Below the pieces are notes generated by a model that was not told where the DNA came from, made no database searches, and saw nothing but the letters and a program-made list of their open reading frames with translations. Positions 1 through 64,000 of a DNA stretch of 64,000 nt are shown here, one piece after another. The stretch's first letter is position 1; every line of letters begins with the position of its first letter. Position numbers and translations under genes: made by a program. Origin of the DNA: Amyelois transitella. Lineage: Eukaryota > Arthropoda > Insecta > Lepidoptera > Pyralidae. The stretch spans positions 1 through 64,000 of the forward strand of contig NC_083511.1 in the NCBI RefSeq assembly GCF_032362555.1. Direction: 5' to 3'.

Positions 1-3000
1 ACCCATATAAACCTAACCCCACCCATATAAACCTAACCCCACCCATATAAACCTAACCCCACCCATATAAACCTAACCCCACCCATATAAACCTAACCCC
101 ACCCATATAAACCTAACCCCACCCATATAAACCTAACCCCACCCATATAAACCTAACCCCACCCATATAAACCTAACCCCACCCATATAAACCTAACCCC
201 ACCCATATAAACCTAACCCCACCCATATAAACCTAACCCCACCCATATAAACCTAACCCCACCCATATAAACCTAACCCCACCCATATAAACCTAACCCC
301 ACCCATATAAACCTAACCCCACCCATATAAACCTAACCCCACCCATATAAACCTAACCCCACCCATATAAACCTAACCCCACCCATATAAACCTAACCCC
401 ACCCATATAAACCTAACCCCACCCATATAAACCTAACCCCACCCATATAAACCTAACCCCACCCATATAAACCTAACCCCACCCATATAAACCTAACCCC
501 ACCCATATAAACCTAACCCCACCCATATAAACCTAACCCCACCCATATAAACCTAACCCCACCCATATAAACCTAACCCCACCCATATAAACCTAACCCC
601 ACCCATATAAACCTAACCCCACCCATATAAACCTAACCCCACCCATATAAACCTAACCCCACCCATATAAACCTAACCCCACCCATATAAACCTAACCCC
701 ACCCATATAAACCTAACCCCACCCATATAAACCTAACCCCACCCATATAAACCTAACCCCACCCATATAAACCTAACCCCACCCATATAAACCTAACCCC
801 ACCCATATAAACCTAACCCCACCCATATAAACCTAACCCCACCCATATAAACCTAACCCCACCCATATAAACCTAACCCCACCCATATAAACCTAACCCC
901 ACCCATATAAACCTAACCCCACCCATATAAACCTAACCCCACCCATATAAACCTAACCCCACCCATATAAACCTAACCCCACCCATATAAACCTAACCCC
1001 ACCCATATAAACCTAACCCCACCCATATAAACCTAACCCCACCCATATAAACCTAACCCCACCCATATAAACCTAACCCCACCCATATAAACCTAACCCC
1101 ACCCATATAAACCTAACCCCACCCATATAAACCTAACCCCACCCATATAAACCTAACCCCACCCATATAAACCTAACCCCACCCATATAAACCTAACCCC
1201 ACCCATATAAACCTAACCCCACCCATATAAACCTAACCCCACCCATATAAACCTAACCCCACCCATATAAACCTAACCCCACCCATATAAACCTAACCCC
1301 ACCCATATAAACCTAACCCCACCCATATAAACCTAACCCCACCCATATAAACCTAACCCCACCCATATAAACCTAACCCCACCCATATAAACCTAACCCC
1401 ACCCATATAAACCTAACCCCACCCATATAAACCTAACCCCACCCATATAAACCTAACCCCACCCATATAAACCTAACCCCACCCATATAAACCTAACCCC
1501 ACCCATATAAACCTAACCCCACCCATATAAACCTAACCCCACCCATATAAACCTAACCCCACCCATATAAACCTAACCCCACCCATATAAACCTAACCCC
1601 ACCCATATAAACCTAACCCCACCCATATAAACCTAACCCCACCCATATAAACCTAACCCCACCCATATAAACCTAACCCCACCCATATAAACCTAACCCC
1701 ACCCATATAAACCTAACCCCACCCATATAAACCTAACCCCACCCATATAAACCTAACCCCACCCATATAAACCTAACCCCACCCATATAAACCTAACCCC
1801 ACCCATATAAACCTAACCCCACCCATATAAACCTAACCCCACCCATATAAACCTAACCCCACCCATATAAACCTAACCCCACCCATATAAACCTAACCCC
1901 ACCCATATAAACCTAACCCCACCCATATAAACCTAACCCCACCCATATAAACCTAACCCCACCCATATAAACCTAACCCCACCCATATAAACCTAACCCC
2001 ACCCATATAAACCTAACCCCACCCATATAAACCTAACCCCACCCATATAAACCTAACCCCACCCATATAAACCTAACCCCACCCATATAAACCTAACCCC
2101 ACCCATATAAACCTAACCCCACCCATATAAACCTAACCCCACCCATATAAACCTAACCCCACCCATATAAACCTAACCCCACCCATATAAACCTAACCCC
2201 ACCCATATAAACCTAACCCCACCCATATAAACCTAACCCCACCCATATAAACCTAACCCCACCCATATAAACCTAACCCCACCCATATAAACCTAACCCC
2301 ACCCATATAAACCTAACCCCACCCATATAAACCTAACCCCACCCATATAAACCTAACCCCACCCATATAAACCTAACCCCACCCATATAAACCTAACCCC
2401 ACCCATATAAACCTAACCCCACCCATATAAACCTAACCCCACCCATATAAACCTAACCCCACCCATATAAACCTAACCCCACCCATATAAACCTAACCCC
2501 ACCCATATAAACCTAACCCCACCCATATAAACCTAACCCCACCCATATAAACCTAACCCCACCCATATAAACCTAACCCCACCCATATAAACCTAACCCC
2601 ACCCATATAAACCTAACCCCACCCATATAAACCTAACCCCACCCATATAAACCTAACCCCACCCATATAAACCTAACCCCACCCATATAAACCTAACCCC
2701 ACCCATATAAACCTAACCCCACCCATATAAACCTAACCCCACCCATATAAACCTAACCCCACCCATATAAACCTAACCCCACCCATATAAACCTAACCCC
2801 ACCCATATAAACCTAACCCCACCCATATAAACCTAACCCCACCCATATAAACCTAACCCCACCCATATAAACCTAACCCCACCCATATAAACCTAACCCC
2901 ACCCATATAAACCTAACCCCACCCATATAAACCTAACCCCACCCATATAAACCTAACCCCACCCATATAAACCTAACCCCACCCATATAAACCTAACCCC

Positions 3001-5584
3001 ACCCATATAAACCTAACCCCACCCATATAAACCTAACCCCACCCATATAAACCTAACCCCACCCATATAAACCTAACCCCACCCATATAAACCTAACCCC
3101 ACCCATATAAACCTAACCCCACCCATATAAACCTAACCCCACCCATATAAACCTAACCCCACCCATATAAACCTAACCCCACCCATATAAACCTAACCCC
3201 ACCCATATAAACCTAACCCCACCCATATAAACCTAACCCCACCCATATAAACCTAACCCCACCCATATAAACCTAACCCCACCCATATAAACCTAACCCC
3301 ACCCATATAAACCTAACCCCACCCATATAAACCTAACCCCACCCATATAAACCTAACCCCACCCATATAAACCTAACCCCACCCATATAAACCTAACCCC
3401 ACCCATATAAACCTAACCCCACCCATATAAACCTAACCCCACCCATATAAACCTAACCCCACCCATATAAACCTAACCCCACCCATATAAACCTAACCCC
3501 ACCCATATAAACCTAACCCCACCCATATAAACCTAACCCCACCCATATAAACCTAACCCCACCCATATAAACCTAACCCCACCCATATAAACCTAACCCC
3601 ACCCATATAAACCTAACCCCACCCATATAAACCTAACCCCACCCATATAAACCTAACCCCACCCATATAAACCTAACCCCACCCATATAAACCTAACCCC
3701 ACCCATATAAACCTAACCCCACCCATATAAACCTAACCCCACCCATATAAACCTAACCCCACCCATATAAACCTAACCCCACCCATATAAACCTAACCCC
3801 ACCCATATAAACCTAACCCCACCCATATAAACCTAACCCCACCCATATAAACCTAACCCCACCCATATAAACCTAACCCCACCCATATAAACCTAACCCC
3901 ACCCATATAAACCTAACCCCACCCATATAAACCTAACCCCACCCATATAAACCTAACCCCACCCATATAAACCTAACCCCACCCATATAAACCTAACCCC
4001 ACCCATATAAACCTAACCCCACCCATATAAACCTAACCCCACCCATATAAACCTAACCCCACCCATATAAACCTAACCCCACCCATATAAACCTAACCCC
4101 ACCCATATAAACCTAACCCCACCCATATAAACCTAACCCCACCCATATAAACCTAACCCCACCCATATAAACCTAACCCCACCCATATAAACCTAACCCC
4201 ACCCATATAAACCTAACCCCACCCATATAAACCTAACCCCACCCATATAAACCTAACCCCACCCATATAAACCTAACCCCACCCATATAAACCTAACCCC
4301 ACCCATATAAACCTAACCCCACCCATATAAACCTAACCCCACCCATATAAACCTAACCCCACCCATATAAACCTAACCCCACCCATATAAACCTAACCCC
4401 ACCCATATAAACCTAACCCCACCCATATAAACCTAACCCCACCCATATAAACCTAACCCCACCCATATAAACCTAACCCCACCCATATAAACCTAACCCC
4501 ACCCATATAAACCTAACCCCACCCATATAAACCTAACCCCACCCATATAAACCTAACCCCACCCATATAAACCTAACCCCACCCATATAAACCTAACCCC
4601 ACCCATATAAACCTAACCCCACCCATATAAACCTAACCCCACCCATATAAACCTAACCCCACCCATATAAACCTAACCCCACCCATATAAACCTAACCCC
4701 ACCCATATAAACCTAACCCCACCCATATAAACCTAACCCCACCCATATAAACCTAACCCCACCCATATAAACCTAACCCCACCCATATAAACCTAACCCC
4801 ACCCATATAAACCTAACCCCACCCATATAAACCTAACCCCACCCATATAAACCTAACCCCACCCATATAAACCTAACCCCACCCATATAAACCTAACCCC
4901 ACCCATATAAACCTAACCCCACCCATATAAACCTAACCCCACCCATATAAACCTAACCCCACCCATATAAACCTAACCCCACCCATATAAACCTAACCCC
5001 ACCCATATAAACCTAACCCCACCCATATAAACCTAACCCCACCCATATAAACCTAACCCCACCCATATAAACCTAACCCCACCCATATAAACCTAACCCC
5101 ACCCATATAAACCTAACCCCACCCATATAAACCTAACCCCACCCATATAAACCTAACCCCACCCATATAAACCTAACCCCACCCATATAAACCTAACCCC
5201 ACCCATATAAACCTAACCCCACCCATATAAACCTAACCCCACCCATATAAACCTAACCCCACCCATATAAACCTAACCCCACCCATATAAACCTAACCCC
5301 ACCCATATAAACCTAACCCCACCCATATAAACCTAACCCCACCCATATAAACCTAACCCCACCCATATAAACCTAACCCCACCCATATAAACCTAACCCC
5401 ACCCATATAAACCTAACCCCACCCATATAAACCTAACCCCACCCATATAAACCTAACCCCACCCATATAAACCTAACCCCACCCATATAAACCTAACCCC
5501 ACCCATATAAACCTAACCCCACCCATATAAACCTAACCCCACCCATATAAACCTAACCCCACCCATATAAACCTAACCCCACCC
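1..5584. repeat. 20-bp telomere-like tandem satellite, about 279 copies
   Basis: The unit ACCCATATAAACCTAACCCC repeats without any visible variant from base 1 to 5580, then breaks after a partial copy at about 5585 into unrelated AT-rich sequence. The unit contains CCTAA, the C-strand form of the insect telomere pentamer TTAGG, within CCTAACCCC. The C-rich strand reads 5' to 3' from the left end, the orientation expected of a left chromosome end. No spacers, no ORFs and no telomere-specific LINE (TRAS or SART type) were seen inside it. It could be a variant telomere, a subtelomeric satellite, or an internal satellite at a contig edge. Confidence 0.97.
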
Positions 5585-5816
5585 ACCCGGGCGAATTTTC
5601 TCATTTATAAATGTTTAAGGAGAAACCATATCGCGTTATATTTCAGATCAGCGCCATCTCTTAATTTCGTTTCAGTAAGTTTTTTGTTGTTTCGCTTTTA
5701 GTAGTTAGATCCACATATCACTTTCCAGAGGAGAACACTGTGTCTTTATGTTTCTTTTGCCCCTTTATGGCTCAGATAAATTAAACCACAGACCTGTTGC
5801 CGATATAGGAATTCTA
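5585..5816. other. Satellite-flanking unique sequence
   Basis: AT-rich sequence between the satellite and the first SINE. No coding potential, RNA gene or repeat was recognised here. Confidence 0.6.
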
Positions 5817-6040
5817 AATAAATAAATATATACGGGACAAATTGAGTTATCGTCGAACTAAATTCGAAACTTGTGTTACGAGATACTTACTCAACGATAC
5901 TATATTTTATAATAATTAATTATATAGATAGGCCAATCAGAGAATGTTCGTTTCTCATAACACCCTTACCAGGATTCGAACCCGGGATCCTCTGTGTCAC
6001 AGACAAGCGCACTACCGCTGCGCCAAACAGGCCGCCATTT
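5817..6040 (-). repeat. tRNA-derived SINE (family A), reverse copy
   Basis: On the minus strand the copy begins with a tRNA-like head containing a B-box-like GGGTTCGAATCC, near 5970-6035. A body and a tail ending in a TCCCGTATATATTTATTTA-type sequence follow. Near-identical copies lie at 23172-23395 (-) and 63068-63325 (+), and the tail alone at 58028-58090. Several copies with the same head-to-tail order support a SINE family. The 67-residue ORF across it is a chance frame. Confidence 0.8.
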
Positions 6041-6403
6041 CTGAATGATTTATTAAGATTTATCAACACAAAGTAAAATTTTGAGATGTAGGGGAACCTT
6101 TCTGAGTACGTTCTACGTGTAACTATTTTTTACTGATACGTCATTATTACTACTTTGCTCATGAAAAGCTTATCTGTCATAAATTTCCTTTTTTTATAAA
6201 TGATTCATTTTGTGGGCAGCAACATGTTCTCACGTGTGTATAAGTGTTATTTCCTTTAAAAATTCTACATTTCGAGATTTATTTTAAACCATAAAACAAG
6301 TCAAATCTTTCATTTTGCTTAGTGAGAAGATGCTTAGGCAGGACACTAGTGTAATATAAAATAATTATTAATGAATGCATTGTGCTTTTCACTTGTAACT
6401 TAC

Positions 6404-6505
6404 CTCCTGGAATCTCTCGCTGCGTTAGCTGTGGAGGCACATCTTGTTTTTCGCTGGTGTTTATGTTGTTGGAGGGTTTAGGTACGCATGCTTCGATCGG
6501 TCGAG
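6404..6505 (-). other. Possible orphan exon with a strong splice donor
   Basis: On the minus strand an open stretch of about 32 codons ends in a consensus donor (GGAG|GTAAGT, boundary at 6404). It reads approximately EACVPKPSNNINTSEKQDVP and continues through PQLTQREIPG. No partner exons or family were recognised, so it may be a gene remnant or chance. Confidence 0.2.
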
Positions 6506-6817
6506 GTCACACTGATTTACATTGCATAAATATAATAGTGTAAAATTTTGTAGCGTTGTAGGTACTTTCTTTTCTTTTAATAATAACTGAGCTATTTTTG
6601 TTACAAAATTTACATTTGCTCAAAGAAATTTATGTCAATAAGTATTGTTTTACCAATGAATAAACAACGGATACGCATTTGCTTACAACGCGTTCTGTGT
6701 TCATTTGCCACAGATAATATATTAGTGATACGTACGAGTGAATGATACCCACAGGCTCGAAGTGACAATGACATCTATTAATATTCACAGTTGTGGGCTC
6801 AACAGAGCCATGATTAA

Positions 6818-7073
6818 TACATACATACAATCACGTCTATATCCCTTGCGAGATAGACAGAGCCAACAGTCTTGAAAAGATTGATAGGCCACGTTCAGCT
6901 TTTGGCCTGATGATAGAATTGAGATTCAAATAGTGACAGGTTGCTAGCCCATCACCTATAAGAAGAATCCCAAGTTTATAAGCATATCCCTTAGTCACCT
7001 TTTACGACATCCATGGGAGAAAGATTGAGTGGTCCTTTTCTTTTTTATATCGGTGCCGGAAACCACGCGGCGT
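6818..7073 (-). repeat. Dispersed SINE-like repeat (family B), reverse copy
   Basis: A roughly 260-bp element that recurs through the window. In forward orientation it starts TGCCGTGTGGTTCCCGGCAC, has a core GGATGTCGTAAAAGGCGACT and GTCTACCCCGCAAGGGATAT, and ends in a (TATG)n tail. Here it is reversed, so the CATA tail is at the left. It is non-coding. A copy at 33822-34078 shows a likely target-site duplication, which supports retrotransposition. Confidence 0.8.
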
Positions 7074-8419
7074 CAAAGACAATTTGGTTCACAATTAAAT
7101 AGTGTTAATCAACAACACATTTATTTGGATAAATAGGTAGCCACAAAAACATTTCATGTTAAATGTTGCCAATACGAGACCATATAGCTCGCACTGTCAA
7201 AAAGTAATCAGATCTCGTGTAGAGCCAAATTTCTAACCCCACATGCCCAGCCCTAAATCGATAAGCCCTAATTTTACACTCAAGTTACGGGGAAATACTA
7301 CAGCCATAGCTCGTACTGCGTAGTTCGTAGCGCGTAGCAGAGTTTTGCCACTATAATCTCGTAGGCGTGCAAACCGTGGACGTAACTGGCGAGTCGGCCG
7401 CACGGAAAGAGTTCAAAAGATTGAATAGATTTTTAAGCTCAAGCCCATATGACGAATAGCAAAAAGTCCGTGCGGCCTTATTTCGACCAAATTTGATTAC
7501 CATAAAGGCGGTTCTAGTGAGTTAAGCTTAAAAGATAGATATATTTATTTATTTATTTATTTCAGAAACTATATACTGTCGTGGACATTTTTTGAGATTA
7601 TTTCAAAAGGAATAATTCTTTCATACATATATTTTTGGTATCTTGCTTGTGAGTGGTTCTTCCGTTTCGTCCTAATCGCCATTCCAGGTCAAAAGTCGTT
7701 ATGAATATTGTAATTAACCATATTTTTTTTATTGAATAAGGTAGGACGTACTTTTATCTTAAATATCCATCATATATATCAGGTTTAAACCTCATAACAA
7801 AAAAAATTTTAGAACAAAAACATGTATTTTTTTCATTCCTCTCCTTGTTCAAATGGACCCTCAGAACGTTGTGACACACTTTTGTTGACTTTCCTAGGAG
7901 AAAAGTACATATTTTTTTTTCTTATATACAAATGTATTCACTGACTATTATAAACCTGCAATACAGTATTTTTTATAAGTGTTTAATATGGAAAGAATTG
8001 TCTTCAAAGTTTTGTCAACCCAAAAACTACATTGCCTTCCACAAAAATATAACATTAAAATTTTTATGCACGTACAATATATCTATTTCTTGCCAAACAA
8101 AAGACGCTCCCGCGCACCTCAGGCCGTCGATACAAGTCGTCAAGAGAGGTCGCACGCTGCCCGGACAAAATATTTTTAGGATTTAATTTCTGAAAACAGC
8201 GTTTGTCACGAGTAAGTAAACATTACTTTCCGTAGTTTTTGTATGTGAGTGTAGACGTAAAAAAATAATTTTAACTTTTGGTAGTTAGCATACTGTAGGG
8301 TCTAGTTATCAATTAATTATGAATATCTAGCCTTTATTAATTCATGAGTAAATTCAGGAAATCTGCTCAAACTTCATTTCTTTCCCTATAATTCCCTTCC
8401 GTTCCCTCCAATTTTTTAA
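7074..8419. other. Gene-free AT-rich stretch
   Basis: No supported gene, RNA gene or classified repeat. The short ORFs at 7932-8186 overlap each other in different frames and have no recognisable domain. Confidence 0.55.
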
Positions 8420-8611
8420 AGGAGGGTAATGAATCACTTTGGATTGTAATGATTTTTTTTAAATGTAAAATTAATATGTACCTACCTATGTCTCTTTGTT
8501 AATTTTTTCCTATTACCTATTTTGATTATATCGAATTATAACTTGTGTAAGTATATGTCAGTATTATTGAAGTAACTTAAAATTAAATCTGTACATTTTG
8601 TAACCTACCTA

Positions 8612-8683
8612 AGTACTTAGGTAGGCTTCGAAAGAAGACAGACAGCTAACTTAGGTAGGCTTCGAAAGAAGACAGACAGCTGT
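8612..8683 (+). repeat. Direct duplication of about 33 bp
   Basis: The segment ACTTAGGTAGGCTTCGAAAG and its continuation to GACAGACAGCT occurs twice back to back. It lies in the upstream part of the degenerate DNA transposon. Confidence 0.85.
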
Positions 8684-8808
8684 CTGTTCGCAATAAACTG
8701 AAAAACTACTGAATGAACGGAATAGGTAGGTACCTAATTAATAAAGAAGGTTTCGTGAAATATTCGGTTATTTTGCTTAGTTTTGTTTTTTAGATACATC
8801 TGCAATAA

Positions 8809-10554
8809 TGTCGAAGCCGAAGAAACTGGCAACCAAAAAAAAAATAGCTAAAGACTGATTGCGAAAGAAGGTAAAATACGCAGAAATCAAGGCGGATCCT
8901 GAAAAATACAAATTAGAGAAGGAGAAACAAAAGAGGAAATTCCTTGTAAAAAAAGAAAAGAAACAAGTCCTAAGTATAACAGAGATGACGGCACGACAAA
9001 GGAGCAAAGGCGAAGATGGCGAAAAAACTCCAAAAAATATTTAAATAAGGTGAAAGAGCAGAAAATATTGCAAATAATTATAATAGACAACTCTCCGCCC
9101 AGTAATAAAACTGAGGAATTTATAAACATCCAGAACCTACAATACGCGACCCTCTTATGTTACAAGAAGAATCCACATCAAGCCAAAGTACATCGAAGTC
9201 ACATTTAGTGCATCAAAAAACTAGTATTTCAAGCGCAATGAGAAAATTGCGATACATATCTAAAAAAGCAATAACAATCTTACAGAATGAATTTGATAAA
9301 CTAAAAAAATGAGAAAGCGCTTTTAAGAAGACATTTATTTATGGAGCAGATGTTAAAAAAGATAAGATTCAAGAAAAGAAAGTAGATGAAGTCATAAAAA
9401 ACATAAATAATGAGAAGGTACAAGAAGTGATAAAGAAGCTTTTGTTGAATGAAACAGTTTGTCGAGGAGTATCAGAAAAACACAAAAGCCTTCCGAAAAA
9501 AGAGGAAAGAGGAGCTTTTACGGGATATAATTGATAATTCGAGGCTCAAAAAGTATGGGATATTGTCAAATATTACTTTTGCTATGAGAAATTAACTGAA
9601 AAAAAAAATTCGAGATAATAAAACTGCGAAACTAAAACAAAGTGTTGAAAATTTTCTACAAGAAGATGAAAACAGTCAAATGGCGCCAGGAAAAAACGAA
9701 TTTATTAAAAAAGGTGCATTAAAAAAACAAAAAAGATATTTAACCGATAATATGAAAAATTTACATGCGAAGTTTTGTAAGAAATGGGGCCATATACATT
9801 ACTCAGTATTCTGCAAATATAGACCATTCTGGATAATTCAACCTTCATCAAAAAGAGACACGTGCCAATGCAAGCTGCACTCTAACATTGAACTTATTAT
9901 TAAATTTTTAAAGAAAGCTAATATAATCACAGAAAATTCTTTAGAGGTTTTGAACAATTTATGTTGTAGTGTGTACCTACGAAAGAAATTGTTTAGAGAG
10001 AAAGTGCAAAATCTGCAAAAATAAAGTCACGACGTACCAGGAATTTGACAATCGGAAAACTATTTTTTATCATGAATGGATTTTTGAGAAGCAAGACTAC
10101 GTAGGAAAAGATGAAAAAAAAAACAAGAGAGTTACATTAAAAAAGAAAAAGGAAGATTTACCACCTAATGTCATTATTAAGTTCGAAACTCTACTGGCAG
10201 TTTTCTTCAAGCGGGTTTTAAATATAACAATGCAATATTCCGCTATTAAGAATCTGCAACGTGATTTATCTCCTAGTGAAGTCATATGCCATATAGACTT
10301 CAGCGAAAATTATTTATTAAAATATAAAGAAGAAATACAAAGTTTTCATTTCGGTGGAAGCCGCCAACAAATCTCTTTGCATACAGGAGTATTATATTTT
10401 TATGATCAGGAAACCAAAGTACCTAGTAATTCATAAATCTTTTTGTACAATAAGCGAAAATATAATGCACGATGCTTCTGCTATATGGGCACACTTACAA
10501 CCAGTTTTGAACATGGCCCAAGAGTTAGTCCCAATTATATCGGTAAAATTTTAA
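8809..10554 (+). pseudogene. Broken transposase-like gene of an unclassified arthropod family
   Basis: It starts ATG TCG AAG CCG and encodes a very Lys-rich N-terminus (KADPEKYKLEKEKQKRKF near 8887-8940). That resembles the basic N-terminus of a protein family I recall as repetitive in arthropod genomes. Downstream, in other frames, are DFSENYLLKYKEEIQSFHFG and GGSRQQISLHTGVLYF (about 10296-10400), then SFCTISENIMHDASAIWAHL (about 10437-10494). I associate these motifs with an uncharacterised DDE-like transposase family. The frame is broken by an early TGA (about 8857) and by later stops and frameshifts (for example near 9050, 9310, 10025 and 10436), so it cannot make a full protein. The family assignment is from memory and no superfamily name is claimed. 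Confidence 0.6.
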
Positions 10555-10892
10555 ATAGAATGCAAAGTTTTCTAGAGTATAAAATATTTTTTAAGGAGAG
10601 GTCAGGGCAAGTCTAAGAATTTTGGATGGCTGCTAATTAGCGATGATGAATCAAACAAAATGATGAATTAGCGATGATGAATACCCGCATCACGAATTTT
10701 GCAACGTTTGAATGAGCCGGAAGAATTTAGAAGAGGGCAATTTGTGTTTAAAAATTTACTAAATATTAATTTTAAATAAGTAAAAATGACTGATTGTAAC
10801 TTTGATTAGGCTGATTACTAATTTAATTCTTGAGAGTTCCTACTTATTGTTTATAATGTTAACTAATCCGTTACATTTTATTAACATTTTTA

Positions 10893-11095
10893 ATGTATGG
10901 GATTGAAAGTTGGGTATGGCAAAAGTAGCACGAAAGCAGAATAAATGCAGTGGAAATGAGAGCGTTAAGGAGTATGATGGGTGGAAATTGAGTGACCGGA
11001 TAAGGAACAGCGTGATAAAGCAATGTTGTGATGTGAAAGAAGATGTAGTTACAGGAATAGAAAAGGGTATGTTAAGATGATTTGGTCATGAGGAG
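10893..11095 (+). mobile_element. LINE reverse-transcriptase C-terminal scrap
   Basis: Conceptual translation gives MYGIESWVWQK, stop, HESRINAVEMRALRSMMGG. After a frameshift it gives LSDRIRNSVIKQCCDVKEDV and GIEKGMLR, stop, FGH. This pattern is typical of the tail of LINE reverse transcriptase ORFs. It has several stops and at least one frameshift and is nested in the older DNA transposon. Confidence 0.6.
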
Positions 11096-11419
11096 AGAGA
11101 GAGATCATTCTGATTATTCATTACTTTCCATACGAAATCATTACACTCCCGTCATATTTAATTTTATTTCATTACCTTCCAAATTCAATCATTAACTTCC
11201 GTCCTTATTTCATTACCTTCCGTGGGTTCATTACATTCCAGCTATTTTCTTGACAATGAAAGCTTTTTCATGAAGGCCTTTACTGATAATCTATACTTGA
11301 AAGGTACCCGAATGATTATATGTAACTGTTTTTAAAAATCGATTAAAAAAAAAACTTTCTTCAAAATCGTTGAGATTTGAACGAAACGGAAGAATCACTC
11401 TTGTACTGTTTTCGCAGCG

Positions 11420-11650
11420 CACGCAACGAAAGCCCTCAAGGATGAATAATTTTCCCCGCTCTTTTTTCACATTTTCCATTATTTCTTCGCTCTTAATAGT
11501 TGCAGCGTGATTTTATATAGCATAAAGCTTTCCTCGATAAATGGTCTATTCAACACAAAAATAATTTTTCAATTCGAACCAGAAGTTCCTGAGATTAGCG
11601 TGTTCAAATAAACAAACAAACAAACTTCAGCTTTATAATATTAGTATAGA
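11420..11650 (-). mobile_element. Non-autonomous Helitron (Lep-type), reverse copy
   Basis: On the minus strand the right edge begins TCTATACTAATATTATAAAG and continues with a GTTTGTTTGTTTG run and sequence shared with the better bounded copy at 24806-25447. At 11651 it directly abuts another CTAG-ending segment, suggesting two Helitrons joined end to end. The left edge is approximate. Confidence 0.55.
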
Positions 11651-11999
11651 CTAGCTTCCGCCCGCGATACCGTCCGATGTCGGTTCGCGTGGATGGTTTA
11701 TTTCTCCATTTTGAGTAACTCTAACAATGACATTTTATAAATATCTATTGAACCCAAAAACGGCTAGGCCTATAATAATTAAAAAGTTCCCTCTATTGAG
11801 CTACTGCTGTAAAGCTCGCGTTCTGTAGTAAGTATTATTTTCATAGTAATTTCGACCTTGATAAGTAATAAGACTTGATAAGTTCGTCACTGTCAGTAAA
11901 GAATTTTCTTTCTTTCTTTCTACATGCTAGCAGTAAATTACTGACAGTGACGAAAAGTTTGCAAAAATAAAAAAGTGATCGTGACAATGCCACAGAAAG

Positions 12000-12180
12000 T
12001 TAATTGAGAGCTTCAGCATACACAACATTGTTAGTGAGCTTGTCCGGAATATGAACATGAAGAATTCTTGGACTGCTCACACGGGAAAGAGAGTAAGATC
12101 TACGCCAGCAACACCTAGGGTGTGACCTTGAGTCTTATCTATAGTCATGGCGTATTCGTAATCAAGTTATCGACATTTGA
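12000..12180 (-). pseudogene. Relic of a Helitron PIF1-like helicase
   Basis: The minus strand reads AMTIDKTQGHTLGVAGVDLT, then after a disruption SSPRILHVHIPDKLTNNVVY and AEAL. The TxxKxQGxTL pattern and the T-N-N-V-V-Y-x-E ending match the C-terminal end of Helitron and PIF1-like helicases. The fragment is short, interrupted and lacks the Walker and Rep regions. Its presence near non-autonomous Helitron ends fits decay of an autonomous element. Confidence 0.6.
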
Positions 12181-12324
12181 ATGTACTCAAGGCATGAGTT
12201 TGCCTGCAAATAAGTTACAAGAGTCTGCCGCGAGAGATGGCTGGCCCTCAACCCGGTAAGGACGCCATCTTCATTCGACTAGTGATGTCACACAACAAAA
12301 GTGATGTGACATAAACATATTCAC

Positions 12325-12545
12325 AACAGACCACTCCATCTCTTTCCCATGGATGTCGTAAAAGGCGACTAAGGGATAGGCTAACAAACTTGGGATTCTC
12401 TTTTAGGCGATAGGCGAGCAACCTATCACTAATCTCAATTCCATCACTAAGCCAAACACCTGAACCTGGCCATTCAGTCCTTTCAAGCCTCTTGGCTCTG
12501 TCTACCCCGCAAGGGATATAAACGTGACCATATGGATGTATGTAT
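12325..12545 (+). repeat. SINE-like family B, 5'-truncated forward copy
   Basis: Contains the CATGGATGTCGTAAAAGGCG core, the TCTACCCCGCAAGGGATATA segment and an ATGTATGTAT tail, but lacks the 5' TGCCGTGTGGTT segment. Confidence 0.75.
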
Positions 12546-12570
12546 TATACTTTAATTTGACACCACCGCA

Positions 12571-12860
12571 ACGGCCTCGATGATCCAGTAGTTGGCGCGT
12601 GAGACTGTGAAATTGGCGGTCCAAGTTCGAGCCCCAACAAAAACGATATTTTTTTATTAAAAATATTTTTTTTTGTGTTGTTTGAGTATTTTATTTAAAA
12701 AACTGAAAATCAAAATACTACATAAGTATAATAAAACGGTAAAAATATTTTGTCTGTACATTTAATATTTTGACTGAAACGGATAGATTTTTTTTTACAT
12801 TTTTTGTCTGTCTGTCTGTATCCGACTGTATGATCAAGATTCAAGGCAACAGCTAGTTAT
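12571..12860 (+). repeat. tRNA-like SINE (family C)
   Basis: The head resembles a tRNA promoter: GGCCTCGATGATCCAGTAGT, then a B-box-like GGTCCAAGTTCGAGCCCC, followed by AT-rich sequence and a GTCTGTCTGTCTGTA stretch. Mismatches in the stems argue against a working tRNA. The 3' limit is approximate. Confidence 0.45.
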
Positions 12861-13102
12861 TTTAATAATAGTTGGGGGTGCCTAAGACTTTTGGCCAAGG
12901 CTGTATGTATCCATTTTCCGCATGTTCTCTTCTAATGAAGATTCACGTGTGTTTTATGTTGTGCGTCCAATGTTTTTGTTTCTTTTTGTGGTTTGTTAGA
13001 AACTTTTTCTTTACACCAAATTTATACACAGAAATAACGTCAAATACGACAGAAGAGCGTTCACTTGTAGCAAATCTGTCACAAAAAGATGAAAGGCGGG
13101 CC

Positions 13103-16100
13103 ATGTCGGAGTGCAAGCCGTGGGTCCAGAGGATCCCTGTGATCCCCGGCGCGCGCGCGGCGGCGGGGGGCGCCGGGCGGCGGCCGGCCGCGCTGCTGCT
13201 GCTGCTGACGCTCGTGACGCATGGTGACCGTCGACACAAGCATACTTATTTACTAAATCTTCAGCTACTGCGAATATCTTTTTTTCACATTTCACTTCAA
13301 TATCCTGCTTTCGTGATTTTCATACTATATTATACCTAATATAGACTATCCAGTAAGTTCTAGCAGTGTAATAGAATTGTTCTATTATAGGAGTTATATC
13401 TAGAAGACGCCATTAGTGTACACTACGATTAATAGAAAAGTGTCTTGTTTGTGATTTTTAAAAATAATGGGTTCAAAGAGAAAATGTATGAACCGTATCA
13501 AATGTTTAATTCGTTTTGAACACAGGGTTTTTGACAGTCGTGGAAGCAGCAGACCCTCCGCAGCGCGACGATCGCGACGATAAGGGCGATGATGAGGAGA
13601 GCGACAACGCACCTTTTGCGGTGAGTCACGAAGACAGACCACCCCCAGTACATTGAGCATCTTTCAATCGATGTGACATTGAATGAAAATACCAATTTTT
13701 GTCAATGTTGCTTAATCTTTGTAGTATTATCAAACACGCAATAATATAAATAATCGCACATATTTATAACCGACTTCCAAAAAGGAAGCAGTTCTCAACT
13801 CAATCTTATGTTTGTTATAAAATAACGGAGAAAAGTGTAAATAGTTTTGTAATTATCGTTTAAAAAGTAGTTATGATAGGGTTAAAATTTGAAAATGAAA
13901 AATTTACCATAATTCTTTTGGCTTACCTATTTTAGAATTTATTATTCAGTTTAGAATTTATTATTAGGCAAAGACTACATCTTTCCACTTGTCATGATCC
14001 ATGCATACTTCTTTCGCTTCATCCACATTCCTAACTTTCTTCATGCAAGCTCATCAGTTTCGGGTACTCTTAATAGTCCAGTCAAAATAGACCAAAAAAA
14101 TAGAGCTAACCTTGCAATAATTCGCATAGAGCTGAAAATTGGTATAAACCTCTAATATATGAATAAGTACAAATAATTTGTCAAAAGTCCCCATCGATTT
14201 GACACCGATCATACTCCTAAACGCGCATACATAGGTAAGTTTATTGGGACCAACATGCCGCTATGCACCGCCAAACGAGCCTTTTGGACAACTTCTAACT
14301 GCTCATAAAAGCGTTTCTCACAAGCAGATATTTTTAATTGAACTCTCAACGTGTGTGTTAAAATGATAGGTAGTAGTGCAACACGACTCGGATGGAGAAG
14401 ACGACGCGGCGTGGTACTGCGGCGGGTCGCTGGTGTCGCTGCGCGCCGTGCTGACGTCCCGCTGGTGCGCGCGCGGCCGCGAGCTGGCGGTGCTGGCCGC
14501 CGGCGCGCTGCCCGCGCGCATGGACGGCGTGCGCCGCATCGCCCGCGTCGTCTACGCGAATGAACTCGGCGGAATTCTACCGGTGAATACCCGCTATTTA
14601 TAAGAAGCCTTTTTATTATATTCCTGCATACAAATTACAGATATTTGATAAGCGTAAACATATGTTAATGTCGTTTATCAATAATGAAACAGATATAATT
14701 TGCAGGGAGAGATGGACGACTCTTCTGAGGTGATAAAGGACGGCGCCTGGAGTGGCGCGAGTTTAGATATCGCGCTTCTCGAGCTTGAGGCGCCATTCGG
14801 CGTGTCGGCGGGCGTGCGCCCGATCCTCATGGCGACGACGGCGTCCGATTGCGGCTTCCCCAACGCGTGTCACGCCGTGAGCGTGCGGAGTCTGGACGGG
14901 CGGCCGCTCTTGCGCATCGTCGACCTCGCTATGGCACGCGGCGAGGTGTGCTCGGATATTGCGAGACACTGGGCCGCTGTGCGTGATCACGTGCTATGCC
15001 TTTCTGGCAAGCAGCTTTGTCCGGTCAGTGTCTATTTCATTACTGAAGTTTTATGTGTATATTCATATCAGTGTGGCGACACACGGTGTTCAATAAGAAC
15101 AAGATATCTCTAAGTAGTCGTTCATCGGCTAGGTATTGTAAGTAAAAGTGCTTGATGCAGAGCGATCGAGGCACAGGCGTAGTTTGCGGCGGCAAGCTGT
15201 GCGGCGTGGTGAGCCGGTCGGCGCGCGCGGCGATGCAGGGCGGCGGCGCGGGCTGCGGCGACACCACCGCCGCGCAGAGCGTGCCGCGCTGGCGCCGCTT
15301 CCTGCAGTGCGCGCACACCGCGCACGCTTGCGATAGGTGGGGTATATTTAGTCACCTCAAAGAAAAATTGATCTTCTTCTGGTACCTACCTATAAGTTTA
15401 TGTATTAGTTAATGTTAGTATTTAGCCATTACTTTCTTTGATGTTAAAGAGATGGAGAGTGTGCAGAGTTATGTATGGAACGGCAGCTATTACCCGAGGC
15501 GGAGCCGATTGCGAAAGAAACGTCAATGCGTCGAACGCGGCCCCCGCTGGCCGCCGACGACCGCCCGCGGCCCACACAAGAGCCGTCGACTGTCGAGCCC
15601 GCGGAGGAGACGCCTCCTGCGACCACCACCCACGTCAGAGTGTACGAAGTTACGTTCACTAATTTCGACACCGAATCGCCGACAACGACTAGTACTACGA
15701 CAACTCATACATGTTAGTAAAAAATAATATGGATTATTTATTTTTAATCTCTAGGATTCCTTCTTACTCCTGACTCTGTCCTGGTTGCATCCTGATCACT
15801 CTGGATGCCCGGGGTATGCCTTTATGCCCAATCTGGGCAAGATGGGTGAGTCAGCTTTTTACACGAAGTGACTCCTCGAAAATAAACTTGACCCGTACTG
15901 GATCGATCATGGTTACAGATAGCTTTCCCTCACCGTAAGAGCATCGATTAATATCTAAACTAATGTAGGCACTATTGGTCTTTATGAATGTCCAGTAAAA
16001 AAAATTAACGGAGGCATATCGCATACAGGTATCACCGAAGCGCTGTCCGACACGCGTCGGAAAGACAAGCGCCCGCGTGGACGCAAGCCTGCGGACGTGT

Positions 16101-16629
16101 CGCTGCCGACACGCAGCGTGCCGCCGCCCACTGCACCCGCGCCCGCGCCCGCGCCGCTCACCGTCGCGGGGCCGCCAGCGCAGCCTCCGCGGATGGAATA
16201 CGACCCCAGTCGGGCCGATTTCAAGGTTACCATTTCAAACCAGATTCGTGACGACCAAAAATAGTTTTCAATATATTGTATGTCCAATGGTGCAGTTTTG
16301 ATCGTCAGGCGGGCGAGTACGGCGACAACGCGGCAGAGTACGCGGGCATGGGCGAGGAGCCGGCGGCCAGCAGCAGCTCCGGCCGCAGCCCGGCGCCGCC
16401 CAGCACGACGACGCCCACACGGTCGCTGTCCCCGCAGCACACGCCCGAGTCGCCGCCGGCGCCGGCCGAGCAGCACGCGGCGCCGGGCCCGGCCGCGACC
16501 GGCTTCGCGCTGCTCACGGACCAGCCGCCGCGCCTCGTCCCCGCCAAGCTTGCCGCGGCGGACTCCGCCGACCGTCCCCAAATTTTTTATTTGTTTTATT
16601 TTGTTGTATATTTTTATTTCTTTCTCTAA
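13103..16629 (+). CDS. Secreted serine-protease homologue (S1 fold) without His and Ser of the triad
   Basis: Eight phase-consistent exons: 13103-13223, 13526-13620, 14370-14582, 14706-15023, 15161-15336, 15450-15712, 16029-16225 and 16309-16629 (about 567 residues). The N-terminus has a hydrophobic Leu run (ALLLLLTLVTHG), probably a signal peptide or anchor, then an acidic linker. S1 landmarks are WYCGGSLVSLRAVLTSRWCA (the usual L-T-A-A-H-C), SLDIALLELE (catalytic Asp region kept) and QSDRGTGVVCGGKLCGVVS (the usual G-D-S-G-G-P). His is Trp and Ser is Arg, so no proteolysis is expected. Such homologues usually act as binding partners or regulators in protease cascades. After the domain comes a Pro/Thr-rich tail of roughly 200 residues. 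It ends in a short hydrophobic stretch that may be a membrane or GPI signal, or may be translated UTR. Exons are very GC-rich. The terminal exon is the least certain. Confidence 0.78.
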
Positions 16630-16727
16630 AAAGAAGTTTTCGTGTTGGGTATTTAAAGTGGTTTGATTTATAATGAATTAGCTTTTACCCGCAGCTTCGC
16701 CCGCGCGTATTTAGCGACACCTACATA

Positions 16728-16898
16728 AGAAGGCGAACTTCTTTTAGACGACGGGCTAGCAACCTGTCACTTTATATGAATCTCAATTCTATCAGTAAGC
16801 CAAAGAGCTGAACGAGGCCTAACAGTATTTTTAAGACTGTTGGCTTTGTCTACCCCGCTAGGGATATAGACGTGATTATATGAATGGAATGTATGTAC
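16728..16898 (+). repeat. SINE-like family B, truncated forward copy
   Basis: Carries the GGGCTAGCAACCTGTCACTT segment, the CTCAATTCTATCAGTAAGCC segment, TCTACCCCGCTAGGGATATA and an ATGTATGTA tail. It lies just downstream of the protease-homologue gene. Confidence 0.75.
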
Positions 16899-17159
16899 AA
16901 AAGAATACATATTTTTCGCAAATCCTACTGGAACAAGTTTTTTACCGAGTTAAAAAGTACCGATAATAAAGACTAACTAAAAATGTGTATTGAAAATTAT
17001 TCTTTGTAATAAGTTTTTGGAACTTTATAAATATTTAAAAAATGTAATTACATACTTTTTGGCCAATATAAGAAATATGTAGGTATGTACTAAGACTTCT
17101 CGTAGTACTCGACGATCATCATCCAAAAATAAAAACAATAAACAACGATAGAAAATAGA

Positions 17160-17735
17160 AGAGGTAAAGTGATAGGTCATTTAAACCGACATGGCGAATT
17201 TTTTAAAACTATAGCAGAAGGGCAAATTTATGGAAAGAGAGGAAGAGTGTGAAAATACAATCACGCAACCTCATTGAAATAAGCCACAGATTGAAATAGG
17301 TTACAACTGGCTACCTATAAAAAAATTATTATACAAACTTAGTCCACATTTTAAGTTCATATTAATTATGTAATGAATATAACACATTAAATGTCAATAA
17401 GTCCAAATATATAAGTGCAGTGATTATTAAGAATAAGTGCCGTTTTTCTTCATAGAACATTATCTTCCTTTTACAAGTTTCAGTAAAGTGAATAAATAAA
17501 TGCATGCATCATCAGTTTAACAAAGAGGAAGACCAAAAATAAAATATTTTGATCAAATAAAGCAAACGAGTAAACGTTACAACATACCAGCAAGTAAAAA
17601 AATTACAGAGAAAAAAGATGAATGGAGGAAGCTCCACTTCACTCCATCTAAACCTAAAATTTTTTGTAATGTATGTTTGTTTCAGTATGCATGTGCACTT
17701 AATCGCACCACTATGCCGAACGGCTTTTTTCAATA
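17160..17735 (+). mobile_element. LINE ORF2 C-terminal fragment with an internal insertion
   Basis: Reads KVIGHLNRHGEFFKTIAEG and QIYGKRGR near 17170-17250. After about 270 unrelated bases it resumes RGRPKIKYFDQIKQTSKRYN and ends EWRKLHFTPSKP near 17650. This is the pattern of the extreme C-terminus of a LINE reverse transcriptase. It has no complete domain. Confidence 0.5.
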
Positions 17736-17864
17736 AAGTTTTAAATAAATAAATGAGAAGAGGACAAACTTGAATTACGAGTCGACTAGCCTATTCGCTG
17801 TAATGGGTTGACAAGGATATCGGATTTGGTATTAAAACAATGTAAACGTGTTTAACTCATTTAA

Positions 17865-20800
17865 TTATGTATCGGAGAGCGAGGGCGGCGGCGCGAGCGG
17901 CTGCAGCTCGTCGGGCAGCGCGTGCAGCCGCAGCTGGCGCTCCAGCAGCGCGTCCGCCAGCGCCGCCGCGCCGCCGCACCACGCCGCGCCCGCCACGCAC
18001 AGCCACTGCAACACGCACACACGTCACGCTCAGCCACTACAGCACACGTCACGCGGCCCGCAGACACGGCACCCACCTTGCAGTGCGGCAGCAGGTCGCG
18101 CGCGCGGCACAGCGCGGCGGCGGGCGCGGCGCGCGGGCGGCGCGCGGCCGCCTCCAGCGCCGCCAGCTGCAGCAGCGCGCCGCCCGCGCCCGCGCTGCTC
18201 GCGCGTCGCACGCTGCGGTACACGCGCTCCGCGTCTGCGCATATCAATTTGGCATTAAATAATGCGTGCTGAAATTTAAACTCTGTGTTAAGTGACATTT
18301 TTTTTTTTTTTTTTTTTATTTTTTTTTTATTTATTTGGTTCACAAAACTGACATTACACAACAACAAATCTTTAGTAACACATCAGAGACTCGTGCGAAA
18401 GTGTAACATCTTCTCGAAGTGAACACAACATGCGTTCTATTAAAACAAAAGAAAAAATAAAGTAGTACATACACTGAATAATAAAATTGAAGTTGAAAAC
18501 AAGAAAATAACAATCATGTGAGCATATTTCTCCTGGCAGTGTTGGTCGATGCACCGAAAATATCAAATTTTGTTGCCGCATCGTTATATGCAGAGCAGAT
18601 GCGGACCATCGGTGAATTAACCAAATACAATGTGCGTGCAAAAGGGATAGAAAAAGTTTTTCTGTTGTGAAGTCGGCTGCTTGGACGTGGAACAGATATG
18701 TTTATTTTACTTAATAGTTCAGGGGAATCAATTAGACCATTAATTAGTCTGTGCAAAAACAAAATATCCAATGTGTTACGTCTTTGATGCAGTGAATTAA
18801 TTCCAAAATATGATAGTCTGGACTCGTAAGATTCCAAAGTGCGACACATATTTTTTGAGTAGGTTAGGTGATACAGGAATTTCTTTTGAATCTTTTCCAA
18901 TCGACCGGAGTGGACTTGAAAAAACGGGTTCCAAACAACAGCACAATATTCCAACAAACATCTCACGAAGCAATTAAACAAGAGAATTGTTATTTCAGGA
19001 TCATTAAAAAATTTACATTTTCTTATTACAAAACCAGCCAATCTAGAGCCTTTTTTGGCGATGTGATCAATGTGTTCTTTAAAATCTAGTTTGCTGTCTA
19101 TGATCACGCCTAAATCACGGGTATGAGACAACTGAGGTAAGGGATGATTATTGATGTGGTAGAATGAAGACTTAGGGCACATTTTACGTGAAAATTTTAT
19201 GTGGAAACACTTAGACTCATTGAGTGACATTTTATTTTTACTGCACCATAAAATCAAGCGATCAATATCGTTTTGTAGTTGAATAATGTCATCATCACTT
19301 TTTATGACACGGTAAAGTTTAAGATCATCAGCAAACAAATGATATTTAGAGGATATAGTAGTACCCAAGTCATTAATAAATAATATAAAGAACAAAGGCC
19401 CTAGAAGAGAGCCTTGAGGAACACCCGAAGGAACATCTTTGGCTGCTGATTTAAAACCCCTTATCTTGACTAACTGAGATCTGTTTCGAAGATATGACTC
19501 ACACCATCTCAGAAGGCTACCACAAATTCCCACATGTTCCAACTTCTGGACAAGTAGAGAGTGATCAACCACATCAAAAGCTTTAGAAAAATCAGTATAA
19601 ATGGAATCTACTTCATTTTTATGATCCAGTGCATCATAAATGTCAGTGACGTATTCAAGCAAGTTTGATGTGGTTGACCTGCCCCTCAGAAACCCATGTT
19701 GATGAGAATCTATGATAGGTTTAACATGATACAGTATTTTCTCCTGAACCAATGACTCAAAAAGCTTCGGGATAGCAGACAGTATGGATATTGGCCTGAA
19801 ATTTCTGATGTCACAACAATCTCCCTGCTTGTGTATTGGAGTAATGTGAGCAAGTTTCCACTGAGTTGGAAATTGGCCACATGTGAGAGATTTGTCGAAA
19901 ATATAATGCAAAGGTGTAACAAGTTGTGAAGCACAATTTCTGAGGAAAATAGAAGGGATAGAGTCAGGACCAGGTCCCTTATTGGTGTTAATGGACTCAA
20001 GTGACTTAAGAATCTCGTCCTTTGAAAGCTGAATTATACCCAAAGAAGATTGGCTCATTGATGATGTATCAGGGTTCTGTGGTGAGGCTGATGATTGATC
20101 ACGTGAGTATGTCGAGTTGAAGTAATCTGAAAATAAATCGCAAATCTCCTGACCACCACTGGCAGTTTGGTCACCAAGAAACATTTCATCGGGTATATCA
20201 TTGCTGTTTGACCTAGTGGATTTAATGAATGTCCAGAAATATTTCGGGTTATTTTTGATGTAAGATTTTGAGTCAATCTTTAACTTGTTTAAACAGTCTT
20301 GTAGTAATTTGTCACAACGATCGCGAAGAATTTGATAGGATAGTAAGTCTCGAGGGTTTAAGTATTTTTTGTATTTGCGGTGAAACTTTGCTTTCTCCTT
20401 TAAAGCTTTGATGAGGGGATTGCTAAACCAGTTGGAGTAGCTATTATTACCTTTATAACATGTGGGAGTATATTTTTCAATGATAGGATTTATAGTGTTA
20501 TAAAATAATTCAACTGTTTCGTCAATACTTTGCGTAGGTTTAAATAAAGTGGTCCAATCTATTAATTCCAACTCTTCGTTTATTTTTGAGTAGTTTGCTT
20601 TTGAAAAATTAAGATACATCGTTTTTTTAATTTTAGATGGTTTAGAAGAAGGCAATTTGAATGAAATATCTAAGGTTGGATGATGGGTATCTTCCGGCAC
20701 CAAAGGATTGCTGCAACTGGATACTTTGAAAAAATTGTTCGAGTTGGTAACTACGAGATCTAGTATACGGTTGTTAGAGTTTGGAATATGATTAAGTTGA

Positions 20801-22470
20801 TTAAGGCTGTTGAATGCTAGAGCATCTACTAGTAGGTTGTCAATAGGGTCGGTAGAGGAATCAGGTAAAAGAAAATTGGACGAAGGATCAAGGTTCCATC
20901 GAATTCCAGGACGATTGAAATCACCAGCCAGGATTAAAATAGATTGTTGAGGAAGCTTATGTTGAACAACGTCCGTTAAGTTAGACATTGCTTCCTTCAT
21001 ATTCGTATAAGATACTGGAGAGGGAATATATATACCGCCTATGCATATTGGGATAATGGAGCTTCCTTTTTTCACTTTGAGTAGCACCCACATATCCTCG
21101 CTATTTGACTCCCATTTCAGTTTACGCACTGGATTGTATTTTTTAAGGACTGCAATGATGACCCCTCCACCCCCCTCCCTCTCAGATGCCGTAGAATAAC
21201 GATCACGCCTGAAGATTGTATAACGGCTATCAATAATTTCGTGAGAAAAAACAGATTCCTTCAGCCATGACTCCGTCAACAGAATAACATCCGCCTCTTG
21301 TTTCAGTGCATTGGCCAGAATTATGTCAGTTTTTGTATTGAGACCTCTCACGTTTTGATACAGAAAATTTAGATTTAATGTTTTTAAAGATACCATTCAA
21401 ATAATTAAGTTTAAGGATGAAAAGTGAAAAGTATTTTCAACCAGGTACAATACGACGTATTACAGGGTACTCAAGAAATCTATATCTCTAACTACAAAAC
21501 TCTTTGAGGTTGGGTCTTTTCTCAAATGCACCTTGCCGTTTCTGACCCACACGAACTGGTATTTCTTCTCCTTTGCGAATTTCCGTGCTGCTGCGTGGAG
21601 TTGCTTATTGCTGGGAGATAGATGTTCGCAGATGTACACTGGTGTCCTTTCGCCTGCTAACCCGAAATGAGAAGAATTCAGCTTATCGTGTTGGTGGACC
21701 CTATTGAAGGTCTTGACTGCTGCAATTAGATTGTCACGGACCAGTGGGCTGGATAATTTTACGACTATAGAACGAGGACGGGATGAATCCTGGTTGACCT
21801 TTGCGACTCGGTGATAGTTGAGTACTTCGTGCTCTCGAAGACCTAGTCCCACAGTGGCGCTGAGTTGCTTTACAATAGTGCTCAGATTCTCAGATTTGTG
21901 TTCAGGCACGCACTGGATTTCAATATTGCAGTCGCGTGACTGTTGCTCAAGATTATTCAGCCTGGTGTTCAAATCTACAACTTGTGATTTTAACCCAGCG
22001 TTTTCAGTCTCTAATGTCCTTATCCTGTTCTCCTTAGACTCAAGGTCAGCTTTAACTTCCTCGTACCTAGATGACATATAGACAATGCTCTCCGTAAGTT
22101 CCTGTAGTTTGCTCCTTGTGTCCACACTTTCAGCCGCAAAATCGCGTTTGATATCTCTAGAGAATTTTGATAGGTGTTCTTCAAGCAATTTTTCTAAGTA
22201 AGTTTTCAAATCCTCGCCAATATTACTGGGAGATGTGTCTGTTGTTGCTGGTGAAGGAGTGGTCACTCGACTATCAGCAAGTTTACAATCTTGGCACTTC
22301 CAAGTTGCCTTGTACGTCTTAGATTCCTTGCTGAAATTCTCTGAAGGAACACCCAAACACTGGTAATGAAAAGAATTCGGGCATCTAGAGCAAGATTTTA
22401 CATCACTCGCTTTAATTTGCTTTGAACATTTTTTGCAGAGACTCATATTGCAGCATTCAAAGATTTCTTG

Positions 22471-22509
<39 letters not shown>

Positions 22510-25500
22510 GGCAATACTATGCGTACGTCGAACGTCAAAGTCGAGTTTCAGATGACAGATGTCAGAGGACTGTCACTGTCACTCAATTGATATTGACACT
22601 ATTGACAACTTAAAATGCAAGTTTAGTCGAAGGTAGGTAGAAAAATTCCGCGCTCACGTCCAAAGTAGTGTAAAAATTGCAACTTATCTTTCTCTTGATT
22701 TCTTCTTTGTAGTCCAGTTTAAACGTGAAAAAACGACAACACAGCTGTATTTAAGCCAGGGAAACACTTTAATGTTACTTCTAACGTTAATAACAACAAT
22801 GTGGAATATTTTCGAATAAAAAATGTAGGAGCTCAAAGTACACGGTAGGCAGGGTGACTTTGCAATATCATCGAGAGAAATGAATAAAAAGTGCGTGTGC
22901 AAGTGTTACCTTGCGGCGTGTAGAGCGCGGGCGGCGCACAGAGCAGCGCCGGCAGGGCTCGCGCCAGCGCCGCCACGTCGGAGCGCGGCGCGCCGCCCGC
23001 GTGCAGCGGGTCGTCCGCGGTCGCTGGAATGCAACAAACATTCGTTTCATTTACTAAATATACATATAATATTTTAAAAAGCTGATCGGGTTGATCAGCT
23101 TTTTAATTTACTTTCTAAGAGTCTGATCAAGGTTTCTCGTGACCAGAGGAATGGAAACTTCTAATGTCATATATATATATATAAATATATATACGGGACA
23201 AATTACACAGATTGAGTTAGCCTCGAAGTAAGTTCGAAACTTGTGTTACGAGATACTAACTCAACGATACTATATTTTATAATAATACTTATATAGATAA
23301 ACATCCAAGACCCAGGCCAATCAGAGAAAGTTCTTTTCTTCTCATACTTTGGCCGGGATATGAACCCGGGACCTCCGGTGTCACAGACAGTGCGTAAATT
23401 ATCACTCTTTTGATTTTAATGTAACTAAAATTTTGCCATATAATAATTTCATTTTCATTTTATAATATCCAATAAGGTTACATAAGATAATATTTAAAAC
23501 GCATTAGAAATTGACATTAAATGACTTTTGAACGTCGAATACTATAAATGGGTGTTCTGCGATGTAAAGTAAACCGACCGAGCGCCAAGAACGCGTTGTC
23601 GGGGAAGAGCGGCGCGAGCTGGCGCGCCGTGCTGGCCGCGCGCGCGTCCGCCGCCGCCGCCAGCGCCAGCGCGCACGCCGCCTGCTCCCGCCAGCGCGCG
23701 CCCGCCGCGCTAGTAGCGCCGGGAGCGTCAGCAGCGCCCGCCGCCAGCTGCCGCACCAGCTCGGCGCGCCGCGCGGGCGCCGCGAGCCAGGCGCGCGCGC
23801 AGCCCCACTCGGCGGCCGACGGCAGCAGCGCCGCGCACAGATCCTCCTCCGACGAACAGTCATGCTCGAGTGAGCTCTCTATTTCGGAGCATCGCTTTTC
23901 GCACTGAACATGAGAAGCAAATTATTAAAATAACCTAATTTATTTTGTGTCAGGTAAATTTTCATTCTTTTCGTTTAGCTCGCGGCACGCGATTTTGTGA
24001 TATCTGAATGCGTACCTCCTCGACGGCGTCCCGCACCAGCTGCGGCGGCGGCGCCCGCTGCAGCGCGTCCGCGTCGGGCAGCGGGCGCGCCAGCGCGGCG
24101 CAGCACAGCGCCCAGCGGCCGCCCGCCGCGGGGCCCAGCGACAGGTACGTGCGCGCCGCGTACAGGCGCACCGGAGCCGGGGTACTCTGTAACGTACAGC
24201 AACTGAATTACGAACACACTTCTAGTTCTACTCATTGAGAGTCGGCAGTACTGTAGTAGACACTGACCTGGTCTCGGCAGACGGCTTGCAGCGCGCGCTC
24301 GGCGACCTGCCGCGCGGCGTCGGCGTCGCCGGCGAGACGTTGCAACCGCGCGAACTGCAGGAACGGCAACGCCGCGCCGCCCGCGAACCGCTTCAGCGCC
24401 GCCCGCGCCACGCCGCACAGGCGCCGCCGCTCCGCCGCGCCCTCTTCTTCCTGTGATAATACACATAAACTTAGAGATATTCCTCGTCATTTGGACACTC
24501 TCCCACCACTGATAAATCATCAGTTTACTCTAGAAGTGCGTAGTAAGTTTCTGGGGGATGATGTTGACCTGTTCGGGCTGCAGCAGCACGAGCGAGCGCA
24601 GCCAGCGCAGCCGCCAGCACAGCAGCGCCTCGCGCTGGCGCCCCGCCGTGCTCTGCAGGGCGGCCTCCCACAGCGCCTCCACCCACGACGAGTAACCTGA
24701 CCACAAATTTATTTGTTCAAAACATATGGTCCATCTCCAGACATCAGGACATGTACATACAAAACAAGTTTCGGTGACATCTTCTTCACTTTCTGTTATT
24801 ATGGTATCTATACTAATATTATAAAGCTGAAGAGTTTGTTTTGTTTGTTTGTTTGTTTGTTTGTTTAAACGCGCTAATTTGAATAATTCTTTCACTGTTA
24901 GATAGTCTGTTTATCGAGGAAGGCTATAGGCTACATTTTATCCCGGATATCCTACGGGAAACGTCAACAATGCAGGTGAAAGTTGAATGAGTCGGCCATC
25001 TGCGAGCTTTCCACGCGAACGCTGCACAAACCAACAAAGATATAGTAAAACAATGTACCAAAGATGTGAAGTCACAAAAAAGTCCGCGAGAGCATATATC
25101 TATCTCTTAAGGTTTACTTACAATAACCACTTTTATGTTCATTTTTAAGATTATTTTTTCATTATAAACATAAGTTATTTCGAAACCAATTTTCTTTAAT
25201 TCAGTATTAATCCTTATCCAAATAAATATATTTATTACTTTCGGCTTTTCATGTAGACTAAAATTGCCATTTACAGTATATAAATCAGACAAATAGGTTT
25301 TGAGATATATGTAGTCGTTATAAGCAATTTGCAGCGAAACATTTAATACGGCGAACCAGCGTTCTTTCTAATACGCGGATGTTTGCAAAAATAAATATGA
25401 TGCCCAAAATAACTATTCCACGCGGACGAAGTCGCGGGCACAGCTAGTTATAACATAAAATCGAATACGCCAGTGTAACGGTTTTATTAACAGTTTTGAA

Positions 25501-28500
25501 CGTCTAGCCTTTGTGAGTAGTCATTATTTTTGAATCACAATTGTATCATTAAGCCATTCAGGTGAAGTAAATGTGACCTATGACATTGTGAGTATTGTCT
25601 CAGTGTGACCTGTCTGGTGGCAGTAGTGCGGCGGCTGCAGCATCAGGAAGTAGTGCACCGCCCTCGCGTCCAGCTTGCGGGCGGCGTGCGCGGGCGGCAG
25701 TCGCTGCGCGGCGCTCAGCAGCGGCAGCAGCGCCTCGCCGCCCGCCGCGCCCCACGCCGCGCCCCGCAGCGCGCCCCGGGTCCCGCCTTCCGCCGCCGAC
25801 AGTACCCACTCCGAAAGAGGGAACAGCGGCACCTGCGAACATTAACGAGCCTGAGCGCGGTGACCCGCAGCAAGAAGAGCGCGGCCGCGTCGGCCAGCGG
25901 CAGCAGCAGCTCGGCCAGCGCGGCGGCGGGCGCGCTACACTACCTTGGCCAGCCGCAGCGCGGTGACCCGCAGCAAGAAGAGCGCGGCCGCGTCGGCCAG
26001 CGGCAGCAGCAGCTCGGCCAGCGCGGCGGCGGGCGCGCTACACTACCTTGGCCAGCCGCAGCGCGGTGACCCGCAGCAAGAAGAGCGCGGCCGCGTCGGC
26101 CAGCGGCAGCAGCAGCTCGGCCAGCGCGGCGGCGGGCGCGCTACACTACCTTGGCGAGCCGCAGCGCGGTGACCCGCAGCAAGAAGAGCGCGGCCGCGTC
26201 GGCCAGCGGCAGCAGCAGCTCGGCCAGCGCGGCGGCGGGCGCGCTACACTACCTTGGCCAGCCGCAGCGCGGTGACCCGCAGCAAGAAGAGCGCGGCCGC
26301 GTCGGCCAGCGGCAGCAGCAGCTCGGCCAGCGCGGCGGCGGGCGCGCTACACTACCTTGGCCAGCCGCAGCGCGGTGACCCGCAGCAAGAAGAGCGCGGC
26401 CGCGTCGGCCAGCGGCAGCAGCAGCTCGGCCAGCGCGGCGGCGGGCGCGCTACACTACCTTGGCGAGCCGCAGCGCGGTGACCCGCAGCAAGAAGAGCGC
26501 GGCCGCGTCGGCCAGCGGCAGCAGCAGCTCGGCCAGCGCGGCGGCGGGCGGCGCGCGCTGCGGGTCGGCGGCGGCCCGCGCGGCGCCCGCGTCGCTGCGC
26601 CAGTGCGCCGCCCCGCGCAGGCGCTCCACGCGCACCCACACGCCCGACTGCGGCAAGCCGCTTGCGATAGCACGCTCCTGTGCGAGAACACAGTGGTAAT
26701 ATTAGCTCCTTACATGACAAATTGGCGTTTTCTCATACTGGGCAGTTCACTCACAAATTTCTCCCCTTTAGTAAGGAATTCCAAATTCAAATTAATACAG
26801 CTATTTACACATGTATTTATGTTTCGTTAACTGTCATTAATTTGTTTTTTTTTTTCTTCTGATTTTTCTGTTTGCATCACTCAGTTTACAAAAATGGAAA
26901 ACTTGAAATATCGCGTTATTTACGAGTTCGAATTCCATCGTGCGGAAACGGCTCGAAGGGGATAAAGATGTGTATGGCGGTCGCGTCGCAAAAGAAAACA
27001 CAGTGCGCTTTGGGTTCCAAGGTTTTTGGTTCTGGAAATTTCGACCTGCAGAAGAAGCCCCTTGGACGGCCGGAGACCCTAGTTGAAAATGAAGACTTGA
27101 AAGTTATTGTGGAAGCGTAACCATCGCAAACCACATCCGATGTAGCTTCAGGCTTCGGTGTTAGTGATAAAACTATTTAAATCCACTTGAAGCAAATTGG
27201 GAAGATTAAGAAACTTGAAAGGTAGCTACCTCACGAATTGAGTGAAACAATCCGGCAAACGCGTGTCGACTGCTGCGTTACATTACTTAACCGGCACAAT
27301 AATTAAGAGCCATAACCTACAATCGCTGCACTAGCGGACCGGATGTTATTTATTTTAATGACGAAAGCACCTTAAATTCGACAATATATGAGACTGAACA
27401 TATAATTAAGATCGAAAGAATCATTACCTTTTTCGCTGAAATAATCGTTGCTATAAACAGTTGACACCACATTCACTTTTCACTGCACTTGATACTCGAC
27501 CAAAACATGTAAATGTACTATAGTTTAGCAGCTGTCCACGCAGACGCATCGCTCACTCAAGAAGAAGAGAGACGGATGTCGAACGCTGCCGAACGCAAAG
27601 GCCGATTGTGCCTCTTTGTCGCTCGCGCGTGCACTTCAAGCCTTACATAGAACGCCTCAGAGCGAGGTAACGCCGCATGAGTCATGTTTTTTCGTGCGTG
27701 CAGCCGGCTCAATCGAATTATAAGACGTTGTCACGTCCAAAAAAATACTTTTAGGCGTTTGGTGGACTAATTCCAGTGTCCTCCATTATAGTTTTCTCAA
27801 ATCTGGCCAGACGATTACGTCTATTGTCAGCAATTGCAAACTGTGATCGAAAAGCTAGCTGCTAAACAACCGAGGCTGGTCAATCGCTCCACGCCACTAC
27901 TGCTTCACAAAAACACTAGACCACACACTGCACAACCGACGGCTACGAAATTAGAGGAGCTTCAATTAGCATGTCTAAGACATCCACCATACTCCCCGGA
28001 CCTTGCTCCAACAGATTACCATTTATTTCGAAATTTTCGAAAAAACTCGTAATTTTCAGTTCAAACATTCATATCAAAGATATTATTGATTCCCGATCGA
28101 ATGGTTTTTTTTAGTAAAGGCTGATGCCTTTACTAAAAAACCTGAACTACCTATGGGAAGGCAAAAGTGCATAGATAATAATGGTTCTTACTTTGATTAA
28201 ATAAATATGTTAAATTAAAAAATATTCGACCTTTTGTTCCTCCTATACCAAACGCCAATTTTATATGTAGGGACCTAATACTTATTAAAAAAAAATAACT
28301 CCTACTAAGCGCAAATAGCTACCTCTGCCTCTATCAGCGCCTCCTCTATCTGCTGGGCGCGAGGCGGCGGCGGCGGCGGGAAGGCGGGCGAGGGCGGCAG
28401 GCTCATGCTCAGCGCCAGCTCCAGCAGCAGGGTCAGCTGCTCCCACAGCCCGCCGGACTGCAGGAACGAACCTGAATGCATTACATATTGTTACTCTATG

Positions 28501-31500
28501 ATATATAGATATAACAGTCAAGTCAGCGAGCAGTGGATAATGTTACCGTAGATGTAGAGCAGCCGCGGGTAGGCGGCGGGCTGGCGGCAGGCGAGCAGCG
28601 CGGCGCGCGCGGCGGCCGTGAGCGCGGCCAGCGAGCAGCTGACGGGGCAGTGCGCCAGCGCCGACAGCAGCCACGCCCACAGCTCCAGCTTCAGCTCCGG
28701 AGATGACGCTGTGCACACAGATATTATACATATGGAGATAAGTGTAGGAATAAAAGTCCAAGGATACCTTCAAAGCTTTACTCCTAAAGCTACACAAACT
28801 TTATATAGAACAGCATAAGATCTATTCAAAAACAGCAAACCTGGACTTTACACTGATAGTTATAAGGTTGGATATGACTTGGCTAGTAAATAAAACAGCA
28901 AATGTGTAGTATCATCGGCTTAGCTAAGGACTACTGAATGCGAATAACATTCACCAAAATTTATACTGTACATACTTGAATTGACTCCACAAAACCCTAA
29001 CCCGGAACTCTCACAACACAATACAGTTTTTGAAAAATTCTCTAAGTAAATCATTTTACACCGTAGATAGCTCGAATTGCTCTTTTTTTGTAGAATGAAA
29101 ATAGTTTGTATGTCTGCTGCTGCTCCCTAAAGCAGTAGACCATACGACATTAAACTATGAAAATAACTAAAATATACTAGCTTAGCAGTTGCAATATACT
29201 AGAATAGCGTATGCTGCAGAAATAAGCTTTTTAGAAAGTTTCAAAATGTGAGCATGCCACTTCAAATTTGACTCTAATGTTATTCCTAAGAAAGTAGTAT
29301 TACCAACAAAATCTAATCTTTTACTAGGTACTTAAAATAATATCCGCATTTGCCTGCCGCACATTGGGAAGTGTAAACTTAATGCATTGGGTCCTATTTG
29401 CATTTAACAGTAAGTTGTTGACTGTAAACCAGTTAGAATGACGACTAAAGTGCTATTCATAACATCACAGATTTCGCTACGGCGGTTCATCTTAAAAATT
29501 AGTGACGTATCTGCAAACAACACGATGCCAGTCTGTTTCTCAATCATGTAAGGCAGGTCGTTTATATACACCAGAAAGAGAAAAGGGCCCAAAATTGAAC
29601 CTTGCGGTACCCCTATTTTTACCTTAGCTCCTTTCGATTTTGTGTTATTTCAATCTACCGTCTGTAATCTATCACTAAGATATGATTTAATTAGTTCAAC
29701 GGCAGTAGTGCCGAACCCGTAATGAGCGAGCTTGAGCAGATGAGTTCTATGATCTACGCAATCAAATGCTTTAGTCAGATCGCAAAACACTCCGATGGCT
29801 ACTTGTGAGTCTTTCCATGCATTGAGAATATGAGTGACAAGAGCCACACCAGCATCTGTTGTACATTTCCTTTGGTATAATTTATTTTGGAATCTGGAAC
29901 AGCTGATATTGAACCATGCTAGCTACTAAGCTAAACTATAGGACATATAGAAATGCCTTCTTAACAAAAGTTGTTCAGCCTGATGAGCATTTTCTGTTGG
30001 CGAAAAAAAAATGAAGAATCATTTGATGTAGAAGCCAAATAAATTAACCTTATCCTTCGTATTTTATAATATTATATTTATTTTAAGTAGATTTTTTAAT
30101 AAATTAAAAAAAACAAATTGCTAGAACTTTATCCAACAACAACCAACTTCACGCACACCCTCATATACCCTAATGTCGCGCAACTAATCGTACCGAACCC
30201 GCGGAGAGGACAAAGCGGCTCATAGCACAGAGTTCAGCATATAGTGTGTGTCTCTCACCGGCTGCGATGAGATCCCGCAACTCGGTGTGGTGCTGCGAGC
30301 GCGGCAGGTGTCGGCGCGCTAGTTCCAGCCGCTCAGTGCGCAGCTGCCGGTCATGCGGCACAGCTTCGCTCGCCTCCACTGCGGTGCGCCACGCAGCCAT
30401 ACCGCCGCTGCACCGTTCCTAAAGACCAAATACTATTTTATTTTGTTTCATATTACTCTTCAAGTGTTAACTGGCAACATCTAAAGATATAATTTACGCA
30501 GGTATGCATGTAGTGACCTGGAACTGTATGAACTGCATCCACAGCTGTGCGTCGCGCGGCTGGTCGGCGAGCGCGCGGCGGTAGGCGGCGGCGCGCTCGG
30601 CCGCGGCTGCCGAGTCGTCCGCGTCGTCCGCGCGGCGCTCCCAGTAGCGGCGCGCGCGGCGCTTCTGTTGGCCTGGCTCGCGATGCGGACCTGGCGTGTA
30701 TCTGGGAGGTTTAGGCTCATTTACATTGTGAGGTTCTGTGGCATGTCACAATATAATACTTGTAGCATGCCATACAACATTCTATAAACCTTTAAATGAC
30801 AGAAAGAAAAGTTAGTACATACATACATAAAATCACGCTTCTTTCCCAGAGGGGTAGGCAGAGACTACCAAAAGTTAATGTTAGTGCTATCAAATAATCA
30901 AAATCTTATATTTTATTCAGAAAAGAGAACTTAACAGGCATTTTTTCACATCATTTAAGTCATTTTACATTTGAATACATTAAATTTAAGTTATCCACAC
31001 CATTAATAAAGAGAAAAGATTATATTTTAGTATAACAGAGTGTTCTGTTATACTAAAATAAACTATAAATGTCCTGTGTCTTCAAAATGGACACCCTCCC
31101 CAAAAGCGTGCTGGTACTTCGCCCAAACAAATCAACCACCAGAAACTGCCTTTCTCCCCCACAGATTGTAATAATCAAATGCAATGCAATTTTAATTCCA
31201 CAAAATAAAGGCCAAAATAGCTTAGTTACTCTATTTTTAATTTGAAATTATTTTAATAAGGAATTGGGAGAAATTTGCTGTAGAATTATAATAAAAAAGC
31301 TCACTGGGGTCTTCCAGGATAGTAAAGTGTAGAAACCCAAAGGTTGCCAAGGTCCAGCTTGGTGTCAAGGTAGAAGTCATCACTTCTTAGCGGTGAGCGG
31401 TCACGTATGCACTGCTCTGTTGCATTGCGGCTCTTTTCTGTTGCCTCGAGGTTCTGATCTGCTGACTCACAGCTCTGGTCATCATCACTTGCCAACAACT

Positions 31501-31772
31501 GATTTTCTGTCAACTCTGGGATGTCTCGTAACACATCTACACAAAAATTTATGTATGATTCAGTTTTTATGGTTAAGCAATACATATACATTATGGACCA
31601 TTGCTTATAGGGTGAGGAGGGAGGGTAGGGGTACCACTCCCCCCTCCACCCTACCGCCAGTCGTTCCGGGTGTTCATAAAAACTCAAGATACAAACCAAG
31701 TTTAACTTTAGTAGCATCATCAGATAAGAATTGGTTATCATCTTCAGAAGAATAAGCCGGGAACAGAGACAT
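17865..31772 (-). CDS. NRDE2: NRDE2 homologue (RNA surveillance and splicing-associated HAT-repeat protein)
   Basis: Fifteen coding exons in unbroken phase from ATG at 31772 to TAA at 17865: 31697-31772, 31305-31536, 30518-30701, 30259-30418, 28547-28708, 28323-28471, 26459-26677, 25610-25832, 24569-24696, 24268-24450, 24016-24186, 23579-23903, 22910-23023, 18077-18234 and 17865-18005 (about 874 residues). The start MSLFPAYSS matches the family N-terminus. [20 protein letters not shown], then [14 protein letters not shown] (start of the HAT-like helices), ERAL-type helix pairs and the C-terminal [11 protein letters not shown] follow in family order. NRDE-2 works with nuclear exosome and splicing factors in animals and in nuclear RNAi in nematodes. 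Introns hold a LINE, a SINE, a Helitron, a mariner and a 103-bp array of the exon 7 end. Most exons are strongly GC-rich. The fold is known for the family, while the role here is inferred. Confidence 0.93.
18514..21396 (-). CDS. LINE ORF2: AP endonuclease and reverse transcriptase
   Basis: 960 residues. The N-terminal endonuclease/exonuclease/phosphatase domain shows [15 protein letters not shown], a GDFN-type LAGDFNRPG and a distal S-x-H-x-x-L-like region. The reverse transcriptase shows [62 protein letters not shown] (split here across adjacent motifs) and the catalytic FADDLKLY. The enzyme nicks target DNA and copies its own RNA there. No stop or frameshift was seen, and the length is normal for the class. 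It lies 63 nt downstream of ORF1 in the same direction. Confidence 0.93.
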   Translation of the reverse strand: MVSLKTLNLNFLYQNVRGLNTKTDIILANALKQEADVILLTESWLKESVFSHEIIDSRYTIFRRDRYSTASEREGGGGVIIAVLKKYNPVRKLKWESNSEDMWVLLKVKKGSSIIPICIGGIYIPSPVSYTNMKEAMSNLTDVVQHKLPQQSILILAGDFNRPGIRWNLDPSSNFLLPDSSTDPIDNLLVDALAFNSLNQLNHIPNSNNRILDLVVTNSNNFFKVSSCSNPLVPEDTHHPTLDISFKLPSSKPSKIKKTMYLNFSKANYSKINEELELIDWTTLFKPTQSIDETVELFYNTINPIIEKYTPTCYKGNNSYSNWFSNPLIKALKEKAKFHRKYKKYLNPRDLLSYQILRDRCDKLLQDCLNKLKIDSKSYIKNNPKYFWTFIKSTRSNSNDIPDEMFLGDQTASGGQEICDLFSDYFNSTYSRDQSSASPQNPDTSSMSQSSLGIIQLSKDEILKSLESINTNKGPGPDSIPSIFLRNCASQLVTPLHYIFDKSLTCGQFPTQWKLAHITPIHKQGDCCDIRNFRPISILSAIPKLFESLVQEKILYHVKPIIDSHQHGFLRGRSTTSNLLEYVTDIYDALDHKNEVDSIYTDFSKAFDVVDHSLLVQKLEHVGICGSLLRWCESYLRNRSQLVKIRGFKSAAKDVPSGVPQGSLLGPLFFILFINDLGTTISSKYHLFADDLKLYRVIKSDDDIIQLQNDIDRLILWCSKNKMSLNESKCFHIKFSRKMCPKSSFYHINNHPLPQLSHTRDLGVIIDSKLDFKEHIDHIAKKGSRLAGFVIRKCKFFNDPEITILLFNCFVRCLLEYCAVVWNPFFQVHSGRLEKIQKKFLYHLTYSKNMCRTLESYESRLSYFGINSLHQRRNTLDILFLHRLINGLIDSPELLSKINISVPRPSSRLHNRKTFSIPFARTLYLVNSPMVRICSAYNDAATKFDIFGASTNTARRNMLT
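21460..22446 (-). CDS. LINE ORF1: PHD-type zinc finger and coiled-coil RNA-binding protein
   Basis: About 328 residues from ATG at 22446. That start is preferred over the in-frame ATG at 22473 because it begins at the conserved Cys-rich domain ([19 protein letters not shown]). Cysteines and a His (C-x2-C ... C-x2-C ... H-x2-C ... W-x-C-x2-C) form a PHD-like finger in the first 60 residues. A long heptad-rich coil follows ([20 protein letters not shown] and on). The C-terminal part ([33 protein letters not shown]) resembles the RNA-binding end of LINE ORF1 proteins. It probably packages element RNA. Confidence 0.85.
   Translation of the reverse strand: MSLCKKCSKQIKASDVKSCSRCPNSFHYQCLGVPSENFSKESKTYKATWKCQDCKLADSRVTTPSPATTDTSPSNIGEDLKTYLEKLLEEHLSKFSRDIKRDFAAESVDTRSKLQELTESIVYMSSRYEEVKADLESKENRIRTLETENAGLKSQVVDLNTRLNNLEQQSRDCNIEIQCVPEHKSENLSTIVKQLSATVGLGLREHEVLNYHRVAKVNQDSSRPRSIVVKLSSPLVRDNLIAAVKTFNRVHQHDKLNSSHFGLAGERTPVYICEHLSPSNKQLHAAARKFAKEKKYQFVWVRNGKVHLRKDPTSKSFVVRDIDFLSTL
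23172..23395 (-). repeat. tRNA-derived SINE (family A), reverse copy
   Basis: Same body and ACGGGACAAATT tail as the copies at 5817 and 63068. The tRNA-like head (GGTCCCGGGTTCATATCCCG on minus) has a damaged B box. It lies in the intron between NRDE2 coding exons 12 and 13 and is truncated at the head. Confidence 0.8.
24806..25447 (+). mobile_element. Non-autonomous Helitron (Lep-type)
   Basis: Begins TCTATACTAATATTATAAAG directly after a host A and ends GGGCACAGCTAG directly before a host T, the insertion signature of Helitrons (A|TC...CTAG|T). It includes a GTTTGTTTGTTTG run and GGAAGGCTATAGGCTACATT. It sits in the intron between NRDE2 coding exons 8 and 9. The 61-residue minus ORF inside it has no recognisable domain. 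Confidence 0.75.
25855..26551 (-). repeat. 103-bp tandem array of the NRDE2 exon 7 end and its splice donor
   Basis: Nearly seven units. Each repeats roughly the last 94 nt of exon 7 (ending CTGGCCAAG or CTCGCCAAG) plus GTAGTGTAG of the intron. The junction CTACACTACC recurs at 25935, 26038, 26141, 26244, 26347 and 26450, exactly 103 bp apart. One base differs between units (GGCCAG or GGCGAG on plus) in the order C, C, G, C, C, G, giving a 309-bp higher-order period. Every copy keeps a usable-looking AAG|GTAGTG donor. Exon 8 (acceptor at 25833) follows the array. Confidence 0.97.
26894..28200 (+). pseudogene. Mariner transposase, multiply interrupted
   Basis: Starts [20 protein letters not shown] and continues in shifted frames with [20 protein letters not shown], then VSDKTI, stop, [14 protein letters not shown] (helix-turn-helix region) and RVDCCVTLL. 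The distal catalytic part is at 27834-28052: [20 protein letters not shown], then [16 protein letters not shown] and [18 protein letters not shown], with the third-acid region [10 protein letters not shown] kept. At least five stops or frameshifts make it inactive. The first catalytic Asp block is displaced by the internal insertion. Confidence 0.85.
28103..28142. repeat. Inverted repeat inside the mariner relic
   Basis: GG(T)8AGTAAAGGC, loop TGAT, then GCCTTTACTAAAAAACC. The right arm duplicates in reverse the coding stretch just before it and interrupts the transposase C-terminus. Confidence 0.85.
29060..29890 (-). mobile_element. Truncated LINE reverse-transcriptase fragment
   Basis: Minus-strand pieces read [41 protein letters not shown], then in another frame [20 protein letters not shown] and TGIVLFAD (the catalytic FADD is damaged). 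It closely resembles the LINE at 51031-54525 ([28 protein letters not shown]), so both belong to one lineage. It has stops and frameshifts. It lies in the intron between NRDE2 coding exons 4 and 5. Confidence 0.8.
30816..30870 (-). repeat. Remnant of SINE-like family B
   Basis: Only the tail side remains: ACATACATACATAAAATCAC followed by a degraded GGGGTAGGCAGAG segment. Confidence 0.5.
31023..31060. repeat. Perfect 17-bp hairpin in an NRDE2 intron
   Basis: TATTTTAGTATAACAGA, loop GTGT, then its exact complement TCTGTTATACTAAAATA. It lies in the intron between coding exons 2 and 3, with no flanking repeat recognised. Confidence 0.9.
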
Positions 31773-32387
31773 TATCTTCGAGATCTTCAATTCCTTTTAC
31801 GCTGTGTACATATTTATTTGAACCACATTTAAAATACACTAGTTAAAACAATTAGGTATTTTACGCCCAAACTTCGCTGTGTTACATGGAATAAATAGAT
31901 TATGAAATATTTAAGAGTATTTAAGTAACTCGTTCAAAAGCGCACTCTGAGTAAGATTAGCACAGAATTATAAATTGTAATTTTGTAGATAAATGAAATA
32001 GCGAAATAAATCAGAAAAATCGAACCGGACAACCGTGTTTTGCTCGCGCAGTTGATATTGATAGGTATGTTATGTTTAGGTACTTGAAATCGTACAGCTG
32101 AGATAGTGCACCGACTATCGAGATCCGATTCATTCACATCTGAGACTGACATTGGCATATGCCAGTCAGTCACATTAGAATCAGAACAGTGCAGAGCAGA
32201 CAGTGACAGTCTCGGTCACTGTTAAATTGAACATTCGCTTGAGCTCTAAGACCCCTATTACACTACTCTTTTTTGAGCAAGGGTTCTTTCTTTCTTTCTT
32301 TTCTATATTATGGCTTCCACCGGACTTTCGGTGATTCTGCCAATGTCATGGTTTGAAGAGACACGAAGTTACGGAATTATTAAGACT
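31773..32387. other. NRDE2 upstream region
   Basis: AT-rich intergenic sequence upstream of the NRDE2 start codon, holding its 5' UTR and promoter by position. No defined core motif was recognised. The 79-residue ORF on minus has no domain. Confidence 0.4.
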
Positions 32388-32648
32388 GTACATACATACA
32401 TATAGTCACGTCTATATCCCTTGCGGGGTAGACAGAGCCAACAATCTTTAAAAGACTGAATGGCCACGTTCAGCTATTTGGCTTAATGATAGAATTGAGA
32501 TTCAAATAGTGACAGGTTGCTAGCCCATCGCCTAAAGAAGAATCCCAAGTTTGTAAGCCTATCCCTTAGTCGCCTTTTACGACATCCATGGGAAAGTGAT
32601 GGAGTGGTCCTATTCTTTTTTGTATTCGTGCCGGGAACCACACGGCAC
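32388..32648 (-). repeat. SINE-like family B, full-length reverse copy
   Basis: Runs from an ACATACATATAGTC tail through TCCCTTGCGGGGTAGACAGA and CCTTTTACGACATCCATGGG to GTGCCGGGAACCACACGGCA. Confidence 0.85.
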
Positions 32649-33464
32649 TTTTAAGACTGTCTGTGGGTCTAACTAGAATGCTCGCTATTGCACCAGTCTG
32701 AAAAACGAATTTTTATTCAGTCACATGCAATTTGTTGGCGTAAGCGGTTTTATGGCACCTATACTACTTTTAAGACCCCAAAAAATTGTCGTAGCACCCG
32801 TAGCACTTGCAGCAATTAATTTAACTAATAATAATACTTTTGGAACCAACCGACTTAGGAAACTACCTCCGAGTAGGAGCTGATGACCACGATTTTATTT
32901 TTAATTTATTCAATATCCAAAAGGAAGATAACCAGTATATAGATAATATAAGTATATACGATACGAAGTAGAAACGCACCAGCACAAAACTCTACACGAG
33001 AGTACTCAATACCCAAGTAACAAGTACCGATACGGTTGTAACGAGAACAGTTTAGTTGAGTACCGAATACATGCATTTTATCGGTACTTTTTTAGGTCTA
33101 GCGATCACAGACTGATAGCGATCTAACTATCTACTCTTATTACACTATTCGACATTCAAACTTGTCGACAGTTAGATTCGTCGAGCCCTATCCTGCAATC
33201 GGAATTCAGAGTCTAACTGTCTAACTCTTATTGCACTATTCATTTTGAGACGAAGACAATCTTACCTTATTATCAAATAGTCTAATAGCGGCATTATAGT
33301 ATTAATTGAATTGAGCGAGCGAACTTTGAATTGATAATTTTAACATTTTGATAAACCACTGAATCGCACAGATATCTATTGTCGCTTTATTTCGTAAATA
33401 TATTATCATGGTCATGTCATGACGTGATAATAACTTTACCAATTTTACTTACCTACTTTTATTG
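32649..33464. other. Intergenic sequence between NRDE2 and MOCS1
   Basis: AT-rich. It contains repeated variants of ATCTAACTATCTACTCTTATTACACTATTC (two similar stretches near 33121 and 33210), but no coding potential or recognised element. Confidence 0.4.
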
Positions 33465-34373
33465 TAGGGATGTGACATTGCTGATAAAAAATCGATTTTT
33501 ATCTAATCGATTTATTTTTTAAGTATGAAAAATCGATTAATGAATAATCGATTTTTCTTAAGAAAATAATCGATTTTATTATATTGATAGATTTTTTCCT
33601 AATTTTTCAATTATTGTCAAAATAAACGCCATATACATTATATCAATAGATTTATTCATAAAAAATAAACAACAGAAACAGTAAGTTCTTGTATAATCAA
33701 CACAAATTAATGTTTTTATCAATCAAATTTAATAAAAGGAACTTTCAGCAATAACATATCAACCGAATGTCGGTAAAATACTGTTCATCGACTAACTCCA
33801 TCTAGAGAATGATTGATTAAATACATACATACATACATATGGTCACGTCCATATCCCATGCGGGGTAGACAGAGCCAACAGTCTTGAAAAGACTGAATGG
33901 CCACGTTCAGCTATTTGGCTTAATGATAGAATTGAGATTCAAATAGTGACAGGTCGCTAGCCCATCGCCTAAAAGAATCCCAAGTTTATAAGTCTATCCC
34001 TTAGTCGCCTTTTACGACATTCATGGGAAAGAGATGGAGTGGTCCTATTATTTTTTGTATTGGTGCCGGGAACCACACTATTTGATTGATTAAATGAATC
34101 ATCTAAACTGTTTTAAAAGCACAGAAAGAATGCACAGATGGCATTAATGTAATATTATGGAGCTATGATAGTATTCTTTGGCAGTTCGCGTTCTGAACTC
34201 CAAGCCAGAAGACAAAAACGTAATGTCGGAGTGCATTTATTGCATGATTATAAAAATCGATTATTAATCGATTATTAATTTTAAAAAAATCGCGTATAAA
34301 AATCGATTTTTATTTTTAAAAAATCGATTTTAAATCGATTTTTTCCATAATCGATTTTTTTTTCACATTCCTA
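33465..34373. mobile_element. Non-autonomous hAT-like element with 8-bp target-site duplication
   Basis: Ends TAGGGATGTGA... and ...TCACATTCCTA are imperfect inverted repeats. The element is flanked by exact copies of TTTTATTG at 33457-33464 and 34374-34381. An 8-bp duplication and this TIR type are characteristic of hAT transposons. The ends are rich in AATCGATTTTT motifs in both orientations. A family B repeat is nested inside. The element stops about 49 bp before the MOCS1 start codon, so it forms much of the proximal promoter or 5' UTR. Confidence 0.85.
33822..34078 (-). repeat. SINE-like family B nested in the hAT element, with target-site duplication
   Basis: A full reverse copy from CATACATACATACATATGGT to GTGCCGGGAACCACAC. 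TGATTGATTAAAT occurs on both sides (about 33808 and 34083), consistent with a 13-bp target-site duplication. Confidence 0.85.
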
Positions 34374-34422
34374 TTTTATTGTTTACTTTTAGTGATCCAG
34401 CCAAACGTGTTCAGTGTGTGTT

Positions 34423-37400
34423 ATGTTACGTTCAAGTGTAATTAGCAAGGGGCTGCGGCTGGTGTCGGGTACAGATGCTTTGGGTCCTGTGTTGTTGCCC
34501 GTCAGACTGTGCAACAGCAATGTGGTGCCTGCCCCGACGGCCGTGGAGAACCAAGAGCTGTTGGCTCCGCTAGTAGATTTGATGGGACGTCGCCACAATT
34601 ATTTACGTATATCTTTAACGGAACGTTGCAATTTACGCTGTAAGTAATGATGCCGTATATATATTAGACAGTCTTCACTTCATCATCAGCCTGATTCAGT
34701 TTCCTAGTGGTATCCAGCGTGGGATGGGAGCCTGGAGTCCATTCATTACTATATTCAACTTTCGGGGGGGGGGGGGGGGGGGGGGGGTCATGACTACTTG
34801 ACCTATGTACCTACTGATAGTCTATTATCTTTTTATATTTTAATGATGTTTGCATTATTTCTATCTGTCACAATAGATAAAAAATTTAAACTTTTATTTA
34901 TTTATTTATGTTTATTGAACTCATATCACAAAATATACATACATATTTCTTAAAATATGATTAAAAAAATGATTTGTAGGAGTTGTGAAGAAAACTGCAG
35001 AATATGAAAATTGCACTGTATTATTGCAACATTCTTAAGTATTTTTACAATATGCATTGATGAACTAACTATTCAAGTTAAAAGGACTTTAAATAAGAAA
35101 AACAATAAGTTGAACTAAACAATAAACATGAACTTTAAATATGGTTTGGCGCTAATAATCAATTTTTTGTTCCTATTTTTTAATTTAATTTGTTTTCCAG
35201 CCAGTACTACCTACTATCCAATGAAGTTGTGTTTCATTTTAACAGCCTGTTTGTCAAATTTATGTATACTTTTATATCCCTTGCTGGGTTGACAGAGCAA
35301 GCAGTCTTAAAAGACATATAATTAAGATTCAAATAGTTACAGGTTGCTAGCTGATCTAAAATCCCAACTTTGTAAGCTTATGCCTTTGCCTTTTACAACA
35401 TCCATGAGAAAGAGATGGAGTGGTCCTCTTCTAATACAAGTATTTTTCTAATTGGGTGCCGTGTGGTTCCCGGCACCAATACTAAAAAGAATAGGACCGC
35501 TCCACCTCTTTCCCATGGATGTCGTAAAAGGCGACTAAGGGATAGGCTTATAAACTTGAGATTCTTCTTTTAGGCGACAGGCTAGCAACCTGTCACTATT
35601 TGAATCTCAATTCTATCATTAAGCCAAATAGCTGAAAGTGGCCATTCAGTCTTTTCAAGACTGTTGGCTCTGTCTACCCCGCAAGGGATATAGACGTGAC
35701 GATATGTATGTATGTATGTTATGTCAGTTAAACTGTAAATGTTAATTGCATATTATAGTCAATATTAGATTTAACAAACTGATGGACAATTAGATTTTTA
35801 ATCAAAATTAATTTGATTTCATTTTTATTACATATAAATGTTGGTTTTGTCTATGGGTGGGATAAATGTGTATCATTATTTTATCAAAGCAGTTTTATCA
35901 TAAATTAATATTGACTAATATGAGATTAACATTTACAGTTTAATTTACATAAGAATATCATTATATTCTAGAGATGTACAAAATCCCAATGCATTAAAAT
36001 TTTTGTATTTTGCACTTGTTCATACCAAACTCGAGTCACTCTTCTCCTTGACTACTACTCAAGTAGTGTAGTAGTCAAAGTGAAGAATTACTGCAACAGG
36101 CAAGTCAGCCGCCACATTTGATTGCACCTTCGACCGTGTGCACCATAACACATGCACAATCACTTCGGTCGCATGCTCATGAGGCTTAATGCTTATTCTT
36201 AAATCATCAACCTGATTCTGATATTTATTTGGATGGAATACAATAATAAGACGAGTTGAATGATCTTCAACTCATATGTTTCTTGTTAGCTTTTTGCTCA
36301 TATTATACTATTTCTTTTTCCTTTGTATTTGAAATGGTGACTGTCCAGATTATATTTTGCTATATAAAAATTCTTTGCCAAATATTATAAGAGGTGTACT
36401 ACTACCAGTGTACTCGTATTATTCGTGAAATAAATCATTTTATTTAGTGATTTTTTTTGCCTTATGTGTAAGAGTATAATATTTGCATGCTACAGTGCTG
36501 TTCATCGGGAGGAAACGTGTTTTATGCTACACCTTCCGTAACAGAAATACATACATAACAGCTGAATGTGCCCTGTCAGTCTTTCAAGAGTGCTGGCTCT
36601 TTCTACCCCGCAAGGGATATAGAGATTTTATGAATGAATACGTAGGTACATACATTAATCACGTCTACATCATACAAGAAGACAAAGTTTACAGTCTTGA
36701 AAATACTGAAATACCTTTTAATCCTTTTGTAAACCCTTATCAAAAGCAAATAAAGGTTGTAATCAATTCTAAAAAATAAGTACCTTGATAATAATTGTCC
36801 TTGTGTCAACCTTAAATAAATAAGACTGAAAGGTCACATTAAGTTGTGTGGCTTAATGATGAAATTGAGATTCAGAAAGCCACAGTTAATAGGACTTTCC
36901 TTTGACTTTTACAATCTGCATGGAAAGAGACACTGCTGGCACACGCTTAATTTTCTCCACTCAAAGACCAGCATGGCAGTTTGCATTAGTTCAATGTGCA
37001 TATTTTGTTAATTGCCTTTTCAACATTCATGGAAGAGAGATGGAGTGATCTTTTTCTTAAGTGCTGGGTACCACATGTTAATTTTCTATTATTATATTTA
37101 GTTCTACTTAGAAATTCATTCTCAGAGGAACTATATTAATAAATGTAATCCTTCATCTTCTTTCTTTGTGTTCATGATTGAAACTAAAAATAAAAATATC
37201 GGTAGCATTTTTTGGGTGCCTAGGTGTCAAAGCAGAGAGTGGTAGAGGTGTAATGTTTGTGGTACAGGCCAGTACTGCATGCCGGCGGAGGGCGTGCCGC
37301 TGTCGGCGCGCGGGCAGCTGCTGACGGCGGAGGAGACGCTGCGGCTGGCGCGCGTGTTCGCGGCGCTCGGCGTGGACAAGCTGCGCCTGACGGGCGGCGA

Positions 37401-40400
37401 GCCCACGCTGCGGCCCGACCTCGCCGACATCGTGCGTACGTGCCACGCTTACGATACACTTTATATTACTTATTTTTGTTTAAGTTTGGCAAATTTAATT
37501 AACAATGTCACAATGGAAGCCCACTTTGGTTATCTTATGTAATTAAGTATCTAGTTTGTTTTTGTCCATTCATAATTTCTGAATAGATGATGTAGAAGCA
37601 TCTAAGATATAAGTGATCCTTGTTCAGAGGGTCTAACGGCGATCCCGGGCATCCGCTCGGTGTCGATGACGACCAACGGGCTGGTGCTGACGCGGCGGCT
37701 GCCGGCGCTGCAGCGCGCGGGGCTCGCCGCTCTCAACATCTCGCTGGACTCGCTGCGCAAGGAGCGCTACGAGCAGATGTCGCGCCGCCAGGTATAGTGT
37801 CTCTACTTCTGGTTTAGAAGGTGTGACGTCATCAACGATCAACGGTCTGACAAAATGGGATGAAATAACTACTTAATCACTACATAGTATAAAACAAAGT
37901 CGCTATTTTAGTCTGTTTGTCTGTATGCTTAAATCTTTAAAATTACGCAACGGATTTTGATGCGGTTTTTTGTAACAGGTAGAGTGATTCAAGAGGAAGG
38001 TTTTTATGTATAATTTTTTCCGAATTTTGCACCCGTGCGAAGCCGGGCGGGTCGCTAGTAATTTATAAGTCCAAAAATTAAAACTGTATACGATGTTGAA
38101 TGCAGCCATGGCATCATTTGACTGACTCTTAAAAGTAGGTACCTATGCTCCTCTTTGGCAAAAGCCTACCCACACATCTTGGTGATAGACAGTTCGAACC
38201 ACGCGTTCCATGCAGGACTCAATAGAAATCTTGATGAATTAGGCGTGTAATATTGTGGTGCCGCGCAGGGCCTGTCTCGCGTGCTGGCCGGCATCGACCT
38301 GGCGCTGCAGCTCGGCTACCGGCCCGTCAAGATCAACACCGTGCTCATGAAGGGTGAGCTCATCATGTATTACAATACTTCTCACAGCAGTAGGGATATA
38401 TATACTTATTTAAGTTGCTCAATTACATCTTGTACAGCTGATAACGGCAGTTCCGCTCGTTCTTCCCATTACTGTGGTAATTTCCAGAAAAAGTTAAAAT
38501 AAGTAAGCAAATAGTTAACTTACTATCTTTGTGTCAAATTTTGTCAAAATCGGTCCAGTAGTTTTGAGTTCTTTTGTTACTAGGTTTTGCGCGGGGCTTC
38601 GATAGTAATATCAGACCAGAAGAGGAAACAGAAGGTCTATTCTACTCCCGTGCAAAATTTGTAAATCAGTCCAGTAGTTTGAGTTTATTCTCTCTTTATA
38701 ACGACAAAGACACCTACAAAAATGCAAATCTTTTCTCTTTAGGTATTATGAGTGTGTACAAGCGAAAATACTTTTTTTCTATAATATTAGTGTGGATTTC
38801 AGGTTTCAACGAAGATGAAATTGTAGACTTCGTGGAATACACGCGCGACCGAGAGGTGGAAGTGCGGTGAGTCGCTGTTTCAGGTCAACTAGAAACATGT
38901 AAAGAAAGTCACGTCGTTATAATGTTGAAAATAGAAGCTTGTGTTTTTCCCAGTCATATCTAAACACTGAACATTTGTCCATGATGGCACATGTTCGGAT
39001 TAATAGCAACTCGCCAAAAACGCAACTCGTTATAACACGCATGCGCAACTCCTGTTCGCTACTCATTTTCACAACTCTTCATTCTCACAACTCGTCATTA
39101 CATTTCTCTCATGTCATACTTTATTTTTTAGGCCTAGTAGGTAATTAGTATTATCAATGCTGATGACGAGTTCCTAGAATGATGAGTCGTCGGGTTGCTA
39201 CTAATCCTCAGGTTCATCGAGTTCATGCCGTTCGCAGGCAACGAGTGGGCGCGCGACCGCCTCGTGCCGTACCGCGCCGCGCTGCGCGCCGTGCTGCGCG
39301 CCTTCCCCGCGCTGCGCCCGTGCGCGCCGCGGCCCAGCGACACGGCGCGGGTAACACTACTCCTCTATAGATTGCTTCAAATTAAGGAAAAGCTCGAATG
39401 TTTCTTCACACGACACGCCGTTGTAAACTCATGAAAATTCAGGCAAAGGCCTTAAGGCTCACGGTCGCGAGACAATTTTGGCGAATCTAATTACCTATGT
39501 AGGTAGTGACTGTAGCACTCGTAGGTAAAAAGCTAAAAACAGCGAACATTGAACAGGTGGCAAGTAGCTGAATAGATACACACAATATGTGATATACCTA
39601 CGAATACAGAAACGACATTAAAAATTCCTGTGGCCTCGAACATTAAACAAATTAATTGTATTTGAACGATAAGTACCTACCTAACTTATACACAAAATAT
39701 TCCCTTACATAATTTTTAAAGTTTCCGTGAACTGTATTGGTTTGTTGGAGCAGGTGTGGCAGGTGGAGGGCTACGCGGGCCGCGTGGGGTTCATCGCGTC
39801 CATGACGCAGGCCTTCTGCTCCTCCTGCAACCGCCTGCGGCTCACCGCCGACGGGAATCTCAAGGTCAGCATTGCGAACTACATCCACTCGATAATGTGC
39901 CATACCGGTGGCGATATACTGCTCATTGTAAATGTGATTTGCCGGAATAGAATACATTTAGGTAGACTGTGCAACTGAGAACTCACAAAGATGAGAGTCA
40001 GAGATTTTGGTAGACATGATATTTGAAGGTATTTGTCTGGAATTAGAATGTGTTTTAACTGCAGTAATATCCTAGTCATTGTATCGTGTGTTCATGTGCG
40101 GCTACGCTACACCGCCCGACATAATGTTTCCTCCGCCACGAGGCGGGCGCTCGGGCGGCCGTGACTAGCTCTCCGCTTCGCTGAGTTCGATGTCGGCGGA
40201 AACTTCGTTAATTATGTTCTTTCAAATTATGCAAGCAACTGAAAAATATAGATAACGAATACCTACATATTTGCATTTTTTAATTTTGTTTACCATTTAA
40301 ATATTATATTTTTGTAATCAAGGATTAAATGATTCTGATTCTGAGCGTCGATAGTAGAATATTTAGGGTGTTTGAATAAAAATATGTGATGCACAGGAGG

Positions 40401-41680
40401 ATAATTCCTACTCCACCAATGACTTTTTCTGAGTTATGTACCCTTGCAGTGAGGAAACACATAACAAGGAAACATATAGATATACAACCGTCTAAATGTA
40501 TATGTTTCCATGATGTGCAACCATGATCGTAATGGGCTAAAATTTATCGTAATTATAAAAACCAACGGGGAGAGAGGTGGATGGCAGGTCTTAAAGTATT
40601 TGACGCATTTGTATCCATGAATTCGAAAATTTTACAAATGTTTATAATCATTAGCTCAAGAGCATCAGAATCCGACGAGCTTGCATAAAGAGACTTAAGT
40701 ACCGGCACGTGCCGACACGACTGCTGCAAATTCACTGTTCGGTACATCGGCACGGTCATGTGCGGATAGGCCTTCACGGATCTGTCGGTCACGTGTCGGC
40801 ACTGTTGTGTGCGGATAGACCTTAAAAGTGCGAGAGATAAGTGACACTATAGGGTTCTCAATCAAATCCGTTAAAAACGCCCGGGATTGGCGAAAAAAAA
40901 ATCCTTTTCATCAGGATAATGCACCAGTGCACAAGTCAGTTGTTGCAATGGCTAAACTCCATGAACTGCGTTTTGTAGTATTAAACCATCCCCCCTATTC
41001 ACCGGACTTAGCACCATCGGACTATTATCTGTTCCCTAATTTAAAGAAACACCTGGCTGGAAAGAAATTTTCCACAAATGAAGAGGTCATAACTGAGGCG
41101 GAACGTTTTTTCGACGAGTTGGAAGAATCGGCCTATAAGAGTGGCATAGAAGCCCTAGAATATAGATGAAATAAGTGTATTGAGACAAGAGGGGATTATG
41201 TAGAAAAATAAAAATATTTTTTTGTATAAATAAAGAAAAAAATATTTTTATTTTTCTTTCTTAGTTTTCTTAGACGGGCCGACAATTTTTCAAACCGCCC
41301 TCGTACCTTCGTATCTTTTCTGCTATTGTAGACTGTATATTGTGTGTGATGCGTACAGCTATATTGATTATGTACCTTTGTGTACGTTTAACTAAGAAAA
41401 AGAAATTAAACTTGTAAACAAAAGCTGTTGGTTCTCCTGGAATATAAATAAATACGTAAATACGTATAAATAGTATTGCATAATATTGTATGTATTTGGG
41501 CAGGTGTGCCTGTTGGGCGGTGCGGAGGTGTCTCTCCGGGACGCGATGCGCGCGCAGCAGTCGGACGAGCAGCTGGCGGCGCTGGTGCGGCGCGCGCTGC
41601 GCAACAAGCGGCCGCGCCACGCCGGGATGGCCGCGCTGGCGCGGGCGCCGCACCGGCCCATGATCCTCATCGGCGGCTAG
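34423..41680 (+). CDS. MOCS1: MOCS1A: radical-SAM GTP 3',8-cyclase (MoaA-like)
   Basis: Eight phase-consistent exons: 34423-34639, 37268-37435, 37628-37791, 38269-38353, 38803-38866, 39212-39350, 39754-39864 and 41504-41680 (374 residues, close to the usual length). With MOCS1B it converts GTP to cyclic pyranopterin monophosphate, the first step of molybdenum cofactor synthesis, in mitochondria. The N-terminus (MLRSSVISKGLRLV) looks like a targeting peptide. The radical-SAM cluster is TERCNLRCQYCMPAEG (C-x3-C-x2-C), formed across the exon 1/2 junction. KLRLTGGEPTLR and SMTTNGLVLT follow. The second cluster is FCSSCNRLRLTADGNLK|VC (C-x2-C-x13-C) across the exon 7/8 junction. The protein ends MILIGG-stop, and the essential Gly-Gly tail is kept. 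Exon 1 is separated from exon 2 by a 2.6-kb repeat-filled intron. A mariner scrap lies in intron 7. Confidence 0.96.
34764..34787 (+). repeat. Poly(G) run of 24 in MOCS1 intron 1
   Basis: An uninterrupted G homopolymer in otherwise AT-rich intron sequence. Its length is likely unreliable in any sequencing technology. Confidence 0.9.
35256..35437 (-). repeat. SINE-like family B, degraded reverse copy
   Basis: Recognisable as TTATATCCCTTGCTGGGTTG, then CAAATAGTTACAGGTTGCTA and CCTTTTACAACATCCATGAG. It has internal deletions and many substitutions, so it is older than its neighbour at 35456. Confidence 0.7.
35456..35719 (+). repeat. SINE-like family B, full-length forward copy
   Basis: From TGCCGTGTGGTTCCCGGCAC to GACGTGACGATATGTATGTA. 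Together with the reverse copy at 35256 it makes an inverted pair in MOCS1 intron 1. Confidence 0.85.
36560..37075. repeat. Heavily decayed family B remnants
   Basis: Scattered matches such as CTACCCCGCAAGGGATATAG (forward, 36603) and reverse pieces near 36660-36720, 36820-36930 and 37020-37060. The 98-residue ORF at 36483-36779 is made of this material and is not considered a gene. Confidence 0.5.
37886..38057 (+). mobile_element. Helitron-like short repeat in MOCS1 intron 3
   Basis: Contains CAACGGATTTTGATGCGGTT and ends GTGCGAAGCCGGGCGGGTCG CTAG before T, a common Lepidopteran Helitron 3' end. The 5' end is uncertain. Confidence 0.45.
40900..41210 (+). pseudogene. Mariner transposase C-terminal fragment
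   Basis: Reads FHQDNAPVHKSVVAMAKLHE, then [40 protein letters not shown] and [27 protein letters not shown] holds the third catalytic Asp. The N-terminal DNA-binding half is missing. It is a different mariner lineage from the element in NRDE2. It lies in MOCS1 intron 7 in the same orientation as the gene. Confidence 0.85.
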
Positions 41681-41682
41681 CG

Positions 41683-42246
41683 CGCGCCTACTGCACCGGC
41701 CGCCTCTCGCACCTGGACCGGCGCGGGCGCGCGCGCATGGTGGACGTGGGCCGCAAGCCGGTGACGGCGCGCGCGGCGCGGGCGGGCTGCCGGCTGCGCG
41801 TGGGCGCGCCGCTGCTGCGCCTGCTGCGCGACGCCGCGCTGCCCAAGGGCGACGCGCTCAGCGTGGCGCAGGTGGCGGGCGTGCTGGCCGCCAAGCGCAC
41901 GGCCGACCTCATCCCGCTGTGCCACCCGCTGCCGCTGGACTGCGTGCGCGTGCGCGTGCGGCTGCCGCGCGGGCCCGCGGGGCGCGGCGGCGCGCTGGAG
42001 GTGCGCTGCGAGGTGCGCACGCGGCACCGCACGGGCGCCGAGATGGAGGCGCTGACGGGCGCCGCGGTGGCCGCGCTCGCGCTCTACGACATGTGCAAGG
42101 CGGTGGACAAGGGCATGCGCATCACGGACCTGCGGCTGCTGCACAAGTCCGGCGGCCGCAGCGCCTGGCCCGCCGACGAGGAGGACGCGTCCGCCGACGA
42201 GGAGGACGCGCCCGCCGCCGCTCCGCCACCGGAACCAGAATCGTGA
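41683..42246 (+). CDS. MOCS1: MOCS1B: cyclic pyranopterin monophosphate synthase (MoaC-like), second cistron
   Basis: In the same exon as the MOCS1A end but in the -1 frame relative to it. The 5' limit given is the first codon after the MOCS1A stop, and the true start is unknown. The MoaC domain begins LSHLDRRGRARMVDVGRKPV and continues KGDALSVAQVAGVLAAKRTA, LIPLCHPLPLDCVRV, GAEMEALTGAAVAALALYDM and CKAVDKGMRI. These include the conserved P-L-C-H-P and E-M-E-A-L-T active-site segments. It rearranges the MOCS1A product into cyclic pyranopterin monophosphate. The frame is also open upstream through MOCS1A, as expected if a spliced fusion exists. The first in-frame ATG (41737) lies inside the conserved domain. 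The C-terminus adds a short acidic DEEDASADEED tail. GC content is extreme. Confidence 0.92.
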   Translation, partial: RAYCTGRLSHLDRRGRARMVDVGRKPVTARAARAGCRLRVGAPLLRLLRDAALPKGDALSVAQVAGVLAAKRTADLIPLCHPLPLDCVRVRVRLPRGPAGRGGALEVRCEVRTRHRTGAEMEALTGAAVAALALYDMCKAVDKGMRITDLRLLHKSGGRSAWPADEEDASADEEDAPAAAPPPEPES

Positions 42247-42337
42247 CGGAGCGAAACTTTCGCGCTGACCGACCTTTCTCATGTCTAATCCCCTTCCCCT
42301 TGTTGTGTATTTTTACACCATACCTACTGTATATGGA

Positions 42338-42343
42338 TTAAAG
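42338..42343 (+). promoter_or_regulatory. Likely MOCS1 poly(A) signal (ATTAAA)
   Basis: ATTAAA lies about 90 bp after the MOCS1B stop, the first such hexamer downstream. Confidence 0.5.
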
Positions 42344-44412
42344 TTACTGTAATACACGTGTACAGAGAAAAGGATGATACAAGGTATCCTTCTTATCATT
42401 ATAATTTTATATTTTTAAGGTTATTTTATATTACATATTTAAGTACAGCATGTAATGTCGTACCGTAACACCTAGAAAAATACCTATACCAAATTCGAAA
42501 CTGCGTCGTACATAAAACCAAAAGTCACGCCTCTCCATGGCCACGATGCCTACATACTTCTTTCGCGTCAGCCACAAAATGAAAGCCACGCCTATTTATG
42601 CGTCGTATAAATCGATATATGTCACCGTAAAATAACACAAGAACCGCAAGTTAATAAACTACCTAGGCAATTTATAAACTTTCGTAGGATACTAAACGAG
42701 AGATGAATTGTATTATCTTACGCGCACATTTGCGACCACTCATGGTAAATTTATAAACTTACGGATATCCTTTCGAGAGATGCTAAACGTTTCGAACAAT
42801 AACCTACAGACAAGCTTTTTCATTTATGGTTCTTTAAAATAGGACAAATAAAACACAGCTCTCTGATAGGTCGATGTTGGCAGTGGTAGTTTCTATGTCG
42901 CTCGTCATGGGTTTACTTTAGTAAGTAACAAAATAAAACTATTTTTACAGTTTCAAAACAGTAGCAACATTAAACACTTTGTCGTTTGGATAATGCTTCT
43001 TATTATGTTACCTAAATTTAAAAATTTACGGAAATGTGGACGTAAAATAATATAATTCATGTCTAGATTAGAACCCTACGAAAGTTTATAATTTTCCTAG
43101 GAAATTTAAGAATCTGTGGTTCTTATTATTTTTCAATGACATATATATTGTTTTCTATGTAATGTACCTAGCCCACAAAATAGATAATAAAGTGTCTATA
43201 AGAATAAGAAACGATTGATTAAATTTTTAACCTAAACTACTGGTCAATGTCTAGATAAAATGTGACGGCATGGCTGTGTTAAATTAAAAATACTTATATA
43301 CTGTTACTATATCCCCTGTCCCAAATTGTAACTACAAAGTAACTTTTATAATATATGTACATACTCCTAGTCCTAGCCCTATTTTGGTTAAGGACCTTAT
43401 AAACAGGGTATTGTAAACGCACTTATTATACTAAGTCATTTTATTAAGCACAATTTTATTAAGCTTTGTAAGGTAAAACTATTTGTTTATAAGGTAGGAT
43501 CATTTAAGTGTGTAAGAGATAAAATCATGAAATTCAGTATGTTACTTACAATTTACCTAAGTTTTGTTGTGATTATGAAAATTCAAACACCTACTTCAAA
43601 CAAAAATCTTGTTCTACTAAACTTATGGTTGACACTGCAATAGGTTCTTCTAAGAAGCAGGATTAGAAAGCGGGTCCACAACAAGTTGTTGAATTAAAAA
43701 CTCTTGAAATTCATCTCATTAAATAAATAAGTGGGCCCGCACTTGGACTGCTCTGCCACTGAGTTTATACTATCAATCACAAGACTAAGTTGATAAGTTT
43801 CAGTGAAAGGTTGTGATACTCATAAATGACATTCCACTATTAGGGATATAGACGTGATGATATGTATGTATGTATGACATTCTACTTGCTCTGGAGACTA
43901 TCAACATACAGTTATAATGATCATTATCATTTTATTTGTAATTAAGAAGGGTTTAAAAGTAATCTTTATAGGTTAATTTGAATAATGTGTTACTTTTTTT
44001 ATGTACATGAATGTATTTATCTACATCAATTCATTTATGTACTCATTACATAGATGTAGAACTGCACATTTGCTATAGCTAAAGAGTATTCAATACTTAT
44101 CACATATAATAAATAATTTGCAAGGGCTTCAAAGCCCCATGGAAGGTGACACATTAACAAAAACTGATGGTGCTATGAATAAATTTCGTTAGTATGTATT
44201 GAAAATATTGTTTTATTTGTGGAACAATATCATATAAGATTCAAGTCTTAAAACCACGCTATGACCATATAGTTGCACGGTAGGTTCAAGTGGCTGCTGG
44301 TTCATAAATGAATCAATTCTTAATTATATGAATAACGATATTGATATAAAATGCTCTATCTGATATATTATTATAAAATTAAATATAAAGCAGGCTAAAA
44401 GATAAGTGTTAA
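42344..44412. other. MOCS1-PFDN2 intergenic region
   Basis: AT-rich and gene-free. A family B tail (GGGATATAGACGTGATGATA then TGTATGTATG) lies at about 43848-43877. Nothing else was recognised. Confidence 0.5.
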
Positions 44413-44418
44413 TTTATT
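44413..44418 (-). promoter_or_regulatory. Likely PFDN2 poly(A) signal (AATAAA)
   Basis: AATAAA on the minus strand about 23 bp after the PFDN2 stop. Confidence 0.55.
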
Positions 44419-44440
44419 AATATAAATCGTGTGAGTGTGG

Positions 44441-44978
44441 TCACCCACTGGCCACGAGCACGTTGGTCTTGGCGGCAGGCGCGTCCTGTGCGGGCTCGGG
44501 GCCGCCGCCGCGCTGCACGCGGATGTCGTGGCACTCGATGTACTCGTTGATCTCCTGCCCCTTTTTGGTGAGTTGCTCTTGCAGCGCCGCCAGCGCCTTT
44601 GGGAGCAGCTCGCGGTTGTTCTCCAACTCCGGCAACACCTCCGCCACCGTTCGCTCCACCAGCACGCCGCCCACCATCCGGAAGCACTTGCGGCTTCCCT
44701 CTACACCCTTCAGAGTCTCGATAACGATCCTACCCGAATAACCCAATATTTTAATTCAGTTAGAGTAGGGTGGACCATACAAACTACATTTATAAATTGC
44801 TACATTGAAAAATTTACGGTTAGGGTATTCAAACTTACTTGTGTTCGTTTAGATCCATTTCCAATTCTGATATTTTATTCGCAAGTTGCCTTTGTTCGCT
44901 TCGAAGGTTTTGGAATCCGCTGAAAATTTCATCACCAGATTTTCCTTTGCCGCCTTTTGAGGGTGCGGGTTTAGCCAT
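44441..44978 (-). CDS. PFDN2: Prefoldin subunit 2 (beta-type)
   Basis: Two exons, 44839-44978 and 44441-44729, joined in phase (142 residues, normal length). Prefoldin is a hexameric cytosolic chaperone that passes nascent actin and tubulin to the CCT chaperonin. The start MAKPAPSKGGKGKSGDEIFS has a flexible basic N-terminus. The first coiled-coil helix is QNLRSEQRQLANKISELEMD. The family hairpin is RKCFRMVGGVLVERTVAEVL. The second helix is NNRELLPKALAALQEQLTKK, followed by GQEINEY. The short tail VRGGGPEPAQDAPAAKTNVL-like segment is variable. The donor is ACAA|GTAAGT and the acceptor GGTAG|GATC. Coding sequence is only moderately GC-rich in exon 1 and richer in exon 2. It is divergent from EXOC1, with 2.6 kb of mobile-element debris between them. 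Confidence 0.95.
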
Positions 44979-45296
44979 TATCTCTGGTTTTTCTGCGAGT
45001 TTAAATCAAAATAAATAACTGATTCATGTGCGAATATTCAAGATCATCAAATTCCATTGAATTCATCTCATATTCTGATTGTCATTTCGGTATAGGAAAG
45101 TGTTGCCAACTGAACTCAAGTTAAAAAATCAGTAATCATAAGTAAAATAGAAATATGTGTTACTTTCTAGCTACATAAAACATGAGTGAAATCAGTGAAA
45201 TAAAGGGTGTATTGACGTATATTCATGATATAAAATTGGATAGGATTTTAATAAAAAAGTTTGGTTTGTTATTAAATTAATTGTCTGGTAATTATT

Positions 45297-45600
45297 TTTA
45301 CGGTGTGATTCCCGGTACTTCAGATTAGAACCACTCCATGTCTTTTCTATGGATGCCGTAAAAAGCGACTAAGGGAAAGGCTAATAAACTTGGGATTCTT
45401 TTTGTAGGCTGACTTAAGACGCTCGGTCTTGAGCTTCGCGTTTTAAACCTTTTTGTAGGCAAGGGGTTCGTAATCTGTCACTATTTGAATCTTAATCCCA
45501 TCATTTTTCGTCATTATATCTGAAAGTGATCTTTTTATCATTTCAAGACTTTTTGCTCTGTCTACCTCGCAAAAGGATATAGATGTGACTATTAATGTAT
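45297..45600 (+). repeat. SINE-like family B with an internal insertion
   Basis: A degraded forward copy (GGATGCCGTAAAAAGCGACT, TCTACCTCGCAAAAGGATAT, then a TATGTATA tail). About 45 bp of unrelated sequence is inserted near 45411-45460. Confidence 0.65.
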
Positions 45601-45876
45601 GTATATATTTGTATATTATTATGAAGTATTTATCCCTTGTAACATTATTCCCTTGACAGAGCTTACAGTCTAGAAAATACTCCAAAATTACGTTCAGCTG
45701 GATAACATAATGATGTTATTGAGATTCAAATATATTCCTTCGCAGATTTCGTAATAAGGATAGTAGGATCAAACGATAACTTAATGATGAAGCGTTTACT
45801 GGTGTGGTAGAATGGTGGCAGGAGGATAAATTGTACGTCCTATTTTAATAAGGCAATAATTGAATCGACATGTTTT

Positions 45877-46128
45877 GTGCCGTGTGGTTTCCGGCACCAA
45901 TACAAAAAAGAATAGGACAACTCCATCTCTTTCCCAAGGATGTCGTAAAAGGCGACTAAGGGATAGGCTTACAAAGTTGGGATTATTTTTTAGGCGATGG
46001 GCTAGGAACCTGTCACTCTTTGAATCTCAATTCTATCATTAAGCGTTAATTAGCTGAACGTGGCTATTCAATATTTTCAAAACTGTTGGCTATTTCTACC
46101 TCACAAGGTAGACCATATGATTGAATGT
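45877..46128 (+). repeat. SINE-like family B, forward copy
   Basis: From GTGCCGTGTGGTTTCCGGCA through GGATGTCGTAAAAGGCGACT to a degraded GATTGAATGTATG tail. Confidence 0.8.
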
Positions 46129-46173
46129 ATGTTTTCGAAAAACAATAAAATAAAAAAAAAACAATAGCTATAA

Positions 46174-46911
46174 AATAGGCTATTACACTCTTTTTTGAAA
46201 ACTGTTTTAAATCAATCCTGAGACTGTGTTATACCTATAGAATTTTTATTAAAATTTTTTGAAGCCGAAAAGTGCTCTAAAAACGATTTATTATTTATGA
46301 TTTTGTATTTTCGCGCGAAAACGCCATCCGCCATGCTGTTTTGACTCGTGACGTCATACTTTTAGTAAACAATACGGCTCTACGTAAGACTAAAGTAAAA
46401 AGATTTTTGTAATAATGAATTACAATACATATTGTTGGTGTCTTGTTCCTGAATGCAAGAATACAAGTATAAAAACACCAGAAAAATTGTGGATTCCACT
46501 GCCAAGTGATATTAAAATGAGAAACCATCAACGTATTAATCCTCGGTAGATTTATATTGTCTGCTTTCAGAAAACCGTCTTCCATGATTCTATTAAATTA
46601 TTAAAGAGTAAAAACCCAAAAACGTGATAGAAATTTTAAAATTTCAAAATAAACAGAGCCTGACATCATCAATATGTTTTCGATTCGATATTTGTTTACT
46701 AAAAGTATGACGTCACGTCAGTACCCAACATGGCGGATAGCGTTTTCGACTTTTGAAGAACAGATTAAAAAAGAGGATTTTTTAAATTGAATTATAAAAT
46801 CCATATTGCACTTTTATGAATAATGATCGATGTTTTTCTTTTATTTTTTACAAAATCTATAAGATACGTGCATTTTTATATTTTTTTTTACATAGTGTAA
46901 AATAGCCTATT
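46174..46911 (+). mobile_element. Short inverted-repeat element carrying a THAP exon
   Basis: About 740 bp. Outer ends are AATAGGCTATT...ACACT and the reverse complement of AATAGCCTATT. A strong inner inverted repeat pairs 46313-46372 (CGAAAACGCCATCCGCCATG, then GACGTCATACTTTTAGTAAA) with 46682-46752. Between the arms is a 44-codon THAP-like ORF. THAP fingers are the DNA-binding domain of P-element-type transposases, so this looks like an internally deleted relative. No target-site duplication could be assigned. It lies in the interval between PFDN2 and EXOC1. Confidence 0.65.
46415..46549 (+). pseudogene. Truncated THAP zinc-finger ORF
   Basis: 44 residues beginning MNYNTYCWCLVPECKNTSIK and continuing KLWIPLPSDIKMRNHQR. 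The C-x-V-P-x-C start and the P-L-P-x-D segment match the first half of a C2CH THAP finger. The second Cys/His pair and the A-V-P-T-I-F end are missing, so it cannot fold as a full finger. Confidence 0.65.
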
Positions 46912-47617
46912 GTTCCTTCATAATTATCTAGGGAAATTTTTATAGCTTTTCGTTTTTAACAAGAATGAAGTTGGAAATACTCTAACAGATTTTGAAGCCT
47001 AATTTTGCCATGCTTGAGTTGAAATAGTACCTAGTTAAAATAATATTGGGGGTTCAAAATTTTTAGGTTAAATTTTTTTTTTAAATTATTGTAATGTCAT
47101 GATCATAAGTTTTATACGGCTTAATTAAATACATCAAAGATTAATGAGACCAAGAATTAAAAGCCAAATTACAGTGGTAGGTACATACCGTTCGTTTGCT
47201 CTTCGTATAGATTATAAGGTACGTTTACCTTATCCTTAGGAAAAAAAACCTACGAAACATTAAAAGATCGAAGCGAAACGAATTTTCCGATGCCAACGTT
47301 ATTTATTGTCATCGTCAGTTGTGTTGTGAACGTCAAAGTCAACAAACAATAATGAAAACTTCCAACTAAAGAGTAGGTACCTACCTAGAGAAAAAAGCAT
47401 AAACAGAAACAGAATTAAACAAATAATACAAGCTTATCTTTAAATAATTATTTTATCTTATTGTAGGACGGTAGGTAATATTTCAATATTGTAGGTATAT
47501 TAATAGTTTGTAGTATATATAATTGCTAGCACGAAGACAATTTCGTTTTACTTAGGTATAGTTTCACAACTCTGTCTCAATTATTTTTGTGAACTTTCCT
47601 TGTAACTTATTTTTCAG
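46912..47617. other. EXOC1 upstream region
   Basis: AT-rich. No exon resembling the Sec3 N-terminal domain was seen here or back to 44979. Confidence 0.5.
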
Positions 47618-47635
47618 ATACAAGGGGGATTAACT

Positions 47636-50600
47636 ATGAAAGAGGAGCCAGTGTTGCTGGAGAGGTCGGCTGACGCCAAGGAGCTGGCAGACGCCTTCAC
47701 GCATGCCAACAGTGCCTCCGACACTGTATGTGTATTTTCATTTATTGTGGTTTGTTCCGTATCGTCTTACTGTTTTTTCACAAGAAAATAATAATGCATT
47801 CTATCTATGACCGATTTTTGGAAATCTACGATCCTAAGAAGGAAACCATAAAATTGATATCAGTTCAAATTTGGATTGGTCATTTTGTAGAGCATTCAAC
47901 ATCCTTCTAGTAATACTTCTATTGTCACAGGATGCTAGCCCATTAGCCCATAGCCTACAAGAAGAATCTCAAGTTTATTAGTAAATCTATGTAATGCTGA
48001 AAATATTGTAAATAGGTATGTAAAATATGTCATGACCATACTTTTGGTATGAATATAATCATAAAAGGGTTGTCAAATCAATACTGTTGCCATTTCTGGC
48101 ATGTAAGTGATAAGTATTTGTTTTCATTAATACTTGTAAACTCACCCATTCCACCAACTGTGGTCAAAGGAAGACAGTCTTCCTGTGAACACTGTTAATG
48201 CCAGGATCATATTGGTCAGTGTTAATTTCTGTTTGCGTTAAATAATATTTCTTTACATTGTCAAGAATACTGATAGTCACCTAAGTCAAGGTGTTCATGA
48301 TTTGTATCTTTGATGTAATTACTAAGCTAATGATGCAGTAATGACATATGGTAAATTTGTGTCAATTATGACTTTAGTATAAAATGTGTTGCTAGTATAA
48401 CCTTGATCTGCAACTTACATTCTCATTCCTAATTTCAAATTTCAGCAGCTTAGGCTGTGTGGTAATAAGTCAGGTAATCAGGCTGTTAGCATCTTTTGTT
48501 TGTCGGCAGGACTTGTCGGAGGCGGCGCTGGGCGCGCTGCTGGAGGAGGAGGCGGAGGGCGGCGACGCGGAGCGCCGTGTGCGGCGCCTCGGCGAGCGCG
48601 TGGCGAGGCTCGACGCGCTCAACGTGGCCGGCATGCTCGCCGCCGCCACCGAGGGCGGGGGCGCCGGTAAGGTTACATTCATAATGCTAATACTATTAAT
48701 TTATTTATTTGGTCTACCATTGTATGCTACATTGATACATGATATATTTGAGGCGCGCGCCTGTCGTCGCGGCTGGAGGAGGGCGCGGCGCGCGGCGCGG
48801 AGCTGGCGGCGCGCGTGCGGCGCTGCGCGGCGCTGGCCCGCGGCGCGCCCGACGCCGTGCTGGCGCGCTCGGGCGCGGCGCGGGCCGACGCGGGCGCGCG
48901 CGCGCTGCTGCGGGAGCTGGCCGAGATCTACGAGTGGCTGGACCCGCCGCCGCTCCGGGACCTCGACGATCTGGCCGAGGTGACTTGTGGTGCAGTTATT
49001 CCTTTGTTTTAGTTTGAAATGAATTTGGCTATCCTACTAATATTATAAATGCGAAAGTTTGTGAATATGTCAGGATGTCAGTAAGGATGTTTGTTACTCT
49101 TTCACGCAAAAACTACTGAACCGATTACGATGAAAATGGTATGTAGGTAGCTGAAGACCCAGAATAACATATAGGCTACTTTTTATCCCGGAGTTCTCGC
49201 GGAATTGATAGGGTTTCCATGCGGACTAAATCGCGGGCGGCCTCTAGTTATCAATATTTACGATTTTATTTAAATGTTTTTCAGTTTTTGGGTATACTCT
49301 GATTTTAAATGTTGAACTTTTAATTAATAAAATTGTACCTAATGACTACACCTACTTATATGTATAGGATTGTTCAAATTCAATTTTTTTTTTCAATATT
49401 ATGGGAAACCTCTTATCACTTAATAATTGTCACATCTTTTGGTTTCACAAAATTGTTTGATATCAAATAAATTACTTAAAACTAAGTTTATTGCCGCTGC
49501 AGCATTTTCTTCAATAACATTAACTTCACAACTATCCAAACTTAGAAATGTGGACGAGAAAATGCATTGTTTAGATTAATTAATGTAAAATTATATGAAA
49601 TTTGAATTTCAATAATGTGTTTTTATGGATACAATGTGCATTGTTTTTAAATAAATGAATATGAATTTGAATGTGAACAAACGTTCTAAAATAGCATTTA
49701 TTGGGCGCGTCGTGCGCAGATATCGCTCGGCAGCGCGGAGGGGCGCGCGCGCGCGCTGGCGGCCGCCGCGGCGCTGCGCTCGGCGCTGCGGGGCGCGGCC
49801 CGCCAGCCGCCGCACCGGCGCCGCCTGGCCGCCGCGCGCGAGCGGCTGCGGCGGCTGGCGCGCGCGCGCGACCAGCTGGCGGCGGCGCTGGCGCGGCACC
49901 TCAACAACGCGCTCATCCACCTCGCCAACGAGGCGCGCGCGCACCACGCCGACCTGCTGCCGTACGCGCCCTTCATGCGCTGGCTCAAGGACATGGACGA
50001 GAAGGCCTTCGACGGGCTCGCCAAGGTAAGTCTTCTGCTACTATTGTAATTTGTTTTATCTCTCAAATATTTCGACCCAAGATTGAGTGGGCTAGATTGT
50101 TTCCACGAAGACACTCCTGTGTCGAGAACCAATAGTTGAAAGAAGTAAGAACTTTTGTAGGAACATGAAATGATTGTACGATCACCACGAGTCACCCGCG
50201 CCCGCAGGTGTACGTGAGCACGTGGTCGCGCGTGTACGAGCGCGAGACGCGCGCCGCCTGCGACGGTGCGCGCGCGCAGCTCGCTAACAACAGCGAGCAG
50301 GCCGACACTCTACTGGACGGGGTACGTTTATTATCTACTTACAACCTACAGATCCACATACATTTCTTTTAATACTTAATTTTTACGTTGATACCAATCA
50401 AGGCAGATCGACACTAAAAGATAACCAAGAAACCGAAATAACTATTTGTTGTTGTTATTATAGTATTATCACATAAAAACTATATTTACTATCTTATATT
50501 TCTGTAGCGTATAACTTTATTATTTATTTAATAGGTATTAACATTCGTCGAAAATCTCTGCAACGCCGAACAAGATTTTTGTGCGCAATTCTTTTATTTG

Positions 50601-50997
50601 GACGTCGATGTCAAGGTGAGTTTGTTGATTATATTCGTTAAGGATATCTAGGATCAACAACATTGTTTTGAATTGGTTGAACGCGAAGTGTGTTGCTATA
50701 TTCAAATTCAAATTCAAATTCAAAATTTTTATTCATTATTATAGGATATTATTATATCGCTTAATAATTGTCGTATGGTGTAACAACTTGGTTGACGTCA
50801 AATAAATTACTTAAAAACTAAGTTTACTGCCGCTTCCAAGGCGTCAGTGCAGAAGAAGCGGTAACAAACTGCACTGCAGCATTTTCATCAACAACGTCAA
50901 CTTCACAATATTAAATTATACTTAGAATAGAATGTGGACGGGAGAATACATTGTTCACGGGAGATTTATATATTTATGAGATTTAATATTGAAAAAA

Positions 50998-51032
<35 letters not shown>

Positions 51033-54000
51033 GGATTGCCAATTTTAAAAAGATTTATGTACAGAGTGTACTGAAATTTTGATTTAAGTTCAAATTAAAC
51101 TACAATTAATTACGAGGTTCCTGTGCCAAGCTCGAGCCAGATGTTTTTATCATTAAGGTAATCATCAGTCCTATAATAAGCCTTCCCACAAAGTACTTTC
51201 TTTACATACTCTTTGAATTTTCGGTTGGGCATATCAAGAACAGACTCCGGCAACCTATTATAAAATCGTATACAGTTCCCCATAAATGATTTACTGACTT
51301 TGCTAAGCCTATGAAACGGCATGACTAATTTATGTTTATTACGTAAATTTCTATCAGTTGTGGCACTAACTTTTTGAAAAAAAGAGGTATTTTTCCTAAC
51401 ATACATTATAAGATCAAAAATGTACTGGGACGCTACTGTAGGTATGTTTATTTTCTTAAAGAGTTGTCTTAACGAGTCTCTTGGTCCTAAGCCGTAAATT
51501 GCGCGAACGGCCCTTTTCTGAATTATAAAAATAGTTTGTATATCAGCCGCGCTACCCCATAAAAGTAAACCATAAGATAACAAGCTATGAAAATAGCTAA
51601 AATAAACAAGCCTAGCTGTAGCTACATCTGTCAATTGTCGGATCCTCCTAACAGCATAAGCGGCAGAGCTAAGTCTATTGGATAGTTTAGAAATATGAGC
51701 ACCCCACTGTAGCTTTGCATCAATTATAATTCCTAAAAACTTTGTATTTTCAACAAATTCTAATTTCTGGCCTTCCAGTGTTATGTCAGTATTGGCCTGC
51801 CTTACGTTTGGAAGGGTAAATTTAATGCATTGGGTCTTATTAGCATTTAAAAGAAGATTGTTGGTTGAGAACCAGATAGATATGGCCGACAGTATATTAT
51901 TAACCGAACTTACATTTTCGCTATGGCGATCTAATTTAAATATTAAAGAAGTGTCATCGGCAAACAGCACTATACCCGCCTGTTTTTCCACCATAAAAGG
52001 CAGGTCATTGACATATACCAAGAAGAGGAATGGTCCTAAAATTGAGCCCTGAGGAACACCCATTGAGACGCTTGATCCGCTTGACTTTACTCCATTAATA
52101 TCTACAGTTTGAAGCCTATCAGTCAAATAGGATGCCATTAGTTTAGTTGATTTGTGGTCAAACCCATATTGACGAAGTTTACGCAAAAGTGTCTGATGAT
52201 CTACGCAATCAAATGCTTTAGAGAGATCGCAAAAGACTCCAACTGAATCCTGTGAACTCTCCCACGCGTCATAGATTTGAGTAACAAGTGCTACTCCCGC
52301 ATCAGTGGTGGACTTCCCGGCAGTGAACCCATATTGTTGGGAATGGAAAATGTTATTGATTTTAAAATATTGTTGCATTTGATTAAGCATCATCTTCTCA
52401 AACACCTTGCTCAAAACTGGCAATATAGAAATAGGTCTATAATTGCCAAGGACTGTTTTCTCCCCTTTTTTGAATAGAGGTATTAATTTGCTACATTTCA
52501 TTAAATTTGGAAAAATACCCTCATCAATACATTCATTAAATATAAAAGCTAGATCAGATGCAATAATATCTATGATTTGACTTATGATACTAACAGACAT
52601 ACCCCAATGGTCTTCAGACTTTTTCAAATTAAGTTGTTTGAACGCCTTTAATATATTATCAGAGTTAACATATTTAAATTTAAAGACAGATTTGATGGGA
52701 GTTGTGTTATTATTAAGTAGGGTTTCAGCGCGCAATGGACAAGAGTCAACGTCAGAAGTTAGCTCCACAGGGATTTTTGCAAAGAAATTATCAAAAGCAT
52801 TTACTATGTCCTGAATTTTAGAAATACTTTTGTTACCGGATGATATTTGTTTAATACTGTCTCTATCTTTGATTTTGCCAGATTCTTTATTAATAATGTT
52901 CCATGTTTCTTTAATTTTATTTGGTGCGTTGTTTATTTTACTACTTATGTGCAAAGACTTGGCTTGCCTGCAAACTTTTTTAAATAATTTTGAATAATTT
53001 TTGACATATTCTACAAAACTGGGGTCAAAATTGTATTGTTTCTGGGCATATAAGTCATATAACTTATTCCTACTCTTGTGAATACCTACTGTAGCCCATT
53101 CACTGAACTGTAATCTATTACGAATATTGACTTGTTTCTGCTTGAACCTTTTTGAGTATTCAGCAGAAATCATATCAAATAAATTGTTATAATGTTCATT
53201 AGGATTATTTCCAGAATATGTTAAAGTATTTAATTGATTTGCAATGTTTATTTTAAATTTTCTTATGTTTTTGGAAGAAAGAGGTCTACACATAATTTTA
53301 TCATTATTTAAATTGTTTAAGGACTCTTTCTCAAAGGTAACATATTGACCGGTGTGATCCGAGGGCAATTTGTGAATAATTGATTTCCGTATATAAAGAT
53401 TATTGCAAAAAAAATTATCCAGACACTTGGCAGATGTAGATGTTATTCGGGTTGGTTCGAAAAAAACATACTCTAAATTATAATATTTAAACAAATTAAT
53501 AAATTGTATACTAACGGTTGATTTAACTAAAATGTCAATGTTAAAATCACCACAAATAATTAATTTTTTATTACATTTTGAGGTAACATGTAACACTTGA
53601 TCCATTATTTTTAAAAATTGTTTAAATTCACTGTTTGGGGGACTGTACACACAAACAATTATATGATGATCTAGCTCGGCACAGGTCACTTCGGCACACC
53701 GCTCAACCGAAAGTCTGGTTATGTCTGTTCGCTCTTTACAGCGAAGACCGCATTTGATAAATATCATAGACCCACCTCTAATTGCAGACTTTCTGTTTAA
53801 GCAGCTCACAATATTATAATTGTTTAGGCTGAACATCATCTCCCCCTCCATGAGCCAATGCTCAGTCAAACATAAAATGTCCACATTTAATTCTTCTAAA
53901 ACTAGTTGTACTTCTAATTCTTTGCCGGGAAGACCTTGTATATTTTGATGGATAATTCTTAACCCTCGAGGGTTTCCCGTTGTCTGAGTGTGCAGTTTAA

Positions 54001-57000
54001 ATTAACTGTCAAGTCAACAGAGTTACCATCACACAGAGTTGGCAATTCTGTAGTCAACTTATAATTAATATTTCGCTTACAATGTAAACTCATCCAAACA
54101 TTAATATTACTAGCTACCAATGTAGCAATTTTGTTCTTATGGTATCTGGATAGAAATATTCTATCATTGGTCTTAAAACAATCACCTATGAAATTGTTTG
54201 TGTCAAAAAACACAAATTTGTCACTGTGACGACATGTCAACGAATGCATAACATTATTGAGTAGGTGAATGTTTTTATTAAGTTTTGGAGACTGGCAACT
54301 CATATATGGAAAAGCACATAAAATTATTTGGTTAACTTTTAATTTATTCAAAGATTCAAAACAGTTAATTATATCTTTCCTGCCAATTTTAAAACTATCA
54401 CCAATTAATATTACTATGGTGGATTTATTATTTAAATTTACATTATTAATTCTCTTAATAATTTGGGTAAAAGATGCATTTGGCATGCAGTAATTTATAA
54501 AAGACTGATTTAGGGTATCACAAATATACAGGGCGAGGGCAGCGACGGCGAGCTGTCGGACGCGGGGTCGCGGCGCGCGGGGGTGGCGGGGGGTGCGGGG
54601 GGCGCGGCGGGGGCGGGGGCGGGGGCGGAGGCGCGCCGGCTCATGGCCGAGCTGTTCCCGAAGCTGGAGGCCGAGCTGGTCGGGCTCGTCGCGCACATCG
54701 AGCGCCAGGACCAATAGTGAGACTCTTTGTATAGTACCTACACCTTTAAATACAAATAGAGGGAACAGAAGTCATTTGATTCTGATTGCTATTTTGTTTT
54801 ATTTTTTCTCATATTTATCATAAAATTCGACTGTTTTGTTTATTACGTTAAATTGAGCAATTAAATTATACAAATATAATAGCGGCGCGATGCGCGCGCT
54901 AGCGTGCGTCGGTCGTCGCGTGCTGGGCGCGGCCGAGAGCGGCGCGGGGGCTGCGGGGGGCGGCGCGGGGGCTGCGGGGGGCGGCGCGGGGGCTGCGGGG
55001 GGCGGCGCGGGGGCTGCGGGGGGCGGCGCGGGGGCTGCGGGGGGCGAGGCGCGGTGGTCTCGTGGCGCGCTGGCGGCAGTAGCGGTGGTGGCCAAGCGCG
55101 GCGCAGACAAGTTTATAGCAGAACGGATTGCCGCCTTCCCCGATGCCGTTAGGCAGGTGAGCCATCTTAATACTTCCTTACTTTGAACATTTTTGGTAAG
55201 CAATGATGAAGAAATGTTCGAATGTGTGTGTATGTGTGCGCAGGCGGCGCGGCGCCCCAAGTGCGGTCTGCTGAGCTTCCTAGCGGAGTTCGAGGAGTTC
55301 AGCGCCGCCGCGGAGGAGATCTTCGCGCGCTCCAGGCGCGCCGACCTCGACCGCTGGTGAGAAATTCCAGTTTATTATTCACTAGAGCACGTCCGTGATT
55401 CACTTAAAGATACAAAGTAACAATTGATTTTTAAATTGATAACATAATTTTTTTTTACACATTTTTGGGTTTGGTACAACATGAGCGTGTGTGTGAGGGC
55501 AGGTACGTGTCGCTGGGGGCGGGCATGCTGAGCGCCATCGCGCAGGCGGAGCACCCGCGCACGCCGCGCGCCGTGCTGCGGCTGGAGAACTACCACCGCC
55601 TGCAGGGCGTGCTGGCCGCGCGCCGCGTGCCCGCGCTGGAGCCCGCGCGGCTCGCCTGCCGCAGCCGGTACAAGGTCAGTGTACAGCCAGCACTAGCACC
55701 GCCTGCAGGGCGTGCTGGCCGCGCGCCGCGTGCCCGCGCTGGAGCCCGCGCGGCTCGCCTGCCGCAGCCGGTACAAGGTCAGTGTACAGCCAGCACTAGC
55801 ACCGCCTGCAGGGCGTGCTGGCCGCGCGCCGCGTGCCCGCGCTGGAGCCCGCGCGGCTCGCCTGCCGCAGCCGGTACAAGGTCAGTGTACAGCCAGCACT
55901 AGCACCGCCTGCAGGGCGTGCTGGCCGCGCGCCGCGTGCCCGCGCTGGAGCCCGCGCGGCTCGCCTGCCGCAGCCGGTACAAGGTCAGTGTACAGCCAGC
56001 ACTAGCACCGCCTGCAGGGCGTGCTGGCCGCGCGCCGCGTGCCCGCGCTGGAGCCCGCGCGGCTCGCCTGCCGCAGCCGGTACAAGGTCAGTGTACAGCC
56101 AGCACTAGCACCGCCTGCAGGGCGTGCTGGCCGCGCGCCGCGTGCCCGCGCTGGAGCCCGCGCGGCTCGCCTGCCGCAGCCGGTACAAGGTCAGTGTACA
56201 GCCAGCACTAGCACCGCCTGCAGGGCGTGCTGGCCGCGCGCCGCGTGCCCGCGCTGGAGCCCGCGCGGCTCGCCTGCCGCAGCCGGTACAAGGTCAGTGT
56301 ACAGCCAGCACTAGCACCGCCTGCAGGGCGTGCTGGCCGCGCGCCGCGTGCCCGCGCTGGAGCCCGCGCGGCTCGCCTGCCGCAGCCGGTACAAGGTCAG
56401 TGTACAGCCAGCACTAGCACCGCCTGCAGGGCGTGCTGGCCGCGCGCCGCGTGCCCGCGCTGGAGCCCGCGCGGCTCGCCTGCCGCAGCCGGTACAAGGT
56501 CAGTGTACAGCCAGCACTAGCACCGCCTGCAGGGCGTGCTGGCCGCGCGCCGCGTGCCCGCGCTGGAGCCCGCGCGGCTCGCCTGCCGCAGCCGGTACAA
56601 GGTCAGTGTACAGCCAGCACTAGCACCGCCTGCAGGGCGTGCTGGCCGCGCGCCGCGTGCCCGCGCTGGAGCCCGCGCGGCTCGCCTGCCGCAGCCGGTA
56701 CAAGGTCAGTGTACAGCCAGCACTAGCACCGCCTGCAGGGCGTGCTGGCCGCGCGCCGCGTGCCCGCGCTGGAGCCCGCGCGGCTCGCCTGCCGCAGCCG
56801 GTACAAGGTCAGTGTACAGCCAGCACTAGCATAATCTGTATTTTCCCAAATAATTAATCTGTTATATTTATTTTTTCAAATAACTTTGAAATCGTAGATG
56901 GGATGTGAGGTACATCGAGACTTTGTTTTTATTACCAGCTTATATTATTGGTATAACTACAGCAGTTTTGAATTATCTGGGAAAGATTCCTTTGAATTAT

Positions 57001-58849
57001 TTTAAGCTGAGGATTATTTATATTAATTCACTAAGCCGGGCAGTTATTATTCAGGTTCCATATAATCGTTTCCACTTCAGCTTAATCAGTATTTGACAAT
57101 CCAAAAGATGTGAGTGAAGCAGAGGATGTAGGAAGGGGATGCGAGATTGACATGGGCGCGCTGTCCAGGAGGCGCTGCGCAGCTACGTGACGACGTACTT
57201 CGGGCGGCCGCTGGAGAAGCTGGCGACGTTCTTCGAGGGCGTGGCGGAGGCGGTGGCGCGCGGCGTGCGCGAGGACGAGGTGGGCTTCCGCGCCGCCTAC
57301 AGCAAGCACGAGCTGCGCCGCCTGCTGGCCATGTACCCCGCGCACGAAGGTAGGCGGAGCCACCACATTGATCGATTTATATTTTGTGACTGTTAAGCGA
57401 AATACCTACCTATATCAATTTCTGGAGCTGGTGTCCGGTCTTAAAGTTATAATTGTTGTCCCAGCGCAGCGGCTGGCTTAAGTCATTTCTGATTAATTGT
57501 ATAAGATTTTGTAATAAATTACCAAAAAGTGTTGTTGATAGAAAATTCAAAAGGTACATAAAAAACGAACTTTGTAGGAAAGCCTTTTATAGCGCGGAGG
57601 ATTATATGAATGAAAAACATGTGTGGCCCGAGTTTGACATAATACTCGTAGTTAAAGCCCTCTTTAATGCATCTGATTTTTTGACATGGTATTGACATAA
57701 TTTGTGCAGCATGTACATGTTTTATTATTAGATTTAGTAATGTTCGTATCTAATTTTTAAAATAAATCTATTCTATTCTAATGACCGGCTACCATTGCGT
57801 TGTGTGTAAAATAGGGCAAAATTAACACTAAAGGTAACGGTAAATAACGTTATTTCCAAAAAGTTAACTGATACAGGTAAGGGCGAGATATCGGTAATGT
57901 AAATCTTATAACGTTATAAAACGATATTAAATTATGTACCTTCTATATCGTTACTAATAAACTATAAGAATAGCGATACCAATTAACTTTATTAATAACA
58001 TTACCCATTAGCGTTTTAAATGTTTAGAACTTACTTCGAGGCTAACTCAATCAGTGTAATTTGTCCCGTATATATTTATATATTATTTATATTAAATATC
58101 GTAACCGTTATGTGAAATGAAAATCTGTTCTGTTTTATAAAATATAGGTAGCTAAAGTTTGTCTGTCGCAACGCAACTGTACGATACGCGACGCGATTAG
58201 AAGTAATCACGGCGAATCCGACATTAAATGAACGAAAACAGTCGTAACGTAGTTTTAGTACTGATAGGAAAAACGTTTAGAATTGCGAGCACTAGACTTT
58301 ATTTTTCCAAGGCCTTGTATTTTAGAGAACGTAATGAATGAGGCTGCATTTACTGTTTGTGCGTGGCAGTCCGCAAGTCGCTGCACCGGCTGTACCGCAC
58401 CGTGGACAAGCAGCTGAGCGAGGAGGGCGGCCTGCTGCAGGTGGTGTGGCGCGCGCTGCAGGAGGAGTTCCTGGCGCAGCACACCGCGCTGCAGGTACAC
58501 ATTACTCGTGTTACCCGTCCACTTGCCTGAATGTGCAGGTTTCCTCACAATCTATTCCCTTAGTCTAAGACCATCGGTTAGTATTCAAACTAATGCACAT
58601 AACTTTGGAATTGTTACTTGGTACATGGCTGAGGTGGAATTGGAACCTGTGGCTTTCTGCGCATCAGGCATTTTAACCGGGCACCTTACCGATTCGACCA
58701 CTGACGCTATATATATCTATATGTATTAATTAAATGATAAATGTTTCCAGTCCCGCATCGCGGCGTGCTACCCGGGCGCGGGGCTGGCCCTGCCGCTGAG
58801 CACGCAGGACATACTAGACGCCTTCTCCGACATCGCGCGCGAGCACTGA
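47636..58849 (+). CDS. EXOC1: Exocyst complex component 1 (Sec3), N-terminal exons not found
   Basis: Thirteen phase-consistent exons: 47618-47725 (first ATG 47636), 48510-48666, 48753-48979, 49720-50025, 50208-50321, 50535-50615, 54532-54716, 54883-55156, 55244-55356, 55503-55674, 57169-57349, 58370-58494 and 58751-58849 (about 707 residues; human protein near 890). Sec3 helps the exocyst tether secretory vesicles to the plasma membrane. Recognised in family order: VARLDALNVAGML coiled coil, LARHLNNALIHLANE, YVSTWSRVYERE, VENLCNAEQDFCAQFFYLD, GLLSFLAEFEEFSAAAEEIF, YFGRPLEKLATFFEGVAEAV, AYSKHELRRLLAMYPAHEVR, LLQVVWRALQEEFLAQH and the C-terminal RIAACYPGAGLALPLSTQDI. The PIP2-binding N-terminal domain (about 130-150 residues) is not visible. 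The first exon also reads open upstream of its ATG (IQGGLT), so it may be internal. There are Gly/Ala expansions in exons 7 and 8 and a 103-bp array after exon 10. Confidence 0.92.
47927..47985 (-). repeat. Remnant of SINE-like family B
   Basis: Short reverse match (GGATGCTAGCCCATTAGCCC, then AAGAATCTCAAGTTTATTAG) in the first EXOC1 intron. Confidence 0.5.
49032..49247 (+). mobile_element. Non-autonomous Helitron (Lep-type)
   Basis: Begins TCCTACTAATATTATAAATG after a host A, contains ACTACTGAACCGATTACGAT and TACTTTTTATCCCGGAGTTC, and ends GGGCGGCCTCTAG before a host T. It lies in an EXOC1 intron. Confidence 0.75.
49376..49645 (+). repeat. Dispersed LINE 3'-end-like repeat, copy 1
   Basis: Shares CTTAATAATTGTC, ATCAAATAAATTACTTAAAA and GCATTTTCTTCAATAACATT-type stretches with 50700-50962, indicating two copies of one element family in neighbouring EXOC1 introns. 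Confidence 0.6.
50700..50962 (+). repeat. Dispersed LINE 3'-end-like repeat, copy 2
   Basis: Starts with four ATTCAA units (TTCAAATTCAAATTCAAATT) and continues with the body shared with 49376-49645. The hexamer run at one end fits a retrotransposon tail. Confidence 0.6.
51001..51030. repeat. TA dinucleotide microsatellite
   Basis: About 14 TA units at the 3' side of the minus-strand LINE, perhaps its tail. Confidence 0.9.
51110..53884 (-). CDS. LINE ORF2: AP endonuclease and reverse transcriptase
   Basis: 924 residues from the first Met; the same frame is open further upstream (IIHQNIQGLPGKELEVQLVL), so the functional start is uncertain. The endonuclease has LTEHWLMEGE, VYSPPNSEF, ICGDFNID and LPSDHTGQYV. 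The reverse transcriptase has FRPISILPVLSKVFEK-like [50 protein letters not shown] and the catalytic FADDTSLIF. No stop interrupts it. ORF2 appears intact although the element has lost most of ORF1. Confidence 0.9.
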   Translation of the reverse strand: MDILCLTEHWLMEGEMMFSLNNYNIVSCLNRKSAIRGGSMIFIKCGLRCKERTDITRLSVERCAEVTCAELDHHIIVCVYSPPNSEFKQFLKIMDQVLHVTSKCNKKLIICGDFNIDILVKSTVSIQFINLFKYYNLEYVFFEPTRITSTSAKCLDNFFCNNLYIRKSIIHKLPSDHTGQYVTFEKESLNNLNNDKIMCRPLSSKNIRKFKINIANQLNTLTYSGNNPNEHYNNLFDMISAEYSKRFKQKQVNIRNRLQFSEWATVGIHKSRNKLYDLYAQKQYNFDPSFVEYVKNYSKLFKKVCRQAKSLHISSKINNAPNKIKETWNIINKESGKIKDRDSIKQISSGNKSISKIQDIVNAFDNFFAKIPVELTSDVDSCPLRAETLLNNNTTPIKSVFKFKYVNSDNILKAFKQLNLKKSEDHWGMSVSIISQIIDIIASDLAFIFNECIDEGIFPNLMKCSKLIPLFKKGEKTVLGNYRPISILPVLSKVFEKMMLNQMQQYFKINNIFHSQQYGFTAGKSTTDAGVALVTQIYDAWESSQDSVGVFCDLSKAFDCVDHQTLLRKLRQYGFDHKSTKLMASYLTDRLQTVDINGVKSSGSSVSMGVPQGSILGPFLFLVYVNDLPFMVEKQAGIVLFADDTSLIFKLDRHSENVSSVNNILSAISIWFSTNNLLLNANKTQCIKFTLPNVRQANTDITLEGQKLEFVENTKFLGIIIDAKLQWGAHISKLSNRLSSAAYAVRRIRQLTDVATARLVYFSYFHSLLSYGLLLWGSAADIQTIFIIQKRAVRAIYGLGPRDSLRQLFKKINIPTVASQYIFDLIMYVRKNTSFFQKVSATTDRNLRNKHKLVMPFHRLSKVSKSFMGNCIRFYNRLPESVLDMPNRKFKEYVKKVLCGKAYYRTDDYLNDKNIWLELGTGTS
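53959..54500 (-). pseudogene. LINE ORF1 C-terminal part with a hydrolase-like fold
   Basis: Reads KSTIVILIGDSFKIGRKDII, then FESLNKLKVNQIILCAFPYM, KFVFFDTNNFIGDCFKTNDR and IFLSRYHKNKIATLVASNIN. The G-D-S start and late D-x-x-H/R-x-S-x-x-G-like block resemble the SGNH-esterase-like end of some LINE ORF1 proteins; the usual H in D-x-x-H is not clear here. The upstream frame continues without a stop into EXOC1 exon 7, which is chance, so the N-terminus is truncated. Confidence 0.6.
54941..55045 (+). repeat. Five 21-bp repeats coding Gly/Ala in EXOC1 exon 8
   Basis: GGCGCGGGGGCTGCGGGGGG plus C repeats five times in frame, encoding (GAGAAGG)5 in a variable linker of EXOC1. An imperfect Gly/Ala tract is also present in exon 7 (about 54580-54630). 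Confidence 0.9.
55594..56829 (+). repeat. 103-bp tandem array of the EXOC1 exon 10 end and its splice donor
   Basis: Exactly twelve units of 103 bp, apparently identical. Each has the last 81 nt of exon 10 (27 codons, from CACCGCCTGCAG to CGGTACAAG) and 22 nt of intron (GTCAGTGTACAGCCAGCACT plus AG). The first unit is the genuine exon end, the other eleven lie in the intron. Every unit retains a donor (AAG|GTCAGT) and an AG just before the exon segment. Because 81 is a multiple of three, extra copies could be spliced in without changing frame. The 97-residue ORFs across the array are frame artefacts. Confidence 0.97.
57455..57780 (+). mobile_element. LINE ORF2 3'-end fragment
   Basis: Reads SFLINCIRFCNKLPKSVVDR, then KFKRYIKNELCRKAFYSAED and YMNEKHVWPEF. 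It parallels the C-terminus of the LINE at 51110-53884 (SFMGNCIRFYNRLPESVLDM). It ends with AATAAATCTATTCTATTCTA tail-like sequence. It lies in the EXOC1 intron after exon 11. Confidence 0.8.
57781..58027. other. Intron sequence with TAACGTTA-rich stretches
   Basis: Contains several TAACGTTAT and ATAACGTTATAAAACG palindromic pieces. It may be a decayed inverted-repeat element, but no ends were defined. Confidence 0.35.
58028..58090 (+). repeat. SINE family A tail only
   Basis: ACTTACTTCGAGGCTAACTC then TGTCCCGTATATATTTATAT, identical in design to the ends of the other family A copies; the head is absent. Confidence 0.7.
58500..58735 (-). repeat. Dispersed repeat (family D), possibly tRNA-derived
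   Basis: Contains GGTTTCCTCACAATCTATTC, AAACTAATGCACATAACTTT and GGAATTGGAACCTGTGGC. A short related piece occurs at about 15920-15965 (CCCTCACCGTAAGAGCATCG). It lies in the last EXOC1 intron. Confidence 0.5.
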
Positions 58850-59162
58850 CCGCACACGCATCATTATTTATAAAGTTATTGAAGCGCCGTGGCTACCGGA
58901 CCACTGACTTCACTCATTACACATTGGATTGATTGAAGTACAGTGGAACACTCCCTGGGAGTCCAGTTTGGTCGTGAGAAATTAACTGCTTGGATCTTAC
59001 AATCATTGTTATGATGAACTAAGATGTTTTATATTAGTATTGGCTATCACATATTTAATACATATTATAAGACATATTTACAAAGTTATGATTATGTATG
59101 ATACATGCTTTATTGTTATTATATGCCTATAGAATAGATGACCTGTAAAAAGTATATTGTTT

Positions 59163-59168
59163 ATTAAA
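59163..59168 (+). promoter_or_regulatory. Possible EXOC1 poly(A) signal (ATTAAA)
   Basis: ATTAAA about 315 bp after the EXOC1 stop. Overlap with the convergent gene ending at 59338 is not required. Confidence 0.35.
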
Positions 59169-59251
59169 TTATTTTGAGTAAAAGTATACTTTATTTTTAA
59201 TTCCGAAAACCTTGTTAAAAAGTAATGAAAAGCAAAAATCTTGATTACAAT

Positions 59252-59257
59252 TTTATT
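59252..59257 (-). promoter_or_regulatory. Likely poly(A) signal (AATAAA) of the prag01-like gene
   Basis: AATAAA on the minus strand about 80 bp past the stop codon. Confidence 0.5.
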
Positions 59258-59337
59258 GATTTAACGGCTAAATACATTATCCTTAGAATTAAGTCTCGTT
59301 CATCACACAAGTGTGACTGTGCTCCGATACCATCAGT

Positions 59338-60519
59338 TTAGTCGATGGACTTGGGGGGGTAGTAGTTGAGGTAGACCAGACCTGAAGCTTTAGCCTGGAA
59401 TAACAGATGATTTGATTAGTTATTGATAACCAGAAATTCATATAGAAATTAAGAAATAAACCTGAAGGTGAAACCAAATTTATGATTGTAGCATTGTAGA
59501 ATTTTAGTCAAATGTTAAAATTTTTTGATATGTACTTTAATTGCAACAACAAAGTGATTCTGTAAAGGTTTCATCTTTTAAGGTAGATACAGTACCTTAA
59601 CTTTTCACAAGTGCTCTTAATTCTATCTCACTCAACATAAGCAAGTCCAATGATCAGTTGTTACCATATCTTATATTTTTCAAGCCAAATTAGTTTAGTG
59701 TACAAGGATAGCAATTAATGAATGAGTGCCGTGTGGTTCCTGGCACTAATAGAAAAAAGAATAGGACCACTCCATCTCTCTCTCCCATGGATGTCGTAAA
59801 AGGCGACTAATGGTTAGGCTTATATACTTGGGATTCTTCTTTTAGGTGTTGGGCTAGCACCCTATTACTATTTGAATTTCAATTCTATCTTAAAGCAAAA
59901 TAGCTGAATCTGGCCTATCAGTCTTTTCAAGACTGTTGGCTCTGTCTACCCTGCAAGGGATATAGACGTGATTATATGTATGTATAGCAATGAATATACT
60001 AGGTACATACAGCGATTATACTTCCAACGGTGAAGGCGACTCCGAAGAGCAGCACGGCGTTGTAGCGGCGCTGGTTGGCGTCGTACTGCGCCTGCCACGA
60101 GCCGCTCGGCACGGGCAGCTCGTCCATGGACGGTGGCTTGAAGTGCTCTCCGCCATGGTAGCGACGTACTAATAGAATAAACATTTTAAAATCGATAACT
60201 TGATGCTTGACTTAAAATATCCAACCAGACAAAACCATACAAGAAAATATCATCAATTCCAAGGGCGGTGAAGATTGCGAGTCTGATTAGGTTATATTTT
60301 ACTATTATGTAACCTTGCAGTGTTTGATACGAAGTTGGATTTCGACATTTTTTGATGAAAGGTTTTAAATGAAGTAATATGAAGAGTTTATTTATGTAAA
60401 TTAATAGGTATAAGTTTATTTATAACCCGAATAAAGTGAAATAAAAATTATGGCGATGGAATTGAAATCTTACCTGTTTGCTGGAGTAGGCGAGAAACAA
60501 TGGGCCGTGACACAAACAT
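59338..60519 (-). CDS. Small mitochondrial membrane protein, deltamethrin-resistance prag01/COX7B-like
   Basis: Three exons, 60474-60519, 60011-60168 and 59338-59394, joined in phase (86 residues). The N-terminus MFVSRPIVSRLLQQTGVRRY is an Arg-rich presequence typical of mitochondrial import. The core MDELPVPSGSWQAQYDANQR is the hallmark I recall of insect prag01-type proteins. One membrane span follows (AVLLFGVAFTVGSIIA), then the tail SGLVYLNYYPPKSID. The family has been linked to pyrethroid resistance by name and is considered a likely insect equivalent of a small cytochrome c oxidase subunit. That link is from memory and the function here is inferred. It converges on EXOC1 and diverges from MFSD8. 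A family B repeat sits in its second intron. Confidence 0.8.
59726..59986 (+). repeat. SINE-like family B, full-length forward copy
   Basis: From GTGCCGTGTGGTTCCTGGCA to GACGTGATTATATGTATGTA. Similar flanks (ATAGCAATTAATGAAT and ATAGCAATGAATA) suggest a target-site duplication. Confidence 0.85.
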
Positions 60520-61931
60520 TTTTAAAATTTTAGATTTTCGGCAGAAAATCCAACTTTTGTTTTAATTCGGGAGGAAAAATAAATAGTTTCCTCAATTGAT
60601 TTTGTAAAATGCAATGGAATGAATGTCTTCTTGGCTGTCCACAATTACTGTCTGTCAGCTGTCACTGTCCAAAAGGGGCAGTGTCAGTTTGACATTGATA
60701 ATGGAATTATATCTCAAGTAGTATTTTTTTAAGCCTGTGGCTGCGCCGCGAAACAATAGGTTGCTTTTTAAATGTAATACAACAACTGCTATAATTTTGT
60801 GATAATACATTTCGACTTGTCAGTAACATTCAAGGCTTTTCATTATTGACACCTCCTCTTAAAATAAAAAAAGAAATAATGTATAACTAATAATATCGTT
60901 TGAGGAAAAACTTGTAATGGTCCAACTTTTGAACATATTATTTTTTTAACTTAGGAGTCAGTCATAAAGAATTATTTCAATTCCAACCAATTTATAAATT
61001 CGAAAGTTTGTTTGTTAGGATTTCCCCTTCGAATTCAATCCGTTCAGGGGGAAAACTATGAAGGGGTAGGTACCTTTCCGGCACAGAAAAATCCGTGAGG
61101 TACACCCGCCATTCTGACACACATAACATTTTGTCGAAGTTAAGTTTCAGAACCACGGATCTCCATGAAATTCCATCCGCGGGCGAAAGCTACATTTAAA
61201 ACATACCTTAATCTTCCTACTTACTTTCCTATAAACTGCAGGACGGATTTTGATGAAATTTGGTACACGGCTATATTATGAATTGGAATAACATAGTTAG
61301 GTAAAGGATACTTTTTATTCTGAAATTCCTCCGGGAGCGAAGCCCCGAGTTAATAAATAGTTTTTTAGTAGTCAGACAAAAGCAGAGCCAAGTTTTTATT
61401 TTTGAACTTTTGCTGCACTTGCTACTATTTATGAAAGAATCTCTAGGCCCTGACCAACTTTTACAATCCATTCTTAAAGTGAACAGTTGCAGGTAACTTA
61501 TTGTTTAGTATAAGACGTAGCCTTACCTACTCTTCGAATCTATTCATTACAGTTACATAGTTACTTTCCTACTATAAACAGTAATTTGAACATGGCAGTT
61601 GATTAGGCTGCATGAATGCAGGTGTTTACTTGTTAGAGAGCCGAGAGGGAACGAATGCCAATAAAAAAATGATAGTCGGCATACCACTTGAGGGAGATCG
61701 GAGGAGGGCGGAGTGCCGCAGTCGCGGAGGGAGCGGCGCGCGCGCCGATCGCGTACAACTGCGCGCGCGCACACTCTTGCCAGGGGCCGTCCGCTGTTCT
61801 TTGTTTACTTCGGTGTTACTAATGTCGCGTCGCCTCGTAAACCAAACACAAATATGTGACCAAGATAGAATAATAAAATAGCTCTTTGTTTTAAAATCAG
61901 CTGTTTGTGTTCTTGAGAGGCTTTGTGAAAC
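60520..61931. other. Divergent intergenic region before MFSD8
   Basis: Holds the upstream regions of the prag01-like gene and MFSD8. A Helitron-like scrap (GGACGGATTTTGATGAAATT, 61241-61350) is present. The stretch 61680-61800 is locally GC-rich with CGCGCGCGCC motifs and may be the MFSD8 promoter or 5' UTR. Confidence 0.4.
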
Positions 61932-62171
61932 ATGGATGAGGAAGAATCGAAAGGCCTGACGAAGGCGAATGGAGTGAAAGTGGTTACAGAAGGATCGGGC
62001 GCTCCTAAATCTGAAGACGGCAGAGGGGAGGATGCGGGGGCGGGGCTGCTGGAGAGCGAGCAGCAGCGGAAGGAGCGCTGGCGCAGCGTGTATGTGATAT
62101 ATTTCACCATGTTCCAGATGTCGCTGGGCTTCAGCATCGTCCTCACCGGCGTCTGGCCGTATCTCGACAAG
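61932..62171 (+). CDS. MFSD8: MFSD8 (CLN7) first coding exon; gene runs out of the window
   Basis: 80 codons from ATG at 61932 (context GAAACATGG) to a donor (GACAAG|GTTTAA). A hydrophilic acidic N-terminus ([14 protein letters not shown]) precedes [20 protein letters not shown], which matches the family's cytosolic dileucine-type region and the E/R-x-R-W-R-S start. Transmembrane helix 1 is [20 protein letters not shown], then YLDK. MFSD8 is a 12-span major-facilitator protein of lysosomes, reported as a chloride channel/transporter and mutated in CLN7 disease. The remaining 11 helices are not in the window. ID rests on this single exon, so other MFS subfamilies are not fully excluded. Confidence 0.82.
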
Positions 62172-63067
62172 GTTTAAGTAGTTCTTCACTCTTCCTTTTG
62201 ATCTTTCAAACCAACTTCGACACGTGTCCATTTGTTAGGTGCACCTAAATGGCAACAAACTGGCCTGTCTGTATGTTGCAGGCAACATGTATGGAGTGCA
62301 AGCCCTTTTTTTATAAAGTATGTAGTCAGTCACAGATTGTAAAAAGCTTTCAAGGAAAAGACTATTAGGTAATTTGATTCTTTTATATGATGATGATAGG
62401 CTTCAACCTGTCACTCTCTGAATCTCAATCGCTGAACTATCCAACCACGTAGCCTTTTAGACACTTGTGTCTGTCTGCCTAGCCCGGGACTTCACAATAT
62501 TCCCATGGGAACCTAACTATTTATAATAAGCATTTGTATATTAATTTTAAATTTTCAAAGTTACAAAAACATTCCAACGTTTAAACATACCTACAATAAA
62601 CCAAAGTACTTAGATACCTACACGAAGTGCTCAATAACATTTGTACATGCAATGTTGTACAGGTCACAAAGGTCATTCTCATTGCAAGAGCCGTTTCTTT
62701 GAAATATCAAGAACATAGAAAAGTGGTGAGGAAGGTTTTGCTTTTCTATAAATATTGTAAACAAGGCGACAAATAGGTAGAGTTCTAGTACATATACATA
62801 TTTATAGCCATAGAGTTGTTAATGTAGGTATGTTACCTAGGCAGGTAATATGTCGATTGAAAAACCGTTCAACCCGAAGATTTAATACCTAATAGACGAT
62901 TGATAGACGCCGCTTTTGATCCTTAGACTTCATCGAAATCCTAGAAGAACGTCTGTGGTAGGATTATTACCGAATGCTACCTATACTCTCGTGTCACGTA
63001 GTAGGTATGTTAACCGCACCTCAATGTCACAGCAGTTCAGTGCCGTGACTCCGCAAAATATTTGTAT
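62172..63067 (+). other. MFSD8 intron 1, first part
   Basis: AT-rich intron. A decayed family B piece (GGCTTCAACCTGTCACTCTC) lies near 62399-62490. No exon was recognised. Confidence 0.5.
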
Positions 63068-63325
63068 TGACGGCCTCTGTGGCGCAGCGGTAGTACGCTT
63101 GTCTGTGACACCGGAGGTCCCGGGTTCGAATCCCGGCCAGGGCATGATGAGAAAAGAACTTTTTCTGATTGTCCTGGGTCTTGGATGTTTATCTATATAA
63201 GTATTTATTATAAAATATAGTATCGTTGAGTTAGTATCTCGTAACACAAGTCTCGAACTTACTTCGAGGCTAACTCAATCTGTGTAAATTGTCCCGTATA
63301 TATTTATTTATATTTATTTATCTCC
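63068..63325 (+). repeat. tRNA-derived SINE (family A), full-length forward copy
   Basis: The head GGCCTCTGTGGCGCAGCGGT and the B box GGTCCCGGGTTCGAATCCCG preserve pol III promoter boxes. Body and tail (GTCCCGTATATATTTATTTA) match the other copies. It is the best preserved copy in the window. Confidence 0.88.
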
Positions 63326-64000
63326 CTTGAATGAAGTCGTCTGGACTCATCGATGTTGTTTGGGCTCGGCTGCTGTTCATTGACCGGCGAGCGACCCACT
63401 TCGTAAGCCGTGATAATGTGAGTCACAGATCGAAGGTCATCGTGGTTGTTTGCAAACTCACACACTACTAACTTATACATGTTGTAAGATAGACAAAGCT
63501 GTCATATAGTTATATCCCTAGGAATATAATTATATATCGGAACATAGGTTTAAGAAAGCGATTCATTACTATCTTACTAGGCATATAACTAATATTATAA
63601 ACCAGTTCCAGTTATGTGAGAGAATTATAGGTAATATAACTAGATATTGTCGGCGGCTCTGCCCGTGTGTATTCTATCTTCTATAGTCGCTTTGACCGCG
63701 GAAAGTTGTGAGTTCGTCTTCCAACAACTTTGCGAAGTAATGACGCCAGTTGCCATCTCCGATTTTTAATAAAACCATATTTAAAGATTGCTTGTCACAG
63801 TGTTGCCTGTTATTATATTCAGTGTTATTTTATTAAAAAATTCAATAGAGATTGCAGTGTGTTAAGTCATTTTTCGATATGAATAAAGTAGAAATTCTAG
63901 CTTTATCTAAATTTAATACGGTTATGTAAATTGCATTCAAAAATGTTTAAGTTATTAAAACCCAAATTCTTCTTCCTTGAACTGGTTTTGACGAAACAAA
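63326..64000 (+). other. MFSD8 intron 1, continuing past the window end
   Basis: AT-rich sequence with no recognised exon or repeat. Confidence 0.45.

Follow-up and report, generated by a model that had tools for sequence, protein, structure and literature searches.

The 20-bp minisatellite at the left end of contig C7 is probably a telomere-proximal block of that chromosome end and not the telomere itself; on this reading it would be kept uniform by local homogenisation, and a short element at its inner edge may, with less assurance, be under selection. Its surroundings follow an order that recurs at the majority of the contig ends in this moth. The window analysed here is the first 64,000 nucleotides of C7 (C7:1-64000), and all comparisons were made within one assembly of 327,366,114 bases in 33 contigs.

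The array at the left end of C7

The features of the window that bear on this reading are as follows.

1..5585, + strand: C7 left-end minisatellite, 279.25 perfect copies of ACCCATATAAACCTAACCCC (G strand GGGGTTAGGTTTATATGGGT), truncated by the contig start
5571..5591, + strand: junction of array and element, ACCTAACCCCACCCACCCGGG, found with the pattern ACCTAACCCN{0,12}CCCGGG
5586..5671, + strand: conserved chromosome-end element, CCCGGG...ATCGCG...GCGCCATCT, delimited by alignments of 9 and 44 copies
5651..5659, + strand: GCGCCATCT core of the element, reverse complement AGATGGCGC

The array occupies positions 1–5585 and reaches base 1 of the contig. Its copies are 100% identical and without indels according to both TRF and a direct check, and a search allowing three mismatches counted 279 units against 0.01 expected in shuffled sequences. 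The original prediction was right that the array is real and perfectly periodic, but placed its end at 5584, one base too early. Its remarks on the orientation of the C-rich strand and on recent copying or expansion agree with our data: the C-rich strand contains no G, with a GC skew of −1.0 in both 2-kb bins lying wholly within the array, and the units are all identical. No (TTAGG)3 was found in the 64-kb window with up to two mismatches. Because the contig ends within the array, a canonical telomere is expected farther out, though not seen, and TRAS/SART-type elements are probably missing from the window for the same reason. The same window also contains two unrelated, near-perfect 103-bp arrays in GC-rich sequence.

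A common order of chromosome ends

Most contig ends share one order. Outermost is (TTAGG)n with non-LTR LINEs; next come an array of 12–20-bp units with ACCTAACCC, an element of ~85 bp and, innermost, other chromosomal sequence. Several searches combined found the element at 50 of the 64 contig ends, with the C-rich strand outward. These searches found none at the other 14 (C11L, C12L, C12R, C16L, C16R, C17L, C20R, C21R, C23L, C25R, C26R, C27L, C32L, and C32R). C12R carries a 19-bp array without the element, and C10L has a second copy of the element without an array. Junctions and elements lie 5.6–132.2 kb from the contig ends, and the periods of 12–20 bp place the arrays among subtelomeric minisatellites. 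Their orientation is fixed outward, as in telomere-linked repeats.

The canonical repeat is present in the genome. (CCTAA)n occurred in 18 of the 20 other left contig ends fetched, starting from the very tip in 11, and none of the 20 contained (TTAGG)3 on that same strand. Genome-wide, (CCTAA)8 gave 41,345 + 41,222 matches (control, 0), and the genome encodes one TERT RNA-binding domain, located in a 712-aa open frame. Canonical repeats join arrays directly at 21 places (control, 0), comprising 18 ends with one join each and three joins in a mixed-strand block on C31; at these 18 ends, the canonical repeat is distal to the array. The array of C20 is interrupted by a 6.2-kb LINE with the identical unit on either side. 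This LINE encodes a TRAS1-like endonuclease (PDB 1wdu, E 5e-13), and its insertion point in the unit falls within CCTAA. A CCT/AA site has been given as the target of TRAS and SART (PMC12036569). The absence of (TTAGG)n and TRAS/SART noted in the original prediction applies to the window. A telomere-like repeat at the start of a contig is not necessarily a telomere.

Uniformity within arrays and variation between ends

Within an array the units are almost always uniform; from one end to another they often differ. The 44 arrays that were read comprise 21 different units of 12, 16, 19 or 20 bp. Perfect periodicity across the 140 bp adjoining the element was observed in 42 of them, and 13 longer stretches (951–1973 bp) were periodic at 100% in 11 cases and at 99% in two. 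Where both edges of the array were read, the outer unit equalled the inner one at 15 of 17 ends, the exceptions being C14R and C26L. Variants do exist: C27R has a deviating last unit, C19L contains an additional ACCC, and the array of C26L is periodic at 93%.

Some units recur. ACCTAACCCGCCGTTA is the unit at 10 ends, and the 20-bp unit of the C7 left end is also present at the right ends of C3 and C27, 15–59 kb inside these contigs, with different units at other ends. Since units are common to several ends and some flanks are shared, ends must also be linked by exchange or by common descent. The right ends of C7 and C8 have elements identical at 86/86 bp and units with two differences in 16 positions. 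At its start, the unit is similar to the junction copy of the corresponding kind: CCCCACC goes with the kind found at C7L and CCCGCC with most of the 16-bp units. One telomerase template cannot give different units at different ends; local homogenisation fits these observations.

The conserved element

The junction pattern had 43 matches genome-wide, of which 41 faced outward at no more than 93 kb from a contig end; the reversed control gave two, and the remaining two matches were internal, with unrelated spacers. A DNA search with the element only, using one subtype, yielded 29 matches, all of them outward and no farther than 132.2 kb from a contig end. Of 40 matches to the spacing pattern of the element, 37 lay at ends and faced outward, and three were internal (control, 3).

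In the alignments of 9 and 44 copies, identity drops sharply past the GCCATCT block. Within two subtypes, the mean pairwise identity falls from 0.79–0.92 in the element to 0.34–0.37 by ~200 bp, and copies of different subtypes are only ~60–70% alike. The spacing from CCCGG to G[CA]CATCT is 67–70 bp in 43 of the 44 copies. G[CA]CATCT itself is present in all 44 and GCCATCT in 41, so that the reverse strand reads AGATG[GT]C in every copy and AGATGGC in 41. GCGCCATCT is unique within window positions 5586–64000, where ~0.4 occurrences are expected. AGATGGCGC bears a tentative likeness to the insect CTCF core. The fixed spacing and sharp edges suggest that the element may be a bound site, and a function as a putative CTCF-like site or TERRA-type promoter could be envisaged.

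A dispersed transposon carrying the array was considered and rejected, as internal copies of the element numbered 0 of 29 and 3 of 40, the latter equal to the control. A flank query (5586–5960) met an unrelated dispersed repeat, 39 of the 40 scored places aligning solely with the part that starts at about query base 218, and after these matches the flank was queried again with 5546–5800. A further genome search gave 45 matches; 16 terminal ones were kept and 29 were set aside, namely 27 of an LTR-like family and two apparently unrelated places (C5:7342196 and C21:5797594).

Origin of the arrays and alternative explanations

In the mechanism that we propose, each array would be amplified and homogenised locally, whether by unequal sister exchange, by slippage or by rolling-circle copies made of a unit close to the element, and exchange between ends would be limited. 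Selection may maintain the element as a boundary, bound by protein, that divides telomere from chromosome; this is the weaker part of the proposal. Turnover of the arrays and selection are both inferred from a single assembly of a single species. A satellite maintained by recombination or recently expanded, one of the models in the original prediction, is supported. Its other model, in which telomerase with a longer, 20-nt RNA template makes a non-canonical telomere, can hardly be correct, although the G/T-rich strand points outward, TTAGG lies within the unit, and the array stands at the contig start. (CCTAA)n occupies most of the other left ends read and lies distal to arrays at 18 ends, the unit of C7 also occurs 15–59 kb inside C3 and C27, and there are 21 units of four lengths in place of one unit at all ends. 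A non-canonical 20-nt telomere for the species as a whole is thus refuted. Candidates for the lepidopteran telomerase RNA have been described (PMC9841428).

The same anatomy might also have arisen with no function: ectopic subtelomeric exchange would have spread the element among ends, and slippage at the junction of telomere and element would have left the arrays as neutral by-products. We regard this as possible, though less likely than not, and it conflicts only with the proposed selection on the element. Some flanks are shared beyond the element (C8L and C10R, 96% over 190 bp; C13R and C23R, 93% over 171; C2L and C18R, 88% over 187), and the likeness of the unit start to the junction copy is expected if the unit arose there. 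However, the flanks of most pairs of ends are unalignable (median matched fraction of 0.02 in 990 row pairs, a crude measure) while the element is still recognisable, and its spacing and G[CA]CATCT core are retained despite the divergence across subtypes. An assembly artefact, such as looped extension or consensus smoothing, is improbable as the main source of array length or perfection. It would be in keeping with the extension of the C7 array to the contig start, the round sizes (multiples of 2,500 bases) of 5 of 20 contigs, the N at some tips, which may be gaps, and the two 103-bp arrays mentioned above. Nevertheless, the 44 arrays have 21 units, canonical repeats bound the array externally at 18 ends, the same unit flanks the LINE in C20, and variants persist. 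It is highly unlikely that the element is a cut-and-heal signal, a site where certain cells would trim the chromosome end and add a new telomere, as happens during chromatin diminution in nematodes. Its small size, its occurrence near most contig ends and its position where telomere-like DNA stops on the inner side would suit such a signal, and Oscheius tipulae has precise internal telomere-addition sites at all chromosome ends (PMC8022731). However, the sequence read distal to the element contained arrays, (CCTAA)n and LINE fragments.

Beyond the proposed local homogenisation and selection, the element might, in this moth and conceivably across Lepidoptera, be an end module that keeps telomere and chromosome apart and drives telomeric RNA, combining an insulator with an outward promoter and a CTCF-like site. 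The self-homogenising array would then provide many ends with a molecular tag of their own and with a sacrificial buffer for the insertion of telomere-targeted LINEs. We put this forward very tentatively and consider it rather unlikely.

Comparison with known chromosome ends

The standard description of insect telomeres is (TTAGG)n, or else a variant motif, accompanied by retrotransposons. This moth resembles the lepidopteran system of (TTAGG)n and TRAS/SART in its canonical repeats and in a TRAS1-like LINE near the CCT/AA site, but differs by its proximal 12–20-bp arrays and ~85-bp element. The long-unit telomeres of Candida and Kluyveromyces typically have one unit at all ends, which forms the tip. 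The moth arrays are similar in their uniform unit of ~20 bp and outward G/T-rich strand, whereas their units vary from end to end and are internal to (TTAGG)n. The yeast core X is, like the moth element, subtelomeric and common to chromosome ends; the moth element is ~85 bp long, and no counterpart of the private arrays is known in yeast. At yeast X telomeres, nucleosomes positioned by ORC and Abf1 are a common feature (PMC7243337). In humans, a CTCF site lies ~300 bp from 29-bp repeats (PMC6600276) and CTCF drives TERRA (PMC5727389). Both the human TERRA promoters (61-29-37 repeats, CTCF) and the moth arrays are short tandem repeats that lie just inside the telomere of many chromosome ends, near a conserved protein site, which in the moth is putative. 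In contrast, the moth units are often end-specific, nearly always uniform, and telomere-like, and the CTCF likeness is tentative.

Literature searches found no published description of this layout, and the available portions of the insect-telomere literature do not mention the 12–20-bp arrays with an ~85-bp element. Searching the literature by sequence gave three chance matches to 12-letter strings and nothing else. A 40-mer had no match in viral or prokaryotic contig collections, and an element string had none in the viral collection; given the viral and prokaryotic content, neither result says much.

The element and the often private arrays add a further layer to insect chromosome ends. The arrays are possible probes for distinguishing many chromosome ends of the moth, and the element provides a well-delimited candidate for the site of telomeric transcription or insulation. 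The right ends of C7 and C8, where the whole array is replaced beside an unchanged element, offer a natural experiment in concerted evolution.

As a side observation that supports the lepidopteran origin, the 15,205-bp contig C33 starts with trnM-trnI-trnQ(-)-nad2, of which ARAGORN detected trnQ only and the rest was assigned by reading. This order is typical of ditrysian Lepidoptera.

The terminal array and the canonical telomere

Bases 1-5585 of the window consist of ACCCATATAAACCTAACCCC repeated for 279.25 units without a mismatch or an indel, and G is absent from the C-rich strand of this array. No (TTAGG)3-like run was found in the 64-kb window at up to 2 mismatches. The original prediction was therefore right about a uniform array of about 279 20-bp units starting at the first base, and about the lack of canonical (TTAGG)n in the window.

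All counts are from a single assembly (327,366,114 bases) of 33 contigs, C1-C32 (4.7-14.0 Mb) and C33 (15,205 bp), which sum to the total. C1-C32 were assumed to be chromosomes, giving 64 ends (L, left; R, right; the window is C7:1-64000 and begins at C7L). C33 starts with trnM-trnI-trnQ-nad2 in our own reading (trnQ was called by ARAGORN), an order that we take to agree with ditrysian Lepidoptera. The 10-kb tips were read at 20 ends and C7, and the borders between array and interior (junctions) at 43.

Across the initial 10 kb read from each of 20 further contigs (C1-C6 and C8-C21), runs of at least three CCTAA were present in 18 left tips (exceptions, C14 and C16) and began within 5 bases of the tip in 11; (TTAGG)3 on the same strand was found in none of the 20. 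N bases occur at some contig tips. The exact 40-mer (CCTAA)8 had 41,345 + 41,222 matches genome-wide, and its reversed control had none, so the canonical repeat, which had been suggested as something to seek elsewhere in the assembly, is abundant there. A 712-aa open frame contains one telomerase RNA-binding domain, at C22:3756511-3756879 (PF12009, E 4.5e-12). Canonical insect telomere repeats and a telomerase gene are therefore both present in this species. For the species as a whole, the proposal that the 20-bp unit is itself a non-canonical telomere is ruled out by the (CCTAA)n in 18 of the 20 other left tips, together with the telomerase gene. The telomere motif of Lepidoptera and Trichoptera is described as invariable in the excerpted text of PMC9841428.

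Genome-wide layout

The array borders a conserved element of about 85 bp.

Window 1-5585, C-rich on the forward strand: C7L array
Window 5586-5671: C7L element (CCCGG...GCCATCT)

The junction at window 5546-5800 recurs on C3, C14 (twice), C19, C20, C24, C27, and C28, never more than 63.1 kb from a contig end. Looking for the 20-bp unit at other scaffold ends had been proposed; the junction is found there, with units that vary from end to end. The pattern ACCTAACCCN{0,12}CCCGGG had 43 genome matches (control, 2), 41 of them no more than 92.8 kb from a contig end and oriented so that the C-rich strand faces outward; the other 2 are internal with unrelated spacers. A looser CCCGG pattern gave 27 + 77 matches (control, 5). 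Among 100 listed of these 104, 47 are units of a single 19-bp array on C12, and about 10 are chromosome-internal with unrelated spacers.

Because independence from the array was wanted, the element was also searched by itself. The 85-bp element of C29R, a query that recovers its own subtype, had 29 matches, all terminal and outward (median 42.5 kb from the end, maximum 132.2 kb); about 2.6% of the genome lies within 132.2 kb of an end. A spacing pattern for all subtypes gave 40 matches (control, 3), of which 37 were terminal and outward and 3 internal (C16, C19, and C29). Combined, the searches place the element at 50 of 64 ends (25 left, 25 right); the junction, element-only, and spacing searches did not find it at the other 14. 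The element and its flank were read at 42 of the 50, and the remaining 8 are based on search matches.

Ends based on search matches: C5R, C6L, C6R, C9R, C30L, C30R, C31L, C31R

Some ends carry double or partial copies (C10:21570 and 22877; C14:15541 and 15775; C1:34889 and 45626), one of the two sometimes having no array.

Array units and their distal edge

We tabulated 45 junctions at 43 ends, comprising 44 elements and C12R, which has an array and no such element. An array is present at all but the second element of C10L. These 44 arrays use 21 kinds of unit (one of 12 bp, six of 16 bp, three of 19 bp, and eleven of 20 bp), the commonest being ACCTAACCCGCCGTTA (10 ends); an additional unit occurs on the right of C31. 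All 21 contain ACCTAACCC; most of them were found by searching for that string, so array kinds without it may have been missed. In 42 of 44 arrays the 140 bp adjoining the element are perfectly periodic (periodicity in the other two: C26L, 0.93; C27R, 0.99). Among 13 longer stretches (951-1973 bp), 11 are at 100%, and C19L and C27R are at 99%.

There are 21 direct contacts between canonical CCTAACCTAACCTAA and an array (control, 0): one at each of 18 ends, and three, involving both strands, in a single C31 block that looks like an inverted or fused telomere.

C31:13907756-13913673, both strands: element and canonical/array junctions, 126-132 kb from the right tip

C7 has no such edge because the contig begins inside the array. 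Both edges were read at 17 ends, and the outer and inner units agree at 15 of them; the outer variants are 18 bp (C14R) and 19 bp (C26L). The outer edge lies 0.7-28.8 kb from the element, and the long spans may contain inserts. One insert was seen on C20, where a near copy of the C7L array, its unit changed by one base, occupies 55.0-55.7 and 61.9-63.0 kb.

Positions 1678-7872 of C20:54000-63999, poly-T first on the strand of the array: TRAS1-like non-LTR element (LINE), about 6.2 kb

It encodes RVT_1 and an endonuclease similar to TRAS1 ORF2p (1wdu, E 5e-13), and it interrupts the CCTAA part of the unit; TRAS and SART insertion between CCT and AA is reported in the excerpted text of PMC12036569. 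This copy may be broken, since the endonuclease and reverse transcriptase fall in two open frames; these overlap, and the overlap contains a 20-bp tandem duplication.

The conserved element

In the alignment of 44 copies, mean pairwise identity is 0.60-0.72 inside the element. In the 20-copy subtype with 16-bp arrays it is 0.83-0.87 inside, falling outside from 0.57 to 0.37; in the 8-copy C7L subtype it is 0.79-0.92, falling from 0.43-0.46 to 0.34. The flanks beyond are unrelated for most pairs of ends; some pairs are recent duplicates. G[CA]CATCT is present in all 44 copies (exact GCCATCT in 41) and lies 67-70 bp from CCCGG in 43. Because the spacing is constant and the filling divergent, the element looks like a protein-bound site. 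Its core has a putative likeness to the CTCF motif. By analogy with human subtelomeres (PMC6600276 and PMC5727389, in excerpt), the element may bind CTCF or initiate telomeric RNA. CTCF sites were predicted with matrix MA0205.1 in a butterfly study (PMC10945631, in excerpt).

An LTR-like family at internal sites made up 27 of 45 matches of one genome search, several paired about 5 kb apart (e.g., C3:7979332 and C3:7984654). It has CCATATCGCG and GCCATCT in common with the chromosome-end element, which could reflect common ancestry or a regulatory site present in both.

The excerpted insect-telomere literature (PMC9841428, PMC12036569, PMC8977481, PMC13338207, and PMC9498494) contains no description of such arrays or element. 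Text searches with the unit and element strings gave only chance 12-letter matches, and nothing on either was among the matches listed in topic searches of mainly open-access literature.

Probable turnover of the arrays

The elements of C7R and C8R are identical (86/86), and their units differ at 2 of 16 positions; therefore, the entire array has changed beside an unaltered element. Probably, one unit amplifies and replaces the array, separately at each end. Unequal sister exchange, slippage, and rolling-circle copying are candidate routes, indistinguishable from the present data. With a butterfly mutation rate of 2.9e-9, the 5585 identical bases imply turnover of the C7L array within about 2e5 generations, an assumption-laden estimate.

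Other features of the window

Two unrelated, near-perfect arrays, both with a 103-bp period, lie in GC-rich surroundings. The second seems to consist of copies of the end of an exon with its splice donor. It is odd that the two have a period in common, and this may be an artefact of assembly.

Window 5816-5958: piece of an abundant dispersed repeat just interior to the element (best 40 of 1323 candidates scored)
Window 18514-21396 and 51110-54001: long LINE frames, both with endonuclease and RT domains
Window 25854-26550 and 55589-56831: 103-bp arrays, 6.8 and 12.1 copies
Window 41470-42246: MoaC-family open frame (Pfam E 2.8e-48)
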